From positions 1-64,000 of the IMG/VR virus record IMGVR_UViG_3300050120_000237: a stretch of 64,000 nt of DNA; one strand, 5' to 3'. Position numbers and translations under genes: made by a program. Within the stretch, counting starts at the first letter, position 1. Every line of letters starts with the position of its first letter. The notes under the pieces are model-generated. The model was not told where the DNA came from and did no database searches. It saw only the letters and a list, made by a program, of their open reading frames with translations. The DNA is from a virus. Of this stretch, positions 1 to 64,000 are shown in pieces.

Positions 1-1608
1 CTTGTTGGCCAGTTCCGGGCGGTAGTTGTGTTTGATGAGGCGGCGCGTGATGGCGCCGGCAATCATTTTCTTGACGTCAGGTGCGCCGTCTTCCCCGCCG
101 GTCGGCTGGTTGGACTTCGTGGCGTCGCCCGCATCGTCCTGCGCGGTGTAAGCCGCCAGCAGCGCTTCGGCGTTTTCGTCCGCCACGTCGGGCAGGCCCG
201 CCACATCGCGCAAATACTGGTCGGTGTCAGGGTCGGGAAACAAAGGCATGCCCGCCTGGCTCAAACGCAGAATGAAATTCGACAGCACGTCCAAGTCGGT
301 GCGCTGCGGCATGTCGGGCTCAAAGCGCGGCATGCTGTCGTCGTCGAACCCGTTCAGCGCCCACAGGCGCGGCAGGGCATAGCGGTTCAGAACTTCGGCA
401 TTCGAACCCACCCAGCCTTCGGTGGCCTGAAAGAACAGGTCCACTTTGGTGTTGGCCAGCGATTGCGTGCCGCGCGACGAATGGCCCAGCGACAGGAAGT
501 CCGCCAGAACGCTGGTCATTATGTCCAGCTTGTAGCGCTCAATTGACGTGTCGGCGGACATGCCGCCCTTGGTCGTCGATGGCGTGACGAACTCGATGTT
601 GTACTGGCGCTGGTTGGACAGCGTGCCGTCGTTGTTCACATACACGTCCGACGGCATGACGATGCACATTTGGTCGTCGACGCGGACATTGCGCCCAATC
701 GTCTTCCAGCCCTCGATGCTGGCAATGGCGTTCGGGTCGCCAAGCTGGGCGGCTTCGAACAGCGACATGGGAATGGAAATCAGCGGAAGACCGCCGAACC
801 GTTCCAGCATGATGGCTTCCTGTTCTTCCAACCGCTTGGTGTAGAACCACGGGCGATAGGAATTGCGCAGGATGCTGAACCCTTCCGGGTTGTTCTTGTG
901 CGCGCGCGGGCGGAAAAGCAGCAGCTTTTCAATGGGAATGTCGATCATGCCGCCAACCCACGGCTGCTGCGTCATGCCGGTGATTGCGCCGTCGCTGTCG
1001 AAAAACCATTTTATGACGGTGTCCTGACCGCGCAGCGGGATTTTGCGCCAGCCAATCTTGCCGTCGTCATACTTGCTTGTCGCCGGTCGGTTGGCGTTGC
1101 TCAGTTGCTGCGCGACGCTGGGCGGCTTGCGGCCCTGCCGGCGCTTGTAAATCAGTTCGTGCGGCGCGAAGCCGTAAGGCAGCATGGAAAGCTGTTCCGA
1201 CACGAAATCGTCCCATGTGTGGGACATGTCGTTCATGCAGCTTTCGACAAATTCCACCGCAGCGGCGGAATCCGGCGTGTCGTCCGGCCCGTTCACGCGC
1301 CATTCCACCTGCCGCATTGTCTGCTGGATGGCGAAATTGACGGCGCCGACGGTCGGCGAGTTGTCCAGCATTTCGCGGTAGGTGCGGACGGCCTGCCTGC
1401 CTTGCAGCTGCGGCAGAAATTCTTCGCGCACCCAGCCGCTGTACTGGCGCAGGCCGGAAGAACCGACCGTGTTGAACTCCATTCCCGTGGTCATGGCCGG
1501 GCTGCCCCACCGGCCCGACCCGTCCATGTAGGGGTTGCGCTGGATGGTGTTGGCCGGCGACGCAGCGATGGCGGCGGCGGCGAGACTGGCGGCTGCGCGC
1601 GGGGCCAT
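1..1608 (-). CDS. Portal protein (partial, runs off left edge)
   Basis: Reading leftward from an ATG at 1608 the frame stays open to base 1 (536 codons), so the C-terminus lies outside the window. The protein has an Ala-rich N-terminus and then the pattern of a phage portal: a segment about crossing previous pairs (RTYREMLDNSPTVGAV), a WDDFVSEQLSMLPYGFAPHE block, and an ILRNSYRPWFYTKRLEEQE block seen in portal-like proteins. Portals form the dodecameric ring through which DNA enters the capsid. The start overlaps the TerL stop (TAATG), the usual terminase-portal order. Family assignment is from remembered motif similarity. Confidence 0.85.
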   Translation of the reverse strand, partial: MAPRAAASLAAAAIAASPANTIQRNPYMDGSGRWGSPAMTTGMEFNTVGSSGLRQYSGWVREEFLPQLQGRQAVRTYREMLDNSPTVGAVNFAIQQTMRQVEWRVNGPDDTPDSAAAVEFVESCMNDMSHTWDDFVSEQLSMLPYGFAPHELIYKRRQGRKPPSVAQQLSNANRPATSKYDDGKIGWRKIPLRGQDTVIKWFFDSDGAITGMTQQPWVGGMIDIPIEKLLLFRPRAHKNNPEGFSILRNSYRPWFYTKRLEEQEAIMLERFGGLPLISIPMSLFEAAQLGDPNAIASIEGWKTIGRNVRVDDQMCIVMPSDVYVNNDGTLSNQRQYNIEFVTPSTTKGGMSADTSIERYKLDIMTSVLADFLSLGHSSRGTQSLANTKVDLFFQATEGWVGSNAEVLNRYALPRLWALNGFDDDSMPRFEPDMPQRTDLDVLSNFILRLSQAGMPLFPDPDTDQYLRDVAGLPDVADENAEALLAAYTAQDDAGDATKSNQPTGGEDGAPDVKKMIAGAITRRLIKHNYRPELANK

Positions 1609-3185
1609 TACAGCACGCTCCGGGGCGCGGTCAGGATCATGGGCCCGACGTGTTTGACCTGCTGCGGGACCATGGCGACAAGTTCGGCGTGCGCATCTGC
1701 CGCCGCGTCCACTTGGTCGTCAAAACTGGCATTCGGGAACATTCCGATTTCCTCAAGAAATGCCGCGTTCCAAGGACCACGGACCAGTTTCACGTTTCCG
1801 GCTTCGGCTTGTGACGATAGCGGGGTGGCGCGCACCGATTTTTCACCAGTAACCGGCAGGATGCGAACTGTCCATCCGTCCAGCAGGCTGTAGTGGGCGG
1901 CGCGCTGCGACTTGCCGGCCTGTCCCGGGTCTTGAGGCAGGCGAATGCGGACGGTTTTGCCATCCTGCGTGGCGGTGTTCTTTATCGCGTCGTCCACCAT
2001 CTTGGGCGAACCGCGCAGCCGCACCACGTCCAGAATGTAGTAAATCCCGGTCGGGCACCGTTGCATCAGCACACCGACCGTGAAGTCACCGCCCCCTTTG
2101 GTCGCCGCCAAGTCCCATGCGCGGCACTTGTTGCCCAGCGCAGGCGCGGCTTCCACAATATCGAACCAATGGCGCTTGAACGTGCCGCCTTCGCGCGGTG
2201 TCGGGCGCTGCTGGAATTGGCCGGCGACGCCGTATTCGCCCAGAGGGATTTTGTCTCTTTCCACCACGTCGCGCGGGAAGCGCTCGGGGAAAAGCAGTTC
2301 GCCTTCGCGCTTGCGGGGGTCAATGAAAAACTGCTTGCCGTTCACAAAGGTGACGCAGCGGCGGTCTTTCTCGAACTCCATGGGCAGGATTAGCTTCACA
2401 TAATCCATGCCAAGCTGCTCAATGACGCCGGACACGTCGTTTTCGTGCAGGCGCTGCATGATGCCGATAATGGCCGACTTCACCGGGTCATTGATGCGGC
2501 TGCCCACGCTTTCGCGGAAAACACGGGTGGCGCGCGCGCGGTCTTTGTCGCTTTCGGCTTTTTCGGTGCTGTGCGGGTCGTCCCACACAAGGCGGTCGGC
2601 GCGGCCGGAAGTCAGGCCGACGAAGGGGCGGGCGGTGCGCGTGCCAAAGTCGCTGTTGGCAAAGTTTGCTTCGCCTGTGCGGGTCAGGTGCACGTCTGGC
2701 CACAGTTCTTGAAACCAGGCGCTTTGGATAAGGTCGCGGGTTTTGCGCGAGTCGCGCACCGCAAATTCCTCATTCCATGACGCGGAAAGGTATGTGGAAG
2801 AACGCCGGCCCAGCGGCCCCCACTCATAGGCTTGGCTGAACACGCACACCATCATGCTTTTCATAAAGCCGGGCGGCACGTTCATAAGCAGGCGGATTAT
2901 GTCGCCATTGAACACGCCCTGCATGTGGTCGGTCATTGCGTCCAGCGCCCACCCCCAGTGCAGGTGGTGGACAGGTTCAACGACGTGCCATGCCTCTTTT
3001 ATGAAGCCGGGGAAGGTCTTGCAGCGTTCGAGAATGGCTTCGCGGTTTTCGGCAATGTCGGCTTTGTCGATTTCCGCTTGGCGTTCGCGGTGCCGGCGCG
3101 CGATCTCCGCTTCTATCGCCTCAAGTGTCAGACCCCGGTTTACCGGCCTTGGCCTTGAGCGTGTGAAGGATTTGGAGTTCCGCAT
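1608..3185 (-). CDS. terL: Terminase large subunit
   Basis: 525 residues. The ATPase domain has a Walker A variant PPGFMKSMM (about 104-112) and a Walker B with catalytic pair LVWDDPH (about 199-205). The C-terminal RNase H-like nuclease has the first acid in CRAWDLAATKGGGDF (D357), a central PQDPGQAGKS motif and a last acidic cluster FDDQVDAAADAH (about 488-499). It cuts concatemers and pumps DNA into the prohead through the portal. The 65-base overlap with the small subunit gene is longer than most in this genome; a downstream start is possible, but the N-terminal residues are highly charged and plausible. Confidence 0.95.
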   Translation of the reverse strand: MRNSKSFTRSRPRPVNRGLTLEAIEAEIARRHRERQAEIDKADIAENREAILERCKTFPGFIKEAWHVVEPVHHLHWGWALDAMTDHMQGVFNGDIIRLLMNVPPGFMKSMMVCVFSQAYEWGPLGRRSSTYLSASWNEEFAVRDSRKTRDLIQSAWFQELWPDVHLTRTGEANFANSDFGTRTARPFVGLTSGRADRLVWDDPHSTEKAESDKDRARATRVFRESVGSRINDPVKSAIIGIMQRLHENDVSGVIEQLGMDYVKLILPMEFEKDRRCVTFVNGKQFFIDPRKREGELLFPERFPRDVVERDKIPLGEYGVAGQFQQRPTPREGGTFKRHWFDIVEAAPALGNKCRAWDLAATKGGGDFTVGVLMQRCPTGIYYILDVVRLRGSPKMVDDAIKNTATQDGKTVRIRLPQDPGQAGKSQRAAHYSLLDGWTVRILPVTGEKSVRATPLSSQAEAGNVKLVRGPWNAAFLEEIGMFPNASFDDQVDAAADAHAELVAMVPQQVKHVGPMILTAPRSVL

Positions 3186-3573
3186 CGGTCAACTTTGAAA
3201 TGTCCCAGCCTGCGAACGGGTCGTCCACGGGTCCGTCCCAACCATACTGCCTGCCCCAGTTTCGCAAATATCTTTCCTGCGCGGTTTCGCTGGGCAAGAC
3301 TTCTGCGCGCACGATGTTGCCGTGTTCGTCGACCTGCGCTTTGGCACCGACCAGGCGGTTGCAGTAGCTGTCGGCGGTGCCGGCGAACAGTTCGAGTTTG
3401 CCAATACCAAGCTCGTCGGGGAAATGTTCAACCAGCGTTGGGATGGCGATGGGCTTGCCGGTCTGCCGATTGGTAACCAGCAGCGCGATTTCTGCGTGGG
3501 GAAGGCCGAATGATGCAAGGCGCTTTACGCGGGCCCGGTCTGCATCGGTGGCTTGGTAAGGGTGCTTGCCCAT
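3121..3573 (-). CDS. terS: Terminase small subunit (putative)
   Basis: 150 residues. The N-terminal half contains a helix-turn-helix-like stretch (RVKRLASFGLPHAEIALLV, then IPTLVEHFPDELGIGK), as expected for the DNA-recognition subunit, followed by a helical region (YCNRLVGAKAQVDEHG). The call rests mainly on position immediately upstream of and overlapping TerL, the size, and the HTH-like N-terminus. It should recognise the packaging start site (pac or cos) and load TerL. An intergenic gap of about 70 bases separates it from the NusG-like gene. Confidence 0.75.
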   Translation of the reverse strand: MGKHPYQATDADRARVKRLASFGLPHAEIALLVTNRQTGKPIAIPTLVEHFPDELGIGKLELFAGTADSYCNRLVGAKAQVDEHGNIVRAEVLPSETAQERYLRNWGRQYGWDGPVDDPFAGWDISKLTDAELQILHTLKAKAGKPGSDT

Positions 3574-3645
3574 GTCCTATGCTTCGGATGGTTCCCACAC
3601 CGGACGGCTGAAGCATTTAGCTTCTGCGTTCGCCCTTGAAACCAA

Positions 3646-4188
3646 TTAGCCCCGCGCGATTTGTTCGCGCATCACCGGAATAACACAACCTGTGCCCATT
3701 ATGTCAAGCAGCACGTTCACGCGCGCGTCTTCGTCCTCTTGAACCAAGGCGTCGATGCCAAGGAATGGGCCATCCACAAAGTGCACTTTCTCGCCTTTCT
3801 CGAACCGCACCGGCTCGGGCGGGACAAGGTGGATAAAGCCGTGCGCGTCCTGCCGCGCTTCAAGGTCTTCGACAATGCCGACCGGCACAGGTGTGGGGTG
3901 GGAATATCGGTTGGTGTCGGCGCCCAGCAGCCGGCGCACGCCGCGTGTGTTGCCGATGCCCTGCCAGCGCTTGCCGCGGTCGTTGTGTTTTTGGCTGATG
4001 GCGAACTGGGCGAACAGGTAGCGGCGAAAGAGCGGCTCGCGCACGGTTTCTATGCTGCGGGTGTGGGGGCGCTCGAACGTGCACATGAACATTCGAACGG
4101 GGAAGCCCTGTTCTTCAATCCCGTGTTTTGCCAGCTTTTCTTTGGAAGGCTTGGTGACGACGACGAACCAGCGCAGGTCCAAGTCCAT
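3646..4188 (-). CDS. NusG/RfaH-like transcription elongation factor
   Basis: 180 residues with both NusG domains. The N-terminal NGN domain begins RWFVVVTKPSKEKLA and contains the conserved LFRRYLFAQF strand (host NusG has FFPGYVLVQM) and a GVRRLLG turn. A C-terminal KOW domain follows: FEKGEKVHFVDGPFLGIDA...VNVLLDIMGTG. NusG-type proteins bind the RNA polymerase clamp and suppress pausing; specialised paralogues such as RfaH act as operon-specific antiterminators. Here the gene follows a strong terminator and heads the terminase/portal genes, so I infer a role in late transcription. The start is supported by GGGGA just upstream. Confidence 0.93.
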   Translation of the reverse strand: MDLDLRWFVVVTKPSKEKLAKHGIEEQGFPVRMFMCTFERPHTRSIETVREPLFRRYLFAQFAISQKHNDRGKRWQGIGNTRGVRRLLGADTNRYSHPTPVPVGIVEDLEARQDAHGFIHLVPPEPVRFEKGEKVHFVDGPFLGIDALVQEDEDARVNVLLDIMGTGCVIPVMREQIARG

Positions 4189-4247
4189 TCATTCCCCAAT
4201 GGTGCAGCAGCCGGTGCATGTGTTCTCACGCGCTGGTTTGCTAGTCA

Positions 4248-4281
4248 ACAAAAAGGGGCGGACACCAAGGCCCGCCCCTTT
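4248..4281 (-). terminator. Rho-independent terminator, leftward
   Basis: A perfect 7-bp stem GGGGCGG (4255-4261) / CCGCCCC (4272-4278) is followed on the minus strand by five U residues. It lies after the Ig-like gene and before the NusG-like gene. Directly downstream on the minus strand is TTTTTGTTGACT, which carries nine bases of the half-site found in the palindrome at 27979-28004 and may be a -35 box, although I see no good -10. Confidence 0.85.
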
Positions 4282-4305
4282 CCAGTAATCGCCCGAGAAG
4301 GCGGT

Positions 4306-4623
4306 TTAGTGCACGACGGCGGTCAGGGTGACCTGCGTGTCTTCGGCTTCAACAATCGTGCCGGCGATGTTGCCGGTGATGGTGTCGGCACCGACCACGG
4401 GGTCGCCTTCGCCGTTCACCGACACGGTGAAGTCGCCGGGCGTCGCGCCGCCGACCACTTCGGCAGACAGGCCATCGGCGGCCGGCGTGATGGAAACGGC
4501 ACCGTCGGGCGAAACCGACCAGGCAGGCACGTTGCCGGGGGCCAGCGGGTGCGCAACGCCAGCGGCGTCCGTGAACGCGGCGCTGATGGTGGCCGACTGG
4601 CCAGACTTGAGACTGAACGACAT
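4306..4623 (-). CDS. Ig-like domain protein
   Basis: 105 residues from the ATG at 4623, chosen because AGGAGG lies 8 bases upstream. The sequence has alternating hydrophobic residues with TITGNIAGTI and VTLTAVV strands and reads like one bacterial Ig-like (BIG-type) beta-sandwich. Such domains decorate phage capsids or tails and bind carbohydrate weakly. An in-frame upstream ATG near 4768 would add a transmembrane helix (LLPWLALWAALCVFIIL) and an Arg-rich segment; see findings. It stands alone between terminators, away from the other structural genes. Confidence 0.65.
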   Translation of the reverse strand: MSFSLKSGQSATISAAFTDAAGVAHPLAPGNVPAWSVSPDGAVSITPAADGLSAEVVGGATPGDFTVSVNGEGDPVVGADTITGNIAGTIVEAEDTQVTLTAVVH

Positions 4624-4842
4624 GGTGAAAACCTCCTGCCCAATTTGGATTTGCAGCCGGCACCGCGTGGGCTTGCCACGGTGCCTTCTGTTTCGACGCA
4701 AGATGATGAAAACACAAAGTGCAGCCCAAAGGGCAAGCCACGGCAGAAGGTGGATGGCAAACTGCATGTGGCGAATCCTAGGCGGCGGGAAGCCAGCAGC
4801 GGACACCGTTGGTCGGGATTGGTCAAGGTGCTAGAACTGCGT

Positions 4843-4922
4843 CGCGCGCTGCACGCGCCGCCCTGCCATGGGGCGCCCCTCGAACCTTGGCCCGGCGCGG
4901 AAACGCTGCCGGGCATTTTTTT
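4843..4922 (+). ncRNA. Candidate small RNA, opposite to neighbouring genes
   Basis: A possible promoter, TTGGTC (4809-4814), 17 bp, TAGAAC (4832-4837), is followed by about 80 bases rich in GC hairpins and then a clear intrinsic terminator. No gene on the plus strand ends here, so the terminator is otherwise unexplained. The promoter is weak, so confidence is low. Confidence 0.3.
4889..4922 (+). terminator. Rho-independent terminator, rightward
   Basis: GGCCCGGC (4889-4896) pairs with GCCGGGC (4908-4914), followed by A and seven T residues on the plus strand. All annotated genes within 15 kb on either side run leftward, so this terminator serves no known gene. Confidence 0.7.
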
Positions 4923-5182
4923 GGGTGATGCAAGCATTCCGGTCAGTTTGCATTTTGGCGCAGGTCACGGGTTTGGAAGAACAAAGCCGGATGCGGTGCT
5001 GGTTGACAAAGGCCGGGGCGCTTGACGCATGCGCGATTTGGCATATCCGCATGGGGTGCACTTTTTCCGCTATTCTCCCCACACCCCCCGGAACCTTTCG
5101 TCGGTTTAAGACGCCTGTTCGTTTTTTCGACCGCAAAGGTGGCGTGTTTTCAATGGGTTGGTTTTGTTGCCCGGTGGACGAC

Positions 5183-5208
5183 ATACCACTATACCACCTA
5201 GTGGGTAT
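5183..5208. promoter_or_regulatory. Near-perfect inverted repeat, possible operator
   Basis: ATACC-ACTA and TAGTGGGTAT face each other around a short centre, with one unpaired base. The repeat is AT-rich compared with its surroundings and lies just downstream (leftward sense) of a terminator, where a new promoter could be. No clear -35/-10 pair was found. Confidence 0.35.
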
Positions 5209-5226
5209 TCCACGCGCGCCGGACGT

Positions 5227-5260
5227 AAAAAAGCCCCGGCGAATGGAAATTGGCCGGGGC
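5227..5260 (-). terminator. Rho-independent terminator, leftward
   Basis: GCCCCGGC (5233-5240) pairs with GCCGGGGC (5253-5260), followed by six U residues on the minus strand. It would end the long leftward accessory transcript after the gene at 5425-6060. Confidence 0.85.
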
Positions 5261-5424
5261 TTCTCGCTGTAATCATCAGAACCGTTGCGGTTGAGGCAAA
5301 CGACCCCTGAATAATTGACCTGCCCAGCATGTGGCTGGGACTTTGGGGCTGGGTTCACATGACGGCCTCCCGGGCTGGGCTCTTTGTTCAGCCCGGGAAT
5401 GCTGCCATCGAAACCGGCGCCAGT

Positions 5425-6060
5425 CTATGCCGCAGCGCGCGGGACGTAGGTGTCGCTGCCCAGCACCAGCACCAGCACCAGCGGGTCGGCGCTGGGGTCG
5501 GGCAAGCGGTAGGTGGCATGACCATTGGTGGCGTTGAGGGTCAGCTTGTCGCCCTGCAGGGTGCGGCCCGGCCCAGTTTTGATGCTGGCGGGGGCCTGCG
5601 CGACGGTCGGCCACGGGGTGGTGACCTGCGCATCATCGAACGACAGGGTGGGCAGGCCGTCGGTCTGGGCTTCGTGGCCGCGCGGCGGGTACTTGTCGGC
5701 GGGATAGCCACGGTCGGTCCACTGTTTCAGGGTCGGGTTGGCCGGCGCCGTGTCGTCGCCCTGACCCTGCTGGTCGCGGTGGCGTTGCAGACTTTGGTCG
5801 GCGTCAACGCCCGGGCGGGTCTTGCCGGCAACGTCGCCCATGGGGGCGGCGGCATTGGTGCCGAACTTCACGTCTTTGCACAGGCTGATGGCGAAGTCGT
5901 CGGCCTGCGCGGCAATCTCGCGGCCCAGTTCACCGACCTCGGTAAGGTCTTTGGCGTTGGCGATCAGGCTGCCGATGCTGCGAAACGTCACCGCAATGCG
6001 GGCTTCGAAGGTGGACTCGGCGATAGCCGCCAGCTTGGTGTCAGCTAATCTACTGGACAT
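5425..6060 (-). CDS. Hypothetical protein, last gene of the accessory block
   Basis: 211 residues, not recognised. The first 70 residues look helical (AAIAESTFEARIAVTFRSIG, then EVGELGREIAAQADDF). The middle is polar and proline-rich, and the C-terminus has a short LVLVLVLG strand before AAA. AAAGGATTTCCC upstream supports the start. It is the last gene before the 5.24 kb terminator. Confidence 0.7.
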   Translation of the reverse strand: MSSRLADTKLAAIAESTFEARIAVTFRSIGSLIANAKDLTEVGELGREIAAQADDFAISLCKDVKFGTNAAAPMGDVAGKTRPGVDADQSLQRHRDQQGQGDDTAPANPTLKQWTDRGYPADKYPPRGHEAQTDGLPTLSFDDAQVTTPWPTVAQAPASIKTGPGRTLQGDKLTLNATNGHATYRLPDPSADPLVLVLVLGSDTYVPRAAA

Positions 6061-6108
6061 GGGAAATCCTTTTGGTTGGGTGTGAAGTGGAAATGTTGCG
6101 GCCCGGGT

Positions 6109-6276
6109 TTAGTTGCCTGACAGGGCGAGGTGGACCAAATCCCGCCCATAAGTCTGGATAAGCCGCGCACGGGACATGCCGCCGCGGTGCAGTTCTTTGA
6201 TGCGAGCCAGCTTGTCGCGCTGGGCGGCAAGGCCCCGCAGGTTGGTGGCTTCCTCGCTTTTTTCGTCGTTCGTCAT
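6109..6276 (-). CDS. Small hypothetical protein
   Basis: 55 residues: an acidic N-terminus, a charged helix (LAAQRDKLARIKELH) and a GMSRARLIQTYG segment resembling a single helix-turn-helix. The ATG overlaps the stop of the preceding gene (ATGA), as in most genes here. Function unknown; the helical pattern would fit a small regulator. Confidence 0.7.
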   Translation of the reverse strand: MTNDEKSEEATNLRGLAAQRDKLARIKELHRGGMSRARLIQTYGRDLVHLALSGN

Positions 6277-6644
6277 AGGTGTTCCCAGTCGAAGCTGCGC
6301 ACCGTGTGGACGCCGGGTTTGAAATTCACCAGCGGCTTGCCGCGCGCAATGAAATGGTCGGCTTCCACCTGCATGCCATAGCTGCGTTCCCAGCCGTCGG
6401 CTTGGTACATGATAAGCCCACGCGCCGCTTCCATCAGCGGCTCGTCGTCGGGCAGCCAAAGATTGTGGTCCAGCGGGTCCAAGTTGCATTCCACCGCGAC
6501 CGGGTGGCTGTGCACGATGGGCGAAAACACCGACAGGCCGGCCTGCAAGAAATACCCGCGCGCGCGCACCGCCATCCAGTAAGCCGCTTCGATGCCTTCC
6601 GCATATTTGGAATACGGCGTGGCGAGATACCAAAAGCCCTTCAT
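6273..6644 (-). CDS. DUF1937-like / nucleoside deoxyribosyltransferase-fold protein
   Basis: 123 residues starting FWYLATPYSKYAEG and containing GLSVFSPIVHSHPVA, MYQADGWERSYGMQ and EADHFIARGKP. This pattern (YLATPYS near the start, FSPI.HSH, then DGWE.S.G...E) is typical of the DUF1937 family, related in fold to nucleoside 2-deoxyribosyltransferases. A role in nucleotide salvage or base exchange is plausible but not shown. Overlaps both neighbours by 4 bases. Confidence 0.8.
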   Translation of the reverse strand: MKGFWYLATPYSKYAEGIEAAYWMAVRARGYFLQAGLSVFSPIVHSHPVAVECNLDPLDHNLWLPDDEPLMEAARGLIMYQADGWERSYGMQVEADHFIARGKPLVNFKPGVHTVRSFDWEHL

Positions 6645-7909
6645 GCTTCGGCCTTTTTCTTTTTGGCCAAGCGTTCGGCCTTGATTTCCTCGAACGTGCG
6701 CCCGTCACCGTCCAGCGTGGCTTTCAGCCCGGTGTGCAATTCCCAGCGCCCGACCGTGACGTCGGTATATCCCGGCGTAAGTTCGCTGCCGAAATAGGTC
6801 CGGTCGGTAAGTTCGCAGGCCAGCATGGTGGATCCCGAACCGTTGAACGGGTCGCACACCGTCTTGGCCATGTCGGTTACCTCGATAACCTTCACCAGCA
6901 ATTCCACCGGCTTTTCCGTGGCGTGGTTTATGTTGCCGCTGCGCTTGCACCTGATCACGTTGCCCTGCGCCTTTTTGGGGTCGAAAGGCGACTTCACCGC
7001 GATGCCGCACATAATCAGTTCGTGCTGCATGCGCCAGCCGGCGCCCATGCCGGGGGTTTCCTTGTCCCACACGATCATGTTGCGCACGCCATAGCCGCTG
7101 CTTTCGATCACGTCGAACAGGGTCAGCCACATGCGCCAGTCGGTGAAGGCATAGACGACGCCAGCGCCGATGGTGGGAATAACGGATTTCATCAGCGCGC
7201 TATAGCCGCGCGACGACAGGGTATCGTTGGCGACCATTTCGCTGCCGCGCGTGCCGACGCTGCCGGCACCTTTGCCTGCTTCCTGAAAGCCGCCGCTGCA
7301 ATACGGCGGGTCGGTCAGCACCATGTCGATGCCGGTGCCGTTGAACAGCTTGGCCATGCTTGCCTGGTCTGAACTGTCGCCGCAAATCAGGCGGTGACGG
7401 CCCAGCAGCCACAGGTCGCCGCGCTTGGAAATCGGGTTCTTGGGGATTTGCTGCGCCGGCTCGGGAAGGCGGCGGGTGTCTTCCTCTTTCACGAAGCCCT
7501 GCACCTGCAGGTCGCCAAGTTCGCCAAGGTCGAAACCAAGGCTGCCAAGGTCGATGCCGCTGTTGTGCAGTTCGCCCAGTTCGGCGCGCAGCAGTTCTTC
7601 GTTCCAGCCGGCATTCAGCGCAATGCGATTGTCGGCAATCGCCAGCTTGCGCCACTGTTCAGCGGATAGGCCCACCTTGGTGATGGTGTGTATCTCTGAC
7701 CAGCCCAGCAGCAGCACCGCAGCGAGTCTGCCGTTGCCGACCCGCACCGTGTCGGTGGCGTCCAGCAGGATTGGGCCTGTCAAACCGCTTTCGGCGATCG
7801 AGGCGCGCAGCTGTTCGACCTGTTCTGGCGAATGCGTGCGCATGTTCTTGGGGTCGGGTTTGAGGTCTGCCGGGTTGCGGTAGACGATTTCTAGACGGTC
7901 GGCGGTCAT
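6641..7909 (-). CDS. ParB-domain DNA methyltransferase (beta class, N4/N6)
   Basis: 422 residues. An N-terminal ParB/sulfiredoxin-like domain (about 8-110; DLKPDPKNMRTHS, then VRVGNGRLAAVLLLG) is fused to a DNA methyltransferase with motif IV VLTDPPY and, later, motif I DPFNGSGSTMLACE. This motif order (IV before I) defines the beta class, which includes CcrM. Such fusions are common in phages. The ParB domain may use nucleotides or guide DNA binding. It probably protects phage DNA from restriction or adjusts host methylation. The ATG at 7909 overlaps the preceding stop; a longer upstream frame exists but has no support. Confidence 0.92.
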   Translation of the reverse strand: MTADRLEIVYRNPADLKPDPKNMRTHSPEQVEQLRASIAESGLTGPILLDATDTVRVGNGRLAAVLLLGWSEIHTITKVGLSAEQWRKLAIADNRIALNAGWNEELLRAELGELHNSGIDLGSLGFDLGELGDLQVQGFVKEEDTRRLPEPAQQIPKNPISKRGDLWLLGRHRLICGDSSDQASMAKLFNGTGIDMVLTDPPYCSGGFQEAGKGAGSVGTRGSEMVANDTLSSRGYSALMKSVIPTIGAGVVYAFTDWRMWLTLFDVIESSGYGVRNMIVWDKETPGMGAGWRMQHELIMCGIAVKSPFDPKKAQGNVIRCKRSGNINHATEKPVELLVKVIEVTDMAKTVCDPFNGSGSTMLACELTDRTYFGSELTPGYTDVTVGRWELHTGLKATLDGDGRTFEEIKAERLAKKKKAEA

Positions 7910-8103
7910 TTGCTTTTCTCGGAATGGTGCCCGGGTGTGCCGCTCGGGCAATCGGACAGGGTGGTGAAAGGGTCGATGCAGGAACCGCAGCCGGAAAGGC
8001 CCAGAAGAACCAGCAGCGCGATGGACAGCCGGCGCCACAGCGGCGGCTTGGGCGGTTTTGAGAACATGCGCAGGGTCTGCTGCCCAAATTCTAACTCGGT
8101 CAT
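7906..8103 (-). CDS. Small predicted lipoprotein
   Basis: 65 residues: a basic stretch (KPPKPPLWRR), a hydrophobic segment (LSIALLVLLG) and a lipobox LSGC, followed by CGSCIDPF. This is a canonical type II signal peptide, so the mature part (about 27 residues, two more Cys) should be anchored to a membrane. An internal ATG at codon 13 would give a more standard signal length. It lies far from the lysis genes, so superinfection exclusion is more likely than a spanin role; that is inference. Confidence 0.7.
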   Translation of the reverse strand: MTELEFGQQTLRMFSKPPKPPLWRRLSIALLVLLGLSGCGSCIDPFTTLSDCPSGTPGHHSEKSK

Positions 8104-8105
8104 GT

Positions 8106-8504
8106 TCAAGGCTCCGAAGGAAAGTCGCCGAACTCGTAACCGTCCAGCTTGATGAAAACATGCCAGCCGCAGCCGGCTGCAAAGCGCTTGCCGGACTCGC
8201 CCATGGCCGCGAGGGTTTCGGCGGTGGCGTCGAAGAAAGAGGCGGTGACGCGACCGTCGGCATGGACATGGTGCAACCCAATGCCAGTCCAAACGCCGCA
8301 GATGCAGCGAATGTTTGGCTTGAGGTGCTTTTCTGTTCCGTATTCGGAAACACCAATCCAGCCCGGCCCGGCAGAAAACGGGGTGTCGTGCGTGATGCGG
8401 GGAATAAGCACCGGGTCGTCTGGGCTGCATCGGTTTATGTCCCGGCCCAGCAGGTCCACCATTGGTGCGGCAGCAAGAGCGGCGGCGCGGCGTTCGTCGA
8501 TCAT
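8106..8504 (-). CDS. Hypothetical protein
   Basis: 132 residues from the ATG at 8504, which overlaps the preceding stop (ATGA). It contains DPVLIPRITHDTPFSAGPGWIG, a CICG pair, GIGLHHVH and a C-terminal WHVFIKLDGYEFGDF. Not recognised; the single CxC motif and His-rich centre could bind a metal. Confidence 0.7.
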   Translation of the reverse strand: MIDERRAAALAAAPMVDLLGRDINRCSPDDPVLIPRITHDTPFSAGPGWIGVSEYGTEKHLKPNIRCICGVWTGIGLHHVHADGRVTASFFDATAETLAAMGESGKRFAAGCGWHVFIKLDGYEFGDFPSEP

Positions 8505-8800
8505 AACCCAAGCCTTTCTGCTTCGTGGTGTGGAACGTCGGGCATGGGCACGACCTGCCCAGCCAGCTTGTGGGTGCAATCGGGCTCGTAGTGCAGCGCG
8601 CCTTCCGTCACGACATAGTGGCAGCGCACGTCTGGGCCGTCGTCGCGGGTGTAGCGGTGCAGAAAACTGGGCGTGAAGCTGGGCGACTTGGCGTCACCGT
8701 TGAATTTCCAGCCCTGCTTGGGCAGGCCGTGCATGCGCTGGCAGCCCGGGCACCAGTGATAAAAGGCCCATTGGTTGTGGCGCATGGTGTTGGAAAACAT
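8501..8800 (-). CDS. DUF6527-like protein
   Basis: 99 residues with HWCPGCQRMHG near the start, then WKFNGDAKSPSFTPSFLH, RCHYVVTEGALHYEPDCTH and LAGQVVPMPD. This spacing (CPGC.  .H, W.FNGD...P.F.PS, RCH.......DCTH.LAG) matches DUF6527, a small phage family of unknown role with probable zinc ligands (two Cys, His, Cys). The start overlaps the upstream stop (TGATG). Confidence 0.8.
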   Translation of the reverse strand: MFSNTMRHNQWAFYHWCPGCQRMHGLPKQGWKFNGDAKSPSFTPSFLHRYTRDDGPDVRCHYVVTEGALHYEPDCTHKLAGQVVPMPDVPHHEAERLGL

Positions 8801-8970
8801 CAGTAAGCCAGCGCCAGAATGCCAAGCGAACACAGCGCCACCACAGCCAAGGTACTGATGGTCACCAGCAGGATGCCGACCGGCGACATGCCCATGCCCC
8901 ACGCCATGCCGGCGGCGGAAATACCTACGGCCACGACGCAAACCGCGATAACGGCAGGCAGAATGTCCAT
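8800..8970 (-). CDS. Small membrane protein, two helices
   Basis: 56 residues, almost entirely hydrophobic: helix 1 (ILPAVIAVCVVAVGISAAG) and helix 2 (ILLVTISTLAVVALCSLGIL) joined by a Met-Gly turn. GAGGGG lies upstream of the ATG at 8970. A host inner-membrane location is expected; no lysis genes are adjacent. Confidence 0.7.
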   Translation of the reverse strand: MDILPAVIAVCVVAVGISAAGMAWGMGMSPVGILLVTISTLAVVALCSLGILALAY

Positions 8971-8980
8971 GGTGCGCCCC

Positions 8981-9562
8981 TCATGCCGCAAAGCCCCGAT
9001 GCGCGGCGAATACGGCCCACGGTATATGCGACAGGCGCAGGTTGTCTCCATAAAAACCGTTGCCGTCGCAGACCTGCACATAATCGACCCGGCGCCGCCC
9101 CTGCCAAATCTCCCAAACCCGCTCCCGCACGGCATTATAGGACACCCAGCGCCGCCGGCCGCGCTTGTAAAGCAGGTGGTGGGGGATGGCTTCGAAGTTG
9201 GCCCGGCCATACTCGCGGATAAATTCGCCCTTGGGCATGGCATTGCGCAGGTATGCGTCAAATTCGTGGGCCTTGCGCCGCATCCCGCGCAGTTCGGTGC
9301 CTTCCTGCCAGTTGGTGTTCATGTTCAGCCGCCAGACCCGGGCCAGTATTTCTTCGCCGATATGGTAGCGGCGCAGGTGCTGCATCCAAGCAGCCAGCCG
9401 CAGGTTGGCGACAAAGGCGGTGGTGGCTTCGGTGTTGGCCATCATTTCGCGGGGGATTGTGTAGACCCTGCGGATTTCGCCTTGGGCCCATTCTATGGCG
9501 GCGGCGTGGTCACTATTCAGGCCCGCCGTGTCGATGGCCATGTAATGCCGCCCGCCGGTCAT
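8981..9562 (-). CDS. Hypothetical protein
   Basis: 193 residues, helical and basic, with Arg-rich stretches (AAWMQHLRRYHIGEEILARVWR, YKRGRRRW, WQGRRRVDY). The start overlaps the preceding stop (ATGA); an alternative is the Met at codon 8. The charge suggests nucleic-acid contact; no family was recognised. Confidence 0.7.
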   Translation of the reverse strand: MTGGRHYMAIDTAGLNSDHAAAIEWAQGEIRRVYTIPREMMANTEATTAFVANLRLAAWMQHLRRYHIGEEILARVWRLNMNTNWQEGTELRGMRRKAHEFDAYLRNAMPKGEFIREYGRANFEAIPHHLLYKRGRRRWVSYNAVRERVWEIWQGRRRVDYVQVCDGNGFYGDNLRLSHIPWAVFAAHRGFAA

Positions 9563-9822
9563 GCCTTGGTGCGCCTGTCAGCCTTCACGCGCACGCTGTG
9601 CAGGCGCGGGGTGTCGGCGTCAATTATGTAGTCGATGCCCAGCAGCACCGGCTGCTTGAAGCGCTGTTCTTCCTCTTTGAACAGCGGGTCGTCCTTGATG
9701 CTGGCATGGGTGTCGAAGCCCAGCACTATTTGCAGGTCGTCCATTTTGACGCCCCGGGCTTCGTGCGGCCTGATGCGGTCCAGCAGCGCCAGCGTCACGG
9801 TCATAAGTTTAGTCTGCGGCAT
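9559..9822 (-). CDS. Hypothetical protein
   Basis: 87 residues from the ATG at 9822, with GAGGGAG upstream. A helical N-terminus (TVTLALLDRIRP) is followed by beta-like VLLGIDYIIDADTPRLHSVRVK. Not recognised. Confidence 0.65.
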   Translation of the reverse strand: MPQTKLMTVTLALLDRIRPHEARGVKMDDLQIVLGFDTHASIKDDPLFKEEEQRFKQPVLLGIDYIIDADTPRLHSVRVKADRRTKA

Positions 9823-10153
9823 GGTGGACTCCCTCTGAAACAACATTGGGCTCGCCGAACGGCACAAGGTCCAGCCACGCGCTGGCGAAGTCCGGCTGGC
9901 CAACAGCGCCGCGGTTCTTGAGAACCACCAGCACCTGCTGCTGCCATTCGGTCGTCATGAACATTTGCGCGCTGGCCACCTTGATGCAGGTCGCGCACAG
10001 GATAAGCGCCACCGGCATTTGCAGCGTCGGTGTCTTGGTGGGTGCCAGCATGTTGGGGATATTCATGCGCACCATGCCCACGGCCAGGCGCGGGCAGCCG
10101 TGGGAATTGCAGCTGCGCACTGGCGATGTTTCGCCCTGCTTTGTGATTTTCAT
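9809..10153 (-). CDS. Hypothetical protein
   Basis: 114 residues from the ATG at 10153, overlapping the preceding stop. It contains CNSHGC near the start and CATC in the middle (two Cys pairs about 40 residues apart) and a PALI-like hydrophobic stretch (PVALILCATCIKVA). Possible zinc-binding protein; function unknown. Confidence 0.6.
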   Translation of the reverse strand: MKITKQGETSPVRSCNSHGCPRLAVGMVRMNIPNMLAPTKTPTLQMPVALILCATCIKVASAQMFMTTEWQQQVLVVLKNRGAVGQPDFASAWLDLVPFGEPNVVSEGVHHAAD

Positions 10154-10356
10154 ATCTTGGTTCCTGTCATGTACTCGAAAATGCGCCGCCACCGGCTGGG
10201 CTTGTATTCTGGGGCCAGCATCTTGCGCAGCACCGGGTCGTTGAACCAGCCGGGAAGCGCAATACACTGCATGCAAAGCGCGACCTTGGGCACTTCGTCG
10301 GCCACGATCTGCACGACGTGCGCGCCGCAGTCTCCGCAATCAAACTCGGCTGGCAT
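10150..10356 (-). CDS. Zinc-ribbon mini-protein
   Basis: 68 residues with CGDC near residue 7 and CMQC near residue 28, spaced as in a treble-clef or zinc-ribbon fold, then a basic tail (YKPSRWRRIFEYM). One of a dozen small Cys-pair proteins in this block. Role unknown; nucleic-acid or host-protein binding is typical of such folds. Confidence 0.75.
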   Translation of the reverse strand: MPAEFDCGDCGAHVVQIVADEVPKVALCMQCIALPGWFNDPVLRKMLAPEYKPSRWRRIFEYMTGTKI

Positions 10357-10372
10357 GTTTTAACCCTCCCCT

Positions 10373-10591
10373 TTAGGATTTGTTGTGACGCTGGCGGCGC
10401 TTGCCGATCATCGCTTCGGCAGTCTCAAGCCCGCTGTCGTACCCAATGTCGTGGGCGAGGCGATAAACCTTCTTCGCGGTGTGACTGACATAGGCGCGCA
10501 GAGCGTCAAGCTGCTTTTCGGTTAGCCGGGTGATGATGCTCTCCGGCGGTTTGCCCCACACATCGAATGGATCGGCATTTGTCGTGGTCAT
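10373..10591 (-). CDS. Hypothetical protein
   Basis: 72 residues, mainly helical (ITRLTEKQLDALRAYVSHTA, then YRLAHDIGYDSGLETAEAM), ending in a basic tail. The ATG at 10591 lies in a T-rich tract; an upstream frame extension lacks support. Not recognised. Confidence 0.65.
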   Translation of the reverse strand: MTTTNADPFDVWGKPPESIITRLTEKQLDALRAYVSHTAKKVYRLAHDIGYDSGLETAEAMIGKRRQRHNKS

Positions 10592-10602
10592 TTTTTTGTC
10601 CC

Positions 10603-10725
10603 TTACTTGAAATACTGGACGGGCTGATGCCGGTCGCAGTTTGTGTCTGTGCAGGAGCAGGAGTGTGTCACCACGGCTAGACGATAGCCCTTGAACTCCA
10701 TCCAAAGCAGAATGAACCAATCCAT
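10603..10725 (-). CDS. Cys/His-rich micro-protein
   Basis: 40 residues from the ATG at 10725: a hydrophobic start (MDWFILLWMEF) and then HSCSCTDTNCDRH, a dense Cys/His cluster that could bind one metal. It fills a gap of about 150 bases between two genes. A second in-frame Met at codon 9 is an alternative start. Coding potential is inferred from position and the Cys pattern only. Confidence 0.5.
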   Translation of the reverse strand: MDWFILLWMEFKGYRLAVVTHSCSCTDTNCDRHQPVQYFK

Positions 10726-10742
10726 CGAACGTCCGCTTTCTG

Positions 10743-11018
10743 TTAGTCGCCGTTCCGGGCGATCATGTCTAAAATCATGTGGTCCGTTCCGGCTGGCAAT
10801 TCGTGTGCGGGGCCATACCTCTCATCGCAGGTGCGGTGCGTGCGGTAGAAGTAGCTGCGCTTGGCATAGCTCTCGCTCGAATACATCAATGAGTGGGTGC
10901 GAACGTCTTCCGGCTGCACCGGCTTTCCGCAGTACAGGCACGGCGCGTCTCGCTGCGGTTCATGATCCGGTCTGTCGGATGACGGGTCTTCGTAGAAGCC
11001 GTAGAAAATCTGTTCCAT
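10743..11018 (-). CDS. Zinc-finger-like small protein
   Basis: 91 residues with CLYCGKP, then YRTHRTCDERYG: a Cys2...His-Cys arrangement about 38 residues apart. AAAGGGGA precedes the ATG. The tail LDMIARNGD is helical. Related in layout to its neighbours; function unknown. Confidence 0.7.
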   Translation of the reverse strand: MEQIFYGFYEDPSSDRPDHEPQRDAPCLYCGKPVQPEDVRTHSLMYSSESYAKRSYFYRTHRTCDERYGPAHELPAGTDHMILDMIARNGD

Positions 11019-11030
11019 CGAGCGTCCCCT

Positions 11031-11165
11031 TTAGGTGAATTGTTCTGGATACCAGACGCGACCGCATTGCTTGCATGTGGCCTCAACGTGGTATGGGCCG
11101 ATGACTTTTTCGTGCACCGGGCCACGGTGAAAGATGGTGCAGACAAAGGCTTTCCAAAATCGCAT
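11031..11165 (-). CDS. Zinc-ribbon micro-protein
   Basis: 44 residues from the ATG at 11165, with AAAGGGA upstream. The C-terminal CKQCGRVWYPEQF is a typical half zinc ribbon, with an isolated Cys and His residues earlier (FVCTIFHRG, PYHVEATC). It fills the gap between two genes and ends 13 bases before the next start. Confidence 0.6.
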   Translation of the reverse strand: MRFWKAFVCTIFHRGPVHEKVIGPYHVEATCKQCGRVWYPEQFT

Positions 11166-11180
11166 CTGGCGTCCCTTTGT

Positions 11181-11384
11181 TTACTGCGCGCGACCGGACG
11201 GCATGTCCTGCGCGCCCACCGACCGCATCATGGCCAGCACGTCTTCGTGCGCGCGGTCGCGTTCTTCCGCCGTGTCGAACAGCAGGTTGTCGTGCAAGCG
11301 CCGGTCGACATAGACGATAATCCAGAAGCCGTCCGCGTCGTCGCGTTTGATCTGTTCCACCATCACCTTGCCGTCGCCGGTCAT
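11181..11384 (-). CDS. Hypothetical protein
   Basis: 67 residues: a beta-like N-terminal half (MVEQIKRDDADGFWIIVYVD) and a helical second half (EERDRAHEDVLAMMRSVG). The start overlaps the stop of the terminase-like nuclease gene, suggesting co-translation with it. Confidence 0.7.
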   Translation of the reverse strand: MTGDGKVMVEQIKRDDADGFWIIVYVDRRLHDNLLFDTAEERDRAHEDVLAMMRSVGAQDMPSGRAQ

Positions 11385-11902
11385 AGCTGGCGCATCCTTG
11401 GTGCTGGCGCTGCGGTCAGGTTCTGGATTGCCGCTTCCAATGCGCGGGTGCGGTTTTCCCGGCGGTCGTGCAACAGGTCGGCCTCAATGGCGAACTGTTC
11501 GCCGACGTGAGACACGAAGCCGTCGGCATACATGGCCTGTATCTTGGCAATGCGCATGGCCGTGCTTGCGGTGACGCGGTGCAGCGACACCGGAATGCTG
11601 GAACCGGAACCTGACTGATGGATGATGGCGCGCAGCATGTCGCCGCCTTGGTCCTGCGCCGCAGCCACGCAGTTTGCGCCATAGGTGTGGAAAGCGACGG
11701 CCACGCGGTGCGCCCATTCTGCTGTGGTGCTGCCCGGGGGCGCCGACATGTCGCCCAGCACATAAAGCTGCCGGGCTTTGATGCCGACCGCGACAATGCC
11801 GCAGCCGGCGGTTTTATACATGGGCGGTTCGACACCCACCACAATGCGGTCAAGCGGCGGGGGCAGGTCGACGCGGTTGTGACTAATCCACCGGGCCTGC
11901 AT
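11381..11902 (-). CDS. Stand-alone terminase-type nuclease domain (degenerate)
   Basis: 173 residues that align by eye with the C-terminal nuclease domain of large terminases of the gene-transfer-agent type (Terminase_6C): RIVVGVEPP (family R.VVAVDPP), GCGIVAVGI, YVLGDMSAPPGS, EWAHRVAVAFHTYGAN, AAAQDQGGDMLRAII and AMYADGFVSHVG. No ATPase domain is present, and the phage has a complete TerL elsewhere. The first catalytic Asp is Glu here, and the usual final acidic cluster (DR.DALVWA) is missing, so cleavage activity is doubtful. Might be a Holliday-junction or packaging accessory factor, or a decoy. Confidence 0.82.
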   Translation of the reverse strand: MQARWISHNRVDLPPPLDRIVVGVEPPMYKTAGCGIVAVGIKARQLYVLGDMSAPPGSTTAEWAHRVAVAFHTYGANCVAAAQDQGGDMLRAIIHQSGSGSSIPVSLHRVTASTAMRIAKIQAMYADGFVSHVGEQFAIEADLLHDRRENRTRALEAAIQNLTAAPAPRMRQL

Positions 11903-12297
11903 CAGCCGCCACCAACGCGCGTGGCGGCTTCCAGCGCTTCCTGCTGCTTGCCGAAAGCATAGGCCGACTTCATGGCGTTAAATTCTTCGGGCGTCGCCTC
12001 GCGCGTGGTGGTCTGCTTGAAAATCTGGTGCAGCACGTCGAACAGCAAGATGCCTCGCGGGCGCATGGCATACAGCTTGTCGCGCAGTTCGCCCACGGGC
12101 ATGTCGCCGGCTGTCATAACCAGCATGGCAGCGTTGGGCAGTATGTTGTCGCCGAACAGGTTGCGGATTTCGTCTTGGGTGATGGGGCCTGTTGGGCGCG
12201 CGGGTTCTTCCTTGGGCTTTGGCGCCGGCACAATCTTGGGGCGCTGCTGCGGCGCTGCTTTCTTGGCGGCTGCCTTGCGGGTGCTTTTCTTGGTCAC
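11902..12297 (-). CDS. Hypothetical protein with basic, Ala/Pro-rich N-terminus
   Basis: 131 residues. Residues 1-40 are a Lys/Ala/Pro-rich tail (KKSTRKAAAKKAAPQQRPK) like a histone tail or DNA tether. The rest is helical, with DEIRNLFGDNILPNAAML and FNAMKSAYAFGKQQEALEAA. It directly precedes, and overlaps the start of, the terminase-like nuclease gene, so the two may act together; a small-terminase-like role is only a guess. Confidence 0.7.
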   Translation of the reverse strand: MTKKSTRKAAAKKAAPQQRPKIVPAPKPKEEPARPTGPITQDEIRNLFGDNILPNAAMLVMTAGDMPVGELRDKLYAMRPRGILLFDVLHQIFKQTTTREATPEEFNAMKSAYAFGKQQEALEAATRVGGG

Positions 12298-12578
12298 GGC
12301 TTTTCCTTTTCGATGATGTAGACGAACTGCGGCTTGTCGCCAATCACAAGAAACCGCGCGTTGGGGTCATAATACTTTTTTCCTTTGATCCACGCGGTAA
12401 GGCCATCTTGCCCGTCTTCGTCGATCACTTCGAACCAATCGACATTGGTAAAGATGATGGCTTTGCCTGCACCGAAGCAATAGCCATCGGTGAGGTTGCG
12501 CGGCATGCGATAGATGCGCACGAAGGTGCGGGGCTTTTCTGCATCGCGCAAATAAGTAGGCGTTGCGCCGATGCTCAT
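12294..12578 (-). CDS. Hypothetical protein
   Basis: 94 residues with several beta-like stretches (TFVRIYRMP, KAIIFTNVDWFEVIDED, ARFLVIGDKPQFVYIIEKE). Coupled to neighbours by 4-base overlaps on both sides. Not recognised. Confidence 0.7.
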   Translation of the reverse strand: MSIGATPTYLRDAEKPRTFVRIYRMPRNLTDGYCFGAGKAIIFTNVDWFEVIDEDGQDGLTAWIKGKKYYDPNARFLVIGDKPQFVYIIEKEKP

Positions 12579-12976
12579 ATGACCCGCACCGTTTCTTCCA
12601 CCACTTCGTCGGTCTGCGTGCGCTTCAATACGCGCACTTCCATTTTTGTGTTTGTGCTGCGGTAAAGTTCAAGCGTGTCCTGCGCGAACGCCCGCCATTC
12701 TTTCGGTAGCTGTGCGGCATTGGCAGGGTCTCTCATCACCTTTTTAAAGATTTCGATGCGCTCTATGGCGGCGTAAAGGTCAACCATTTTTCCGTCTGGC
12801 AGTTCAGACCACGGCGCTGTCTTTTCCTTCGTCACACACCGGCCAACAACCACACACACCACCGTGCCCTTGGTGGTTTCGCGCAGCTTCGCAAGCGCAG
12901 CCTTGGCAATGGCCTTGGACTTTTCGTCACCCTGCGCGACGATTAACGACAGCCCGGCTTCCAGAAAGGCACTCAC
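12575..12976 (-). CDS. Hypothetical protein
   Basis: 133 residues. A helical N-terminus (SLIVAQGDEKSKAIAKAALAK) is followed by a beta segment TVVCVVVGRCVT and a helical middle (DLYAAIERIEIFKKVM). Starts in overlap with the large gene upstream. Not recognised. Confidence 0.7.
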   Translation of the reverse strand: MSAFLEAGLSLIVAQGDEKSKAIAKAALAKLRETTKGTVVCVVVGRCVTKEKTAPWSELPDGKMVDLYAAIERIEIFKKVMRDPANAAQLPKEWRAFAQDTLELYRSTNTKMEVRVLKRTQTDEVVEETVRVI

Positions 12977-14226
12977 TTGACGGCACCGCAGGTGCAGCGG
13001 TGCTTGTGCCTAAGCTGGTGTTCGCAGTTGGTGGCGCATTCGTCCTTGTGCCGCAGGGGTGGGTTGGCGCGCAGTTTGGCGTTGAAGGCGTCGAGGTCGG
13101 CCACGGCTTTCTGCAAGGCTTCCAGCACGCATTCGCCTTCGTATGTGCGGTCTGCCCATTCCGTCATGTGGCCGTTGAACGTCACGATAGCTTCCGGGCC
13201 CGGGCCAAAGTCCGGCTTGTCGCAAATAAGCGTGATGCTGTCGCCCTCGCCTTCGCGCAGCTTGTTTATCGCCAGCCATTCGTGCGCCTGATACTCGCGG
13301 TCGAACATGTCGATGATGGCCTGCGCGCGGCTGGTGCGGTTTTCGCGGTTCAACACAAAGTTGGGGTCGAACATGACGGCGACGGCTTCGGCGTTGGTGC
13401 GAAACCCGGGCGCACCGATCTGGTCGGCGTGCATGGGCGCTGGCTTTTCGCGCGTGCGCGTGGCCTGCGGGCGCTGCGTCGGCTTGCCGTCGGCGGATAT
13501 CTCTTTCAGCAGGTGGCAAATATCGGACACGGTGGCCGACCACGACGGGTTGTCGTGATGCTTGGCGATTTGGTTCAACAGGGTGCCCACGGTGATGGGC
13601 TTTTTGCCGTCGGTCATGTCGCGCACGAACTCTGGCTTTTCCGCCCACTTTTCGCCCACGATGGAGTCGCGGCTTATGGTGCGCGATGCCACGCAAACAA
13701 GGTCGTGCAGGTAAGTGGCAACAGCCACTGCGCGGGTGTCGCCTGCTTTGCGCGCTTCGTCGGTAAAGCGGGACATTTCCGCGCGCAGCCCACCCATGAT
13801 TTCTTCGCGGCGCGGTGCTTCCGGGTCTTGCAGCAACAGCGTGGCGGCGATTGAACCGTCTTGCCTTTTCAGGTCGATGCTGTCGCCCAGCATCACCTGC
13901 GCCGCGCGCGGCGTCTTGGCGACGGCTTCCAGCAGATTATCCAGCGCGTCTTCGGTGCGCTTGAACACATGGGGGGGAACAACCCAACCGAGGGCACCGG
14001 GGATTTTCTGGCGCAGGCGCAGGTATGCTGCGGACAATGCGTGTTCATCAGCCAGCAGCTTTTTGTAAGGCTCGGTTTCTTCTGGGCGCGGCATGGCGTC
14101 GAGTGCGGCGCGTGCCAGTTTTTCGGCGTTGTCCGGTGACCATGTGCCGCCCCATATTCCGGTTGCGGTCTTTTGGAGGGCTTCCGCGACGGCGTTTACC
14201 GCTTCACGGTACTGGAAGATGGCCAT
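12973..14226 (-). CDS. Large hypothetical protein with C-terminal Cys/His cluster
   Basis: 417 residues from the ATG at 14226, with AAGGAAC upstream. Mostly helical; a hydrophilic Arg/Pro-rich linker near the middle separates two parts, the second with beta-like DSITLICDKPDFGPGPEAIVTF. The last 25 residues hold HKDECATNCEH and CTCG, a possible zinc site. It is the longest unrecognised protein of the accessory block. Confidence 0.75.
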   Translation of the reverse strand: MAIFQYREAVNAVAEALQKTATGIWGGTWSPDNAEKLARAALDAMPRPEETEPYKKLLADEHALSAAYLRLRQKIPGALGWVVPPHVFKRTEDALDNLLEAVAKTPRAAQVMLGDSIDLKRQDGSIAATLLLQDPEAPRREEIMGGLRAEMSRFTDEARKAGDTRAVAVATYLHDLVCVASRTISRDSIVGEKWAEKPEFVRDMTDGKKPITVGTLLNQIAKHHDNPSWSATVSDICHLLKEISADGKPTQRPQATRTREKPAPMHADQIGAPGFRTNAEAVAVMFDPNFVLNRENRTSRAQAIIDMFDREYQAHEWLAINKLREGEGDSITLICDKPDFGPGPEAIVTFNGHMTEWADRTYEGECVLEALQKAVADLDAFNAKLRANPPLRHKDECATNCEHQLRHKHRCTCGAVK

Positions 14227-14486
14227 GGTGCTGTTCCTTGTTGCTTTGCGGCGCATACGGCACGACGCAGGTCTGATTTGTCAACAAAGTAAACAGCGTC
14301 TGGGTAAGCGTAAACAGTGGAAACGGCCCCCGGGTCGTCCATGTTGCCCAGTTCGAAGGTGACGGAAAAGACGGGCCGCAGGGCGTCGTCGAAGCGGCGC
14401 CGGGCCAGAAACCCATGATTTCTGCGGAAACGGCGGGCCTGCACCATCAGCCACGCCCACCGCAGGTCGTCCAGAAACTGACGCAT
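14196..14486 (-). CDS. Hypothetical protein
   Basis: 96 residues: an Arg-rich N-terminal helix (WLMVQARRFRRNHGFLARRR), then FSVTFELGNMDDPGA and YAYPDAVYFVDKSDL. Its 3' end overlaps the next gene by 31 bases. Not recognised. Confidence 0.65.
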   Translation of the reverse strand: MRQFLDDLRWAWLMVQARRFRRNHGFLARRRFDDALRPVFSVTFELGNMDDPGAVSTVYAYPDAVYFVDKSDLRRAVCAAKQQGTAPWPSSSTVKR

Positions 14487-14488
14487 TA

Positions 14489-14788
14489 TCAGGCCCGGGT
14501 CTTGAAGCGCTGGTCGGCAAGGAAGGTTTCGAGGGCCAGCAGGCCCGCCAGACTTACGGTGTGTTCTTGGTATTTCGCACCGGACGGGTGGGTGCCGAAC
14601 ACCCCGTTGGGTTCAATCCATCCCTCCTTCACCAAGGCGTTGAAGGTTGGGGGGTTCCAAGGCGGTGGCTTCCCCCCTTCCCTGCCTTCAAACGTGATTT
14701 GAAGCGCCTCTCCTTCGCCGAAAAGGCGCGCAATCATTTTTGCCTGCGTCAACGACGGCACCTTGGATTTGAAACGCCGGCTGGCCAT
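14489..14788 (-). CDS. Hypothetical protein
   Basis: 99 residues from the ATG at 14788, which overlaps the preceding stop (TGATG). A basic start, then FNALVKEGWIEPNGVFGTHPSG resembling the wing of a winged helix, and a helix (LAGLLALETFLADQRF). A small DNA-binding protein is possible. Confidence 0.65.
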   Translation of the reverse strand: MASRRFKSKVPSLTQAKMIARLFGEGEALQITFEGREGGKPPPWNPPTFNALVKEGWIEPNGVFGTHPSGAKYQEHTVSLAGLLALETFLADQRFKTRA

Positions 14789-15051
14789 CAGGCTTCCTTG
14801 TTGTCCGCAAGGAATTTGGCCTCGGCTTCTGCCTTGCTGGTCGCGCGCGCGGTCGTCCAGTTCAGCAGGCAGGTTTCGTCGCAGAAGTGAACCGGCGGCA
14901 GAACTTCGCCAGCATCGTGGCGGGGCGCGGTGCCTGGTTTCATGCCGACGACTTCGGACATGACGTGATAGCGCCACGCACGGCCATTGCCTTTGCTGAT
15001 ATCCCTGCCGCACTTCGGTGCGTCGCAGGTCGTGATTTGCTGTGTGCCCAT
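14788..15051 (-). CDS. Zinc-binding small protein
   Basis: 87 residues with CDAPKCGRDIS near the start and HFCDETCLLNW about 45 residues later: two Cys pairs in a treble-clef-like spacing, followed by a charged helix (KAEAEAKFLADN). Function unknown. Confidence 0.7.
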   Translation of the reverse strand: MGTQQITTCDAPKCGRDISKGNGRAWRYHVMSEVVGMKPGTAPRHDAGEVLPPVHFCDETCLLNWTTARATSKAEAEAKFLADNKEA

Positions 15052-15055
15052 GTTG

Positions 15056-15247
15056 TCAGTCTCCGGTGGTGAGGGTTTCGGCGGTGCGCTTCAACCTTAT
15101 AGCGCGCGCCATGGTGTTGTCGCGGGCGACCCCGTGTTTCATGTCGGTGGCGCGCTTGTTCAGCTTTGTGGCGACCGCATCGAGGGCGCGCGCAATCTCG
15201 GGAATGTCCACCGTGCACACGGTGATGGTGGTTTCGGGCTTTCTCAC
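15056..15247 (-). CDS. Small helical protein (GTG start)
   Basis: 63 residues. The GTG at 15247 overlaps the preceding TGA (GTGA), matching the coupling style of this block. Helical middle: PEIARALDAVATKLNKRATDM. Not recognised. Confidence 0.65.
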   Translation of the reverse strand: MRKPETTITVCTVDIPEIARALDAVATKLNKRATDMKHGVARDNTMARAIRLKRTAETLTTGD

Positions 15248-15609
15248 TGGTGGTCGCTGTCGCTGGGGGCAAAGGCGGCATTGATGTTGGCCGCGTTCCG
15301 CTCCATGGCGGTCTTGGCGCACAGTTCGAGGTTGGCGAGAATTGCGGCGAACTCGTTTGCGCCAAGGTCGCTGCGCATTTGGTCGCCAAGGTCGCGTGTG
15401 GACTTGTCGGCCTTGGTCAGAAGTTCGCGGGCGACTATTCGGCCGGCCCCGGGCGGGAACAGGCAGCGTTGCCCGCCGGCCTGCATTGCGCCCACCCATT
15501 TGTTGACCTTGGGCTCAAACACCACGCCAAAGGTGATGGCGCCGCCGGTCTGCTGGGTGGCGAAGTGCAGGAACTGCTTGATGCCATCGCGGGGTGACAG
15601 GTCGGTCAA
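15244..15609 (-). CDS. Hypothetical protein (TTG start)
   Basis: 121 residues. The preferred start is a TTG at 15609 overlapping the preceding TGA, with GGTGA upstream. It contains AITFGVVFEPKVNKWVG, GGQRCLFPPGAGR and a helical C-terminus (NEFAAILANLELCAKTAMERN). Not recognised. The rare start codon may keep its level low. Confidence 0.65.
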   Translation of the reverse strand: MTDLSPRDGIKQFLHFATQQTGGAITFGVVFEPKVNKWVGAMQAGGQRCLFPPGAGRIVARELLTKADKSTRDLGDQMRSDLGANEFAAILANLELCAKTAMERNAANINAAFAPSDSDHQ

Positions 15610-16277
15610 TTCATCACCATTTTGTAGCGGGCCTGTTTGATACCCAAGGCCGCGTCGCCGCGCCAGTGCGCACTGACCAGTTGAAGCTGGCCCAGCCGGA
15701 TGCGCAGGTGCGCACGGCAGAAGTGCAGCGCACGCTGCCCGGTCAGGTGGGCTTCGTGGTCGTCTTCGGAAATGTCCGGCGGCGTGACGTGCAGCCTGAT
15801 TTCGTGCCACGCATGGACCGCAAAGCGCCCGCCCATGGACCGCAGCAGCCGGCGTTCCAGCCCTGCATGCGGCATGTGCTGCGTGCGACCAATAACGCGG
15901 GGCGTGTTTATGAAAGGCAGCAGCGACGCAATAAAAACTTCGGTCTTTGCTCCCAGTGTCGGGACGCCAGCAAAGCGATATTCAAAGGCCATATAATTGC
16001 CGTCCGACGTTGACAGCACGCCTATGCGTCCAATCTCTTTGTCCTTCCATTCCAACCAAGTTTTTGGCGCCGGAAGAAAGGCGCGGGCTTCGACAACAGC
16101 CTTGCGCGATGCTGGCGTGCTGGTGTTCCACAATTCGGTTGCCGCATCACTAATTTCTGTGCACTCGAAACAATGAACGTCGTCCAGCATGCCCAGCAAA
16201 CCGACTTGGTCGTTGAACGTGCGCTCGCTCTTGGGCAGCGTGAGTTCGCGGGCGATGCGGTGGAAAAGCGGGGTCAT
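15606..16277 (-). CDS. Conserved-looking hypothetical protein
   Basis: 223 residues from the ATG at 16277 (ATGA overlap). The N-terminal half includes MLDDVHCFECTEISDAA and RAFLPAPKTWLEWK. The C-terminus has the motif RALHFCRAHLRIRLG...SAHWRGDAALG, which resembles a (V/C)RxHxR...HWRG motif I associate with phage proteins of unknown role. Overlaps both neighbours. Confidence 0.7.
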   Translation of the reverse strand: MTPLFHRIARELTLPKSERTFNDQVGLLGMLDDVHCFECTEISDAATELWNTSTPASRKAVVEARAFLPAPKTWLEWKDKEIGRIGVLSTSDGNYMAFEYRFAGVPTLGAKTEVFIASLLPFINTPRVIGRTQHMPHAGLERRLLRSMGGRFAVHAWHEIRLHVTPPDISEDDHEAHLTGQRALHFCRAHLRIRLGQLQLVSAHWRGDAALGIKQARYKMVMN

Positions 16278-16852
16278 GCGTGACGGCCCACCTTTTCGCG
16301 GCGTTCGGATTCCTGCACCCACGCATCCACGTTGGACCAGTCGCCGCTGCGCGCGGTTGGATCCCCTTCGGCGCGCACGGTGCCGTGGCCATCGCAGGCG
16401 TCGCATTTTTCGATGCTGTAGGTAACGGTTGCCGACGGCAGGTCGCCGCGATTGCCGAACAGCGGTTCGTCCTTGTAGGCGCGATAATTGCCCATGCCTT
16501 CGCATTTCTTGCAGGGCACCCAGATTGGGAAAAGGTCGGCCTCCTGCATCAGCGGGTCCAGCCACACCAGCTTTAGACCGTTGCGCTTCAAGAACTGGTC
16601 GACCTGTTCGTCGGTGGTCATGGTCGGTTCTGGGCGGCGTTCGGTCAGGCGGTAAAACGCCTGGGCCATCGCGCGCATGTCCATGCCAAGCGGCGGATAA
16701 TACTGCGCCAGCATCTTGCGGGTGACCCGGTAAGCCTGGTCGCGGCGCATGGCGGTGCAATCGGTTTCGAACTTGTGGCGCTTTTCCAACACGCGGCTGT
16801 CGAGGCGTTCGAAATACGGCAAGGCGGCTTCGACTGCGCGGCGTGACGTCAT
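16274..16852 (-). CDS. DnaJ-type zinc-finger protein
   Basis: 192 residues. The N-terminal 80 residues are helical and basic. A pair of CxxCxGxG-like knuckles follows: CKKCEGMGNY (about 114) and CDACDGHGTV (about 150), as in the Cys-rich domain of DnaJ but with two repeats instead of four. Such knuckles bind one zinc and often contact unfolded protein or nucleic acid. An internal Met (TMTTDEQV) is an alternative start. Confidence 0.7.
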   Translation of the reverse strand: MTSRRAVEAALPYFERLDSRVLEKRHKFETDCTAMRRDQAYRVTRKMLAQYYPPLGMDMRAMAQAFYRLTERRPEPTMTTDEQVDQFLKRNGLKLVWLDPLMQEADLFPIWVPCKKCEGMGNYRAYKDEPLFGNRGDLPSATVTYSIEKCDACDGHGTVRAEGDPTARSGDWSNVDAWVQESERREKVGRHA

Positions 16853-17289
16853 TGTGGTGCCCTGAGTTTGACCATGGAAAGGCAGCGGTTGGCTGCGGTG
16901 TTCAGTATGGCGTTGATTTCTTCTGTCCGGTCAACCGACCAGCTGCGCGGGTCGCCCAGTTCGGCCGCAAAATCCACAGGCTTGCCGGTGTTGCCGTCAA
17001 GCAACGGTTCGTGCCGGCCAAGGCAATTGGGCACCATGACGTGCACGATGTTGACGCGCCGGCCCGGGTTTGGGCTGGTGCGCTGGTCGATACGCACGCC
17101 GCACGGGGCTGGCTTTGGCTTGGGCTTGCGCGGGTTCACTTCGTGCATGGTCTTGTTGGATTTCCAGTAGGTGCCGTCGTAATAGCCGCCTTCGGCAAAA
17201 CCTTTGCCGTGCACGCGGGCGTACATTTCGCGCAGCATTTCTGAGGTCAGGCCGGGGCCTTCTGTCCAGTTTTGGCTGCCGTTGGTCAT
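16849..17289 (-). CDS. Hypothetical protein
   Basis: 146 residues: TSEMLREMYARVHGKGFAEG, a proline/lysine linker (NPRKPKPKPAP), and a C-terminal half with NIVHVMVPNCLGRHEP and EEINAILNTAANRCL. Overlaps both neighbours by 4 bases. Not recognised. Confidence 0.65.
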   Translation of the reverse strand: MTNGSQNWTEGPGLTSEMLREMYARVHGKGFAEGGYYDGTYWKSNKTMHEVNPRKPKPKPAPCGVRIDQRTSPNPGRRVNIVHVMVPNCLGRHEPLLDGNTGKPVDFAAELGDPRSWSVDRTEEINAILNTAANRCLSMVKLRAPQ

Positions 17290-17552
17290 GGCAGCGTGCT
17301 GCTTCCTGTCACCAAAAGCGGTGCGACTTCGACGTGGCTGGTGTCCCAGCCATCGCGCACCATGACGTCATACAGCGCCTGATGGATCACCAGCCGGTTG
17401 GGTGGAAAGGCGGCGTTCTGGGCCGCTACCAATTCCAAGAACGGGTCGTAGTCCCACGGCACCCAATTGAGGGGCGCCGCCGCTGCCGGCAGCTTGATGG
17501 GCGGCGCAAAGGCCGTGCCCAGCAGACCTGCCAGCAGCGCGCGCCGGTTCAT
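17286..17552 (-). CDS. Exported protein with twin-arginine-like signal
   Basis: 88 residues from the ATG at 17552 (ATGA overlap). The N-terminus MNRRALLAGLLGTAFAPP followed by PAAAAPLNW looks like a signal peptide with RR, a short hydrophobic core and an Ala-rich cleavage site near residue 25. The mature part (about 60 residues) contains WVPWDYDPFLELVAAQNAAF. Export to the periplasm is inferred. Confidence 0.6.
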   Translation of the reverse strand: MNRRALLAGLLGTAFAPPIKLPAAAAPLNWVPWDYDPFLELVAAQNAAFPPNRLVIHQALYDVMVRDGWDTSHVEVAPLLVTGSSTLP

Positions 17553-17908
17553 TTGTGGGCCGAATACGGCATGCGAAACAGCACGGCGAAGCGGATATGC
17601 AAATCCTGCCCGCGCGCGCGGCCCCATGCGACGGCACGGTCGATGCCGAATATGCGCGTGAAGCGGGCGAGGTTCTTTTCGCCGCAGTCGATTTTGCGAC
17701 GGCCCGGTGTTTTCTTGTGGCCTGCGATGTAGGGGCGGCGATAGGCGCGGCGGTAGGGTTCATGCTTCCAGTCGTCAACCACGCAATCCATCACGACGCC
17801 ATCCAGCGCGGCGCGAATGTCGGCAGCGATGGCAGCCGGCGTGCGGCCTTTGTTTTTGGGGTCGCGCAGAATTGGGGCAACGATGCGCAGGCTTTTGTGG
17901 TGGGCCAT
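17549..17908 (-). CDS. Hypothetical basic protein
   Basis: 119 residues from the ATG at 17908, with GAGGAA upstream. It contains AAIAADIRAALDGVVMDCVVDDWK, a basic Tyr/Arg stretch (PYRRAYRRPYIAG) and FTRIFGIDRAVAWGRARGQ. Probable nucleic-acid binder from charge; not recognised. Confidence 0.65.
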   Translation of the reverse strand: MAHHKSLRIVAPILRDPKNKGRTPAAIAADIRAALDGVVMDCVVDDWKHEPYRRAYRRPYIAGHKKTPGRRKIDCGEKNLARFTRIFGIDRAVAWGRARGQDLHIRFAVLFRMPYSAHK

Positions 17909-17928
17909 GGTGATTCCTCGGGTGTTGG

Positions 17929-18108
17929 TCAGTAACAGGTATCGCAAGAACAGTGGTTCCTGCCACCACTTTTGCAATGTTCTGATGCGGTGTGGCTGGG
18001 CATGGGCGACTGCGTGCTTGGGTTGGCGCGCTCTTTGTCGCAATAGGCGCACTCGCCCGGCGGCGCCATCCGGCCTTTGAACGGGGGCTTTGGCTTTTCG
18101 GCTTCCAT
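17929..18108 (-). CDS. Cys-rich mini-protein
   Basis: 59 residues with CAYC and a terminal HCKSGGRNHCSCDTCY cluster: six to seven Cys/His in all, enough for one or two zinc ions. The start overlaps the preceding stop (TGATG). Function unknown. Confidence 0.65.
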   Translation of the reverse strand: MEAEKPKPPFKGRMAPPGECAYCDKERANPSTQSPMPSHTASEHCKSGGRNHCSCDTCY

Positions 18109-18398
18109 CAGTTGGCCTTTTCGCCTGTTAGCTGCCGGCTCTTGGCGAACAGCGCGACCACCGCCGCTTTGATCTGCCCGGGAAAGCAACCACCGCAGCA
18201 TTGGATTTGTTCTGCGATTTCCTCGATCGCATAGGCGGCACCAATGCTGGTGGCGTCGTGCAATTGGCTTTCAATGCTGTAGTTGTCGCCATGCTCTTTC
18301 AGCGATATGGCAAAGACTTGGTCGACCTCGCCCGCTTCGATCTTGCGCGCGAGTTCGTGCAGGTCTGCGGCTGCTTCCGCTCTTGTTTTCTGGGTCAC
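18108..18398 (-). CDS. Hypothetical helical protein (GTG start)
   Basis: 96 residues. GTG at 18398 overlaps the preceding TGA. Helical N-terminus (AEAAADLHELARKIEAGE), then VDQVFAISLKEHGD and a Cys-Cys pair (IQCCGGCF). Not recognised. Confidence 0.65.
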   Translation of the reverse strand: MTQKTRAEAAADLHELARKIEAGEVDQVFAISLKEHGDNYSIESQLHDATSIGAAYAIEEIAEQIQCCGGCFPGQIKAAVVALFAKSRQLTGEKAN

Positions 18399-18691
18399 GG
18401 CATTTTGCGCGTGATGGGATTTTCGCGCCCTTTCTCGATGCGGTGCATGTCCATGACCACATACACGACGGTTTCGCTGTAGGCATACGCGCCGCCGCAT
18501 GTGCAGTTGCCGGCCTGCGGTGGCGTGGTCAGCATTTGCGTGTGGATGCCGCAGTTCGACAGGTGCACGCACTCGCCTGCGAGGTTGAACGTGCGGTCGC
18601 CCCATTGCAGGCCGGGCGGCGGTTCTTTGTACGGCGGCAGGTCGAAGCTGGCGACAAAGCCGCCGATGGCGGTGAATAGTTCGGCACGCAT
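18395..18691 (-). CDS. Hypothetical Cys-containing protein
   Basis: 98 residues from the ATG at 18691. It contains FDLPPYKEPPPGLQWGDR, GECVHLSNCG and CTCGGAYAYSE, then a beta-like stretch TVVYVVMDMHRIEKG. The four Cys could bind zinc. Ends in overlap with the next gene (GTGA). Confidence 0.65.
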   Translation of the reverse strand: MRAELFTAIGGFVASFDLPPYKEPPPGLQWGDRTFNLAGECVHLSNCGIHTQMLTTPPQAGNCTCGGAYAYSETVVYVVMDMHRIEKGRENPITRKMP

Positions 18692-18701
18692 GGTGTGGTC
18701 C

Positions 18702-18863
18702 TTACCTGCTTTTGTACCCACGCACGCGCGGGGGTTCTGGTTCAACAAAGTAGACCATGCCGCGACAGCGCGGGCATGGGTAGTGCCGGGTATTGCGTGC
18801 GCGCTTGCCTTTCCAGCCACAGGCGCACGCGCATTTGTATTTTGGCACCCAGTGACGCGCCAT
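18702..18863 (-). CDS. Zinc-ribbon mini-protein
   Basis: 53 residues from the ATG at 18863, overlapping the preceding stop (TAATG). A complete zinc ribbon is visible: CACACGWKGKR (about 11-21) and CPRCRGMVYF (about 30-39), with a basic tail. One of the clearest of the many zinc mini-proteins in this block. Confidence 0.75.
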   Translation of the reverse strand: MARHWVPKYKCACACGWKGKRARNTRHYPCPRCRGMVYFVEPEPPRVRGYKSR

Positions 18864-19084
18864 TATGGTTTGCGCCTGCGCTTTTTCTTTTTCTTCGGTT
18901 GCGGCTTTTCAACGTGAAGCATCACCGCAACCTCATTCGAAGACTGGAAAAGCGTCCACTTATCGCCGGGCCCGGTGATTTCTCGCGCGCGGTTGGTGAA
19001 CTCTATGGCCACCAGCGTGCCTATTAGCCGACCGCCAGCATATAGCTTGCCATTGGCGGTTTTGATTGATGGCAGCCTTTTCAT
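18863..19084 (-). CDS. Small protein with poly-basic tail
   Basis: 73 residues: beta-like KLYAGGRLIGTLVAIEF, then a run of Lys and Arg at the C-terminus (PKKKKKRRRKP). The tail would bind nucleic acid non-specifically. Overlaps its neighbours. Confidence 0.7.
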   Translation of the reverse strand: MKRLPSIKTANGKLYAGGRLIGTLVAIEFTNRAREITGPGDKWTLFQSSNEVAVMLHVEKPQPKKKKKRRRKP

Positions 19085-19344
19085 TGCACGGTTTCGCTTT
19101 CGCGGTCGGACTTAATCAGCGACGCGATAACGTCGCCATAATACTTGCCGATTTCTTCCGGTGTGTCGCCCGGGTGGCGCTGCACGATGATGGCAACGAA
19201 GCCCATCACCATGCCCATTGCCAGAGGGTCGCCGGCTGTCGGGTCTTTCTGATAGCGGTCAATGAACACCTGCGACGTTGCCGCCGAAGTCTCTTGCATC
19301 AGACTTACATGCTCAGTCGTGAAGTGCAGCTTTTGAAGCGTCAT
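19081..19344 (-). CDS. Hypothetical helical protein
   Basis: 87 residues, helical, with a hydrophobic stretch (LAMGMVMGFVAIIVQ) that may be a buried helix or a membrane segment, and a charged C-terminus. Overlaps both neighbours by 4 bases. Confidence 0.65.
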   Translation of the reverse strand: MTLQKLHFTTEHVSLMQETSAATSQVFIDRYQKDPTAGDPLAMGMVMGFVAIIVQRHPGDTPEEIGKYYGDVIASLIKSDRESETVQ

Positions 19345-19688
19345 GGGTAGTCCTCGCTGAAATGGTCGTGGGGGAAACTCTCGCGCGGCAGCCCGCAGTA
19401 ATCGCAGCAGTCGCCATCACCACCGCGATGGCGCGGTGTTAGCTGGTGGCCTGTTTCACCGTCGGCATGTTCTGCGCCTGCCTCGCAGCAGTCTGGGCAG
19501 ATTGCGTTGGTGTGGTCGTGCGGCCACCACGCGATGATGGCCGACCGCGACCGGCACAGGCGGCACTTGACGTCGACCACGGTGTGGCGGGGCTGGTTGC
19601 ACGACGGCAGGTAACCGTGCTTTGCGAAAGCGCGCACGGTGTCGCGCGGCAGATACCACCGCATGCGTGGATATGGCTGCGCGAACAT
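19341..19688 (-). CDS. Multi-zinc-knuckle protein
   Basis: 115 residues from the ATG at 19688 (TGATG overlap). Three Cys-pair motifs: CRLCRS (about 49), CPDCCEAG (about 70) and CCDYCGLP (about 98), interspersed with His. It probably binds two zinc ions. Function unknown. Confidence 0.7.
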   Translation of the reverse strand: MFAQPYPRMRWYLPRDTVRAFAKHGYLPSCNQPRHTVVDVKCRLCRSRSAIIAWWPHDHTNAICPDCCEAGAEHADGETGHQLTPRHRGGDGDCCDYCGLPRESFPHDHFSEDYP

Positions 19689-19825
19689 CAGCCGAACAGT
19701 TGCTGCACGGTGTAGGCCACGCCGATGATGGCGAACGTGGCGACGACGCCCACGCCAAACCAGAACCACGCGGTGGCGGCGGGCATGGGCGTGAAGTCTT
19801 CGAAGTCGTCTTCGTGTCCGCCCAT
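19688..19825 (-). CDS. Single-pass membrane micro-protein
   Basis: 45 residues from the ATG at 19825, with AGGAAAG upstream. An acidic N-terminus (MGGHEDDFEDF) precedes one transmembrane helix (WFWFGVGVVATFAIIGVAYTV). Likely host inner membrane; role unknown. Confidence 0.7.
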   Translation of the reverse strand: MGGHEDDFEDFTPMPAATAWFWFGVGVVATFAIIGVAYTVQQLFG

Positions 19826-19826
19826 G

Positions 19827-20543
19827 TCAGCTTTCCTTTTTCGGTGGTGTGAGACTGAAACCGAACTGTGACCCGTTGGGGAATGACAGGTCGTGGTCGC
19901 CATCGCGGCATTCTACCAGCAGAGTTAGCGTTTTCATGTTGGTAAACACCTGCTTGCGTTCGCCGGGGTCCATGCAGGACCAGCCCGCGTCGGCATACAG
20001 CACGCTGCCAACGTGCACGTCGGCTTCGCTTACAAGGCTATGGCTTGCGGCGTCGAACGTGTGCGCGAATGTTGCGGGGCGCACGGCGTTGGGCGCAAAG
20101 GTGGCCATCTCCGCGTTGGGCGGCGGTTCGATGCTGCCCAGACCGCGCGGTGCTGGTGCAGGCGGATGATATGGCAGGTCGTCAACAAACTCGCCGTGCA
20201 CTTCGTTGTACTGTTCGGAGACGCCGCGATAGGAGGTCAGGTCAACGATTTTCAGCGGGTCGCCCTGCACTGCGTCTTGCAGGTGCTTGGGCAATTCCCA
20301 CAGAGACTCGTGCCCATTGCGCATGGCTGTTTCCGCATCCACCTGCGTGAAGCTGTAAAGCGACGCGCCGGAATGCAGCAGCGGTGCCAGCAGCCTGCCG
20401 TTAAAGATGGGCTCGATTTGCAGCATCTTGGCACCGAAGCGTTCGACTTCGGCGAAGCGCCCGACCAGGCGGCGGTGGCCAAGCATTTCGGCGATGCAGT
20501 ATTCGCCGGGCGGCAGGGTTGGCTTGGTGTCTGGCTGGTCCAT
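19827..20543 (-). CDS. Hypothetical protein, conserved-looking N-terminus
   Basis: 238 residues from the ATG at 20543, with GAGGA upstream. The N-terminal part LPPGEYCIAEMLGHRRLVGRFAEVERFG...LQIEPIFNG resembles a small family I have seen in phages and proteobacteria, without known function. The C-terminal half is Pro-rich and then beta-like. A gap of about 110 bases upstream may contain a promoter (TTGCGC, 17 bp, TATCAA), which is weak. Confidence 0.7.
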   Translation of the reverse strand: MDQPDTKPTLPPGEYCIAEMLGHRRLVGRFAEVERFGAKMLQIEPIFNGRLLAPLLHSGASLYSFTQVDAETAMRNGHESLWELPKHLQDAVQGDPLKIVDLTSYRGVSEQYNEVHGEFVDDLPYHPPAPAPRGLGSIEPPPNAEMATFAPNAVRPATFAHTFDAASHSLVSEADVHVGSVLYADAGWSCMDPGERKQVFTNMKTLTLLVECRDGDHDLSFPNGSQFGFSLTPPKKES

Positions 20544-20652
20544 GGGCGAGTCCTCTGTGTTTACAATGTTGATAAACCGGGGAGGGCAGGCGCGCAAGCC
20601 GTGGTGCACATACAACCGGCCCTAAATCGGGTGGGTTAAATCTGTTGACAGG

Positions 20653-20940
20653 TCAGGCGGTGATTCCCGCCGCCCGCTCTTTGGCCACCGCTTCCATGCG
20701 GTCCCACCAGCGCCAATACAGGCGCAGGGCCTGCCGCGCCTTGGGCGGCGTGTTGGCCCATGTCGCGCCGTTGGTGCCGCCAGCTTTCCGCCACAGCCGC
20801 GCCAGCGTGGTGCGGCGCCGTTTCATCCATCGCGGCACCAGCCGCCAATGGTTGCAGCACAGCCACGGGTCGGCTGGCGTCATGTTGCCGCCGACGGTGC
20901 GGCGGCAGAACGGCACGCGGCAGTGGCAGCGTTCAGCCAC
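20653..20940 (-). CDS. Small Cys/Trp-rich basic protein (GTG start)
   Basis: 95 residues. Starts VAERCHCRVPFCRR with a CHC-C cluster, then CCNHWRLVPRWMKRRR and repeated Trp (LYWRWWDRM). The Cys/His ligands and Arg-rich helix suggest a zinc-stabilised nucleic-acid binder. GTG at 20940; weak AAGG upstream. Confidence 0.65.
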   Translation of the reverse strand: MAERCHCRVPFCRRTVGGNMTPADPWLCCNHWRLVPRWMKRRRTTLARLWRKAGGTNGATWANTPPKARQALRLYWRWWDRMEAVAKERAAGITA

Positions 20941-20970
20941 GCGAAGTGTAACCTTGGAGGCGCTTGGGTA

Positions 20971-21702
20971 TCATTTCAGCCGTGTTCTCCATTCGCCGGG
21001 CCCGACCCGTTCGAACTGGCCAGCTTGCAGCTGCTGCCGGATTTTCTCGCGCCACCAGCGCTTGCCCTTGGCCTTGGGGTGATCGGCCAAGGCGCGGTAC
21101 AGGTCGTCGAGGCGCACAGGGCCTTGGGTTTTCTGCATGTGGTGGGCGATCACCTGCGCCCATGTCTCGCCTATCGCCATCACCAGAACACCGCGCGGGA
21201 TCTCGAGTGGCCAGAATTTGCCCGGCAGGCCACAGAACGCAAGCCGTTCGGTGTCGCGCGGGCCATAGGCGACCAGCACGCTGGCGTGGTTGGCGCGTTC
21301 GCGGTGGCTGCTGCTGCCATCGGCCCTGCAGAACGCCTGCCTGCCGAACAGGAACAGCACGCTGCTTGCGCGCTGCCACACCAGCCGGTGGAACGCTTCG
21401 GTGTCGGTCGCGGCCGGTATCAGCGCTGTGCCGCGACCGTGGCCGACCAGGCGCGCGAGAAAGGCGGACAGCAGCCGGCGCGAATAGGGCGGGTTCAGCC
21501 ACACCCGGCCAAACCACCGGTTAAGCAGCCCGTTGTCGGCTTCGGTGTAGGTTTTGGCCGCGGTCGGCCATGGCTGCCATGCTGGCGCGCACGGGTCCAA
21601 GTCGAACGGGCCCAGCGCCTCGATGATGGGGCGCGGCGTAAGCCAGCAATCGCCGGGCGTTGGTTCTTTGGCGGCAGGCGGCAGGTCGAAAAGGTCAGGC
21701 AT
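20971..21702 (-). CDS. Dam-like phage N6-adenine DNA methyltransferase
   Basis: 243 residues. The phage Dam-type (DNA_methylase) pattern is clear: a TP motif near the start (DCWLTPRPIIEALG), FDLDPCAP, YTEADNGLLNRWFGRVWLNPPYS with catalytic NPPY near residue 73, and NHASVLVAYG. A winged-helix-like C-terminus (LDDLYRALADHPKAKG...WWREKIRQQL) may read DNA. It probably methylates adenine to evade restriction. Overlaps the HNH gene by 8 bases. Confidence 0.9.
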   Translation of the reverse strand: MPDLFDLPPAAKEPTPGDCWLTPRPIIEALGPFDLDPCAPAWQPWPTAAKTYTEADNGLLNRWFGRVWLNPPYSRRLLSAFLARLVGHGRGTALIPAATDTEAFHRLVWQRASSVLFLFGRQAFCRADGSSSHRERANHASVLVAYGPRDTERLAFCGLPGKFWPLEIPRGVLVMAIGETWAQVIAHHMQKTQGPVRLDDLYRALADHPKAKGKRWWREKIRQQLQAGQFERVGPGEWRTRLK

Positions 21703-22174
21703 CGGGCACCAGCCAGCGTTCCTTGCGGCGGAAAATCTGGTGCGCGTGGTGGGTGGTTATTCCCAGCACGGCGGCAAAAGCTGCCCTGTCTTTGCGGTCA
21801 GCCATGGCGCGCAAGGTGCGCACGTCGTCGGGGGTGATTTTGGTTGGAAAGCGACCCTTGCGGCTGGCGTCTTCGCTGTTCTGTTTGTGCGTGCCCTCGA
21901 ACAGATGGAGGGGGTTTGCGCAAGGTGGATTGTCGCAGGTGTGGCAGCCGCACGACCGCTTCCACAACGGGCCGCCCTGCGAAAGCGCCAAGGCCATGCG
22001 ATGGGCTGGCACTTGGCCGATGCCGGGAAAGCAGAACCAGCCATATTCGCCAGATTTGCCACCAAGCCATGGCCAGCACTCGTTGGGGCCGCGAATGTCC
22101 ACCAAAGGCCAGAACCTTGCCCAGATTAAATCGATTTTTGCCGGTCGCGGCCACGTTTCGCGCTTCAAAAACAT
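21695..22174 (-). CDS. HNH homing-type endonuclease
   Basis: 159 residues from the ATG at 22174. Typical HNH pattern: CWPWLGGKSGEYGWF, AHRMALALSQGGP, CHTCDNPPCANPLHLFEGT, KQNSEDASRKGRF, followed by a C-terminal helix-turn-helix (DDVRTLRAMADRK...AAVLGITTHHAHQIF). It cuts DNA at specific sites and is usually a selfish element. With a -10 box ending 6 bases before the ATG, its transcript would be almost leaderless. Confidence 0.88.
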   Translation of the reverse strand: MFLKRETWPRPAKIDLIWARFWPLVDIRGPNECWPWLGGKSGEYGWFCFPGIGQVPAHRMALALSQGGPLWKRSCGCHTCDNPPCANPLHLFEGTHKQNSEDASRKGRFPTKITPDDVRTLRAMADRKDRAAFAAVLGITTHHAHQIFRRKERWLVPDA

Positions 22175-22178
22175 GAGT

Positions 22179-22191
22179 AACCATAATGGTT
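22179..22191. promoter_or_regulatory. Candidate operator, perfect 6-1-6 palindrome
   Basis: AACCAT-A-ATGGTT is a perfect inverted repeat. It covers the -10 box of the possible leftward promoter and ends next to the rightward -35. A small helix-turn-helix protein is encoded 500 bases away in the rightward cassette and is the obvious candidate ligand. Confidence 0.45.
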
Positions 22192-22209
22192 TGACTTGAA
22201 CTGCCGCAA
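22180..22209 (-). promoter_or_regulatory. Possible leftward promoter for the HNH gene
   Basis: On the minus strand TTGCGG (22209-22204), 18 bp, TATGGT (22185-22180). Transcription would start at or very near the ATG at 22174. The -35 is imperfect. Confidence 0.4.
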
Positions 22210-22224
22210 GGCATGCCGTATATT
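22196..22224 (+). promoter_or_regulatory. Rightward sigma70-type promoter
   Basis: TTGAAC (22196-22201), exactly 17 bp, TATATT (22219-22224). It drives the only rightward genes in the left half of the window. Confidence 0.7.
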
Positions 22225-22278
22225 CACGGCACGACCGCAACGGCATGGGCCGGGCGAAGTTGGCGAAAGGGCCAGAAA

Positions 22279-22506
22279 ATGACGAAAGAACCCACCTACC
22301 GCATCGAAGCCTGCAAGGTCCGCCAGCGTCGCGGGATTCCGCACATTGGGATTTTCCGCGATGGCGAACCGCGCGGCATTTGGCAGGGCAGCGATGCAGC
22401 CCGCGCCTTGGCGCTGGTCGCCGAACTGAACGCCGCAAGCCCCGCAGGTCGCTTGGCCTGCGAAGACGCCCTGCGCGCCGAAACCATCATCAACCTGAAA
22501 GGCTAA
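22279..22506 (+). CDS. Small hypothetical protein of the rightward cassette
   Basis: 75 residues from the ATG at 22279, with AAAGGG upstream. Contains YRIEACKVRQRRGIPHIGIFRDGEPRGI (beta-like) and a helical C-terminus. First gene behind the promoter at 22.2 kb. The beta-beta-alpha pattern with basic residues recalls small DNA-binding domains such as the integrase arm-binding type, but this is not firm. Confidence 0.65.
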   Translation: MTKEPTYRIEACKVRQRRGIPHIGIFRDGEPRGIWQGSDAARALALVAELNAASPAGRLACEDALRAETIINLKG

Positions 22507-22512
22507 ACGACC

Positions 22513-22695
22513 ATGAAAACCCTGCAAATCCGCTTTTCCCTGCTTGCCGCCGCCCTCGGCGCACCCGCCTTTGTCGTGCGCCTGCGCACCACCGACCCGT
22601 TCGGGCGCACCCGCACCGAAAACCTCGAATGGGCCAAGACTCGCGCCATGGCCACGGCCATTGCCGCCGAATACCGCCTGCCGCTGGTGGCATAG
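22513..22695 (+). CDS. Small hypothetical protein of the rightward cassette
   Basis: 60 residues: a hydrophobic N-terminus (LQIRFSLLAAALGAPAFVV) that may be a membrane or signal helix, then RTTDPFGRTRTENLEWAKTRAMATAIAAEY. Lies 6 bases after the previous gene and 1 base before the next. Not recognised. Confidence 0.6.
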   Translation: MKTLQIRFSLLAAALGAPAFVVRLRTTDPFGRTRTENLEWAKTRAMATAIAAEYRLPLVA

Positions 22696-22696
22696 G

Positions 22697-22924
22697 ATGG
22701 CGCTGGACCGAGAAAAATTCCGCGAAATCATGGCCTTGTGCTTCGGCAGCGCATGGCAAACCGACCTTGCCAACGCGCTGGGGGTGAATATCCGCACCGT
22801 CCAGCGCTGGGCGTCGGGCCAAACCCCGATACCCGCCCAAATCTGGAAAGCCTCACAGGGCCTCTGCGCGGCCCGTGCGCTGGCGCTTGCCCGGATGGCC
22901 GACGAACTCGGGGAATGGCTGTAG
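22697..22924 (+). CDS. Helix-turn-helix regulator (Cro/CI-like)
   Basis: 75 residues, almost all one HTH domain: CFGSAWQTDLANALGVNIRTVQRWASGQTPIPAQIW. This is the pattern of small phage or transposon repressors (turn at ALGVN, recognition helix RTVQRWASG). It ends a three-gene operon facing the leftward genes and probably binds the 22.18-22.22 kb intergenic region. GGTGG precedes the ATG. Confidence 0.8.
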   Translation: MALDREKFREIMALCFGSAWQTDLANALGVNIRTVQRWASGQTPIPAQIWKASQGLCAARALALARMADELGEWL

Positions 22925-23026
22925 CGCCACGTATGGCCTTCTGGTGCCATTCTGCGGTCGATCTGCGCGCGCGTGTCCTTCCGGCGTGTGGGGGAGATTA
23001 TTAACCTTTCGACGTTTTTGGTCATT

Positions 23027-23794
23027 TCACACCTTGGGCCACTGGTGGGGCCAACCTTTGCCCAGCTTACGGGCTTGGTCTTTGCACAGCTTGAGGCAGC
23101 GGGTGTGCAGTGGGTTGGATTGGTCGAGGGCTGCGGCGACTATGCTGTAGCCGTTGTTGCCCAGCGCTTCTGCCAGCGATTTTTGAAACCGCGCGAGGCG
23201 CTCCGCAGGGTCTGCGATGGTGGTGCGCGGCCCACCACCAACAGAAGAACTATTCTTACTTTCTTCTGGGTATGGGTATGGGGGCATGCGTTTGGCATAT
23301 CCAGTGGCATTCGCTAAGTCTTTGTTTTCTATGAAATCGGACCCCTTATCGTGGGCCCGATTTGTGACCACCGGGCGGGGGAGGTTTCCCGTTGTGTTCT
23401 CTATTTCATCCACAGGGCCGAACAGGTCGGCTTCGATGTTATCCACAGGGGGTGTCTCGGGGTCGCTGTTCCACCTTTTGCGCGCGTTCGCCGCCTGCTT
23501 GTTACTGAGATTTTCGACATAGGCCCGCTCGCGGGTCAGCCGCTTTTGCCGCCACATGCCGTCGGCCCCCAAAGTCCAAAACGCCATCACCACAGGCTTG
23601 AGGCGGCTCGCCCAATGGCGCGTGTCATTCACCACGCGGCCCAGAAACTGGTCGTCGTTCGGCAACGCGCAATCGGCCCGACGCCACGCAGTGCACAGCA
23701 GGCGCATGTAAGCCCCAAATTCCGCATTGGTCAGGTGGTTGGTGTCGCCCAGAAGCGCGTCGGTCCACAGCGGCAGGGCGGGAAATTCAGCCAC
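23027..23794 (-). CDS. DUF1376 (YdaU-like) replication-associated protein
   Basis: 255 residues, GTG start at 23794. The N-terminal 100 residues match DUF1376: FPALPLWTDALLGDTNHLTN, EFGAYMRLLCTAWRRADC, LPNDDQFLGRVV, RHWASRLKPVVMAFW, and MWRQKRLTRERAYVENLS. Members accompany DnaC-type loaders in prophages and are winged-helix proteins thought to act at the replication origin. The middle is disordered and the C-terminus helical. No helicase loader is adjacent. Confidence 0.85.
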   Translation of the reverse strand: MAEFPALPLWTDALLGDTNHLTNAEFGAYMRLLCTAWRRADCALPNDDQFLGRVVNDTRHWASRLKPVVMAFWTLGADGMWRQKRLTRERAYVENLSNKQAANARKRWNSDPETPPVDNIEADLFGPVDEIENTTGNLPRPVVTNRAHDKGSDFIENKDLANATGYAKRMPPYPYPEESKNSSSVGGGPRTTIADPAERLARFQKSLAEALGNNGYSIVAAALDQSNPLHTRCLKLCKDQARKLGKGWPHQWPKV

Positions 23795-24293
23795 AGAACA
23801 AATCCCCGTTGCTGCCGCTCGCATGGCTGGCGTCCGGCATTTCAGCCGGCAGCATTTGCCACACCCACAGGCCATGGCGCTTGGTGAAACCGACGTGCCG
23901 AAACCCGGCCTTGAGGTAGCAATAGCCGAAAATTTCGCGCCCGCGCCGTACCGTTGGGCGAACCGCGGTGGGGTCGACGAACGTGACAATGCCCAACGGC
24001 GGTGGAGTCCACCGTGCTTTGGTCGCCGCGACCGCTGCGCGGATTAAATCACTGGCGCGGCCCGGGCCTTCGTTGCGGAAAAGGCTGTTTACCCACGCGC
24101 CAGCCCACTGGTGCTTGGTGAACTCGGGAAATGGCCACGACGTGACCCAGACCGCCTGCCGGTTTTGGGAAAGCAGCACCATGCAGCGGCCCGGCGGAAC
24201 GAATTGCATGCTGCCGACCGATTGCCGGTTGTAGTGCCGGTCAGCCAATGCAGCATCTGGTGCATGCGCGCGGTGGGAAGTGCACCAGTTCAT
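23787..24293 (-). CDS. GNAT-like protein, possibly Mom-related
   Basis: 168 residues from the ATG at 24293. It contains ALADRHYNRQSVGSMQFVPPGR, AVWVTSWPFPEF, WVNSLFRNEGPGRASDLIRAAVAAT, LGIVTFVDPTAVRP and GYCYLKAGFRHVGFT. The last motif resembles the acetyl-CoA-fold ending (Y.K.GF..VG) of GNAT proteins, and the layout recalls phage DNA-modifying Mom-type proteins. I cannot confirm the family. Surrounded by DNA methylases, so a DNA modification role is attractive. Confidence 0.6.
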   Translation of the reverse strand: MNWCTSHRAHAPDAALADRHYNRQSVGSMQFVPPGRCMVLLSQNRQAVWVTSWPFPEFTKHQWAGAWVNSLFRNEGPGRASDLIRAAVAATKARWTPPPLGIVTFVDPTAVRPTVRRGREIFGYCYLKAGFRHVGFTKRHGLWVWQMLPAEMPDASHASGSNGDLFCG

Positions 24294-24349
24294 GCGATCA
24301 CCGCGAACAGTGGGCTGTCGCCTGCAATCGGTATTGTGGATTTTAACGG

Positions 24350-24634
24350 TCACTTGGTTTCCCACACCGCCGCAGCGGCCCACCAGTAATGCTGCGGCCC
24401 CTCGCGTTCGTAAACCGCATCCCGGAATGCGTTCCAGTTTTCGAACCCGTTGGTGCGCGCGAACAGGTTGCGGTCGCGCACCCGGTTAATCAGCGGCCTT
24501 TTGCCGACCTTCAAGCTGCGCATGCTGAAATTGATTTTCACCTTTTCCAGCGTCACCGTGCCGGTTGCCCGTTCGGGGATCATGCCGCGCAGGTGCGCCG
24601 CCTGCATCTGGTGGTAAAGCAGAATGGTGGTCAC
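24350..24634 (-). CDS. ASCH-like small protein, copy 2 (GTG start)
   Basis: 94 residues from a GTG at 24634 that overlaps the preceding TGA; an ATG at 24640 is the alternative. The second half (VKINFSMRSLKVGKRPLI, DRNLFARTNGFENWNAFRDAVYEREG) parallels the same part of the upstream gene (VQIDFKKDTVRIGERPVI, ERDEFAVSDGFEDWEDLRAFWKKEH), so the two look like diverged paralogues. The N-terminal strand of ASCH is shortened. Confidence 0.65.
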   Translation of the reverse strand: MTTILLYHQMQAAHLRGMIPERATGTVTLEKVKINFSMRSLKVGKRPLINRVRDRNLFARTNGFENWNAFRDAVYEREGPQHYWWAAAAVWETK

Positions 24635-25005
24635 GCCCATGCGATGTAGACCCCAGACCAAAGCGGATACACGGCCTTGTGTTCTTTCTTCCAGAAGGCG
24701 CGCAGGTCTTCCCAGTCTTCGAAGCCATCACTTACCGCGAACTCGTCGCGTTCAGCCTGGTCGCGGATAACTGGGCGCTCGCCGATGCGCACGGTGTCCT
24801 TTTTGAAGTCGATTTGCACCGGCTCAACAGCGACGCATTCCGGGTCGGGGATGATCTTGGCGCAGCCCTTCTGCCGCATCTTTTCGTAAAGCTGCGGACT
24901 TTCACCCACGCGCACATGGCGTTTGCGTTCGTTGCGCATGGTGTGTTTTTTTATCCGCGCTTTGATCTTTGGGACAAAGCGGCCTTTGAAGCCATAGGCG
25001 ACCAT
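24631..25005 (-). CDS. ASCH-domain-like protein, copy 1
   Basis: 124 residues from the ATG at 25005 (TGATG overlap). Pattern of the ASCH superfamily (RNA-binding beta-barrels related to PUA): a KGRFVPKIKARIKKHTMRNERKRHVRVGE segment split over strands, KMRQKGCAKI, VQIDF, VRIGERPVI, and FAVSDGFEDWEDLRAFWKKEH. ASCH proteins bind RNA or modified nucleosides. It lies between DNA-modification genes, so modified-base recognition is plausible. Confidence 0.75.
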   Translation of the reverse strand: MVAYGFKGRFVPKIKARIKKHTMRNERKRHVRVGESPQLYEKMRQKGCAKIIPDPECVAVEPVQIDFKKDTVRIGERPVIRDQAERDEFAVSDGFEDWEDLRAFWKKEHKAVYPLWSGVYIAWA

Positions 25006-25430
25006 CAGGCATTCCTTTCGATGTTGGTAAAAATCGCGTCTTCCACGCGCTGCGCCAGCCACGCAATGACGGGCACAGCCATGGAATTGCCAAGCATCCG
25101 GTAGCGCGCGCTATCGGAAATCATCGCGCCGCGGTGCGGCACCAGCGAATAATCGTCGGGGAAGCGAAGGCCGAAACGCCGCATGTGGCGCGGGCGCAGC
25201 GCGGTGAAATCGCCCCACAGCGCGGTGGTGCCCGGCGCCGCACCTGCGCGCAGGTCGTGGGCTTGGTGGCGATGGCGCAGCACCGATACGGGCGCGTCCT
25301 CAATTTCGGAAAGATAGGCTGGCACCCAGCCCAGCGGGCGCATGGCTTGGCTGGCTGCTTCCATGCCGCTGCACACGCTGCCGAAAGCAATCGGCTGTCC
25401 GTCGGGCAGGAGGCGCGCTGTGGCAGGCAT
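25005..25430 (-). CDS. Miniature C5-cytosine methyltransferase lacking the catalytic core
   Basis: 141 residues. The start has motif I of C5 methylases (IAFGSVCSGMEAASQAMRPLGW, then AYLSEIEDAPVSVLRHRH, motif II). The end has motifs IX-X (RRFGLRFPDDYSLVPHR...ISDSARYRMLGNSMAVPVIAWLAQRV). The centre, including PCQ (motif IV) and ENV (motif VI), is absent, so it cannot methylate alone. AAGGAAC precedes the ATG at 25430. Either an internally deleted remnant or a kept SAM/DNA-binding regulator. The leader can form a pseudoknot (next entry). Confidence 0.8.
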   Translation of the reverse strand: MPATARLLPDGQPIAFGSVCSGMEAASQAMRPLGWVPAYLSEIEDAPVSVLRHRHQAHDLRAGAAPGTTALWGDFTALRPRHMRRFGLRFPDDYSLVPHRGAMISDSARYRMLGNSMAVPVIAWLAQRVEDAIFTNIERNA

Positions 25431-25434
25431 TGGT

Positions 25435-25486
25435 GTTCCTTGGAAATCGGGGGGGCGACCGTCCAAGGAACGGCGCGGTCGCCCCC
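25435..25486 (-). promoter_or_regulatory. Candidate RNA pseudoknot over the ribosome binding site
   Basis: On the minus-strand RNA an 11-bp perfect stem forms between 25486-25476 and 25461-25451 (CGGTCGCCCCC on the plus strand pairs with GGGGGCGACCG). The 14-base loop contains 10 bases (25471-25462) perfectly complementary to 25444-25435, which includes the Shine-Dalgarno AAGGAAC of the mini-methylase. The two stems interlock as in an H-type pseudoknot. Such folds are used by SAM-II and related riboswitches to hide the ribosome binding site. Confidence 0.55.
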
Positions 25487-25561
25487 GCGACACAACCACC
25501 ATGCCCGTCGGCAGGGTGTACTTTTCCGTCGTGAAGTGAGTCGGCTTGGGCCGTCAACAAT

Positions 25562-26263
25562 TCACAGCGGGATGCTGTCGAACAGCGGCGCAGGTGCAGG
25601 CTTGCAAAACCTGCGGTCGTCGTCGGGATAGTAAAGGCGGTCGCGCGTGCCCGGTGGCACCGGGTCAACCGGCATGGGCGCGGCACCCTTCTGAAAGAAA
25701 AACCACGCATATTCGGTCATGGTGTCGGCGCCTGGTTTCCAAGGCCCAAGCACCATGGGCACGCGCTCCATGATGGGCGCGCACAGCGTCATGGGGTTTT
25801 CGCTGCGATACAGCGGCAGATAGCGTTCGCCAGTGGAAAGGAACGACAGGCGGCAAAGCAGCGCCACGCCTTTGTTCGCCACTTCCAGCCCGCGCGCAAG
25901 AAATTCAGCGGCAAGACCAAAGGGCGGGTTGGTCACCACCCAATCCACGTCGGCGAACTGATAGGAACCCGGGGCAAGGAAATCTATGGTGGGATAATTG
26001 CAGCCATAGTCGTGAATATCCCCGTTAAATACGTCGAAATACTCGCGCAACGGCTCGCACATGGTGCCCATGCCGCATGCCGGTTCCAGCAAGGTTTTGG
26101 CAGTGGGATCCAAGCGCCGGATGATTTCCGCGCCGGCTCGGCCGGCCCACGGTGGCGTGCCGTAGAAATCCAGCCGCCGCCACAGTTTCTTCTGTTCGTT
26201 GTCGGCTTCGACTTCTGCAGGTGCGCGGGTTTCGACCACGGCGCGGCTGGGTGTCTTTGCCAT
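25562..26263 (-). CDS. N6-adenine-type DNA methyltransferase
   Basis: 233 residues from the ATG at 26263 (TGATG overlap). Motif I appears as LLEPACGMGTMCEPL (about 52-66), motif IV as WVVTNPPFGLA (about 110-120) with NPPF, the gamma-class order. EYFDVFNGDIHDYG between them fits the SAM acid (motif II/III). C-terminal part with ERYLPLYRSENPMTLCAPIMERVPM. Phage proteins of this type are orphan methylases. Third N4/N6 methylase of the window. Confidence 0.85.
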   Translation of the reverse strand: MAKTPSRAVVETRAPAEVEADNEQKKLWRRLDFYGTPPWAGRAGAEIIRRLDPTAKTLLEPACGMGTMCEPLREYFDVFNGDIHDYGCNYPTIDFLAPGSYQFADVDWVVTNPPFGLAAEFLARGLEVANKGVALLCRLSFLSTGERYLPLYRSENPMTLCAPIMERVPMVLGPWKPGADTMTEYAWFFFQKGAAPMPVDPVPPGTRDRLYYPDDDRRFCKPAPAPLFDSIPL

Positions 26264-26505
26264 CAGCGCGCAGCCATCGCGGCAGCCGGCGCGGCTGGAT
26301 GCGGTCTGTGCTTCACGCTCGGAATGTTGTCGCACAGCGGGTGCACCGTCATGCCGATGCGGTCGGCCCGGCCAATGACGGCGCAGCGCGTGACCTCTCT
26401 GCCCGTGGCGATCGAGACGGCAGCTGCAATTTCCCGCGTGGGCACGCCATAGGCCCAGCCGGTGGTGATGAGCATGTCGGCGATTTGCGGCCAAGCGCAG
26501 GTCAT
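26263..26505 (-). CDS. GcrA-like DNA-binding protein
   Basis: 80 residues from the ATG at 26505. The sequence ADMLITTGWAYGVPTREIAAAV...VTRCAVIGRADRIGM follows the N-terminal domain of GcrA (LKKLW..GLSASQIAA.LG.VTRNAVIGKVHRLG). GcrA is an alphaproteobacterial cell-cycle factor that binds sigma70 and GANTC sites methylated by CcrM. This copy lacks the long C-terminal sigma-binding part. It could compete with host GcrA or act with the phage methylases. Confidence 0.65.
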   Translation of the reverse strand: MTCAWPQIADMLITTGWAYGVPTREIAAAVSIATGREVTRCAVIGRADRIGMTVHPLCDNIPSVKHRPHPAAPAAAMAAR

Positions 26506-26996
26506 TTTTTCCCCCACGACCATTTCGGGTAAGTGGTCACCATGCCCCAATACCAAAGCGCGCCCGCGTCGCCTTCGTCGTCGTTCTTGGGATTGCAGCC
26601 CAGCATGCGCCAGCGCGCCATGACGGCCTCTTTTGCTTCCTTGCGCGGCAGGTTTCCGTGGCCAATGAAACATTTGCGGACGGTCTGCACGTTCTGGCGC
26701 ACATACACGGCGCCGCCAGCAACCGCAGCAGCCATGGCCACACCGCACAGGAAAAACGCGCTTTCCACGTTGTGCTGGTCGCGGCCCTGCTTCAAGAAAG
26801 GGGCTTCGATAAGCACGATTTTAACGCCCATCATTTTGACCATCGGCGTCACCCATTCCTGAATGATGGCGACCGACCGCGGTTCATTGTGCTGCGACAC
26901 ACCGGGCAGCAAAAGCGTGCCGAATTTTGGGGTGGTGGACTCGGGTCCACCAAGGCACCACCCCAAAGACGTGGCAATGTCGAGTGCCAGAAGCAT
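26502..26996 (-). CDS. RuvC-like Holliday junction resolvase
   Basis: 164 residues from the ATG at 26996. RNase H-fold signatures of RuvC-type enzymes: LLALDIATSLGWCL (first Asp, residue 5), IVLIEAPFL (Glu, about 70), and NDDEGDAGALWYWG near the end (acidic cluster, about 140). RuvC-like proteins cut branched DNA and are used by phages to prepare DNA for packaging. The start follows the preceding stop by 2 bases. Confidence 0.88.
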   Translation of the reverse strand: MLLALDIATSLGWCLGGPESTTPKFGTLLLPGVSQHNEPRSVAIIQEWVTPMVKMMGVKIVLIEAPFLKQGRDQHNVESAFFLCGVAMAAAVAGGAVYVRQNVQTVRKCFIGHGNLPRKEAKEAVMARWRMLGCNPKNDDEGDAGALWYWGMVTTYPKWSWGKK

Positions 26997-26998
26997 TT

Positions 26999-27664
26999 CT
27001 AGTTGGGCTTCTGCACTTCGGTATCGGCAGTCTCGCCGGGCAGCTTGTCGTCCGGCCACACGTCCTGCGCGGTCGGCTCGGGCTTCTGTTCTTCGGCGGC
27101 CGGCGTGTCGGTGCCGTCTTCCGGGCCCAGCGCCGCATCGACCTGTTCATTGGTCTGGCCAAGGTGTTCGCCCGTTGCGTGCGCATGCCCGCGCGCCCAA
27201 CGCTTGTGCGGCTTTGAACCAGGCGGATAAGGGTTGGGGCGCGTGTGCCCACCCTTCGCTGTTTCATAGCCGGCGCGATAAGCCTGTTCGTCGGGCGTGC
27301 CCTTCGCGGTGTCGAAAATCATAAGCTGGAACGGCTGCCCCTGTTCCTTCATGTGTTCGATAAGCTGCGCATAGAAGTTGCGCATCACCATGGGGTCTTT
27401 CTTCGACTTGGACATGGCCATGCGAATGGCGGCGGTATCAATGCCGCATTCTTCCGCCTGCTTGTACGCATTGCGCAGGTGGCCGGACGCTTCGTCCATC
27501 TTGGCCTTGTAGCCCATGATGGTGTTGTAGTGGTGTTTTAGGTCTTTGGGCTGGGGCAGATTGAGGCGCGGGGCCTCGCCTGCGGCAGCAGCTTGCATGT
27601 CCTTTGTGGATTTGGCGTCGCGGTCGGCTTTTTTCTTCCCGCGCTGCCCGTTTACTTTTGCCAT
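26999..27664 (-). CDS. Protein with GapR-like helical core and RMF-like motif
   Basis: 221 residues from the ATG at 27664, with GGAGAG upstream. A Lys-rich N-terminus, then a helical region (GHLRNAYKQAEECGIDTAAIRMAMSKSKKDP) reminiscent of the DUF2312/GapR pattern. Next comes EQAYRAGYETAKGGHTRPNP and PHKRWARGHA, the A..G..A..G....NP...W..G signature of ribosome modulation factor (Rmf/CrpP) domains, then an acidic disordered tail. RMF dimerises ribosomes; phage versions may target translation. Both likenesses are weak individually. Confidence 0.6.
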   Translation of the reverse strand: MAKVNGQRGKKKADRDAKSTKDMQAAAAGEAPRLNLPQPKDLKHHYNTIMGYKAKMDEASGHLRNAYKQAEECGIDTAAIRMAMSKSKKDPMVMRNFYAQLIEHMKEQGQPFQLMIFDTAKGTPDEQAYRAGYETAKGGHTRPNPYPPGSKPHKRWARGHAHATGEHLGQTNEQVDAALGPEDGTDTPAAEEQKPEPTAQDVWPDDKLPGETADTEVQKPN

Positions 27665-27713
27665 GAACTCTCTCCGGGTTGGTGTTTTCACCTCTCCCGA
27701 AGGCACCCCAAAT

Positions 27714-27947
27714 TTACTTGCGCCTTTTTGCTGGCGCTTTTTTCAACCGCCAGACGCGGATTTCCGCGCCTTCGGTTCTGCTTTTGAACTTCCGGTCTTC
27801 CTTGACGGTCAGCCGGGTGGCAATGGACCGCACGCTGGTGGCCATTTCAGCCGGGAAAGCGTGGGAATCACCGACCCCCAAGGCCCGCAATGTGGCGCTT
27901 ATATCCACAGGGGGAGGGGGGGAACGGTCTTTTTCTAGGTTTTTCAT
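27714..27947 (-). CDS. Small basic protein from a leaderless transcript
   Basis: 77 residues: DISATLRALGVGDSHAFPAEM, SVRSIATRLTVKEDRKFKSRTEGAEIRVWRLKK and a Lys/Arg tail. The VGDS...R..A.R....KF..R......IRVWR pattern occurs in small phage proteins near control regions; I suspect DNA binding. There is no ribosome binding site and the promoter -10 ends 8 bases before the ATG, so the mRNA is probably leaderless, as for lambda cI. First gene of the leftward accessory block. Confidence 0.7.
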   Translation of the reverse strand: MKNLEKDRSPPPPVDISATLRALGVGDSHAFPAEMATSVRSIATRLTVKEDRKFKSRTEGAEIRVWRLKKAPAKRRK

Positions 27948-27955
27948 GCAAATAA

Positions 27956-27984
27956 GCCATATCCCACGGTTTTTGGGGTGTCAA
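27956..27984 (-). promoter_or_regulatory. Leftward sigma70-type promoter
   Basis: On the minus strand TTGACA (27984-27979), 17 bp, TATGGC (27961-27956). The -35 is consensus. Predicted start lies within a base or two of the ATG at 27947. Confidence 0.75.
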
Positions 27985-28004
27985 CAAAGTTGATTTTGTT
28001 GACA
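27979..28004. promoter_or_regulatory. Perfect inverted repeat joining two divergent promoters
   Basis: TGTCAACAAA (27979-27988), spacer GTTGAT, TTTGTTGACA (27995-28004): a perfect 10-bp inverted repeat. Each arm carries a consensus -35 box facing outward. One regulator dimer bound here could control both the leftward accessory block and the rightward early block. A nine-base match to one arm occurs upstream of the NusG-like gene (about 4241-4250). Confidence 0.75.
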
Positions 28005-28027
28005 GCCCACACGACGCACCCTATTTT
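27999..28027 (+). promoter_or_regulatory. Rightward sigma70-type promoter
   Basis: TTGACA (27999-28004), 17 bp, TATTTT (28022-28027). It drives the early/recombination block starting at 28082, with a normal leader of about 48 bases. Confidence 0.8.
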
Positions 28028-28081
28028 TACCCCATCATTCCACCTGGCATCCCGCCCGTCTTTGGAGAGAATGAGGACCAC

Positions 28082-28258
28082 ATGCCAAACACCCCCCCGA
28101 ACAAAGCCGCCATAATCCGCAAAGCAGCGGTGGCGCTTTCCGCTGAATACACCGCGCAGGGCATCGCCCCCGCCGTCGTCCTGACCCTCGCAGAAGTCGC
28201 CGAACTGCCCAGCGATGCGCTGGTCCGTTTCTTCGACCTTATCCATGGGGAGGGCTGA
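28082..28258 (+). CDS. Small protein, first gene of the early block
   Basis: 58 residues from the ATG at 28082, with GAGGA 8 bases upstream. Two helices (NKAAIIRKAAVALSAEYT and LAEVAELPSDALVRFFDLI). Not recognised. Position directly behind the strong early promoter suggests an immediate-early product. Confidence 0.75.
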   Translation: MPNTPPNKAAIIRKAAVALSAEYTAQGIAPAVVLTLAEVAELPSDALVRFFDLIHGEG

Positions 28259-28261
28259 AAC

Positions 28262-28738
28262 ATGGGCCACTATGCCGACGACCTCGAAGGAAGCGACGAC
28301 AAGGCCCGCGAACGCGCCATCTTGGGGGAAATGGCGCAAGCCGCCATCCCGCACGACGATGCGGATTGGGGCAGCGAACGGCAGGTTGCCGCGCAGAATG
28401 CGTTTTTCAATCGCGTGGAACGCCTGCTGGTCAGCTATGAGTTCGCCGAACTCGAACACTACTGCAACAAGGCGACCACGGAAGAAATGATCGCCGAAGC
28501 GCTGCGCATGGTGGACACGTCGCGCGACGTGCTGCACCGCGACCGCTTCAATCTGCCGGACGACGTTATCGAAGACGCGCTGAATGCGGCATGTCTCATT
28601 ATCCAAAAGCACCTTGGCGTGACCGACGGCGGCGTTGCCGGTCAGCATTTCAGCGGCAGCGGGCGCGAGAACTTCGAAATCGCACTGCAAGAATATGCCA
28701 CCACCGAAAAGCACTACGCACCCGAGTTGGAGGACTAG
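28262..28738 (+). CDS. Hypothetical acidic helical protein
   Basis: 158 residues, acidic, mostly helical: FFNRVERLLVSYEFAELEHY, EEMIAEALRMVDTSRDVLH and a C-terminus ending ELED. Starts 3 bases after the previous gene. Not recognised; size and charge fit an early host-takeover protein. Confidence 0.7.
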   Translation: MGHYADDLEGSDDKARERAILGEMAQAAIPHDDADWGSERQVAAQNAFFNRVERLLVSYEFAELEHYCNKATTEEMIAEALRMVDTSRDVLHRDRFNLPDDVIEDALNAACLIIQKHLGVTDGGVAGQHFSGSGRENFEIALQEYATTEKHYAPELED

Positions 28739-28741
28739 GCC

Positions 28742-29245
28742 ATGAACATTGAACTCAAAAACATAAAGCATGCCGAATTTGCCAGCGAGGAAACCGCCTG
28801 CTTTTCCGCCACCGTCTACATTGACGGGGAAAAGGTCGGCGATGTGCACAACGATGGGCGCGGCGGTTGCAACATGTACTCGCCATGGTCGATTGCCGAC
28901 CGCATCAATGCCTATGCGGTGACGCTGCCCAAGATTGTGGACACCGAAATGAAGGGCGAAGACGGCTTGGCGTTTCAATACCAGCCCGACGCCGACACGC
29001 TGGTCGACGAACTTCTGACCGCTTGGCTGGTGGCAAAGGACTTGCGCCGCGCCCTCAAGTCGAAACTGCTTTATGTGAAGCAGGACGGGGTGGTTTACGA
29101 AACCAAGCCGAAAAAGCCCCACACCGTGCAAACCTACTTGGACGCACACACGGCAGGCAAAATCCCGTGGCTTGCCGGTGCCACCATTCTTAACACCCTG
29201 CCGGAAGCAGACGCGCTGGCGCTGTACCGGAAGGCAGGCGCATGA
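28742..29245 (+). CDS. Conserved-looking phage early protein
   Basis: 167 residues: NIELKNIKHAEFASEETACFSATVYIDGEKVGDVHNDGRGG, then DTLVDELLTAWLVAKDLRRALKSKLLYV. The N-terminal pattern (F.SEET.CF.A..Y.DG...G...N.G.GG) is one I associate with uncharacterised phage proteins near replication genes. Function unknown. Confidence 0.7.
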   Translation: MNIELKNIKHAEFASEETACFSATVYIDGEKVGDVHNDGRGGCNMYSPWSIADRINAYAVTLPKIVDTEMKGEDGLAFQYQPDADTLVDELLTAWLVAKDLRRALKSKLLYVKQDGVVYETKPKKPHTVQTYLDAHTAGKIPWLAGATILNTLPEADALALYRKAGA

Positions 29246-29622
29246 CACCCGCGTCCGAAATCGACACGACCGGATTTTCCACGCCTGCGGTTATTGGTGC
29301 GGAGTTCGCGCGGGTGCTGCGCGAGTGGATCAATAACCCACGCCTTTGGGACGGGGAATATGCGCACTGCAAGACACCTGAACAGGCATGGGCGAAAATG
29401 TGCGCCGACAATGCCGCCGACCCTAACCGCAACGCCGAACAGGATTGGTGCGACGCGAACATGGCGATGGACGAAGCTATGCGAAACCTTGGCATGGGCG
29501 CGGCGCTTGACCACCCCATGTGGGCGGAAAATCAAGCCATGGCAGACCTGTGGAATGCCGCATGGGAATGCGCAAAGCCCGCACTGCGCGGGGAAATCAT
29601 CACCACCAAGAGGAAGACCTAA
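29242..29622 (+). CDS. Hypothetical protein
   Basis: 126 residues with TPAVIGAEFARVLREWINNP, AHCKTPEQAWAKMCADNAADPN, DWCDANMAMDEAM and DLWNAAWECAKPAL. Helical. ATGA overlap upstream, and ends next to the following start. Not recognised. Confidence 0.7.
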   Translation: MTPASEIDTTGFSTPAVIGAEFARVLREWINNPRLWDGEYAHCKTPEQAWAKMCADNAADPNRNAEQDWCDANMAMDEAMRNLGMGAALDHPMWAENQAMADLWNAAWECAKPALRGEIITTKRKT

Positions 29623-29903
29623 TGCCGTTTATCGCATCAGCCACCAACAACAAGACGCGCGTCATTAAGACGTGCGACATGGACACCCTGCCGGAAGCGC
29701 AAATCCGTGCGCGCAATCTGGCAATCATCGAATGGCAGAAGGCACCGGAAGAAAAAGCCGACTGGTCCATGATGGTGACGACACCCGAGGGCGACGTGTG
29801 GCGCTTTGTCGTGGTGCCGCCTGCGACCCGCGAGACGTGGGTTATGGACACGAAGCCGGCGGCGAAGGCCACCGCCAAGAAAAAGGCCACCCGCAATGCG
29901 TGA
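29622..29903 (+). CDS. Hypothetical protein
   Basis: 93 residues from the ATG at 29622, with AGGAAG upstream. Beta-like stretches (RVIKTCDMDTLPEAQ, VWRFVVVPP) and a Lys/Ala-rich C-terminal tail (KPAAKATAKKKATRN). Not recognised. Confidence 0.7.
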   Translation: MPFIASATNNKTRVIKTCDMDTLPEAQIRARNLAIIEWQKAPEEKADWSMMVTTPEGDVWRFVVVPPATRETWVMDTKPAAKATAKKKATRNA

Positions 29904-30333
29904 ACTGCTTTTGAACACAGCCGGGCTTGCGCGCCTTGGCCGGAACTATGCCGAGTCCGTGCTTTCCAAAGCGGTGGACGGCGGCGAAACCAGCTTGGCG
30001 GTCGCCAGTGATCTGCGGATTTCGTGCTGGGCAATCGCCACCCGCACTGGTGCGGAAATCGACAACGTGACGCTTTCGCGCGATGGCGACGACCTCGAAA
30101 TGAACCGTGCCGAAGCGCGGCGCGTCTTCGCCGTGCTGCATGGCATTGTGTCGACCGAGTATGACGAACCGCTGGAAGCGCCGACGCTGCCACCCACGCC
30201 GGACTTTCTGGCGGCGCTGGACTTGCTGCGGCGTGCGCAAGGGCTGATCGATGCAGCCCCGGGCGAAATGACGGACGCTTTTGCGTCTGACACCGACGCC
30301 TTTCTTGGCCGCTTCCCCAAAGGTGCCGCATGA
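29896..30333 (+). CDS. Hypothetical protein
   Basis: 145 residues from the ATG at 29896 (8-base overlap). Helical N-terminus (LLNTAGLARLGRNYAESVL), EIDNVTLSRDGDDLEMNRAEARR, and a Pro/Thr-rich linker before LAALDLLRRAQGLIDAAPG. Not recognised. Confidence 0.65.
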   Translation: MRELLLNTAGLARLGRNYAESVLSKAVDGGETSLAVASDLRISCWAIATRTGAEIDNVTLSRDGDDLEMNRAEARRVFAVLHGIVSTEYDEPLEAPTLPPTPDFLAALDLLRRAQGLIDAAPGEMTDAFASDTDAFLGRFPKGAA

Positions 30334-30650
30334 TTTTGCGCACCAGCGTTGAAGTGGAAATCGCGGGCGCCGATATCAGCGTGGCGTTCGAGTTCGAATA
30401 TGTGGCGGGCTGCCCAGAACAGGGGCCCAGTCATGGCAGCGGCGGCGAACCTGCGACCGCTGCGGAAATCAGCATCACCAAGGCAACGCTTAACGTGCCG
30501 GAAGGCGGCAAGCTGGTGGACGTGCCCGCGCCCGGGTGGCTGGTGCGGCTGTTCGAGGAAAACAGCCACATAATGGAAGCGCTGGAAGAACACGCGAACG
30601 AAGGGCCAGACCCCGACGACGCGCGCGACCGGCAAATAGAAAGGGACTGA
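30330..30650 (+). CDS. Hypothetical protein
   Basis: 106 residues. Beta-rich start (LRTSVEVEIAGADISVAFEFEYV), then AEISITKATLNVPEG and an acidic helical C-terminus. ATGA overlap. Not recognised. Confidence 0.65.
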   Translation: MILRTSVEVEIAGADISVAFEFEYVAGCPEQGPSHGSGGEPATAAEISITKATLNVPEGGKLVDVPAPGWLVRLFEENSHIMEALEEHANEGPDPDDARDRQIERD

Positions 30651-30652
30651 CA

Positions 30653-30784
30653 ATGAAAGCGTTGCTGCGGTCAATCGGGCGCGACGGCAGGCTTGCACTG
30701 GCTTGCGTCACGCTGGGCATGCTGGGCGGCATTATGCTGGGCCTGTGTGCTGCCTCCCATTTTTATTGCGCGATGTATCAGTAG
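30653..30784 (+). CDS. Membrane micro-protein
   Basis: 43 residues with one hydrophobic helix (LALACVTLGMLGGIMLGLCAA) after a basic N-terminus. Starts 2 bases after the previous stop and ends 3 bases before the exonuclease gene. Probably inner membrane. Confidence 0.65.
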   Translation: MKALLRSIGRDGRLALACVTLGMLGGIMLGLCAASHFYCAMYQ

Positions 30785-30787
30785 ACC

Positions 30788-31759
30788 ATGCCAGACATTG
30801 ATAAAAAGACGATAAGCGCCACGCAGGTGCCGGCACTCTTTGACGCCAGCCCCTACCTGACCAAGTTCATGCTGTACCGCTGGTTCAAGTATGGCGACGA
30901 AGTGCACGGCAAAGAACACAACCGCATGGATTGGGGCACCCGCATGGAGCCCCTTTGTCTCGCGCAAGCTGCGGAAGACCTGTTCTTCGAAGTGATCCCA
31001 ACGCGCTTGCCCGATGGCACACAGCCCTATGTGCGCAACGGCCTGCTGGGCTGCACGCGCGATGCGGCGATCATATGCCCAGACCGTGGACCAGGCGCTT
31101 TGGAAACCAAAGTTTGCTTCGACAGTATGTCGTGGATGCGCGACTGGAACGGCGGCAAGTCTGTGCCGCGCCACATTGAAATACAGCTGCAAATGCAGAT
31201 GAAAGTCGGCGACGGGGTGACCTCATACAAGTGGGGCGTCATTTCGGTGTGGTATGGCGGCGAACAGAAATACTTTGAACGCAAGCCGATGCTGGACCTG
31301 TGGGCGGCAGCCGACGCAGAAGCCGCCCAGTTCTTTGCGGACTTGGAAGCCGGCAAAGAACCAGACCCGTTTGGCGCGTCGATAGAGGCACCGCTTATCG
31401 CGCACGTCTTCCCGCCGGACGACGCCAAGGTGCTGGACCTGTCCAAGTTGGAACGCGGCAAAGCAGAACACGCCACGGCGCTGGCCATCGCAGAAGACGT
31501 GCGCATGATGGCTTACCACAGCGGCGAACGGCTGGGCCACGCGCGGGCAGAAAAGGAATTGAAAGCCAAGCTGCTGGCCATCGCAAAGGACAACGGCACG
31601 GTGCTGCTGCCCTATGGCATCAATTACAAAGTGAAGCAGTCGCCGCGCGCGGGCTTCATTGCCAAGCCGACCGTGGCCACTTCGGTGGACCCCTACGTTC
31701 CGCAAGACGTGCCGGAAGGCGACCTGACGCAGTTTTATAACGCAGACCTTGGAGGTTAA
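30788..31759 (+). CDS. YqaJ-type (lambda-exonuclease fold) recombination nuclease
   Basis: 323 residues. Features of the YqaJ family: ISATQVPALFDASPYLTKF near the start, DWGTRMEPLCLAQAAEDLF, GCTRDAAIICPDRGPGALETKVC with the catalytic D...E.K (about 92-108), and PRHIEIQLQMQMKV. These enzymes degrade one DNA strand 5' to 3' to expose single strands for annealing. RecT-like and SMC-like genes follow directly, forming a recombination module. Confidence 0.92.
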   Translation: MPDIDKKTISATQVPALFDASPYLTKFMLYRWFKYGDEVHGKEHNRMDWGTRMEPLCLAQAAEDLFFEVIPTRLPDGTQPYVRNGLLGCTRDAAIICPDRGPGALETKVCFDSMSWMRDWNGGKSVPRHIEIQLQMQMKVGDGVTSYKWGVISVWYGGEQKYFERKPMLDLWAAADAEAAQFFADLEAGKEPDPFGASIEAPLIAHVFPPDDAKVLDLSKLERGKAEHATALAIAEDVRMMAYHSGERLGHARAEKELKAKLLAIAKDNGTVLLPYGINYKVKQSPRAGFIAKPTVATSVDPYVPQDVPEGDLTQFYNADLGG

Positions 31760-31761
31760 GA

Positions 31762-32727
31762 GTGGCCAGCAGCGAACTTGTGATTTTTGAAAACCAGCTA
31801 AAGCCGCTTACCCGGCAGTTCGAAGACGTTCTGGCAGACCGCATGCCGGCGGAACGGCTGATGCGCACGCTGTTTATGGCGTGCGAGAAAACCCCCAAGC
31901 TGTTGGATTGCAACCGGCAGTCGCTGATTAACTGCGGCATGACCTTTGCGGTGCTGGCGCTGGAAACCGACGGCGTGACCGGGCAGGGATACATTCTGCC
32001 GTTCAAGCAGCAGGCCCAGCCGGTGGTTGGGTACAAAGGCTACAACACCATCGGCGCGCGCTCGCGCCTGACCATCACCGGGCAGGTGGTGCGCGAGGGC
32101 GACGAGTTCGATTTCCAAATGGGCACCAAGGCGTTTGTGCACCACAAGCCAGCCTTGGACGATAGCGGCAGGATCATTGCCGCTTGGGCACAGGCCGAAG
32201 CCTTCGACCGGCCGCCCATCATTGAAGTGCTGGGCCTCAAAGCATTGATGGCCGTCAAGGCGAAGTCGCCCGGCGCGCGCATGTCGGACAGCCCTTGGAA
32301 CGACCCGGCCATTGGCCTGCCTGCGATGTTCGGCAAGACGGCAAAGCGCCGCCTTGCGCGGTCCACCCCGATGGAATGGGCGCGGCCGGAATTTCAGCAG
32401 GCGGCGGCGCTCGACGAAGCGTTCGAGGAAAGGGGCATGCTGTCCCAGCTTTCGCCCACCAAGGGCCTGATGCTGGAAGGCGTGCCGTCGCCCATCACAA
32501 AGCGCGAACCGGGCGAAACCCCGACGATGGACGACATAACGGGCCCCAAGCCGGACCCGGAACTGGAAGAACTGAAAGCCACGGGCAACGAAGCAGCGCA
32601 GGGCGGCGAACATGCGCTGGTGTCGTGGTGGAAGTCATTGACGCCACGCCAGATGCGGATTCCCGGGCTGGACGAATACAAAAACACCACCTTGAAGCCG
32701 CTCGCGGTCGAAGCCGACAAAAACTAG
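31762..32727 (+). CDS. RecT-family single-strand annealing protein (GTG start)
   Basis: 321 residues. RecT pattern: AERLMRTLFMACEKTPKLLDCNRQSL, GMTFAVLALETDGVTGQGYILPF, VVGYKGYNTIGARS, MSDSPWNDPAIGLPAMFGKTAKRRL. RecT-type proteins form filaments on the strands made by the partner exonuclease. The acidic, disordered C-terminus (TMDDITGPKPDPELEEL) may recruit host SSB or the exonuclease. Start: GTG just 2 bases after the exonuclease stop. Confidence 0.93.
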   Translation: MASSELVIFENQLKPLTRQFEDVLADRMPAERLMRTLFMACEKTPKLLDCNRQSLINCGMTFAVLALETDGVTGQGYILPFKQQAQPVVGYKGYNTIGARSRLTITGQVVREGDEFDFQMGTKAFVHHKPALDDSGRIIAAWAQAEAFDRPPIIEVLGLKALMAVKAKSPGARMSDSPWNDPAIGLPAMFGKTAKRRLARSTPMEWARPEFQQAAALDEAFEERGMLSQLSPTKGLMLEGVPSPITKREPGETPTMDDITGPKPDPELEELKATGNEAAQGGEHALVSWWKSLTPRQMRIPGLDEYKNTTLKPLAVEADKN

Positions 32728-32754
32728 AAACCACCCACCACAAGGAAAACTGCA

Positions 32755-34332
32755 ATGCGCGTTCTGAAATTACTTTCCGAAAACATAAAGCGGATTAGCG
32801 TGGTCCAAATCACGCCCGAGGGAAACCTTGTGCAAATCACCGGCAAGAATGAGGAAGGCAAGTCGTCGGTGCTGGACTCCATATTCATGCTGCTGGGCGG
32901 CGCCGACGCCATCCCCGAAATGCCCATCCGCAAGGGCCACAAGACTGCGCGCATTGAAGGCACGCTGGGCGGCGACGATGGTGTGCACTATATCGCCACC
33001 CGCAGCTTCACCGAAAAGGGCAGCTATCTAAAGGTCGTTGGCGCTGATGGTGCGAAATACGGCAGCCCAGACAAACTGCTGAAAGACCTCATGGGCTCAA
33101 TTGGCTTCGACCCCATCAGCTTTATGAAATTGAAGCCCAAGGACAAGTTCGACACGCTGCGCAAGGTCGTGGTGCTGAAAGACAAAGGCGGCAACGATAT
33201 CGACTTGGCAGCCCTCGCGCGCCGCCGGCAGACCGCCTTTGACGACCGCACCACCATCAACCGCGACCTTTCCAGCGCCAAGGCGCGCGCCGACGCCATC
33301 GTGGTGCCCGATGATCTGCCCGACGAAGAACCCGACCGGCAGGCCATCGTGGTGCGTTTGAGCGGTGTCAGCGAACACAACACCGCCATCGCGCGCCTGG
33401 TCCGCAACCGCGAAGACGCGGCAAAGACCGTGGTCGAATGGGAACGTGAAGTGGAAGAACGCAAGGCAGCGCTGAAAGAGGCGCAAGAGGAAATGGACCA
33501 CGCCACAGAAAAGCTGGCGCACTGGGTGGAAAACAAGGCCACGGTGGACGCGGTGGAAATCCCAGACCAGCAAGACCCCGCCGCGATCACCGCCGAACTG
33601 GCGGCTGCCGACGAAATCGCCGAAGGCTTCCGCTTGCAGGCGTCTAAAATCACCGTGCTGGCGGAAGTCGATAAGCACCAGCGCCTTTCCGACGAACACA
33701 CCAAGGCCATCGAGGCAATCGACCAGACCAAGGAAGCGGCCCTGAAAACCGCAGCCATGCCGATTGAAGGGCTGGCGTTCGCCGACGACCTATTGCTGTT
33801 CAACGGCATCCCGCTGGAACAGGCCAACGCCGCCACGCAGCTGCGTGTCTCTGCCGCCATCGCCGCCGCCTTGAACCCCAAGCTGCGCGTGATCCTGTGC
33901 CGCGACGGGTCGCTGCTGGACAGCAAAAGCCTTGCCGCGCTGGCCCAGTTTGCCGAGGAAAAGGACATGCAGATTTGGCTGGAACGGGTTGACGAAAGCG
34001 GCGAGGTCGGTTTCGTCATGGAAGACGGCCACGTTAAGGGGCAGGAAGACTTGGTGGCGTCGCATGCCGAAGCCGAAGCCAACGCCCCGGCCACCGGCAG
34101 CGACCCCACGGCTGGGGTCACCATGGACCCGGGCGGCGAAAAGGAAGTGCGCGCCCGCAAGTATCTGGCGTCGATGCTTGCCGCCCTTCCGAAGCAGACC
34201 ACCGTCGAACAGTTGGAGGTCGGAAACGCGCAGGTGAAAGTAAAGCTGTCTGGATTCCCGAACCTCATTCAACAGGAATGGGCGCCGTCTTATCTGTCGG
34301 CGTTGAAGGCCCTGACCGGGAAGAAGCACTGA
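32755..34332 (+). CDS. SMC/Rad50-like ATPase with degenerate Walker B
   Basis: 525 residues. Walker A GKNEEGKSS near residue 30, preceded by LVQIT as in RecF/Rad50-type proteins. A central coiled coil (about 200-330) includes WEREVEERKAALKEAQEEM. The C-terminal ATPase half has an LSxG-like EQANAATQLRVSAAIAA and VILCRDGSLLDSKSLAAL, where the DE pair of Walker B is changed. Downstream of RecT this architecture suggests an SMC-like clamp helping resection or annealing. No SbcD-type nuclease is adjacent. Confidence 0.85.
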   Translation: MRVLKLLSENIKRISVVQITPEGNLVQITGKNEEGKSSVLDSIFMLLGGADAIPEMPIRKGHKTARIEGTLGGDDGVHYIATRSFTEKGSYLKVVGADGAKYGSPDKLLKDLMGSIGFDPISFMKLKPKDKFDTLRKVVVLKDKGGNDIDLAALARRRQTAFDDRTTINRDLSSAKARADAIVVPDDLPDEEPDRQAIVVRLSGVSEHNTAIARLVRNREDAAKTVVEWEREVEERKAALKEAQEEMDHATEKLAHWVENKATVDAVEIPDQQDPAAITAELAAADEIAEGFRLQASKITVLAEVDKHQRLSDEHTKAIEAIDQTKEAALKTAAMPIEGLAFADDLLLFNGIPLEQANAATQLRVSAAIAAALNPKLRVILCRDGSLLDSKSLAALAQFAEEKDMQIWLERVDESGEVGFVMEDGHVKGQEDLVASHAEAEANAPATGSDPTAGVTMDPGGEKEVRARKYLASMLAALPKQTTVEQLEVGNAQVKVKLSGFPNLIQQEWAPSYLSALKALTGKKH

Positions 34333-34472
34333 TGGCCAAGGCCATCCCATTGCAGTTGGCCACGGCGTTAATCGTGGCCTCCTATCTGTCAAACCACAAA
34401 CTGTCCGCGCGGAAGGTGGACCGGCTGATTTTGTCGGTTCACGCCGCGCTGGCGGAAATCGGGAAGAAATGA
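34332..34472 (+). CDS. MucR/Ros N-terminal-like mini-protein
   Basis: 46 residues: LQLATALIVASYLSNHKLSARKVDRLILSVHAALAEIG. This resembles the N-terminal oligomerisation region of alphaproteobacterial MucR/Ros regulators (TA.IV.AYVSNN.......LI.SVHAAL). The zinc-finger DNA-binding part is absent, so it could poison or modify host MucR oligomers. ATG overlaps the previous stop. Confidence 0.6.
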   Translation: MAKAIPLQLATALIVASYLSNHKLSARKVDRLILSVHAALAEIGKK

Positions 34473-34882
34473 ACACCGCCATCACATGCCCGTATTGCTC
34501 CCGGCCTGCCGCTTTGGTGACCGGCAAGGTGATTTATCCGCACCGCAAAGACCTGCACGAAAAAACCTTCTGGGCCTGCATGCCCTGCAAGGCGTGGGTG
34601 GGCTGCCATCCCGGCACCGACGTGGCGCTGGGCAGGCTGGCGAACGAAGAACTGCGCAACGCCAAGCGCGCGGCCCACGCGGCGTTCGACCCGCTGTGGC
34701 AGCCGGAAGTGCAGACCGGCAGCAAGAACAAGCGGCGCAAGATGCGCGACGCCGCTTATGACGCGCTGGCGCGGGTGCTGAATATCCCGCGCGAGGAATG
34801 CCACATTGGCATGTTCGACTTGGACCGCTGCACGCGCACGGTCGAAGCCTGCAAGACCCTGAAACTAGGAACCAAAGGATAG
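34469..34882 (+). CDS. DUF3268-like zinc-finger protein
   Basis: 137 residues. Matches the DUF3268 pattern: CPYCSRPAALVTGKVIYPHRKDLHEKTFWACMPC split by about 30 residues, AWVGCHPGTDVALGRLANEELRNAKRAAHAAFDPLW, and YDALARVLNIPREECHIGMFD. The two Cys pairs should bind zinc. Phage members lie among DNA-metabolism genes; activity unknown. Confidence 0.85.
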   Translation: MNTAITCPYCSRPAALVTGKVIYPHRKDLHEKTFWACMPCKAWVGCHPGTDVALGRLANEELRNAKRAAHAAFDPLWQPEVQTGSKNKRRKMRDAAYDALARVLNIPREECHIGMFDLDRCTRTVEACKTLKLGTKG

Positions 34883-34885
34883 GCC

Positions 34886-35347
34886 ATGGCCACCGATAAA
34901 AAGACTGCCTTTATCGACATTGTGTTTGCGGACTCCGACACGCCCGGCGGCGTCGGTCAGTTCGTGGAAATCGACAACCACGAAGGCAAAAGCATATCGC
35001 TGCCCGGCGAGTGGGTGACGCGCGGCGATGGATATAGCGCCTTGCGCCTGCCGTTGCAGCGCGGCACATGGCCCCTGCGCGAAGCCGGCCCAGCCATCAA
35101 TGCGCTGCGCACCTGCCAGCGCCAGCTTGACGCCGACGGAACCGAAGTTGGCGTGTCCCGGCAGGCGCTGGAAGAAACGCTGGCTGCCTTCAAGGAAGTG
35201 CTGCAAGCGATTGACGACGAAGCAGCGGTGCGCAGGCGCTGGGTGGAAGACTTCAAGGGCAAGCTGAACAGCTTCCTGATGGACGACACCAAGCCGGCAG
35301 AACAGCGCCACGGCATCGCCGCATTTCTCGAAACCTTCGAATTTTAA
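34886..35347 (+). CDS. Hypothetical protein
   Basis: 153 residues. N-terminal beta-like part (FIDIVFADSDTPGGVGQFVEID, GKSISLPGEWVTRGDGYSALRLP) and a C-terminal helical part (RQALEETLAAFKEVLQAIDDE). Not recognised. Confidence 0.7.
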   Translation: MATDKKTAFIDIVFADSDTPGGVGQFVEIDNHEGKSISLPGEWVTRGDGYSALRLPLQRGTWPLREAGPAINALRTCQRQLDADGTEVGVSRQALEETLAAFKEVLQAIDDEAAVRRRWVEDFKGKLNSFLMDDTKPAEQRHGIAAFLETFEF

Positions 35348-35358
35348 AGGCGGTGGTC

Positions 35359-35580
35359 ATGGACAGAAAAGATTTTGAAATGTCCGCCGCGCAGTTCGCC
35401 AAATTGATGGAGGCGTGCAAGCCGCAAATGTACCTCGTCGCCAATGGAACGGAGCCTGATGTTCGCGGAACCATTTTGAGAGCGTGGGACGCGCTTGGTG
35501 ACGAAATGGGATTTGTCGGCAGCACGGCTTTGCCAATCCCGGGTAAGTCGCATCATTTTTTCACCGCCGTCGAGAAATAG
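35359..35580 (+). CDS. Small hypothetical protein
   Basis: 73 residues from the ATG at 35359; a GTG two codons earlier is possible. Contains FEMSAAQFAKLMEACKPQMYLVANG and a C-terminal beta-like segment. Slightly lower GC than its neighbours. Not recognised. Confidence 0.65.
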   Translation: MDRKDFEMSAAQFAKLMEACKPQMYLVANGTEPDVRGTILRAWDALGDEMGFVGSTALPIPGKSHHFFTAVEK

Positions 35581-35591
35581 GAAACACCACC

Positions 35592-36209
35592 ATGTTTAAA
35601 TATGCCGTCTTTGATACCGAAACGTCCGGCCTGTTCGACTTTAAGTTGGCTGCCGACCACGAAACGCAGCCCCGCATGTGTTCTTTCGCCATGGCTTTTC
35701 TGAACGCCAACCTTGAAGTGGAAAACCACTACAGCGCGTTGGTGAAGCCGGACGGCTGGGCGCTCGACGACAATTGCGAGGCAGCCCAAAAGAACGGCCT
35801 CACGCAAGCGCGCCTGATGGCAGAAGGCGTGCCGGTCAGGGAAATTCTGGACATGTATAACGCCGCGCTGAATGACGGCCTTATCATGGTGGGGTTCAAC
35901 GTGTCGTTTGACCTCAAGATGATGCGGGCAGAACTGCGTCGGGCCGGCCTGCCCGACCGCTTCGACACCACCGCGTCGGTCGATTGCATGCGGCCCCTGA
36001 CCAATATCTGCAAAATCAAAAAGGCCAGCGGTGGCGGCTTCAAGTGGCCGAAACTGACGGAAGCCCACCAGTTCCTGTTTGGCGAAGGCTTCGAAGGCGC
36101 GCACGGCGCGCTGCCCGACACCCTCGCTGCCGCCCGTGTGTTCAAGCACATGGTGGCCAACAAGATGCTTTCCGAACAGGCCCTGACCGGCGTGCAGGAA
36201 ATGCGCTGA
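35592..36209 (+). CDS. DnaQ-like 3'-5' exonuclease (DEDD)
   Basis: 205 residues. ExoI motif FDTETSGLF (D8, E10), ExoII in MVGFNVSFDLKMM (D near 107) and ExoIII in HGALPDTLAAARV (H and D near 171-176). This is a stand-alone proofreading-type exonuclease of the DnaQ superfamily. It may trim 3' ends during recombination or degrade host DNA. No phage DNA polymerase was seen in the window. Confidence 0.88.
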   Translation: MFKYAVFDTETSGLFDFKLAADHETQPRMCSFAMAFLNANLEVENHYSALVKPDGWALDDNCEAAQKNGLTQARLMAEGVPVREILDMYNAALNDGLIMVGFNVSFDLKMMRAELRRAGLPDRFDTTASVDCMRPLTNICKIKKASGGGFKWPKLTEAHQFLFGEGFEGAHGALPDTLAAARVFKHMVANKMLSEQALTGVQEMR

Positions 36210-36694
36210 TGCTGGGAAAACTCACACCCCCGTGGCGCTGGCAGACTTTCGGCGACCTGCTGATGCTGGTTACCGATGCTGGCGGCTCCCGCGTCGTGCT
36301 TGCCGGCAGCCGGCAGGACGGCACGCTGATGGTCTGCGATGATACAGGGCGGCTGGTGCCTCTTAAACCGGACCACCCCATCGCGGCTTTCATTGTGGAA
36401 GCGTGCAACGGCTGGACGATGGCCAAGCTAACGGCATCTGAATATGCCAAGGCCGTTGCGGCATGCGCGATGTTCCAGTCTGGCGGTCGGTGGTCCAGCT
36501 TAATGACGGTCAGCGAAAGGACCACCAGCGACGGGCCAAAGGCGCTTTCGGATTATGCCGAAAAGCTGGAACGCACGCTGGTGGAATTGCTCAAGCAGGT
36601 GGACGACCGGGCCGGGCCCGGCGGGCTGGTGGGCAACACCCCGCTGTGCCGTGCTGCCGACGACGCCCGCAAGCTGCTACTGGGCGAAGAATGA
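36209..36694 (+). CDS. Hypothetical protein
   Basis: 161 residues. N-terminal beta-like half (DLLMLVTDAGGSRVVLAGSRQDG, TLMVCDDTGRLVPL) and a helical C-terminal half (LSDYAEKLERTLVELLKQVDD). Starts in overlap with the exonuclease stop. Not recognised. Confidence 0.65.
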   Translation: MLGKLTPPWRWQTFGDLLMLVTDAGGSRVVLAGSRQDGTLMVCDDTGRLVPLKPDHPIAAFIVEACNGWTMAKLTASEYAKAVAACAMFQSGGRWSSLMTVSERTTSDGPKALSDYAEKLERTLVELLKQVDDRAGPGGLVGNTPLCRAADDARKLLLGEE

Positions 36695-36900
36695 AAGCCA
36701 AGCCCACACACCGCGCCATCACCAACGCAAAGCTGGCGGTGCTGCGGGAAGCAAAGGCCCGCATTGGGCGCATTCCATCACTTCGGTTTCCGACCAGGCG
36801 GCTGGACGAAGCGGCATGCGCCCAGAACGGCATGAACTACAGGGCACGCAAGGTGCTGCTGGAAATGATCGAAGAACTAGAGCGGGGAACGAAGCAGTGA
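36691..36900 (+). CDS. Small basic protein
   Basis: 69 residues: KPTHRAITNAKLAVLREAKARIG, then FPTRRLDEAACAQNGMNYRARKVLLEMIEELERG. Helical and basic. Overlaps both neighbours; immediately precedes the HerA-like ATPase gene. Confidence 0.65.
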   Translation: MKAKPTHRAITNAKLAVLREAKARIGRIPSLRFPTRRLDEAACAQNGMNYRARKVLLEMIEELERGTKQ

Positions 36901-38606
36901 ACAAATCCATGGTGCTGGGCACCACCAGCTTGAAGCAGGAAATCACCTTGGACGTGGAAGCCCTAATCGGCTCCCACCTGCTTATTCAGGCCAATGCCGG
37001 CGGTGGCAAAAGCCGGACCATTCGCAAGATTATGGAGATTGCGGACGGGAAGGCGCAGCGCATAATTCTGGACGTGGAAGACGAATTCCACACCCTGCGC
37101 GAAATCTCCCCGGGCATGGTGGTGCTGGGCCCCGAGGGCGACGCGCCCGCCAATCTGGCAAACGCCGCGATGCTGCCGAACTTCCTTCTGGAAACCGGGC
37201 TGGATGCGGTGTTGCAAATAAACCAGCTTGGCCTTGAAGGGCGGCGCGAGTTTATCGCCCGGTTCCTTCACGCCCTCATAGGCGCCCCACGGCACCTGTG
37301 GCACCCGGCGCTGGTGGTGCTGGACGAAACCCACCGCTATGCCCCGCAGGCCGGCAAGGAAGTCAGCAGCGACCCCGTGGCGGCGCTGGCATCGGAAGGG
37401 CGCAAGCGTGGGTTCACCGCCATATTTGCCACCCAGCGCATGGCAAAAATCGACAAGGACGCCACTGGTGACGTGAATAACTGGCTGATGGGACGCGCCG
37501 GGCAATCCACCGACCGCGACCGCTGCGCCGACGAACTGGGCCTGAAAAAGACCAGCCCGGAAATGCGCGCGCTGGGAAAGCTGAACCCCGGTAACTTCTG
37601 GGTGATCGGCCCGGCCCTGACAGCCGAAGCCACGCTGGTGCACGTCGGCAATGTCCAATCCACCCACCTGCGCAGCGGTCAGCGCGGCGTGCCGGTGCCG
37701 CCCGGCGACAAGGCCCTCAAAGCCATGATGGCCAAGCTGCATGTGGAAGAACCGAAGCCGGCGCCGGCCACGTCACTTTCTGCCCCCACGAACGTGACCC
37801 CGGAAAGTTACGCGGCGTCCAAGGACGACCTCGCGGCAGAATACCGGCGCGGCTATGGCGAAGGCGACGCGGCGGGTTTTTCGCGCGCGGTCGCCATCAT
37901 CGAAACAAACCGAGCCGGGGCGTTGCGCGCGTTGGCAGCCCAGCAGAGCAACGCCACCGCCGCCCTAGAATACATGCAGGACTTGACCATAGACCTGCAG
38001 AACGCCGCGCCGGCATCCCTGCCGGCGCCTGCGCCCAAGATTGCCCCCGTGGCGGAAGGGAATACGCGCCCGGTTTTAAAGCCGAATGGTGGGAGTGCTG
38101 GTTCAAGTCCAGCCGGGGGCACCAAGCAGCCTGTGGAACAGCGCGTGTTGAACGCTCTTGCGGAATTGGAGGCGATGAAAGTCACCGCCCCCACCCGTGA
38201 AATCGTGGCTTTCATGTGCGATTATTCCAACACCACCAGCACCGGCTTTGCCCGCGCCATGGCGGCGCTGAACAAGGACGGGCTTGTTTCCGCCGGTGGT
38301 GGGCAGCTTATGCTGACCGATGCCGGCAGGCGCCGGGCGCAGCCCCCGCCCAAACGCACCCCGACAGAACTTCGCGCCAGGATCGTCGAAATGATCGGTG
38401 GAAAGGCCGGGCAGGTCATGGGCGCGTTGGTGAAATCCTATCCGCAGGCCGTCACGCGCGAGGCATTGGCGGCGGCCGCTGGATACACCAACACCACCAG
38501 CACGGGATTTGCGCAGGCGATGGCGAAGCTGTCGGCGCTCAATTTCGTGGAATATCCAGAAAAGGGGCAGGTTGTCGCCGCGCGCCTTCTGTTTCAGGGG
38601 GCATAG
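36897..38606 (+). CDS. HerA/FtsK-like ATPase with two winged-helix repeats (GTG start)
   Basis: 569 residues. ATPase part: Walker A NAGGGKSR (about 33-40), Walker B ALVVLDETHRY (about 138-147), DPVAALASEGRKRGFTAIFATQR (sensor/arginine region), as in HerA-type hexameric pumps. C-terminal part: two tandem winged-helix domains sharing NTTSTGFA.AMA.L (about 444 and 530). Between them and the ATPase is a low-complexity linker whose DNA (38043-38124, residues about 383-410) is a tRNA-like sequence. HerA proteins resect DNA ends with NurA; no NurA was recognised here. GTGA overlap at the start. Confidence 0.85.
   Translation: MNKSMVLGTTSLKQEITLDVEALIGSHLLIQANAGGGKSRTIRKIMEIADGKAQRIILDVEDEFHTLREISPGMVVLGPEGDAPANLANAAMLPNFLLETGLDAVLQINQLGLEGRREFIARFLHALIGAPRHLWHPALVVLDETHRYAPQAGKEVSSDPVAALASEGRKRGFTAIFATQRMAKIDKDATGDVNNWLMGRAGQSTDRDRCADELGLKKTSPEMRALGKLNPGNFWVIGPALTAEATLVHVGNVQSTHLRSGQRGVPVPPGDKALKAMMAKLHVEEPKPAPATSLSAPTNVTPESYAASKDDLAAEYRRGYGEGDAAGFSRAVAIIETNRAGALRALAAQQSNATAALEYMQDLTIDLQNAAPASLPAPAPKIAPVAEGNTRPVLKPNGGSAGSSPAGGTKQPVEQRVLNALAELEAMKVTAPTREIVAFMCDYSNTTSTGFARAMAALNKDGLVSAGGGQLMLTDAGRRRAQPPPKRTPTELRARIVEMIGGKAGQVMGALVKSYPQAVTREALAAAAGYTNTTSTGFAQAMAKLSALNFVEYPEKGQVVAARLLFQGA
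38043..38124 (+). tRNA. tRNA-Leu-like gene embedded in the ATPase coding sequence
   Basis: 82 bases. Acceptor stem GCCCCCG (38043-38049) pairs perfectly with CGGGGGC (38114-38120), then A and encoded CCA. D-arm region TGGCGGAA with GCG/CGC stem (38052-38054 / 38065-38067) and GG in the loop, typical of tRNA-Leu. T-arm GCTGG-TTCAAGT-CCAGC is perfect. The anticodon arm is degenerate: three pairs around an 8-base loop TTTTAAAG (anticodon TAA or TTA), and the variable arm is only about 11 bases. The sequence is tRNA-derived beyond reasonable doubt; whether it works is uncertain. Confidence 0.6.
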
Positions 38607-39560
38607 ATGGGCGCTACCACCATCGAATGGACGAAGTACGTTTGGCCAATCGTGCAGGGGTGCGATCTGGTCAGCCCGGGCTGCACCAATTGCTATGCCG
38701 TGCCGCTGCTGTGGCGCTTGCAGCACAACCCGCTGGCCAAGGTCAGCGACCCCATAGCCGGGCTGGTGACCAAGAACAAATACGGCAAGCTGCATTTCAC
38801 CGGCAAAGTTGCGTTGCGCCATGATCGGCTGGAAGACCCGCTGAAATGGAAGACGCCGCGGCGCATTTTCGTGCCCAGCCATGGCGACATTTTCCACAAA
38901 TATGTGCCGTTCGACTTTCTGGACCGCATCTTTCTGACCATGGCCTATGCCCGCCGCCATACCTTTCAGGTTCTGACAAAGCGCGGCGACCGCATGCAGC
39001 GCTATATAACGGATCCCGAGACACCAAACCGCATCAACGCGCTGTTGCGCGCGGAAACCGCGCCTTATGTGAATTGGCAGCTGAAAACTTGGCCGCTGCC
39101 GAACGTGTGGCTGGGCATCAGCGCCGAAGACCAGACCCGCCTGACCGAACGGTGGCAGTTCCTGCGCGACACGCCGGCCGCGCTGCGCTTCCTGTCCTAT
39201 GAACCGGCGCTTGAAGCCATAGACCTGACCGCGATCTGCAACGGCTGGCACTTCGAAGACGCGCTGGCGGGCGTGCGCTATCACGACACGCCAGCCGGCG
39301 GCGGCGGCGCGACGATGAAAATCCCAAAGCTGGACTGGGGTATTGGCGGGCTGGAAAGCGGCAACAAGGCGCGCGAAGGAAACGTGCGCTGGCTGCACAG
39401 CTTCAAGAACCAGTTCCAGCGTGCCGGCGTGCCGGTATTCATCAAGCAGTTGGGCCGCAGGCCGATGCTGGACACTGAGCCCATGGTTTTGAAGGACCGC
39501 AAGGGGGGCGACCCGGAAGAGTGGCCAATAGATTTGCGGGTCAGGCAATTTCCGACATGA
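38607..39560 (+). CDS. DUF5131 (Gp37/Gp68-like) protein
   Basis: 317 residues: TTIEWTKYVWPIVQGCDLVSPGCTNCYA near the start (split Cys triad GC....PGC.NCYA), RRIFVPSHGDIFHKYVPFDFLDRIF, HTFQVLTKRGDRMQRY, NVWLGISAEDQ, RFLSYEPALEAIDL, and DWGIGGLESG. This is the DUF5131 family, widespread in phages, with a Cys cluster suggesting an iron-sulfur or radical-SAM-like centre. The biochemical role is not established. Starts immediately after the ATPase stop. Confidence 0.9.
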   Translation: MGATTIEWTKYVWPIVQGCDLVSPGCTNCYAVPLLWRLQHNPLAKVSDPIAGLVTKNKYGKLHFTGKVALRHDRLEDPLKWKTPRRIFVPSHGDIFHKYVPFDFLDRIFLTMAYARRHTFQVLTKRGDRMQRYITDPETPNRINALLRAETAPYVNWQLKTWPLPNVWLGISAEDQTRLTERWQFLRDTPAALRFLSYEPALEAIDLTAICNGWHFEDALAGVRYHDTPAGGGGATMKIPKLDWGIGGLESGNKAREGNVRWLHSFKNQFQRAGVPVFIKQLGRRPMLDTEPMVLKDRKGGDPEEWPIDLRVRQFPT

Positions 39561-40072
39561 TCGAAGAATGGCGTCCAGTCGTCGGCTATCCCGACCACTA
39601 CGAAATTTCTAGCATGGGCCGAGTTCGTCGCATCTTGGCTTGCCGTGGCGCTACCGCAGGAAGAATTTTGCGCCAAGTAAACGGCGACGGCTATCGGTAT
39701 GTGCACCTGTATCGGAACGACAAAAAGCGCAAGGTTGGCGTGCACATTCTGGTCGCAGAAGCATTCCACGGGAAGCGCCCGCGCGGAAAACTGCCAAACC
39801 ATATGGACCTGTGCCGCTCGAATAACAGCGCCAAAAATTTGGAATGGCTTACCCAGCGCCAGAATGTCATGCACGCGATTTCGGCAGGAAGGCATGGCGG
39901 GCGCCCATTGCCAGGCATGCAGAACGGGCGCGCGAAACTCACTGCTGCGCAGGTCGCTGCAATCAAAGCGCAGAAAGGAAAGGTGGGTCAGCGCACCTTG
40001 GCCAGCCTTTGTGGTGTGTCGAAGACCTGCATCCAGCTAATACACCAAGGCAAGAATTGGACCCGGGATTGA
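39557..40072 (+). CDS. NUMOD4-HNH homing endonuclease
   Basis: 171 residues from the ATG at 39557 (ATGA overlap). NUMOD4 domain EEWRPVVGYPDHYEISSMGRVRR (about 3-25), HNH domain (HILVAEAFHGKRP, NHMDLCRSNNSAKNLEWLTQ, NVMHA), then a C-terminal helix-turn-helix (LTAAQVAAIKAQKGK...LASLCGVSKTCIQLI) for target recognition. A selfish endonuclease typical of phage genomes. Confidence 0.93.
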   Translation: MIEEWRPVVGYPDHYEISSMGRVRRILACRGATAGRILRQVNGDGYRYVHLYRNDKKRKVGVHILVAEAFHGKRPRGKLPNHMDLCRSNNSAKNLEWLTQRQNVMHAISAGRHGGRPLPGMQNGRAKLTAAQVAAIKAQKGKVGQRTLASLCGVSKTCIQLIHQGKNWTRD

Positions 40073-40133
40073 CGCTGCTGGTTAGGCGCGGCAGAAAGGG
40101 CACCTTAGACCAAGCACCAAGAGGGTTTCTGCT

Positions 40134-40337
40134 ATGTCCGCCATCAAAGGCACCGTCAAGTTTTTCAATGAAGACAAGGGTTTTGGCTTCATTGTGCGCG
40201 ACGATAAGGAAAAAGACGTGTTCGTTCACAAGACGGGAATCGCCGACGGCGGCACCTTGAAGGAAGGCCAGAAGGTTTCTTTCAGCGTCGTGAGCGACAA
40301 GCGCGGCGCCAAGGCGGAAGACGTTCGCCCCGCCTAA
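40134..40337 (+). CDS. Cold-shock protein
   Basis: 67 residues, a single [22 protein letters not shown] (RNP1 KGFGFI) and [10 protein letters not shown] (RNP2 VFVH), ending [14 protein letters not shown]. CspA-type proteins melt RNA secondary structure and can act as antiterminators. GAGGG precedes the ATG. It has a 60-base leader of its own and closes the early block. Confidence 0.95.
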
Positions 40338-40340
40338 GTC

Positions 40341-40370
40341 AAAAAAAAGCACCCGGGGAAACCGGGTGCC
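40341..40370 (-). terminator. Rho-independent terminator, leftward
   Basis: GCACCCGG (40349-40356) pairs perfectly with CCGGGTGC (40362-40369), followed on the minus strand by eight U residues. It would stop the leftward late transcript that has passed the lysis genes and the antisense of the HNH gene. On the plus strand there is no U tract, so the early transcript is not stopped here. Confidence 0.85.
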
Positions 40371-40617
40371 AAGTTCAACAGTTGGGGTGCCCTCGCAAGG
40401 GCACAGCAAATCTCGGGTGATTTGGCCTATAGGGTCAATCGCCAGCCGGTCATTTTCGGAAGCAGCAGAAGCCTGCGACCGCCAGAACCGCCGCGAATGC
40501 CCACCACATGGCCGCGATATCCCCGTTCGAAGGGAAACGCCGGAAAGGCTACTAAGCCTCTCCCGCAATGGGATTATTTCGAGACGAAACCGTACCGAAG
40601 CACCCTATAAATCCCCC

Positions 40618-41061
40618 ATGGGTGCACCTTTCAAGCATGGCATGGGCCGCACAAAAGAATACCAGGCATGGGCGAATATGCGGCGGCGCTGCTACGACCA
40701 GACCATGGATTCGTTCAAATTCTATGGTGCCCGGGGCATTGTTGTGTGCGACCGCTGGCAGCGGTCATTTCTGAACTTTTACAGCGACATGGGGCCTGCG
40801 CCATCACCAGCGCATTCATTAGACCGCAAAGACAGCGACGGCCCGTACGCGCCCGGAAACTGCCAGTTGGCGACAGAAGACGAACAGCAGAACAACAAGC
40901 GTTCGAACCGCTATCTGGAACTTGACGGTGTGCGCATGAACTGGGCGCAGTGGTCGAAGGCCACCGGCTTGGACTACCAGCTTATTCGGCGCCGCGTTGG
41001 GCTTGGTTGGTCGGCGCGGGAAGTCCTGCTGCGGCCTGTGGGCTCGGGCAGGCATGCCTGA
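40618..41061 (+). CDS. HNH-type endonuclease, convergent with the lysis genes
   Basis: 147 residues from the ATG at 40618. Pattern: RTKEYQAWANMRRRCYDQ, FKFYGARGIVVCDRWQRSFLNFYSDMG, HSLDRKDSDGPYAPGNCQLATEDEQ, NNKRSN, then a small AP2-like or HTH C-terminus (MNWAQWSKATGLDYQLIRRR). This is a known HNH-like family in phages. Its last 80 bases overlap the opposite-strand gene at 40982-41377. The 280-base gap before it holds only the terminator. Confidence 0.85.
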   Translation: MGAPFKHGMGRTKEYQAWANMRRRCYDQTMDSFKFYGARGIVVCDRWQRSFLNFYSDMGPAPSPAHSLDRKDSDGPYAPGNCQLATEDEQQNNKRSNRYLELDGVRMNWAQWSKATGLDYQLIRRRVGLGWSAREVLLRPVGSGRHA

Positions 41062-41377
41062 CTTCTGTCAGGCTTGGCACGGGCACAGCCGGCACGAAGT
41101 TGGACACGATAGCCTGCGTCGCCACGCCGCGCAGAACCTTGTTTTCCGCACGGGTGCAGTCGATTGAAGCCACCGGGTTCGGGCCGGCGACCTTCTGGAC
41201 CTGTTCGAAGTTGGCGGTGGCGCGGTCCTTGTAGGGAAGCTGTGCCGACTTGTCGGCGATGCTGGTGCACCAGCCGCCCAGCGCGAACGCAAAGACCATG
41301 GGAGCCCATTTGCGCAGGAAGGCACGCAGGCCCAGCCAATCGAAATGTAGCATCTTGGGAACGGTTGCTGTGGTCAT
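40982..41377 (-). CDS. Membrane-anchored protein of the lysis region
   Basis: 131 residues from the ATG at 41377 (ATGA overlap with the holin-like gene). One transmembrane segment (APMVFAFALGGWCTSIA, about 25-41), then a periplasmic-looking part with CTRAENKVLRGVATQ and a Pro-rich C-terminus. Could be an accessory lysis or spanin-like protein. It overlaps the convergent HNH gene by 80 bases. Confidence 0.65.
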   Translation of the reverse strand: MTTATVPKMLHFDWLGLRAFLRKWAPMVFAFALGGWCTSIADKSAQLPYKDRATANFEQVQKVAGPNPVASIDCTRAENKVLRGVATQAIVSNFVPAVPVPSLTEVRHACPSPQAAAGLPAPTNQAQRGAE

Positions 41378-41844
41378 GCTGTCTTGCCTCCGGTCTTTGA
41401 ACTGGCGAAAGCCAAGAACGCTCCCACCACTTTGAACACCAGCTTTGGACCTGCCGCGCCTGCGACCATAAACCCTGCCGCCGATTGCAGCCAATTGGCT
41501 GCGCCGAAACCCGTCCCACCCCAGAACTGGTGGATGATGTAAATAAGACACGCAGCCGCCATGGGTGCGCCAAACATCGAATAACCGACCATGACCATGT
41601 CGATTTTTGGGCGGTCGGCGGCGGCGATACCGCGGTCTGCCGCTGCCTGCCGCAGCGCCTGCGCTTCGACGAACTGGTATGAGAACGCGCCGATGATGGC
41701 GAAAAGGCAGCCCCAAATAAATTCGTTCAACGAAGCGCCCGGGGGCATGATCTGCCCGGCCACGGCCATGGTGCCTGTTGAAAGTAGAAGCGCGCCTGTT
41801 GCCGCCGCGCCGCCGCTTACTGGATCAGCCAAAGCCGCCCCCAT
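41374..41844 (-). CDS. Putative holin
   Basis: 156 residues from the ATG at 41844, with GAGGG upstream. Three to four hydrophobic segments: AAATGALLLSTGTMAVAG, FIWGCLFAIIGAFSYQFV, MFGAPMAAACLIYIIHQFW and AAGFMVAGAAGPKLVFKVVGAFLAF. Position next to the endolysin and spanin-like genes supports a holin, which would form inner-membrane holes to start lysis. It lies downstream of an intrinsic terminator, so it needs readthrough, antitermination or its own promoter. Confidence 0.65.
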   Translation of the reverse strand: MGAALADPVSGGAAATGALLLSTGTMAVAGQIMPPGASLNEFIWGCLFAIIGAFSYQFVEAQALRQAAADRGIAAADRPKIDMVMVGYSMFGAPMAAACLIYIIHQFWGGTGFGAANWLQSAAGFMVAGAAGPKLVFKVVGAFLAFASSKTGGKTA

Positions 41845-41893
41845 GATTTTCTGCCCTCGCAAGAACCTCTCTTTTCACAAGGGAAAGCGCAAC

Positions 41894-41924
41894 AAAAAAG
41901 GGCGACTACTAAAGCCGCCCTTTT
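41894..41924 (-). terminator. Rho-independent terminator inside the lysis region
   Basis: GGGCG (41900-41904) with flanking A residues pairs with CGCCC (41916-41920) plus U residues; six U follow on the minus strand. It separates the gene at 41949-42308 from the holin-like gene, a point where antitermination could time lysis. Confidence 0.8.
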
Positions 41925-41948
41925 CCAATTGCCGTGGTGTTCTGGTGT

Positions 41949-42308
41949 TTACTTGGCCGGCGGGGCGGACAGGGACTGGCCCGTCGCCACCTTCACCAGA
42001 TTAACGCCCAGTTCCACCAGCAGGTTCACGAAGGCTTCGAAGCCGTCGGCCTCAATGCTGTGGCCATCGGTTTCAAGCTGCTGGGCAAGCTGCGTCCACG
42101 CGGTGCTTTTCTTTTCGCTGCTGGACATGACCGCGTTTTCAAGGGCGGACACGACCTTGACGGCTTCCGGGGTGTACTTGGTGACCAGGCCGTCAAGGTC
42201 GGTGGCGGCGGTCTGGGCTTCGGCAGAAAGGGCAGTGCCGAATCCGGCAAGCAAATGGGCGCCTGCCGATTTCAGCCACGACAGGGCGCTGGTGAAAATC
42301 TGGTTCAT
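41949..42308 (-). CDS. Helical protein of the lysis region
   Basis: 119 residues, helical: FTSALSWLKSAGAHLLAGFGTAL is an amphipathic N-terminus, followed by VKVVSALENAVMSSSEKKSTAW and FEAFVNLLVELGVNLVKVA. Holin-like or phage-morphogenesis protein; not recognised with certainty. Confidence 0.65.
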   Translation of the reverse strand: MNQIFTSALSWLKSAGAHLLAGFGTALSAEAQTAATDLDGLVTKYTPEAVKVVSALENAVMSSSEKKSTAWTQLAQQLETDGHSIEADGFEAFVNLLVELGVNLVKVATGQSLSAPPAK

Positions 42309-42354
42309 TGTGTGGTCCTTTGGTGGTTGGAACCGGCAACCTGCGCCGCTTCGC

Positions 42355-42759
42355 CTATTTCGGCAAGTCGCACAGCCTGTGCCACACCGCGTCGTTCAGC
42401 TTGTTTTTGCCGATGGTGTCGCTGGTGTCGCCGAACAGGTGGTGCAGTTGGTCTTCCCAATCGGGCAGCGCCAGCCGGCTGGTGACGTCTTCCTTGGAAA
42501 TGTCGGGCTTGCCGTCCGGCGTAATTTTCCCAAGGTGCGGCTGCACCAAGTCGAACTCGCTGCAGCTGAAAGGCCGAAGCGAAACCGGCCCGGAACTAGC
42601 TGATACCGTCCCGGCCACGGGGGATAGTGTCGGGGTCTGGCTGGCGCACGCTGTCAGCATTAAGGCCAGCAGCAGCAGTGCTGCGCGCCGTGGACGCGGC
42701 GTCCAATTCTTTGAGCCCTGCCACAGCGGTGTCGCGCTGGTCGCTGGTTTGCTGCGCAT
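42355..42759 (-). CDS. Outer-membrane lipoprotein spanin-like (Rz1-like)
   Basis: 134 residues from the ATG at 42759, with AGGAGCG upstream. Signal: RPRRAALLLLALMLTAC with lipobox LTAC (Cys 38). The mature part is Ser/Thr/Pro-rich at first (SQTPTLSPVAGTVSASS), then a C-terminal domain with DWEDQLHHLFGDTSD. It overlaps the upstream gene by 164 bases in another frame, as Rz1 is nested in Rz. It is longer than classic Rz1. Confidence 0.75.
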   Translation of the reverse strand: MRSKPATSATPLWQGSKNWTPRPRRAALLLLALMLTACASQTPTLSPVAGTVSASSGPVSLRPFSCSEFDLVQPHLGKITPDGKPDISKEDVTSRLALPDWEDQLHHLFGDTSDTIGKNKLNDAVWHRLCDLPK

Positions 42760-42859
42760 TTTTGACGCTCCTGTCATGGAAATAACCCGTGACCGCATCA
42801 ATCATTTTCCCGACATACGGGATGGCACGCAGGGCACCCAAAGCGATATCCCAAAACAT
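42596..42859 (-). CDS. Inner-membrane spanin-like (Rz-like)
   Basis: 87 residues from the ATG at 42859, with GGGG upstream. A weakly hydrophobic N-terminus (FWDIALGALRAIPYVGKMIDAV) precedes a charged helical part (VKNAQQTSDQRDTAVAGLKELD). Position after the endolysin and overlap with a lipoprotein gene in another frame are the arguments; the membrane segment is weak. Confidence 0.55.
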   Translation of the reverse strand: MFWDIALGALRAIPYVGKMIDAVTGYFHDRSVKNAQQTSDQRDTAVAGLKELDAASTARSTAAAGLNADSVRQPDPDTIPRGRDGIS

Positions 42860-42867
42860 GGCTGCCC

Positions 42868-43449
42868 CTATCTCCCGTCGTCGGACCAATGCGGCGGGTC
42901 CGACGGCAGTTTAACCACGCCAAAGGTCTTGCCGATAGCCCATAGCGTCGGGTTGGCGCCCGTGCGCGGGCCCGAGGCAATCGAATTGGGGTTGCCGGCT
43001 GCGTCGCGCAGGGTCAGCACGCCCTGCCAGCCAATCGTCATGTCGATGGCCCGGCGCTGGGTGTGGCGGCTGGCCAGCGCCGCCGGGAAGCGGATTTGGT
43101 AGGCATGGACCATGGCGACTGCGGCGGCGCGCGCCGCCGTGTCGTCGCCGCCGTGCGTCCAGTCGATATCCACCCCGGCCATGGGCGGCACGTCGCCGGG
43201 CTTCACCATCGTGATTTTGTTGGATCCCGCTGGCGCGAAGCCCGCCACCATGCAGCACCAGTGCATCAGATAGGCGCGCTCTGGCGGGCGGTATGTGTCG
43301 GCGATCGAGACAGAAGCGCCGGCAGTGCGCATGCTGGCAATGAAGGGATTTACCCGGTCGCGGAACGCCGGCACCAAATCGGACACCAGCCGGCTGGGCG
43401 GGAATTGCAGCGCCCACGCCGCGCCGGACGGCTTACCAGACAACGGCAT
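42868..43449 (-). CDS. Endolysin, M15/VanY-like peptidase
   Basis: 193 residues. Zinc peptidase features: VSIADTYRPPERAYLMH, VDIDWTH, SRHTQRRAIDMTI (His and Asp ligands, SxHxxxxAxD) and a C-terminal DPPHWSDDGR (catalytic HW). Such enzymes cut the peptide stems of peptidoglycan. No signal peptide, so it needs the holin. Overlaps the preceding gene by 17 bases. Confidence 0.88.
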   Translation of the reverse strand: MPLSGKPSGAAWALQFPPSRLVSDLVPAFRDRVNPFIASMRTAGASVSIADTYRPPERAYLMHWCCMVAGFAPAGSNKITMVKPGDVPPMAGVDIDWTHGGDDTAARAAAVAMVHAYQIRFPAALASRHTQRRAIDMTIGWQGVLTLRDAAGNPNSIASGPRTGANPTLWAIGKTFGVVKLPSDPPHWSDDGR

Positions 43450-43978
43450 TCACCGCTGGGATAGTGGTGGCAGCCGCCACGTCAGCGTTAAGCCCGGTCA
43501 GCTTCGTGCGGTTGGTGTCGCGCATCGTGCCGAAGTCGCCCAGCACCGCCATGCCTTCCGCAGCCGTGTGCGGGGTCAGCGCCCAGTTGCCGCCGCTGTC
43601 CTGCGTCGCCAGCAGCCCGCCGGCCGCAGCGACCGCCTGCATGTTGGTCTGGTCGATTGGGCCGCTGGGATAGAAAAGCGCCGTGCCTGTGGCGGAAGAC
43701 GTGAAGCCCTGCGCAAATATCGCGTTGGCACATGCGCTGCTGAGAAAAAGAAGCCGGGTAGTTTTCGCCTGGTCCAAATCGGACACCGTTTGCACGAAGG
43801 CCGAAGTGGCTTCGTCCCATTCCCAGTTCGTGGCGTTGATAACGCTGGATTGCGCGGCGGTTATTTCCACCGCCTTTTGGCCGGGGCCAGTGCCCTGCAA
43901 AACAAGGTCGTCGGCGGAGCAATGCCCAACCATGGAAATCTTGCGCGTGCTGGGATTGACGACTGCGAAAAAGGCCAT
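43433..43978 (-). CDS. DUF4376-like tail-associated protein
   Basis: 181 residues. The second half matches DUF4376: LFLSSACANAIFAQGFTSSATGTALFYPSG followed by IDQTNMQAVAAAG. DUF4376 is common on tail-fibre and fibre-assembly proteins. It follows the tail tip gene, so a tail-tip accessory or fibre chaperone role is likely. Confidence 0.75.
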   Translation of the reverse strand: MAFFAVVNPSTRKISMVGHCSADDLVLQGTGPGQKAVEITAAQSSVINATNWEWDEATSAFVQTVSDLDQAKTTRLLFLSSACANAIFAQGFTSSATGTALFYPSGPIDQTNMQAVAAAGGLLATQDSGGNWALTPHTAAEGMAVLGDFGTMRDTNRTKLTGLNADVAAATTIPAVNAVVW

Positions 43979-43981
43979 TTT

Positions 43982-46900
43982 CTACCGCTTCAATTGGGTG
44001 ACAACGATGGTGGTGCCGTAAGCGCCGCCGCCTGGAACGACGCAATAATATGTATGGCCGCCAGCACTGGGGAAATCCAAAATCTGGAAGGTCGATGCCG
44101 TGTAATAGAAAGTCAGCGGATAAGGGGCAAGGCTGCTTCCGTCGCGTTGCACGTCATAATTGCCGCTAAATCCGTTCGCTGCGACCGTTCCAGAAACGAT
44201 AACGGCATAGGTGTTGGCGTCAATCGTGACACCGACAGACGAGTCGCCTGATGAGTTCGAAGCAGCAGAAGTGTATGTGACGGAGTTCGCGGTTAGGTGT
44301 CCGGTGACAATGATGTTGCCCACGATGATGGCCGTGGCATTGATGGCGCCGGCTGCGACCGTTCCCGCCGTCACCGCATTGGCGTCCAGCTTGCCGGCAG
44401 TGACGGCAGAACCGGCAATGATCGTCGCGGTAACCGAACCAGCTTGCAGCGCCGCGGTCGAAATTGCATTCGCCGCGACCATGCCGGCGGTGATTGAACT
44501 TGCTACCAATATGTTGGCGGACAGGTCCGAGATATTCGCCTTTGCCGCTGTAACAGCACCAGCCGCCAGCGTGCCGGTGGTCACCGCGCCCGCTGCCAGC
44601 ACTGCGGTGGTGACGGCACCGGCCGCAAGCTGCGGCGTAGAAACCGCGCCGTTCGTAATCTGCGTGCCGACAATTTGGCCAGTGAGTTTGGCCGCAGCGA
44701 TAGCCGCAAGCTGGCTGTCCACCAGTTGCCCGGTGACCTTGGCCGCAGCAACCGCCGCAATCTGCGCGTCGGTTAGCTGGCCCGTGATGTTGACCGCCGG
44801 CACAGCCAGCGTCCACGACGAAGTGCTGGTGTTCCACCTGTAAAGCTGGTGGTCGGTGGTGTTGAAAAACACGCTGCTGGCAGCCGGCGTGGCCGGGTTC
44901 GAAGCGCCGACGCCGACGCCTTCAATACCTGCCGCCAGCATCAGGGAAGCAAGGGCGGCGGGGTCGATTTTCGCAGCCGTCACCACGGCATTGCCGAGGT
45001 CTACTGTCTGGACCTGCGCGCCGGTCTGGGACACGCCAGCGCCGGTCGAAACCGGGTCATAAGCGCCGACGTTCCCGGCAATGTCGCGGCACCTTATCCA
45101 ATACCAATAGGGGGTGGCCGATGCGACGGCTTGGTCATTGTAGCTTGTGGCATAGCTGCCGGCGTCCGCAATCTTGCTGGCACCGGAAAAGCTGCTGGTG
45201 GCAGAACGCCAGATTTCCACAGCGGCAATGCCGACGTTGGCAGCGTTAATCCAGTTCAGCTGCAACCCTTTTAGGGCCGGCGTCACGGTCAGGCTGGTGG
45301 GCGCATAGATGGTGGGCGGTCCACCGATGGTGTGGGTGTAGGCCGTGACCGTCGAAATATCCTGCAAGGCCAAGCCGTAGCAGTTGAAAGACACCAGCTT
45401 GATGTAAAGCGTGCGGCCCACGTCGGTGGCGTTGTAAGGGATTTTGCAGACCGCATCGTCAAGGCGCACGAACAGCGACCCGATGGCGTGGGCGCTGATG
45501 GGCGAGCCCCACATACCGCGACGCAGAAGGCCAGCGGTCGCGCCGTTCTTGCCCAGATTATACTGGTATGGCGAGGTCAGAACGCACTGCTGGTAGGAGA
45601 TATATTCCCCGTCCACGAAGCACAGGGTGGTGCCGTTGTTCGCGTCCGCCAGTGTGCCGGCTTCCAGCGACCCTAGGCTTTGCGACAGGTCCACATGCAG
45701 CGAGTTTACAGTGTCGGGATCGGCGCCGGACGGCAGCAATAGGGTGGTGACGCCCAACCGCGAACTGCCCTGCACGGTCTGTTTCAGCACATAGTTGGTG
45801 CCGTCGGTGGAAACATGGATTTCGCAGCCGCCCCAATAGGCATTCCCCGCGACCGGCGAAACGCCAATCCATGTCTCGAGCCCGACGACCTGCGCAAGCT
45901 GCACCGGCACGTCAAAGATGGCCGGCGCCGCCGCATCGCCCGGGGCGATGTTGAAGTTCTGCGGGACGGCGCCAGAAACCTGCCGGGTGTATGCCGGCGC
46001 ATGGCCGACGCCCACCAGCATTTCTTCTACCGTGTAAGTGATCGTCGCGTCGTCGGGGTTTTCTTGATACGAAATAATGCGCACAAACCGCGTGCCGCCG
46101 TTGCGCAGCGGGATTGTGAGCGTGTCCATGGGGTCCAGAAGTCCGAAGACTTCCGGCAGCGTGAACACCGCGGTGCGCCGCACGTTGCAGGTCCGCTGCA
46201 CCATAAGCTGGGCAATCGCCGAAGCGACCGTGCCGCTGCAAATCGAATGCAGCGAAAATGGGTCTTGTTTGCGCAAACCGAACTGGTCGATGTTCGCTTG
46301 GTCCAGTGCCGGCGCAATGTCGGTGTTGTAGCTTGCGGTGCGGTCCAGAAATTCAATCTGCACATAGTTGTATGCGTCGGCGGGGCGCGTGAAATCCCAC
46401 TTAATGGGGTCGTCGCCTTCCTCCGAAATGAACTGCCCAATGGGGATATTGTACGAAGGCGTTAGGTTGGGCACCCACGTCACACCGTTGCCGGTGATGG
46501 TGGTGTCGCCATACGGGATAATCTTTAGCTGCCCGTCCGACCATATGCAGTCTGAGTTCGAAGCCGCCAGAATTTCGGTCAGGAAGTCGCTGGTTTGCCG
46601 CTGGCTTTCCAACACCGGGCTGAGTAGCAGGCCCGCCGCGAGGCAATAGTTGGAATAGTCGGTGTAGCTGCCGGTCCACGCGCTGTTCCACTGCGGCAGC
46701 ACGCTGAAAAAGTCCGTGAGAATTGCGCCCGGGTTTGCATCGTCCTGCGTGACGCCGCCGATAACCTGCCGAATTGTGGACTGCACTTCAAAGCTGTGGT
46801 TGGGCAGCGTCGCCGAACTGTTCAGCGCATACTTGGCGGCATAGACATATGCGAGCCCACTGTAGCCCAGATTATGCGGCGAGGTCAGGTGACCCCACGG

Positions 46901-47260
46901 GGCCTGCCCGATTGCGCCAGTGGCAAGGCTCAGACCGGAAGTCGCCAGCGTCAAAATCTCTTGGTCACGCCAGACCGTGCGAATGCCGGCGACCGGGCCT
47001 TCGACAATTCCCAGCATGATATCGGCAAAGTAATTGTAGCTGGTGGTAGTCTGGCTCCCGCCACCACCCTTGCCGCCGCTTTGCGTGCTGGTGACGGCAA
47101 CGGATTGAAAATTCAGGTAGTCGATAAGGTTGCAGCCGCACTTGAATGTGCCCCAACCATACGGGATGGAAGAACCCTTGATTGAGGTCTGCACAGGAAT
47201 GCCGATGTAGCGCGTGGGCGCTGCGGCCTGTGGTGAACTGTTGCCCCCAAAGAGGTTCAT
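43982..47260 (-). CDS. Tail tip / host-specificity protein (lambda J-like)
   Basis: 1092 residues. N-terminal half is a phage tail tip domain: RYIGIPVQTSIKGSSIPYGWG, YFADIMLGIVEGPVAGI, a beta-rich region to about 560, then fibronectin type III-like domains (PTSLTVTPALKGLQLNWINAANVG). The C-terminal 250 residues consist of short AG-repeats (LAAGAVTTGTLAAGAVTAAK pattern), probably a trimeric beta-helix shaft, and a final receptor-binding head. It binds the host and closes the tail tube. Confidence 0.9.
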   Translation of the reverse strand: MNLFGGNSSPQAAAPTRYIGIPVQTSIKGSSIPYGWGTFKCGCNLIDYLNFQSVAVTSTQSGGKGGGGSQTTTSYNYFADIMLGIVEGPVAGIRTVWRDQEILTLATSGLSLATGAIGQAPWGHLTSPHNLGYSGLAYVYAAKYALNSSATLPNHSFEVQSTIRQVIGGVTQDDANPGAILTDFFSVLPQWNSAWTGSYTDYSNYCLAAGLLLSPVLESQRQTSDFLTEILAASNSDCIWSDGQLKIIPYGDTTITGNGVTWVPNLTPSYNIPIGQFISEEGDDPIKWDFTRPADAYNYVQIEFLDRTASYNTDIAPALDQANIDQFGLRKQDPFSLHSICSGTVASAIAQLMVQRTCNVRRTAVFTLPEVFGLLDPMDTLTIPLRNGGTRFVRIISYQENPDDATITYTVEEMLVGVGHAPAYTRQVSGAVPQNFNIAPGDAAAPAIFDVPVQLAQVVGLETWIGVSPVAGNAYWGGCEIHVSTDGTNYVLKQTVQGSSRLGVTTLLLPSGADPDTVNSLHVDLSQSLGSLEAGTLADANNGTTLCFVDGEYISYQQCVLTSPYQYNLGKNGATAGLLRRGMWGSPISAHAIGSLFVRLDDAVCKIPYNATDVGRTLYIKLVSFNCYGLALQDISTVTAYTHTIGGPPTIYAPTSLTVTPALKGLQLNWINAANVGIAAVEIWRSATSSFSGASKIADAGSYATSYNDQAVASATPYWYWIRCRDIAGNVGAYDPVSTGAGVSQTGAQVQTVDLGNAVVTAAKIDPAALASLMLAAGIEGVGVGASNPATPAASSVFFNTTDHQLYRWNTSTSSWTLAVPAVNITGQLTDAQIAAVAAAKVTGQLVDSQLAAIAAAKLTGQIVGTQITNGAVSTPQLAAGAVTTAVLAAGAVTTGTLAAGAVTAAKANISDLSANILVASSITAGMVAANAISTAALQAGSVTATIIAGSAVTAGKLDANAVTAGTVAAGAINATAIIVGNIIVTGHLTANSVTYTSAASNSSGDSSVGVTIDANTYAVIVSGTVAANGFSGNYDVQRDGSSLAPYPLTFYYTASTFQILDFPSAGGHTYYCVVPGGGAYGTTIVVTQLKR

Positions 47261-47692
47261 TTACTTGTCGCCCCACAAGGTGAAAAAGCGGCTTTCTCGT
47301 TTCAAAAATTCGTTGTAACGGTCGATTTCATCAATCTGCACGCCGCTGCGCACGACCGAATGAATAACCTGCTGCACGGATATGAAAATGCCGGCATGGC
47401 TGAATGCCTGGCCGAACTTCCACACCCCAAGGTCGCCGCCCTGCACCTGTTCCTTGGCGATCTCCCGTGCACCGCATTTCAAAATCCACGCAATGAACAG
47501 TTCTTCGCTGTGGTGCATCGCCCACTGGCGCGGATAGTCCGGGTCTACATGCGCGATAAGGCCGACGCTCTCATAGACGGCAGCAGGGAATTGGGCGCAG
47601 TCGACTCCCGCGTGCTTGATGCGCGCATGGTGGTGCCACGGCGTGCCGCGCCATGTCATTGCTTCGGCTATGACGGCCTCGCGGGTGGTCAC
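47261..47692 (-). CDS. NlpC/P60 tail peptidase (GTG start)
   Basis: 143 residues from a GTG at 47692 overlapping the preceding TGA. NlpC/P60 features: TWRGTPWHHHARIKHAGVDCAQF with catalytic Cys, and FGQAFSHAGIFIS with catalytic His. This is the cell-wall hydrolase of tail tips (gpK/gp14 in gene transfer agents) that opens peptidoglycan during DNA injection. Confidence 0.88.
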   Translation of the reverse strand: MTTREAVIAEAMTWRGTPWHHHARIKHAGVDCAQFPAAVYESVGLIAHVDPDYPRQWAMHHSEELFIAWILKCGAREIAKEQVQGGDLGVWKFGQAFSHAGIFISVQQVIHSVVRSGVQIDEIDRYNEFLKRESRFFTLWGDK

Positions 47693-48576
47693 GATGGCAG
47701 CCCCGTGGCCGGGTCTGGGATAAACGGCTCGCCCCGGTAGTGGATGATATTGTTGAAGCGGGCCACGCAGCGGGTGGTGGACAGGTCGCACCCGGGATAG
47801 GCCGTGAAGGTGTCACCGACCGCAGGCGCCGCCGGCAGCGGCACGACGGTGGTCCAAACGCCGGCTGCGTCCTGCGACTTGATGGTGACCGTGCGCCCGC
47901 TGTTTGCGCCGCTGGTGAATTTCACCTTTCCCAAGGAATAGTCGCCGGTCGGCGGCAGCGTGCCAGTGATCTGCCACTGCGTTTGGGTGGGGGTCAGGGT
48001 GTTGGCGACGGTGTAGTTGGTGCCAAGCGATGGCAGATTTACCAGACACTTGCCGTCGCCCAGCACGTTGGCGCAAGAGGTCTGGAAGCAATCGGGCGGC
48101 ACGTTGTTCGTGAACAGGTCCAGCGGGCTGGCGCATGTCACGGTGACCTGCGACATGCCCAAGTCCTTGGCTTCAGAAAACCGACCGCTGAAACGGATGT
48201 AGGTGCCGCCAATCGGGCCGGCCGAACGCATGCTGGCAAAGTCGGTGCTAAAGCCGCGTTCGATAAGCACCAGCGCGCCGTCAAGCCCGAGGTTTTCCAC
48301 GAAGTCCAGAAACACCACACCGTTGACCAAAAACCGCGTGTCCGAACTAAAGGTGATATCGATCTCTGAGACTTCGACGCCGCGTGTGGATTTCACGCCG
48401 CTATCTTTGACCAGCGGTCCTTGGCCGAAAGTGAACCCATTGGCGTTCATCAAGCCCGGGCCGCTCCAATACCGCAGCACCTGCCCGCCCACCAAGGTGA
48501 TGGTGTAGAAGTCGGCGCGCGCGTAGGTCGCCGCGCTGTCGAGAAACGCAATGAGGGTCGAACTTGCAGCTTTCAC
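47689..48576 (-). CDS. DUF2163 tail protein (GTG start)
   Basis: 295 residues from the GTG at 48576 (GTGA overlap). Pattern of DUF2163 / phage BR0599-like tail proteins: LDSAATYARADFYTITLVGGQVLRYWSG, EVSEIDITFS, LVLIERGFSTD, GGTYIRFSGRF, VTVTCASPLDLF, PPDCFQTSCANVLGDGKC and a terminal FIPDPATGL. It forms part of the tail-tip hub (gene transfer agent gp13 position). Four conserved Cys may bind metal. Confidence 0.9.
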   Translation of the reverse strand: MKAASSTLIAFLDSAATYARADFYTITLVGGQVLRYWSGPGLMNANGFTFGQGPLVKDSGVKSTRGVEVSEIDITFSSDTRFLVNGVVFLDFVENLGLDGALVLIERGFSTDFASMRSAGPIGGTYIRFSGRFSEAKDLGMSQVTVTCASPLDLFTNNVPPDCFQTSCANVLGDGKCLVNLPSLGTNYTVANTLTPTQTQWQITGTLPPTGDYSLGKVKFTSGANSGRTVTIKSQDAAGVWTTVVPLPAAPAVGDTFTAYPGCDLSTTRCVARFNNIIHYRGEPFIPDPATGLPS

Positions 48577-49241
48577 AGTGGCATCCAGCTTTGGAATGGC
48601 AGACCGTCGCTTGAATAAAGCTGCTTTACCATTTGTGCCACGTCCAGTTGGTCTTCGGCGAAGCGGCACAAGAACAGAAACTGCCCGGTCCACGCAATGC
48701 GGAAGCCATTGCCGGGTGCTGTGGTGAAGGTGATGGCACCGAACGGGCCCAGCGTATAAAGCGACGACGACACCGTTGAACCGTTGACCGTGACCACGGG
48801 CGTGCCAAGGGTCACATAGATGGGCTCGTAAAAGGGATTTCCGCCGCCTTGGTCGAGGCAGCGGGTAAGCTGGAAAATCTTGGTGACGCCATCGCCCACC
48901 GAAATGGAGCAATCGGACACCGCGTTGTCTTCCGGGTCATAGAAAAAGAATGTGCCGAACTGGCCCAGCCGCGTGTTGAAAAAGGAAAACAGGCGCTGCA
49001 ATTCGTTTTGCGACACCTTGTTGCGGATAACCTCATAGGCAACCTTGAACTGCCACGTCGGGAAGTCGCCAAGCGAAACCCGGATTTCCCGACCGCTGCC
49101 GCTCTTGCGCACGATGGTGGGCGGGAACGTCGGCGACTTCTGGGAAATGAACTCTTGCCCCTTGAACAGCGGGAACACGTCGGGGTCGCTTACCAGATTG
49201 ATGGGCGTCGGCACGTTCCAGCGTGTCGGCAGGTACGACAT
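48573..49241 (-). CDS. DUF2460 tail tip hub protein
   Basis: 222 residues. DUF2460 features: FPTWQFKVAYEVIRNK, LQRLFSFFNTRLGQFGTFFFYDPEDN, FQLTRCLDQGGG and a C-terminal FRIAWTGQFLFLCRFAEDQLD. This is the distal tail protein (gp12 position in gene transfer agents), connecting tail tube and tip hub. Confidence 0.92.
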   Translation of the reverse strand: MSYLPTRWNVPTPINLVSDPDVFPLFKGQEFISQKSPTFPPTIVRKSGSGREIRVSLGDFPTWQFKVAYEVIRNKVSQNELQRLFSFFNTRLGQFGTFFFYDPEDNAVSDCSISVGDGVTKIFQLTRCLDQGGGNPFYEPIYVTLGTPVVTVNGSTVSSSLYTLGPFGAITFTTAPGNGFRIAWTGQFLFLCRFAEDQLDVAQMVKQLYSSDGLPFQSWMPL

Positions 49242-49245
49242 GGGG

Positions 49246-51924
49246 TTAGACCTTCATAAGCCGTTTGCCGGCAGACCGTGCGCCTGCGGCAAAGGCTGCG
49301 GGGTTGGCCTTGAACAGCTTCAACACGCTGGAAGCATCCAAGGCGTGAAAATGATATGTGTCGCCGCCGCTGCCTTTGCCGCCGCCGCCGTCCACTGCGT
49401 CCATCAGGTCGGCGTTTTCGGCTGCTGGGATGATGCGCTCGCCGGCATGGATTTGCGCGATCATGTCATTGGGAACGAAGTTGGTGCCGCTGTCCAAGCT
49501 GGCCATGCCCAGCGCGGTGGCACCAAGGCCCTGCATCGAGGCAAACGCCGCAGCCGCCAGTTCGGGGCCGATGATGGGGATTGGCGCGACGGCTGCCGCA
49601 GCGCCCATGGCGGCAATTCCCGTGTAAGCCGGGATTTCCGCCAGCGCCAGCGCTTTGGCTTCCGCGATTCCTGCTGCGGTTTCGGCTCCCGCTGCCGTGG
49701 CGCGCGCGGTGGCGCCGGCCACGGTTTCTGCCGTCTTTGAAGTCTCAAGGCCCAGCCATTCGGCAAGCTGTTGGCCAATCTTTCCGAAGAACCCGGAATT
49801 GCCAGCCGCCTCTACCGCCGACCGCTGGCCAACGCCGGCCGCCGTTGCGGCGGTCTTGGCCTGCTGCACGAAAATGGTTTCTTCAAGCTGGCGCAGTTGC
49901 AGCTGAATGTAGTCCTCGGCGATGGTCAGCGCGCCTTGGCCCAGCACCTGCACCAGCGTCTGGTTGCCGCTGAAAATGCCGCGCACCATAGAATTGAACC
50001 CGTTGGTGATAGGCGACCAGGCGCGCGAGTATTCCTGCACCATGCTGTTGGCGCCGGTCTTGGCAATGTCGGAAATGGCTTTGGAGTGGGTGCGTTCGTT
50101 CGCCTCAATTTGCTTGTTGATGGCGTTCAGCTTTTCCGGGTAGCCGGCCCACATATTCAGTTCGTCCGCCAGTTCCTTTTTCACCAGTTCGTTTCTGGTG
50201 TCTTCGGTCTGGGACATGAGGGCGATTTCTTCCGCAGCGCTGATTTGCTGCTGGGAAAACTTCTGCCGGATAGTGTCGATTTCCTCACGCGCGGTTTCGT
50301 TCGCCTTGGCGATTATGCTTTCGTCGGCCTGCGCGCGGGTGGCAATTTCCTGCTGGGCTGCCTCGCGCTGGGCTGCGGTAAGCTGGCGCAGCGCAGACAG
50401 GGCCGCAGCGCTCTTGGCGCCTTCCAGCCGCACCGCCGTGTTGTAAAGGTTTTGGAGGGTGGCGATTTGGTCGGCGGATCCCTTCTGCTGGGTGGTCGCC
50501 GTTTCCTCAATATCGCGCAGGGTTTCTTCGCTGGCCTGATGGCGTGCGGTCTTGGCTGCCGCAGCCGCCGTTTTCGCGGCGCTGGCGGACGCTTCATGCG
50601 AATGGAAAATAGCTTCGTCGGCGCTGCGTTCGGCGGCTTGCCGATCTTTTGCGCTGCCTTCCGTGCCGTTTGCGACCTTCTGCCAAAGGTCGGCCTCGGC
50701 CTGATACCGCGCCGCGGTCGAACCCGTCCACATGGAGTCCAGCTTGGCGATGGCGTCGCGCGTCTTTTCCACAGGAGACTGAATGTCTGTCAGCGGCGGC
50801 TTGGGCGGTTGCTTTTTCAGGGCGGCAATATCGCCCAGAATGGCCCTCTGGTTCTTTTCCCACGCGGCGGTGTTGTCGTTAATTATCGCGGTGTGGATTT
50901 GCTCTTGCGTCATGCCCTGCTGCAAGTAGCCGATATACGCGATAAAATTGCCGAAGCTGGACGTCATGCTGGTGTTGGCTTCAACATACTTTTGCTTGTT
51001 GTCCACCAACGCCGAATTGACGGTTTCCAAAATCGCAGCGGTCGTGGCGTGCACGTTGCCCATCTGCTGCGTCTTTTCGATGTTGTCGACCTGCGCCTGC
51101 GTGATGCTTGGCACCAGCTTGGCAAGGTCTTTGGCCGACAGCTTTTCGTTTTCCATTGCGGCAATGAAGGCTTTGGCGGCTTCCGGGGCTTTCTCGCCCA
51201 TGGTCTGGGCATACTCGCCGACCAGCAGGGACAGGCCCTGCAATTCCGGGCCTGACATATCGCGCATGGTGGAAAATGCCCGCACCACTTCTTCGGCGTC
51301 CTTGGTGGACACGCCGGCCAAGTCGTCCAGCGCCTTGATAGACGATTGGATGGACTCGGTGCTGATGCCTTTATTGCCCACGAAGCTGGCGGCAAGGCTG
51401 GTCTTTTCCAGCGCGTCGGCAGCTTCCAGCCCGGTGACGATAAGGTAGCCCAGCCCGGCAACCAGTGCGGCAACACCGCCTGCCGCCAGCAGCGCGGCCG
51501 GCCCCATGCCCAGCACGCGCTGCCCGATGATGGCGAGGGTTCCGGGGGTCTGCTTGGTGCGCCCGCTGGACAGTTCGTCGAACAGGGCACGAAATTCGCG
51601 CGCTGCCGCAGACGCGCTGCCGTGGCCTTTCGTCACTTCGGTGTCGATATTTTCGAGTGCGTTGGCGGCGGCTTGCAGCTTCTTCTGGTCGCCCACCGCA
51701 TCGGCGAACGCCACAAAGCTATCCTTGGCGCTCTTGGTGCTGCTGGAAACGCCCGTGGTGCTGTTGATGATTCCTTGGAAGTCGGTCGCAATTGTCGCGC
51801 TGGTCTTGGTTGATGCTCCCGCCAGCGCTTCGATTTCTGCCGAAGCGGCAGCGGTCGAAGCAGCAAGACTGGGGTCCACCGTGCCGGTGATGCGGACTGC
51901 AATGCTTTTGTCGCCGTCGGCCAT
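49246..51924 (-). CDS. Tape measure protein
   Basis: 892 residues, the length expected for a tail of roughly 130 nm by the 1.5 angstrom per residue rule. An Ala/Ser/Thr-rich N-terminal coiled coil (about 1-120), a strong hydrophobic segment (LLAAGGVAALVAGLGYLIVTG, about 145-165), more coiled coils (ALRQLTAAQREAAQQEIATR), and a glycine/alanine-rich end with FVPNDMIAQIHAGERIIPAAE, frequent in tape measures. It sets tail length and enters the host membrane. Confidence 0.93.
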   Translation of the reverse strand: MADGDKSIAVRITGTVDPSLAASTAAASAEIEALAGASTKTSATIATDFQGIINSTTGVSSSTKSAKDSFVAFADAVGDQKKLQAAANALENIDTEVTKGHGSASAAAREFRALFDELSSGRTKQTPGTLAIIGQRVLGMGPAALLAAGGVAALVAGLGYLIVTGLEAADALEKTSLAASFVGNKGISTESIQSSIKALDDLAGVSTKDAEEVVRAFSTMRDMSGPELQGLSLLVGEYAQTMGEKAPEAAKAFIAAMENEKLSAKDLAKLVPSITQAQVDNIEKTQQMGNVHATTAAILETVNSALVDNKQKYVEANTSMTSSFGNFIAYIGYLQQGMTQEQIHTAIINDNTAAWEKNQRAILGDIAALKKQPPKPPLTDIQSPVEKTRDAIAKLDSMWTGSTAARYQAEADLWQKVANGTEGSAKDRQAAERSADEAIFHSHEASASAAKTAAAAAKTARHQASEETLRDIEETATTQQKGSADQIATLQNLYNTAVRLEGAKSAAALSALRQLTAAQREAAQQEIATRAQADESIIAKANETAREEIDTIRQKFSQQQISAAEEIALMSQTEDTRNELVKKELADELNMWAGYPEKLNAINKQIEANERTHSKAISDIAKTGANSMVQEYSRAWSPITNGFNSMVRGIFSGNQTLVQVLGQGALTIAEDYIQLQLRQLEETIFVQQAKTAATAAGVGQRSAVEAAGNSGFFGKIGQQLAEWLGLETSKTAETVAGATARATAAGAETAAGIAEAKALALAEIPAYTGIAAMGAAAAVAPIPIIGPELAAAAFASMQGLGATALGMASLDSGTNFVPNDMIAQIHAGERIIPAAENADLMDAVDGGGGKGSGGDTYHFHALDASSVLKLFKANPAAFAAGARSAGKRLMKV

Positions 51925-52202
51925 TATTCCTCAAACTCTGGCAAGAGGGACGCCGCGACAACCTGCGGCTTGGCATCTGCTTTAATCTGATTTGGAGGGT
52001 GCCACCAATCGCGGCCCTGAAAGTAACCGGCAAGGAAGAACTCGGGCGGCGGGCTCAAGCGCAGTTCTTTGCGCTGGGCCAGTATGCGCCGCATGGTCAG
52101 GTGGTCTTCCCAGTAATCCGGCGACTGGCCGAAATGGCGACATGCCTGGGCGATTAAAACGTCCCAGTCTGGTTCTGCTATGTCGCCAGTGCTTCCCCCG
52201 AG
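51924..52202 (-). CDS. Frameshift extension of the tail chaperone (T-like)
   Basis: A second frame opens where the first chaperone frame ends: GGSTGDIAEPDWDVLIAQACRHFG split over codons, then MRRILAQRKELRLSPPPEFFLAG and LLPEFEE. It has no good start of its own within the required region and stops at the tape measure ATG (TAATG). A -1 shift at the G-run near 52195-52199 would fuse it to the upstream frame, as for lambda G-T. Confidence 0.7.
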   Translation of the reverse strand, partial: LGGSTGDIAEPDWDVLIAQACRHFGQSPDYWEDHLTMRRILAQRKELRLSPPPEFFLAGYFQGRDWWHPPNQIKADAKPQVVAASLLPEFEE

Positions 52203-52606
52203 CCGGGCTGCGCGTCGGCTGCGGTGACCTGCTGGTAGATGCCGGACTGCGACCGCACCGTCAAAAATGCTTTGAACAGGTCGGCGTCCTTTAGGCCCCA
52301 GCCGGAAAATTCGTCTTCCGTAAGGTCGGGGTGCGCAGCGGTCAGGCCCCAATAAACGGCGTCGACCATCTGGGCGTAAACTTCATTCGGCAGCTGCAAG
52401 ACTTTCACGCCCGTGCCAACCACGGGCTTGCCCAAACCAAGCGGGTCGTCTTCGGCAAATTCCGGCTCGATCGCATCCGTCACGTCGATAATTTGGCGCC
52501 GGCACTGGCGAAGCTGGCGCGGTGCCAGTTCGAGGATGGGCCATTTCTGGCCATTCAGAACGACGTGGGGTGTCAGGTTTTCATTGAATGGTGCTGGTGT
52601 GGTCAT
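52178..52606 (-). CDS. Tail assembly chaperone (G-like)
   Basis: 142 residues: ENLTPHVVLNGQKWPILELAPRQLRQCRRQI, then EVYAQMVDAVYWGLTAAHPDLTEDEF. Position directly upstream of the tape measure gene and a second overlapping frame are characteristic of tail assembly chaperones, which keep the tape measure protein soluble. ATGA overlap with the preceding gene. Confidence 0.85.
   Translation of the reverse strand: MTTPAPFNENLTPHVVLNGQKWPILELAPRQLRQCRRQIIDVTDAIEPEFAEDDPLGLGKPVVGTGVKVLQLPNEVYAQMVDAVYWGLTAAHPDLTEDEFSGWGLKDADLFKAFLTVRSQSGIYQQVTAADAQPGSGEALAT
52193..52200 (-). other. Probable -1 programmed frameshift site
   Basis: On the minus strand the zero frame reads TCG GGG GAA GCA and ends 4 codons later (TAG); the -1 frame reads CTC GGG GGA AGC and stays open for about 90 codons. 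The five-G run allows the GGG tRNA to re-pair after a one-base slip. The site is simpler than lambda GGGAAAG. Confidence 0.55.
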
Positions 52607-52968
52607 TCCGATGCCCGCACGTTGCGTGCGGCCTCTCTCAATTCGTTGGAATTTGTGACTTTTTGAACGTGGATTGAAGGCAGAAGCAGTTCTGAGGAAA
52701 GGAATTTTGGGCCCAGCTTTCGCAGGGTTTCCAGCAGCGCCTTGCGGTTCCAGCGGATTGAAAGGGTGTCGTTGGTTGCCAGCGGCGGCATGTGCCGCTT
52801 GAAGCGGTACTCGGCAATCTTTTTGCCGACAAACGCAACGTGCTGTTCCACTTCAAGCTGGGAAAGCGAGAACGCCGCCATGATATCCGGTAAAGGGACA
52901 CCACCAGCGACGTTCTCAAAAACCAGCCTTCTTTGCTCGCCCAATTCCGGGCCAGTCAGTGTTGGCAA
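52603..52968 (-). CDS. Tail-block protein with HTH-like segment (TTG start)
   Basis: 121 residues from a TTG at 52968, just after the tail tube stop, with GGAAG upstream. Contains LPDIMAAFSLSQLEVEQHVAFVGKKIAEYRF (HTH-like) and IRWNRKALLETLRKLGPKFL. Between tail tube and chaperone genes, it may be an assembly or regulatory factor. Start is uncertain because no ATG fits. Confidence 0.6.
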   Translation of the reverse strand: MPTLTGPELGEQRRLVFENVAGGVPLPDIMAAFSLSQLEVEQHVAFVGKKIAEYRFKRHMPPLATNDTLSIRWNRKALLETLRKLGPKFLSSELLLPSIHVQKVTNSNELREAARNVRASE

Positions 52969-52969
52969 A

Positions 52970-53728
52970 TTATGCAGCTTCCGCGAAAGAGAAGCTCCCC
53001 AGATTGTCGTTGGCATCGCAAGACGCCATGAAACCAAAGGTGGGTTTCGCGTAGTCGTCCTGCTTGGTGCTGATTTCAGTATCCGAGGTCAGGCAATAGT
53101 TCAAGGTCAGGATGGACTGTTCGCTGGCCCAGTTGAACTGCATCACCGCCGTGAAGGCGCCGACATTGCCCATCTGCTGGTTGGCGATAACGATAGTCTC
53201 GCCCACCAAGGTGACCGTGTAGAGATAGGAAATCTTCATGTTCGCGTTGGCATCGCCGGCCGCGAAAGTGTAGACGCCCGCCGCCACCGTGTAGGACTTG
53301 CCGACAACCGGGGTGGTGGCGACGCGGGTGTAGCGATTGCCGCTGTCGGCATTGCGCACGCCCAAGTCGGTGGTCCACGTCGCCGAATTGGCCACGGTGA
53401 TGATATAGGTGGTCACAGCAGGCACCACGCCGGCTTCGTTGTTCGCCTCTTTGATCTGGCCAGCCGTGCCGGCGTCGCCGAACAGCAGGTCCGAAAAGAT
53501 GCGGGGCTGCAACGTGCCAAGCGTCACCTTGCCGGTCACTTCCATGGTTGCCGCCGAAATGTCCGCAGCGAACTGGTTTTCACCGAACAGCGACTTGGTG
53601 CTGCGCTTGAAGGTGATGGACTGGTCCTGCGGGATGGAAAACGCGGTGGGCGTGGGCGTGGTGACGTTTGGCATGCCGAAAAAACGGCCCGCCGCAAAGA
53701 TTTTTTGGCCATTGACTGCGGTAACCAT
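52970..53728 (-). CDS. Major tail tube protein
   Basis: 252 residues, beta-rich: KIFAAGRFFGMPN, DQSITFKRSTKSLFGENQFAADI, MEVTGKVTLGTLQPRIFSDLLFG, TVTLVGETIVIANQQMG. Fold pattern, size and position before the chaperone and tape measure genes identify the tube subunit. An inserted Thr/Ala-rich segment in the middle (about 105-170) may be an Ig-like decoration loop. Confidence 0.82.
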   Translation of the reverse strand: MVTAVNGQKIFAAGRFFGMPNVTTPTPTAFSIPQDQSITFKRSTKSLFGENQFAADISAATMEVTGKVTLGTLQPRIFSDLLFGDAGTAGQIKEANNEAGVVPAVTTYIITVANSATWTTDLGVRNADSGNRYTRVATTPVVGKSYTVAAGVYTFAAGDANANMKISYLYTVTLVGETIVIANQQMGNVGAFTAVMQFNWASEQSILTLNYCLTSDTEISTKQDDYAKPTFGFMASCDANDNLGSFSFAEAA

Positions 53729-53931
53729 CAGGCTTTCTCCATCGTGGGGTTGTTGGGGGGTTCTGCGGCAAACAGCCCGCAGAGGCTTTTCTTGAGGTCA
53801 GGCAATGCAGACACCGCAGCGTTGAACACGGCGGTGTCGCGCGACAGCGTGGTGTTGTGGAATTTGGTGTTGAACCAGGCGTCCACCGCGTCGCTGATTT
53901 GGGCGGGCGTGGGCGTTTTCGATGCTGGCAT
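53728..53931 (-). CDS. Small tail-block protein
   Basis: 67 residues from the ATG at 53931, with AGGAGG directly upstream. Helical: PAQISDAVDAWFNTKFHNT, FNAAVSALPDLKKSLCGLF. Strong translation signal. Overlaps the tail tube start. Not recognised. Confidence 0.7.
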   Translation of the reverse strand: MPASKTPTPAQISDAVDAWFNTKFHNTTLSRDTAVFNAAVSALPDLKKSLCGLFAAEPPNNPTMEKA

Positions 53932-53941
53932 GGTGGCCTCC

Positions 53942-54412
53942 TTAGCCGGGCAGATAGATGGCGACAGGCAAATAGTATGCGGCCTGCCTCGCGTTTTCCT
54001 TGGTGGAATTGTCGCCGTGGTCTTTGCCGGCGATGCCAACAAGCTGCACGTTTTCGACAAGACCGCCCAAGGTGATGGGCTCGCCATCTTGGGGCGTAAA
54101 GACATTCTCCACCATGTCCACAAGCGGGTTCAGCATGGCGGCGCCGAACTCGTCGGGTTCATGGGTCACGCCGATGATGTAAATAACCGTCCAGCTTTTC
54201 TTGGTCATAAGGCGACCTTGGTATTCGTTTTCTTCCTGCATTTCGTACTGCATCAGTATCGGCTGTTCGCCGGGCGGCACGCGCTGCGTTTCAATGACCT
54301 TACGGGTGACGGTCACGAAGGGCTGGGCTTTCGTCAGCGCGCCTTGGTTCTTTGCCTGCAACGGCGTGACCATTGCATAAAGCGCCTTATAGATTGGCTC
54401 GCGTTCGATCAT
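53942..54412 (-). CDS. Tail terminator-like protein
   Basis: 156 residues: REPIYKALYAMVTPLQAKNQ, FVTVTRKVIETQRVPPGEQPILMQYEMQEE, SWTVIYIIGV, EFGAAMLNPLVDMVENVFTP. Resembles tail-terminator / tail completion proteins that cap the tube. ATGA overlap with the gene upstream. Confidence 0.7.
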   Translation of the reverse strand: MIEREPIYKALYAMVTPLQAKNQGALTKAQPFVTVTRKVIETQRVPPGEQPILMQYEMQEENEYQGRLMTKKSWTVIYIIGVTHEPDEFGAAMLNPLVDMVENVFTPQDGEPITLGGLVENVQLVGIAGKDHGDNSTKENARQAAYYLPVAIYLPG

Positions 54413-54924
54413 AGCTTCGTTGCCTTTTCGACAATTGCCCGGATGCCGCCTTCAAACACCGGCTTTTCCTTCACCAGCGCAAGCCGCATGTAGGGGTGTT
54501 CTGGAATGCGCGAACCCGGGTGGTGGACGACTTTCAAAATCATCAGCGAACTTTGCTTGGGGCCGCCGGAAAAACCCATGCGACCGGGAAACTGGAAGGC
54601 AAGCGCGCCGCCTGGTTTCTTCGGTCGAATGTCATGCGCCCGGGTTTGTCCGCCTTCCTCTTGGATGGCGGCATAGGGGATGCGGCTGCCGTCGATAAAG
54701 ACCACGCCCGACACGCCGCCCGGCACTTCCACCATCGTTGCCTGCACCGCCTGCCACAGCGGCCCGGTGGACTGGAACATGCGGGCGATGTTGTTCTTTA
54801 CGCCATCGCGCAGGGCCAGCATGCGGTCGGCAACAAAGACCCGCAGTTCCGTTTGGATTTCCGGGCTGGTCTTTTCAAGGGTGACTTGAACAGTGCGCAG
54901 CCCGAGAATTTCGGTCCTAATCAT
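54409..54924 (-). CDS. HK97 gp10-like tail-connector protein
   Basis: 171 residues: QTELRVFVADRMLALRDGVKNNIARMF, SGVVFIDGSRIPYAAIQEEGGQTRAHDI and a C-terminal PEHPYMRLALVKEKPVFEGGI. The YA.IQEEGG.T...I.PK pattern is typical of the HK97 gp10 family at the head-tail joint. Confidence 0.82.
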   Translation of the reverse strand: MIRTEILGLRTVQVTLEKTSPEIQTELRVFVADRMLALRDGVKNNIARMFQSTGPLWQAVQATMVEVPGGVSGVVFIDGSRIPYAAIQEEGGQTRAHDIRPKKPGGALAFQFPGRMGFSGGPKQSSLMILKVVHHPGSRIPEHPYMRLALVKEKPVFEGGIRAIVEKATKL

Positions 54925-55714
54925 CCTTGGAGTTTAGGTCTTCGTTGCCCATGATGCCATCGGGGATGAAGTTGTCCATCATACCGGTGTTGAAAGACGG
55001 CTGCACCCGGTCGGGCTGCTTGATCTGCCGCGAACGGTCGGCGATGGAAATCCCGCCGGCATACGGCACGACGCCGCTGCGCGCCGACGCCTTCTGTTCG
55101 AACTGCGACGCCATCTTGGAAAAGGCGCTGGACCGCTGGGAAAGCCGGGTCTGCAAATCCTTGTCCACCGTGTCGGCCTCGCGCGCGAACCGGCTGGCCA
55201 GCGACCGGCACACAATGGCTGCGGCGCCGTAGGTGCTGGTCGATTGCGTGAGGGCAAAGAGAATTTCCCCGTCGAACACCAGCGGGTCTTTGCGGAACGT
55301 GTCGCCCATGATGAAGCGCACCGCATCCTTTTGGCTGCTGGTCGGATCCCCGCTGTAGGTCCAAGCCGGCGCGGCGCCGACCTGCATCATGCCGGTGGAA
55401 ACCGTGGCGGGCTGGCTGGTGAAATCGACCAGGCTGGCGGCAAAATAGTAATTGGCGGTCAGCGCGGCGGTGTCGGCAGGTGCGAAGTTCACCTGAAACT
55501 TGCCGTCCGTGCCGTCGGTCACAAAGGTGATGCCGGCGGCGACGCTCTTTTTCTTGGTCAGAACCGGGCTGCTGGCGAGGTCGCGGCGGGCCTCAAACAC
55601 AATGTCCTGCGCCTGCGAAATGTCCAGCGGCAGGTCGTCGTCGCCCACCACCGTGAAAACCACGCCGTTGGCGTTGCCGGCAAATACTTCGAAATCTTGG
55701 CTTTGCGCGGTCAT
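54917..55714 (-). CDS. Head-tail adaptor fused to a beta-sandwich domain
   Basis: 265 residues. The first 110 residues form a beta-rich domain resembling the N-terminus of baseplate upper proteins (VVFTVVGDDDLPLDISQAQDIVFEARRD). The second part has the connector pattern DAVRFIMGDTFRKDPLVFDGEILFAL, YGAAAIVCRSLASRFAREAD. Head-tail connectors of the HK97 gp6 type have this helical segment. The fusion is uncommon. Confidence 0.7.
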   Translation of the reverse strand: MTAQSQDFEVFAGNANGVVFTVVGDDDLPLDISQAQDIVFEARRDLASSPVLTKKKSVAAGITFVTDGTDGKFQVNFAPADTAALTANYYFAASLVDFTSQPATVSTGMMQVGAAPAWTYSGDPTSSQKDAVRFIMGDTFRKDPLVFDGEILFALTQSTSTYGAAAIVCRSLASRFAREADTVDKDLQTRLSQRSSAFSKMASQFEQKASARSGVVPYAGGISIADRSRQIKQPDRVQPSFNTGMMDNFIPDGIMGNEDLNSKDD

Positions 55715-57273
55715 TCGTCCAGCTTTCCCTTGAGGTCGGTGGTCGTCTTTTTGCCGATAAGCGAGGTCGTCACCTTGCTGCCCAGCAGCTGCACGCGGGT
55801 GACGAACTGCCTGCGGGCGGACTTGAACAGCAGCGCCACCGACCGGGACGACGCCAAAAGGTGCAGGCCGATTCCCCGTGCCAGATAGGCCACCGGGGTG
55901 GTGCTGGCCAGCACGACCTTGCCGGTGGCTTTCACCAGCAGGGCGACGGCATGGCTGGTGGCAAGCACTGAAAGCGGGAAGCCGATGGCCAGCAGCGCCC
56001 GGGCGGCGCTGGCGGCGGTAAGGGCCTTGCTGGTGCGCATGGCCAGCATCGCCACCGGGGCGGACTGGGCAAGGAATGCAAAGCCCCGGTTGGATGGTGT
56101 CAGAAGGCTGGCAACGGGGCTGCTGGACGCCAGCAGCGCCTTGGTGCTGTCCCGGCGTAGCAGCGCGCGGGCGGCGGAAACGGCCACCAGCGACTTCGTG
56201 AGCCCGAGTGCGAACAGGGCACTGGCGTTGGACACCGCCAACAGCGCCTTGGCCTGCGACCGGCCCGCCAGCGCCTGCGCCGCGCTGATGGCCAGAATGC
56301 CGTGGGTTGTTGACTTAGAAGTCAACGCGACCGGGATGCTGGACGCCGGCAGGGCCTTGGCGGTGGACCGGCGCAGCAGGGCCACAGAGGCGCTGCTGGC
56401 CAGCGCATGGATGGACAGGGCGACCTGCCGAACCCCGATGGCGACCGACGCGGCGGTGGCCGGCAGGGCTTTGGCGGTCTGGCGGGTCAGCAGGGCGACC
56501 GCCGCCGACGACGCGAGAATGGCGACGAGCCGGCCCTTGATGGTGGCAAGCAGCGCGACCGCCGGGCTGGTGGCCAGCAGCTTCTTGCCGCCGGCCTTGG
56601 TCAGCAGGGCGATGGCGGCGGACGCCGCGACCTTGGACCCGGTGGTGATGCCCTTTTGCAACAAGGCGACGGCGGGCGACGATGCCAGCCGCGCGGCGCC
56701 GGTCTGGCGGCGCAGAAGCGCGACGGCGGCGGACTGGGCCAGCACGACCTTGAACACCCCGTGCACCTGCAAGGCGACCGCCGCAGACTGGGCCATCAAC
56801 ACCTTGCCCTTGTTGGTCTGTAGCAGCGCCACCGACGACGCCAGACAGGTGGCGGCGAAGCTGCGCAGGCTGCCCCGGACCAGCAGGGCGATGGACGACC
56901 CCAGCGCGGGCAGGTTCTTGCCGGTGGATTTGGACAGCATGGCGACCGCGGCGGACGCGGCGGTCAGGGCAAGGTGGTAAGGCGTGGTGGCGTGCAGCAG
57001 GGCCACAGAACTGGCCAGCGACACGCTGTTGCGCCCGGTCGAACGGCGCAGCAGGGCGACGGAAGCGCCGACCGCTGCAATCTGGTGGGCCATGCCGCGC
57101 AGCAGAAGCGCAACGGCGGGGCTGGATGCGGGCAGCAGCTTTCCGGTGGACATGGAAAGGCTGGCCACGCTGGCGCTGGTCGCAAGGCAGGTCTGGAAAT
57201 AGGCCGTGCCGCTCGAAATGTGAACGGGCCGAATGTGGGCCTTGAAAGGCCGGGCTCTACCGAGACGTGCCAT
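55711..57273 (-). CDS. Tandem-repeat protein, about 25 units of 18 residues
   Basis: 520 residues, nearly all repeats of the form ASSAAVALLRRSTGKALL with small variations (positions 2-4 Ser/Thr/Gln, AVALL core, a basic turn, then KALL). Only four acidic residues are present, all but one in the last 12 residues, against dozens of Lys/Arg. The gene is joined to both neighbours by TAATG and ATGA overlaps, so it is real; the antisense frame is also open for 360 codons, a by-product of the repeats. A solenoid or amphipathic structural protein of the capsid or neck is likely. No known family was recognised. Confidence 0.8.
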   Translation of the reverse strand: MARLGRARPFKAHIRPVHISSGTAYFQTCLATSASVASLSMSTGKLLPASSPAVALLLRGMAHQIAAVGASVALLRRSTGRNSVSLASSVALLHATTPYHLALTAASAAVAMLSKSTGKNLPALGSSIALLVRGSLRSFAATCLASSVALLQTNKGKVLMAQSAAVALQVHGVFKVVLAQSAAVALLRRQTGAARLASSPAVALLQKGITTGSKVAASAAIALLTKAGGKKLLATSPAVALLATIKGRLVAILASSAAVALLTRQTAKALPATAASVAIGVRQVALSIHALASSASVALLRRSTAKALPASSIPVALTSKSTTHGILAISAAQALAGRSQAKALLAVSNASALFALGLTKSLVAVSAARALLRRDSTKALLASSSPVASLLTPSNRGFAFLAQSAPVAMLAMRTSKALTAASAARALLAIGFPLSVLATSHAVALLVKATGKVVLASTTPVAYLARGIGLHLLASSRSVALLFKSARRQFVTRVQLLGSKVTTSLIGKKTTTDLKGKLDE

Positions 57274-57896
57274 TAGAAGAAACTCGCGCGTTTAACGGAT
57301 TGCCGCAGAAAACGAAGCTGGGCTGCCATGTCCACCGGGGCGAATGTCAGCAAGCCGTGGCCCTGTGCGCCGGGCACAAGCCTTGCGGCGGCAGCATTAA
57401 AGAATGACGTCACCGGATAAAGTATCGTTGCGCCGGTCAGACTAAAGAACGGATTGTTGAAACCAGTTCCAGCATCGGGATTGCCAGTGGCATTCCATGC
57501 GCCTTGGTTTTTCCTAACCCAAACATTTGTCAAGCCATAACCGGGCGTCGTGTCCCAAGCGGCATAAATTCTGTCGCCGGTCGTGAAGGTCGCGTAATTG
57601 GTGACGGTGCCGCCCTGCGCTAAAAACTCGCCAGTGTTGTAATATCCGAAAGTCCCACTGCTCCCGATGTAATTGTTCACGTCGGTGTGGTCGAATGTCA
57701 GACCGAAGGATGGGCCGTTCGCGCCACCCGTCACAACGTCCCAAGCGCAGACCCACTTCTGCTGCGGGCCAGCAATCAAAAGCCCCGTGTTCGCCATAGC
57801 GTTGGCGTCGGTGCCAGCATTGCTTGCTGTTGCGACACCGTTACCAGCGGAAAGAGTTACCGACGCTGCGATGAATGAAGGGTCGTAGGTCGTCAC
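57273..57896 (-). CDS. SPRY/lectin-like domain protein (GTG start)
   Basis: 207 residues from the GTG at 57896. Beta-sandwich pattern: KWVCAWDVVTGGANGPSFGLTF, YIGSSGTFGYYNTGEFLAQGG, FTTGDRIYAAWDTTPGYGLTNVWVRKNQGAW. This layout (FGYY..G, TTGDRI..A.D...G..W...N..W) is that of SPRY / concanavalin-like domains found on phage surface proteins. It may bind host glycans. Placed in the head-connector block. Confidence 0.75.
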   Translation of the reverse strand: MTTYDPSFIAASVTLSAGNGVATASNAGTDANAMANTGLLIAGPQQKWVCAWDVVTGGANGPSFGLTFDHTDVNNYIGSSGTFGYYNTGEFLAQGGTVTNYATFTTGDRIYAAWDTTPGYGLTNVWVRKNQGAWNATGNPDAGTGFNNPFFSLTGATILYPVTSFFNAAAARLVPGAQGHGLLTFAPVDMAAQLRFLRQSVKRASFF

Positions 57897-57903
57897 GCGG
57901 CAT

Positions 57904-58395
57904 TTACTCCTCCCACTGCACCCAAACGATGGCGTTCACGGTGGCGGCGAACTTCGCGCGCACGCGCAGGAATTTGCTGGCGCGCACCCTAAATTCGCGG
58001 CCCAGCGGCCACTGCAAGCCATACTGGTTGGTCGGCGCGACAAACTGCACGTCCGCCGTGCGCACGGCGGTGATGGTGCCCTCGCCTGTCGGGGAAAAGC
58101 AGGTCAGCGCGGCGCCGCCGACGCAAAGCGACGCTGGGCCGTTGGGGTTGCTGTACGGGGTCGGGGTCAGCGACGTGCCGCCGGTCGCGGCCACGTCGGT
58201 TTCGATAAGTTCGAGAATGCCCGGCACCGCATTGGTGATGCCGTCGAATGCAATGCCCCAAGCAACAGGGATGATTTCCTTGGTGCTTGGGGGTGCAATT
58301 TGCAGCAGCGTCTTGATGGCAGTGCCCGTGGCGACCGCAACACGGCTTGCCGTGGTCGGTTCGACACCGTTACCAGCCCAGAATTGGTCGGCCAT
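57904..58395 (-). CDS. Head-block hypothetical protein
   Basis: 163 residues: SRVAVATGTAIKTLLQIAPPSTKEIIPVAWGIAFDG, LIETDVAATGGTSLTP, RVRASKFLRVRAKFAATVNAIVWVQWEE. The pattern (LQI..P......V..WGI.FDG) looks like a conserved minor virion protein family, perhaps a decoration or neck protein. Name not known to me. Confidence 0.7.
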   Translation of the reverse strand: MADQFWAGNGVEPTTASRVAVATGTAIKTLLQIAPPSTKEIIPVAWGIAFDGITNAVPGILELIETDVAATGGTSLTPTPYSNPNGPASLCVGGAALTCFSPTGEGTITAVRTADVQFVAPTNQYGLQWPLGREFRVRASKFLRVRAKFAATVNAIVWVQWEE

Positions 58396-58430
58396 GGGTA
58401 TTCCCTTTCAAAAAGCTGCGCCTGGTCGAA

Positions 58431-58907
58431 CTACGCCGGAACCTGCTTCAAGCCGAAGGTGAATGCAATCGAGTCACCCAGCAGCGTGTTGATGGCGGCG
58501 AAGACAGAATGGATAAGCAGGTTGCCCGCCGTCACGTTGTCGAACAGACCCGCTTCGGTGATGGCGACCGGGCCCGCAGCGGACTGCGTGACGGTGCCAG
58601 CAACCTGATTGGTGTCGTTCGTCACCGTGGTGGTGACGCGGCTTTCCGTTCCCACCGTCCGGCCGCCGGCTGTGGTCGGCGCGACTTCGGTCTGCAGGGC
58701 GGTGTCGGTCACCGCCGCAGCCGTCACGCCAGTGCCCCAGCCGATATTTTTGGCTGCGGTGCCGGCCTGAATGACGCGGTTGGTGATGATGGACGCGCCC
58801 ACGTTGGTGAACACGTTGGCCAGCAGGATGATGCCCTTGGCCACGGCTTCGGCGACAGCGGCAGCAATGCCGCCGCCGGGATTGAGGGTTGCAGCGCGTG
58901 CGCTCAT
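58431..58907 (-). CDS. Head-block hypothetical protein
   Basis: 158 residues, Ala/Thr/Val-rich: AVAKGIILLANVFTNVGASIITN, KNIGWGTGVTAAAVTDTALQTEVA, TITEAGLFDN-like PVAITEAGLFDNVTAGNLLIHSVFA. Probably a virion surface protein. Similar sequence style to the gene upstream. Confidence 0.7.
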   Translation of the reverse strand: MSARAATLNPGGGIAAAVAEAVAKGIILLANVFTNVGASIITNRVIQAGTAAKNIGWGTGVTAAAVTDTALQTEVAPTTAGGRTVGTESRVTTTVTNDTNQVAGTVTQSAAGPVAITEAGLFDNVTAGNLLIHSVFAAINTLLGDSIAFTFGLKQVPA

Positions 58908-59168
58908 TTACTGGGCCTCCTTCGGGGCGGCGGACACCAGCGAAAATTCGCCCAAGGAAACCACGTTGCCTTCGGCAAACAGGGTTTCCACGGCTTCCTT
59001 CGTGCTGGCGGTCAGCTTGCGGCGGATGGTGATGGTGGTCTGCGTGTCGTCTTCCGGCACCAGTTCGATGATGGCGACGGGCTGTTGACCGATGATGGTT
59101 TCGCCATCGCCAGTCTTTGCTTCCACCGGCACGGTGGTGGGGTGGAAGCTGTGAACGGTGTAATTCAT
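58908..59168 (-). CDS. Small virion-block protein
   Basis: 86 residues, beta-like: YTVHSFHPTTVPVEAK, QPVAIIELVPEDDTQTTITIRRKLT, VVSLGEFSLVSA. The stop abuts the next gene. Not recognised. Confidence 0.65.
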   Translation of the reverse strand: MNYTVHSFHPTTVPVEAKTGDGETIIGQQPVAIIELVPEDDTQTTITIRRKLTASTKEAVETLFAEGNVVSLGEFSLVSAAPKEAQ

Positions 59169-59428
59169 TCTCCGAACCTCTCTAGTTTCTTGGCCAATTT
59201 ATTCAGCCAATCTGCGACGGCAAAAAAGATATTGGCCGGGAATGGCCAAGGCATGATGGCCTCGGCGTCCCGCTGGTAAATCACGGCTGGTGTGCCGCAC
59301 TTGGGGCACTTCGGAAGCCCGGTCGGGTTGGGGATCACTTCGCCGCAGCATCGAAACGCACCGCGAAATTCGATGGTGACGACGGGGATAACCTTGACCC
59401 CGACCGTGGCATTCCGAGTGCTTTCCAT
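59165..59428 (-). CDS. Zinc-ribbon protein in the head block
   Basis: 87 residues from the ATG at 59428 (TAATG overlap). Contains FRCCGEVIPN and KCPKCGTPAV, one complete zinc ribbon, then a hydrophobic helix (WPFPANIFFAVADWLNKLAKKL). May be membrane-associated. Confidence 0.7.
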   Translation of the reverse strand: MESTRNATVGVKVIPVVTIEFRGAFRCCGEVIPNPTGLPKCPKCGTPAVIYQRDAEAIMPWPFPANIFFAVADWLNKLAKKLERFGE

Positions 59429-59862
59429 TACGCCGACACGCCGCCCTGCAAGGACTGCCAAGCGCCAGCGGTCAGGCAGTAGAAAATCGCCCGCTTGGCA
59501 TTGGTCAGGGGAACGCCGGTCGCCGCAGCAACACCGTCGATGGTGTCTGTGCCGGTGACGCCGGCATAGACCTTGGCGGCAGCGACGCCATCATTGATGA
59601 CGACGACACTTGCGCCGGCAACGGCGGGCGGAAGCGCGACGCTGTCATTGGCGCTCGCCACGGTGGCAAGGCGGTTCCAGCCATACTTGAGGGCCATCGC
59701 AAGTGCGCGGGTGCCGCCAGCATGCGCAATGACGCCGTCGTTCGGCTTGCCGCCGAGAACCTGCGCGCCGGTATCGGACGACACAATGCCGCCAGAGCCC
59801 AAATAGAGAATGTGGGCCTTTGCTTTGCCCTTGATGCGTTCAACAAAGCCGGTGAGAGCCAT
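59428..59862 (-). CDS. Head-block hypothetical protein
   Basis: 144 residues: FVERIKGKAKAHILYLGSGGIV, RALAMALKYGWNRLATVASA, VALPPAVAGASVVVINDGVAAAKVYAG, AIFYCLTAGAWQSL. Alternating beta pattern like decoration or spike-base proteins. Not recognised. Confidence 0.7.
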   Translation of the reverse strand: MALTGFVERIKGKAKAHILYLGSGGIVSSDTGAQVLGGKPNDGVIAHAGGTRALAMALKYGWNRLATVASANDSVALPPAVAGASVVVINDGVAAAKVYAGVTGTDTIDGVAAATGVPLTNAKRAIFYCLTAGAWQSLQGGVSA

Positions 59863-59898
59863 TGCGCGTCTCCGCGTTTGAGGTTTCGGGGAAAAGAA

Positions 59899-60261
59899 TT
59901 AGCCCGCTGCGGGCTTCTTCTTTTTGGGTTTCCGGCCTTTCGGACGGTCGGCAGCCGGCAGCATTGCTTCGGCTTCCTCACGCGACATAGGGACAGCGTT
60001 CAGCTTGTGCCCCTCGATCACGTCAAAACGGCCCATGCCCATGTGGATGGCAAAACGACGGCTGCCGGCAGCGACGGGCGACGCCGGATACAGTTCGATT
60101 TTGCCAAGGTTGATAAGCGCTTGGCGGTTTCTTTTGGGAATGGCCAGCACCTGTTCGGCGGTCAGTGTTTCGCCAGCGGTCATGGTGCGCGGGCCGAGGT
60201 CGAAGCGGCGGCGGACATACGCGCCGCCAATCTGGGTGTCGGGGAGCATGGGGTTGGGCAT
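59899..60261 (-). CDS. Head-block protein with poly-basic tail
   Basis: 120 residues: GAYVRRRFDLGPRTMTAGETLTAEQVLAI, RNRQALINLGKIELYP, then a Lys-rich C-terminus (KGRKPKKKKPAAG). Follows the capsid gene. A role in DNA entry or capsid finishing is possible. Confidence 0.65.
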   Translation of the reverse strand: MPNPMLPDTQIGGAYVRRRFDLGPRTMTAGETLTAEQVLAIPKRNRQALINLGKIELYPASPVAAGSRRFAIHMGMGRFDVIEGHKLNAVPMSREEAEAMLPAADRPKGRKPKKKKPAAG

Positions 60262-60283
60262 TGGGTGGTCCTCTTGTGTGGAT

Positions 60284-60309
60284 GGGCGCGCGACTCACGC
60301 CGCGCGCCC
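60284..60309 (-). repeat. GC-rich hairpin after the capsid gene
   Basis: GGGCGCGCG (60284-60292) pairs with CGCGCGCCC (60301-60309), an 9-bp perfect stem. There is no U tract, so it is probably an mRNA-stabilising or partial attenuation hairpin rather than a terminator. Confidence 0.5.
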
Positions 60310-60316
60310 GGCCACA

Positions 60317-61306
60317 TTAGGCGACGATGGTAGAGAAGAAATAGCCGAGGTCAGCGCCGACGCGCTTCAACCCGTAGGCCATTTCGCATTCCACGCGGAT
60401 GGAGTTCTTGCCGCGATTGGGCAGGGGCTCCGACCACGAACGGGCGCCGAACACGCCCATGCCGTCCAGACCGTTCCAAGCAAAGATATAACCGGCGGAC
60501 GGGATGCGCAGGCCGGGGGCCTTGGGGCGATAGCACAGCAGGGCAGACTTGCCGACGATGAAACCCATCGCAGCGGCCTGACCTTCGGCAGCGGAATTGT
60601 AAACCGCTTCCGACACCACGACTTCTTCCACCGCGAATGCGCCGGCCAACAGGGCGGGCGTAATGTCGGCGGCGTCGGCCTGCATCGTGAACTTGATGCG
60701 GTCGATCACCAGCGGGTGCTTGCGCAGCGCCTGGTAAACCGCCCAGCCCAGCACCAGCACATTCGGCTTTTTGCCGGTGTTCTGGAGGATGGTGGTCTGC
60801 GCGTTGGAAATGTCCGTGAACGGGTCGCTGTTGGCGTCGTCGGACCACTGGTAGACCTGCGCCCCGGTCGGCGTAGCGGCGCCCACCAAGTCCGTGCCCC
60901 AAACGCCAGTGGTCATGTAGGTGCTGGCGAAATTGAGGTCGCGGCTGATAAGCAGCTGCTGCATCAGGAACTCGGTCGTGGTGGTTTCGAGGTCCACCGA
61001 CGGGTCTTGGTTGGCGCGGGCCTGTTCGCCGATATCGTCATGCAGCGCCCACACGTCGCAGCGATAGCTGTCCTGCGTGAGATTGACGCCCGAACCGGCG
61101 GACTCCGTTGCGTCCGCACGCTTCTTGGGATTGTTGCGGAAAAAGTCGGCCTTGGACCAGATGTAGTACAGGTCCGACTGATGGGACACGGGGACGATGG
61201 GGAAGACTTTGTCCGCGATATAGGCGGACTCGTCCTGCATGTAGGCCACCGCGATGTTGGTCAGCGGTGAAGGCGAATGGACCTGATTAAGGGTGGGTTG
61301 CGGCAT
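60317..61306 (-). CDS. Major capsid protein
   Basis: 329 residues from the ATG at 61306, with AGAGGAA upstream. N-terminus PQPTLNQVHSPSPLTNIAVAYMQDESAYIADKVFPIVPV is typical of HK97-fold capsid proteins of this class, followed by SDLYYIWSKADFFRNNPKKRA, PNVLVLGWAVYQALRKHP, FAVEEVVVSEAVYNSA and FAWNGLDGMGVFGARSWSE. Position after scaffold and decoration genes agrees. Confidence 0.9.
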   Translation of the reverse strand: MPQPTLNQVHSPSPLTNIAVAYMQDESAYIADKVFPIVPVSHQSDLYYIWSKADFFRNNPKKRADATESAGSGVNLTQDSYRCDVWALHDDIGEQARANQDPSVDLETTTTEFLMQQLLISRDLNFASTYMTTGVWGTDLVGAATPTGAQVYQWSDDANSDPFTDISNAQTTILQNTGKKPNVLVLGWAVYQALRKHPLVIDRIKFTMQADAADITPALLAGAFAVEEVVVSEAVYNSAAEGQAAAMGFIVGKSALLCYRPKAPGLRIPSAGYIFAWNGLDGMGVFGARSWSEPLPNRGKNSIRVECEMAYGLKRVGADLGYFFSTIVA

Positions 61307-61344
61307 TGCCGGATTCCTCTGTTCAAAGTTTCGGGTTTTTGGAC

Positions 61345-61396
61345 AAGAGGCTGGCTGGTGCGGGTGCAAACCTGCACCAGCCTAGGCACGCCTCTT
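61345..61396 (-). repeat. Long two-part hairpin upstream of the capsid gene
   Basis: Outer arm AAGAGGC (61345-61351) pairs with GCCTCTT (61390-61396) and inner arm GGCTGGTGC (61353-61361) pairs with GCACCAGCC (61374-61382). It lies between the decoration gene and the capsid gene, without a U tract. It could be a processing or stabilising element that raises capsid mRNA. Confidence 0.6.
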
Positions 61397-61435
61397 ACTG
61401 GGTGGAATTGGCGCGTTTAACCGCGCGCCATCCGG

Positions 61436-61807
61436 TTAGTTCGGAATGACGACGACCGAGATAATGTCGCCGGACACGCCAGCCTGCAAAGCGCGGGCAA
61501 TGACGGCATTGGTGCTGGTCTTGGTGACCACGGCGCCGGTCGCGGCTTCGGTCTGCAAAGCATCGCCATAGGCGCAGCCGGCAACGCCGACCAAAGCCTT
61601 GGAAACACCACCGATGCCAATGTCCGCAGCGTCGCCATTCGCAGGCGTGTTCTGCAGGATGCCCAGCGCATTTTCGCCGCCGGTCGACGCGAGGTTTACC
61701 GTGAGATTGCCGGACGATTTCACGGCCTTGTACTGGTTGGCGGCAGCGCTGAGATCGGCGCTGGCGTTCAACCAGCCAAGGTGTTGGAGAGGGGAGTCGG
61801 TCGCCAT
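61436..61807 (-). CDS. Capsid decoration protein
   Basis: 123 residues: NQYKAVKSSGNLTVNLASTGGENALGILQNTPANGDAADIGIGGVSKALVGVA and TNAVIARALQAGVSGDIISVVV in short pieces. This is the DUF2190-like / head stabilisation pattern (A.G.L..... A..P.G.....DI...G.. K.), located directly before the capsid gene. Confidence 0.85.
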   Translation of the reverse strand: MATDSPLQHLGWLNASADLSAAANQYKAVKSSGNLTVNLASTGGENALGILQNTPANGDAADIGIGGVSKALVGVAGCAYGDALQTEAATGAVVTKTSTNAVIARALQAGVSGDIISVVVIPN

Positions 61808-61878
61808 TGCAAAAGTCTCCTTTGCGATTTGGCAGGTGGAAAGGCGGTGGCGGACGGAATGCCCGCCACCGGATGCAC

Positions 61879-63150
61879 TTAGTTGGCGGTGGCCAATTCC
61901 GCCTTGTACTTGGCGACCAGCGCCGCATTCTCGCGGGCCTTATAGACGCGCGAGAAAGCCTGCTCGTTGGACAGCGTGGGCTGCGACTTTTTCAGTTCGT
62001 CGCGCTTGGCCATCAGTTCGGCAGTGGCGCTGCCGGCGGTCTTGTCGCCCTGCTTGCCGAACTCGCTGAACACACCGCCCGCATCGGCCTGCGCCTTGAG
62101 GGCCTTGTATTCCTTCAGCAGCGCGTCGCGTGCTTCCGGGGCAGAGCCCTGCATGGCTTTGCGCAGCGTGGGGGCAAATTCCTTGGCGAAGCCATTGGCG
62201 GCGGCAAGGTCTTCGTATTCCTTCACGATGCGGTCTTCGCGGCCCTTTTCGATTTCCGCGCGGTCGCCGCGGCGGCCGTCGTCCATCGACTTGAGAATGG
62301 AGAAGGTGTCGGCGCCGACCTTGGACTTATAGACGACCTGCGAACCATCCAGCGTGCGGAAGGCTTCGCCCGAGGAAATCGCCTTTTCCACGTCGTTGGG
62401 ATTGGGGTCGTCCTTGGGGTCGTCCTTCATTTTCTTGTCGCGCGCGGTCGCGTCGGCCTTCTGAAAGTCGGCGATTTCCGCCGGGTCTTTCATCTTGGCG
62501 AGATACGCAACCTGCGCATCGGACATGGGCGCAACCAGGCCCTTGGCAACGCCATCGCGGGTTTCCAAAGCCTTGAGCATTTCGGCTTCGGTGGCGGTGG
62601 TGGGAAGGCCCAGCGCCTTTTTCAGTGCATCGGACATGAGGTTTTCTCCGTTGCGGGCGCTGCCCGCGAATGTGGCCGCAATGCCTGCGACCAAGGCTTT
62701 GCCAACATTATTGGGCAGGATTTCCCCAATGTAGTCGGCGAACTCTTTCAGGCTCTGTTCAACCATGCCGGCCTTGTCCGTCACGGTGTCGTCTTTGACG
62801 ATGGAAGACAGCGAGTCCTGCAAGGCGCAGGTGCCCTTGTAATAGGCGTCCCAGAACTGCTGCGTGAGTTTTTCCGCGCCCAGCACAGCGTCGAAAAGCT
62901 GCGCGCCATCGGCGTCGTTGTCGGTCAGGCCCAGCCCGCTTTTCTCGATCGCCTCGAACAGCGACTTGCGCAGCACGGTGCCCTGCGTGGTGTCGGCCTT
63001 CACAACGGGCGTGCCGTTTTCGGACCAGACCTGCAAGGCTTTGACGACCGGGCGGCTTTTCATAATCGCCGCCACCGCGTGTTCCTGACACGGGAAATCG
63101 ACCGCAGCGATTTTGTTGACCACAAGGCCATGAATGATGCGCTTAGGCAT
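61879..63150 (-). CDS. Scaffold-like prohead protein
   Basis: 423 residues, mostly charged helix: EAEMLKALETRDGVAKG, AEIADFQKADATARDKKM, RAEIEKGREDRIVKEYEDLAA, DALLKEYKALKAQADAGG. The N-terminus (RIIHGLVVNKIAAVDFPCQEHAVAAIM) is globular and resembles an N-terminal domain I associate with XkdF-linked prohead proteins. It probably builds the inner scaffold and is digested by the protease encoded just upstream (8-base overlap). Confidence 0.8.
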   Translation of the reverse strand: MPKRIIHGLVVNKIAAVDFPCQEHAVAAIMKSRPVVKALQVWSENGTPVVKADTTQGTVLRKSLFEAIEKSGLGLTDNDADGAQLFDAVLGAEKLTQQFWDAYYKGTCALQDSLSSIVKDDTVTDKAGMVEQSLKEFADYIGEILPNNVGKALVAGIAATFAGSARNGENLMSDALKKALGLPTTATEAEMLKALETRDGVAKGLVAPMSDAQVAYLAKMKDPAEIADFQKADATARDKKMKDDPKDDPNPNDVEKAISSGEAFRTLDGSQVVYKSKVGADTFSILKSMDDGRRGDRAEIEKGREDRIVKEYEDLAAANGFAKEFAPTLRKAMQGSAPEARDALLKEYKALKAQADAGGVFSEFGKQGDKTAGSATAELMAKRDELKKSQPTLSNEQAFSRVYKARENAALVAKYKAELATAN

Positions 63151-64000
63151 GTGTCTCGCTCCCTCCGGGCATACGCCAGCCCTCGATTGAAAAGCCCGTC
63201 AGGGTGCCGTCGGCGAACTTTGCCAGCGTGTCCTTGCAGGGTTTGTACCCGACCATCAGGCCGGTGGTGTCGCACTCGATGCCCATTGCCTTGGCAATAT
63301 CGGCGGTCAGCGGGAAAATGAACGGATAGGTGCCAACGTCGGGACCGTCGTGCTGGATATTGCCGGCGCGGTCCTTGGACAATGCGAAGCCCAGACCGCA
63401 ATCAAACATCGCCTTTTCGGTGATGTGTTCCGGCACCAGCTTGCCCTTGTGTTCGCCGTGGTGGTCCACATTCCAGTCGTAGTAATCGGCACCGGCTTTC
63501 TTGGACACGATGGCCCAGCCGAACACCACGCCCGCCGTTTCGTCCACCTTGCAGACCTTGAACTGTTCGGTGGTGGACTCGCGCGCCTTCAAGGCGTTGG
63601 ACACTTCGGTGAGGTCCAGCAGCTTTACCGGGCTGCTTTCCTTGCCGTCCATCCAATCTGCCGCAAGGCGGTGGTGGCCGTCGGCGATGTAGTGCTTGTC
63701 GTTGTGGCGAATGACCACCGGGCGCTTGGCGCTGGTCAGGTCTTTGCCGCGCATGGCTTCGACCTTGGCCGGGTCCACACGGTCCTGCATGGCGTGCAGG
63801 TCTGACAGCTTCACGTCCGCATCCGGCAGGTTCTTGCTGTCGGTCAGGGCGCCGAAAAAGCGCGGAACCTGATCAGGTCGCAGGCTGCCCAGCGAATTGA
63901 CGTCATATAGGAATGGCGTCTTGGCCGTCTTTTCGTCATGCGGGTGCAGGTTGCGCTTCGCCACGGGCGTCTGCCCGATGAAAGCGCGGAAAGACTTCCC
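63143..64000 (-). CDS. Prohead protease (XkdF-like) with ParB-like domain (partial)
   Basis: The frame is open from the right edge (64000); an internal GTG at 63964 is a possible start, but residues before it (KSFRAFIGQTPVAKRN) read as coding. About 63850-63600 encodes a ParB/Srx-like domain (VDPAKVEAMRGKDL, VIRHNDKHYIADGHHRLAADWM). The rest is an XkdF-type protease domain (FKVCKVDETAGVVFGWAIVS, DHHGEHKGKLVPEHITEKAM, YKPCKDTLAKFADGTLTGFSIEGW). It should mature the capsid. It may be the C-terminal part of a longer head morphogenesis protein. Confidence 0.82.
   Translation of the reverse strand, partial: GKSFRAFIGQTPVAKRNLHPHDEKTAKTPFLYDVNSLGSLRPDQVPRFFGALTDSKNLPDADVKLSDLHAMQDRVDPAKVEAMRGKDLTSAKRPVVIRHNDKHYIADGHHRLAADWMDGKESSPVKLLDLTEVSNALKARESTTEQFKVCKVDETAGVVFGWAIVSKKAGADYYDWNVDHHGEHKGKLVPEHITEKAMFDCGLGFALSKDRAGNIQHDGPDVGTYPFIFPLTADIAKAMGIECDTTGLMVGYKPCKDTLAKFADGTLTGFSIEGWRMPGGSETHA

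Follow-up and report, generated by a model that had tools for sequence, protein, structure and literature searches.

A tRNA-Leu-like sequence in frame within the predicted disordered linker of a HerA-type ATPase gene in a metagenomic virus record

Introduction

The palindromic elements of Rickettsia (RPEs) are in-frame insertions within protein genes that are translated together with their hosts (PMC10969869), and the locus described here resembles them in that a non-native element lies in frame inside a protein-coding gene and is translated as extra residues. RPEs, however, are repeated mobile elements of ~150 bp, whereas the present element is single-copy and tRNA-derived, with no sign of a family: RPE-like multiplicity was absent, the virus record having one tRNA-like match and the ATPase linkers of 90 relatives none. 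Integrases of the SSV1 type offer a second parallel, a gene containing a tRNA-type integration site, which in SSV1 is the 3' half of a tRNA-Arg. The SSV1-type integrase gene itself holds the site of recombination, and in archaea the majority of integration sites fall within tRNA genes (PMC8371274). There the tRNA is partial, has a known role in recombination, and sits in an integrase gene, whereas here a whole tRNA sits in an ATPase gene, in a record without an integrase.

The acceptor stem, D-arm length, T stem, and CCA of the element are shared with phage and alphaproteobacterial tRNA-Leu(UAA/CAA), as represented by the tRNA of IMG/VR contigs L278-L281; unlike these, the copy described here has degraded anticodon and variable arms and is embedded, in frame, within a conserved gene. 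The known targets of RNase P, in turn, include tRNA-like structures of mRNAs and of phage RNAs (PMC11143913). Such substrates (C4, M3, and operon mRNAs) have in common with our element the recognition elements, namely an acceptor-T stack with RCCA, but are placed between cistrons, whereas the present element is inside one cistron. A limited literature search found no description of a conserved phage protein gene that contains an entire tRNA on its sense strand.

Results

A tRNA-Leu-like sequence in a virus record with no other tRNA gene. The window, that is, the whole stretch of DNA analyzed, comprises bases 1-64000 of the 65,835-bp IMG/VR virus record IMGVR_UViG_3300050120_000237 and encodes a large terminase, a major capsid protein, tail proteins, and RecE/RecT-like recombination proteins. 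All features of the ATPase gene and of the tRNA-like sequence given below are on the plus strand. Searches of IMG/VR with the ATPase, the downstream gene, and the capsid protein revealed no close relatives of this phage, nor were any found in phage records, and a plasmid search yielded no relative closer than 44%.

ARAGORN predicted one gene in the window, at 38043-38124 on the plus strand, with the type call '?(Stop|Leu)(ta)', and no second tRNA gene was detected in the record. The same 82 nt scored 43.5 bits against Rfam RF00005 (gathering score of 29), the sole Rfam match in the 64 kb, with an E value of 1.6e-9 when the RF00005 model alone was run on the 65,835-bp record. An independent covariance model, constructed from 22 genuine alphaproteobacterial and phage tRNA-Leu genes with the window left out, gave 65.9 bits (E value of 3.8e-13). 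Across phage loci, genuine tRNA-Leu mostly scored 66-101 bits under this model and other tRNA types mostly below ~62 bits; one further match, in L145, was borderline at 66 bits. By these scores the sequence at 38043-38124 is a tRNA-Leu sequence at the weak end of the genuine range, and the two covariance models rule out a chance resemblance to tRNA. The sequence-only reading, which had proposed a tRNA-Leu-like gene within an open coding frame at these positions and had called for a covariance score above background, is thus borne out by ARAGORN, RF00005, and the tRNA-Leu model.

Intact acceptor, D, and T stems beside degraded anticodon and variable arms. The acceptor stem is formed by GCCCCCG (38043-38049) and CGGGGGC (38114-38120) with 7/7 pairs, and the T arm, GCTGG-TTCAAGT-CCAGC (38097-38113), by 5/5 pairs, all of them Watson-Crick, in agreement with the perfect stems, T loop, and encoded CCA that had been noted from the letters. 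The D arm GCGGAAGGGAATACGC (38052-38067) has a 3-bp stem (GCG/CGC, 3/3 pairs) and GG in its loop, and a D arm of equal length, with GGAATACGC, is found in the phage tRNA-Leu of L167. A discriminator A and encoded CCA, which together make up an RCCA motif, follow at 38121-38124. Conserved tRNA positions were present as well (U8, A14, A15, GG, the T loop, and A73).

The anticodon arm, CCCGG-TTTTAAAG-CCGAA (38069-38086), is degraded. It can be read as an 8-base loop on a 3-bp stem or as a 6-base loop on 4 bp that include one G-U; in the standard 7-base-loop register three pairs are non-standard, and the 7- and 8-base registers carry two to three mismatches in the stem. The arm described earlier, with 8 loop bases and a weak stem, corresponds to the 3-bp form, and its reading as defective is supported. 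Class II tRNAs are expected to have a variable region with a stem; here the variable region TGGTGGGAGT (38087-38096), as delimited by alignment to a tRNA-Leu consensus, is shortened and has no clear stem. With respect to RF00005, the sequence thus passes the family cut-off and has the acceptor, D, and T stems, T loop, and CCA, while lacking the 5-pair anticodon stem and 7-base loop; with respect to a functional tRNA-Leu, it has the profile match and A73 and lacks the long variable arm with a stem.

Folding with the acceptor and T stems forced gave -33.6 kcal/mol, compared with an unconstrained minimum of -34.1. A gap that large was seen in 47% of 51 genuine tRNA-Leu and is ordinary for this tRNA. 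The free folding energy itself was uninformative (z of -0.72).

The tRNA-like sequence encodes part of a disordered linker. The gene that contains the tRNA-like sequence runs open from a GTG at 36897 to 38606 in the same sense as the tRNA and encodes a HerA/DUF87-type ATPase of 569 aa with a coiled coil, a flexible linker, and two C-terminal winged-helix domains. HerA/DUF87 membership was indicated by a Pfam DUF87 (PF01935) match of 6e-9, by a P-loop (GGGKS) and a Walker B motif (LDETH), and by the best PDB folds, which were HerA translocases. The AlphaFold model, built from 65 relatives, had a mean pLDDT of 86.6 and comprised the ATPase domain, a long helix (residues 325-367), a low-confidence segment (371-407), and the two winged-helix domains. 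This segment, at 38007-38117, has pLDDT values of <50 and is predicted to be a disordered linker; the winged-helix domains (~residues 413-480 and 489-569; 38133-38603) were defined by AlphaFold secondary structure and are present in the relatives aligned in full. The tRNA-like sequence encodes residues 383-409 (APVAEGNTRPVLKPNGGSAGSSPAGGT), all within the low-confidence linker except the last two. AlphaFold and Pfam accordingly agree with the earlier proposal that it codes for the linker joining a HerA-like ATPase domain to two winged-helix domains.

Among 735 unique tRNAs in the sampled loci, 21 had a stop-free sense frame of at least 50 codons on both sides, a count of frames alone, irrespective of homology-supported ORFs, in which several of the other long-frame tRNAs sit in tRNA-rich loci. 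The window tRNA had the largest two-side minimum of the 735 (500 and 159 codons within its locus). In two further loci (L130 and L133), cellular tRNA-Leu(CAA) genes were observed with a stop-free sense frame extending ~500 codons further downstream, to the end of the locus.

Relatives share the ATPase layout and lack the tRNA. We identified ~90 diverse relatives of the ATPase on viral and bacterial contigs, with 28-42% identity over the 65 that were aligned. The arrangement of ATPase, variable linker, and two winged helices is common to the aligned relatives, whose linker residues are different and hypervariable, and a tRNA match was detected in none of the 90 ATPase linkers. Comparison of homologous ATPase genes, as suggested from the sequence alone, hence recovered the linker and not the tRNA. 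This outcome argues against the idea that a tRNA gene lay between two genes that later fused: since the relatives show the fused layout to be ancestral and have it without a tRNA, a fusion around the tRNA is ruled out, and the other origin considered at the time, an insertion exapted as a linker, fits. Relatives encoding the same linker residues in DNA without the tRNA pairing would have weakened the tRNA assignment; such a comparison does not apply cleanly, the residues themselves being different.

Between fixed points, the linker measures 154 residues in the window, tRNA included; the relatives have 124-202, with a median of 164. Because the tRNA-bearing linker is slightly shorter than this median, an insertion and a replacement of linker DNA fit equally well. 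With no empty-site sequence and the nearest ATPase relatives only 42% identical, the entry event can be neither dated nor reconstructed. L006, one of the two closest ATPase relatives, belongs to a phage in which another stretch (L109 in G004, contig positions 7604-10683) holds an array of at least 13 tRNA genes, including three for tRNA-Leu.

Foreign codon usage and the likely kind of donor. The codons of the tRNA-like sequence have a log-CAI of -1.00, compared with a mean of -0.39 (SD, 0.17), which places them in the lowest 0.4% of the phage's 27-codon windows. This is the most atypical stretch of the ATPase gene, with sharp edges at ~38031 and ~38112. It includes a TTA codon, a triplet that accounts for 7 of the 1,211 Leu codons across the remaining predicted genes of the phage.

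The nearest tRNA found was the tRNA-Leu(UAA) of L278-L281, identical at 53/58 positions outside the anticodon and variable region, and full-length matches in alphaproteobacterial genomes reached 72-74%. An identical donor tRNA was not recovered by IMG/VR patterns or in 142 genomes of the class and 299 of the phylum of a Mesorhizobium. Placed in the ATPase frame, a tRNA of the L278 type has TAA as its codon 12 and closes the frame; at that point the window reads GTT TTA AAG. With one base more in its anticodon loop, the window has UAA out of phase with the reading frame of the ATPase, in which a normal 7-base loop would give a stop, and this suggests that the anticodon loop may have been altered by selection for an open reading frame. 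A parent of the other type would need no loop change, as this frame is often free of stops in tRNA-Leu(CAA) genes (34/53). We also considered the D-loop change as the removal of a stop, a view weakened by the natural occurrence of GGAATACGC D loops in phage tRNA-Leu (L167). Two pairs of 5-bp direct repeats were noted, CCAAG (38035/38122, spacing of 87) and GCCTG (38027/38129, spacing of 102), and both fit the frame; being only 5 bp long and compatible with chance, they were not accepted as a target-site duplication.

Discussion

We favor, as a reasonably probable account, the entry of a tRNA-Leu by illegitimate recombination into the linker of a pre-existing ATPase gene and its retention in frame as 27 linker residues. 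The parent would have been a tRNA-Leu gene of the UAA or CAA type and of an alphaproteobacterial or alphaproteobacterial-phage kind, which recombination, perhaps tied to an integration site, would have brought into the hypervariable, disordered linker of a HerA-like ATPase gene that already existed. Its anticodon and variable arms may have been lost or altered while adapting to, or drifting under, protein coding, and the sequence would have been kept, in frame, as linker peptide. The observations in support are the tRNA homology, the in-frame position, the disordered linker, the absence from relatives, and the foreign codon usage. The tRNA-like sequence is most likely now mainly protein-coding and as a decoding tRNA is probably dead, decoding being unlikely given the damaged anticodon stem, the absent variable stem, and the little use for UUA. 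A counterpoint to this account is that the damage is confined to the anticodon and variable region, with 15 stem pairs elsewhere intact, a pattern that pure drift from a normal parent tRNA would not predict.

That pattern is, on the other hand, what would be predicted if the tRNA-like fold in the ATPase mRNA were a substrate of RNase P, with 3' tRNA trimming, and cleavage served to part the ATPase from the winged-helix coding or to limit the message, because such an element needs no decoding and its anticodon and variable arms would be free to decay. The part recognized by RNase P is the acceptor/T minihelix with RCCA, which, along with the D stem, is the best preserved here, and forcing the cloverleaf costs no more than 0.5 kcal/mol relative to the minimum. 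Against this, translating ribosomes would unfold the structure, a single sequence offers no covariation, and no internal start with a convincing ribosome-binding site was seen for the winged-helix part; the ATG at 38175, with GGAGG just 2 nt upstream, is located within the first winged-helix region. We regard such a processing element as quite unlikely. A working tRNA, with one strand in dual use, would be charged with Leu and decode UUA or else, by way of its odd loop, suppress ochre codons or shift the reading frame. It would be consistent with a bit score like those of genuine, if weak, phage tRNAs, with the retained conserved positions, and with an ungapped 7-base register in which the anticodon would be UUA, which reads UAA. 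Given the two to three mismatches of the anticodon stem in the 7- and 8-base registers, the missing class II variable stem, the scarcity of TTA codons, the lack of another tRNA gene in the record, the ordinary stops used by the window genes, and the absence of a promoter-like site in 37800-38350, we find it decidedly improbable. Dual protein/tRNA use is unproven, since the anticodon and variable arms are damaged and the one additional loop base is what an open frame would need. It appears unlikely that one strand provides both linker codons and a tRNA-like RNA cut from, or directing the cutting of, its own messenger, in which case protein and RNA would be mutually exclusive.

How the tRNA might have reached the ATPase gene is addressed by a special case of the favored account, in which an attachment-site tRNA beside a tRNA-using tyrosine integrase was captured or mis-recombined and ended in the ATPase gene. 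We hold this rather unlikely, and as it merely names the entry mechanism its likelihood does not add to that of the general account. In two of the closest relatives (L005 and L008), a host-type tRNA (Val and Ala, respectively) abuts an integrase-type ORF ~2 kb downstream of the ATPase and near the contig end, as expected of a prophage attachment site, and in L006 an integrase match is 3.3 kb from the ATPase. The L005 ORF, however, has no Pfam match and was judged to be integrase-type by eye. A Pfam integrase match lay within 5 kb of the ATPase in 8 of the 14 relatives having such a match, yet on contigs this short, chance alone would give ~5/14 (the per-contig chances summed). Moreover, the phage attachment site usually corresponds to the 3' part of a tRNA only, whereas the window tRNA is complete, and searches for PF00589 and PF00239 matched neither an integrase nor a resolvase in the record, which may be incomplete. 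That an attachment-site tRNA was captured is thus offered as a lead only. The sequence comes from a single metagenomic record and a second copy was not seen, as would also be the case if a tRNA-bearing read had been misjoined into the ATPase gene during assembly. Such an artifact is very improbable, as the frame is exact at both joints, a single conserved family accounts for both the N- and the C-terminal half, and the linker is no shorter or longer than the family range allows.

If the tRNA-like sequence is only a relic, it represents a clear case in which a non-coding RNA gene has become protein sequence within a conserved phage gene and shows that disordered linkers are able to absorb foreign DNA. 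If its RNA is still processed, the same bases would have two conflicting uses, translation and tRNA-like folding, and would form a compact switch.

Several other genes were also recorded. A NUMOD4/HNH_3 homing-type endonuclease is encoded at 39521-40072, ~1.4 kb downstream of the tRNA-like sequence, and could possibly have aided in moving DNA to that site. It is followed at 40134-40337 by a phage-encoded cold-shock domain protein (PF00313, 2e-22), and a protein at 26999-27706 has a weak match to ribosome modulation factor (RMF; 7e-4, below the Pfam cut-off). At least four DNA methyltransferase-type genes are present in this phage (6641-8356, 20971-21702, 25562-26494, and 63143-63964), one of them fused to a ParB-like domain. 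At the prophage end in the relative L005, the integrase-type ORF (5307-6968), which has no Pfam integrase match and in which tyrosine-recombinase-like motifs were recognized by eye, runs into the antisense strand of the tRNA-Val (6911-6987), so that the tRNA gene supplies the codons for the final residues of the ORF.
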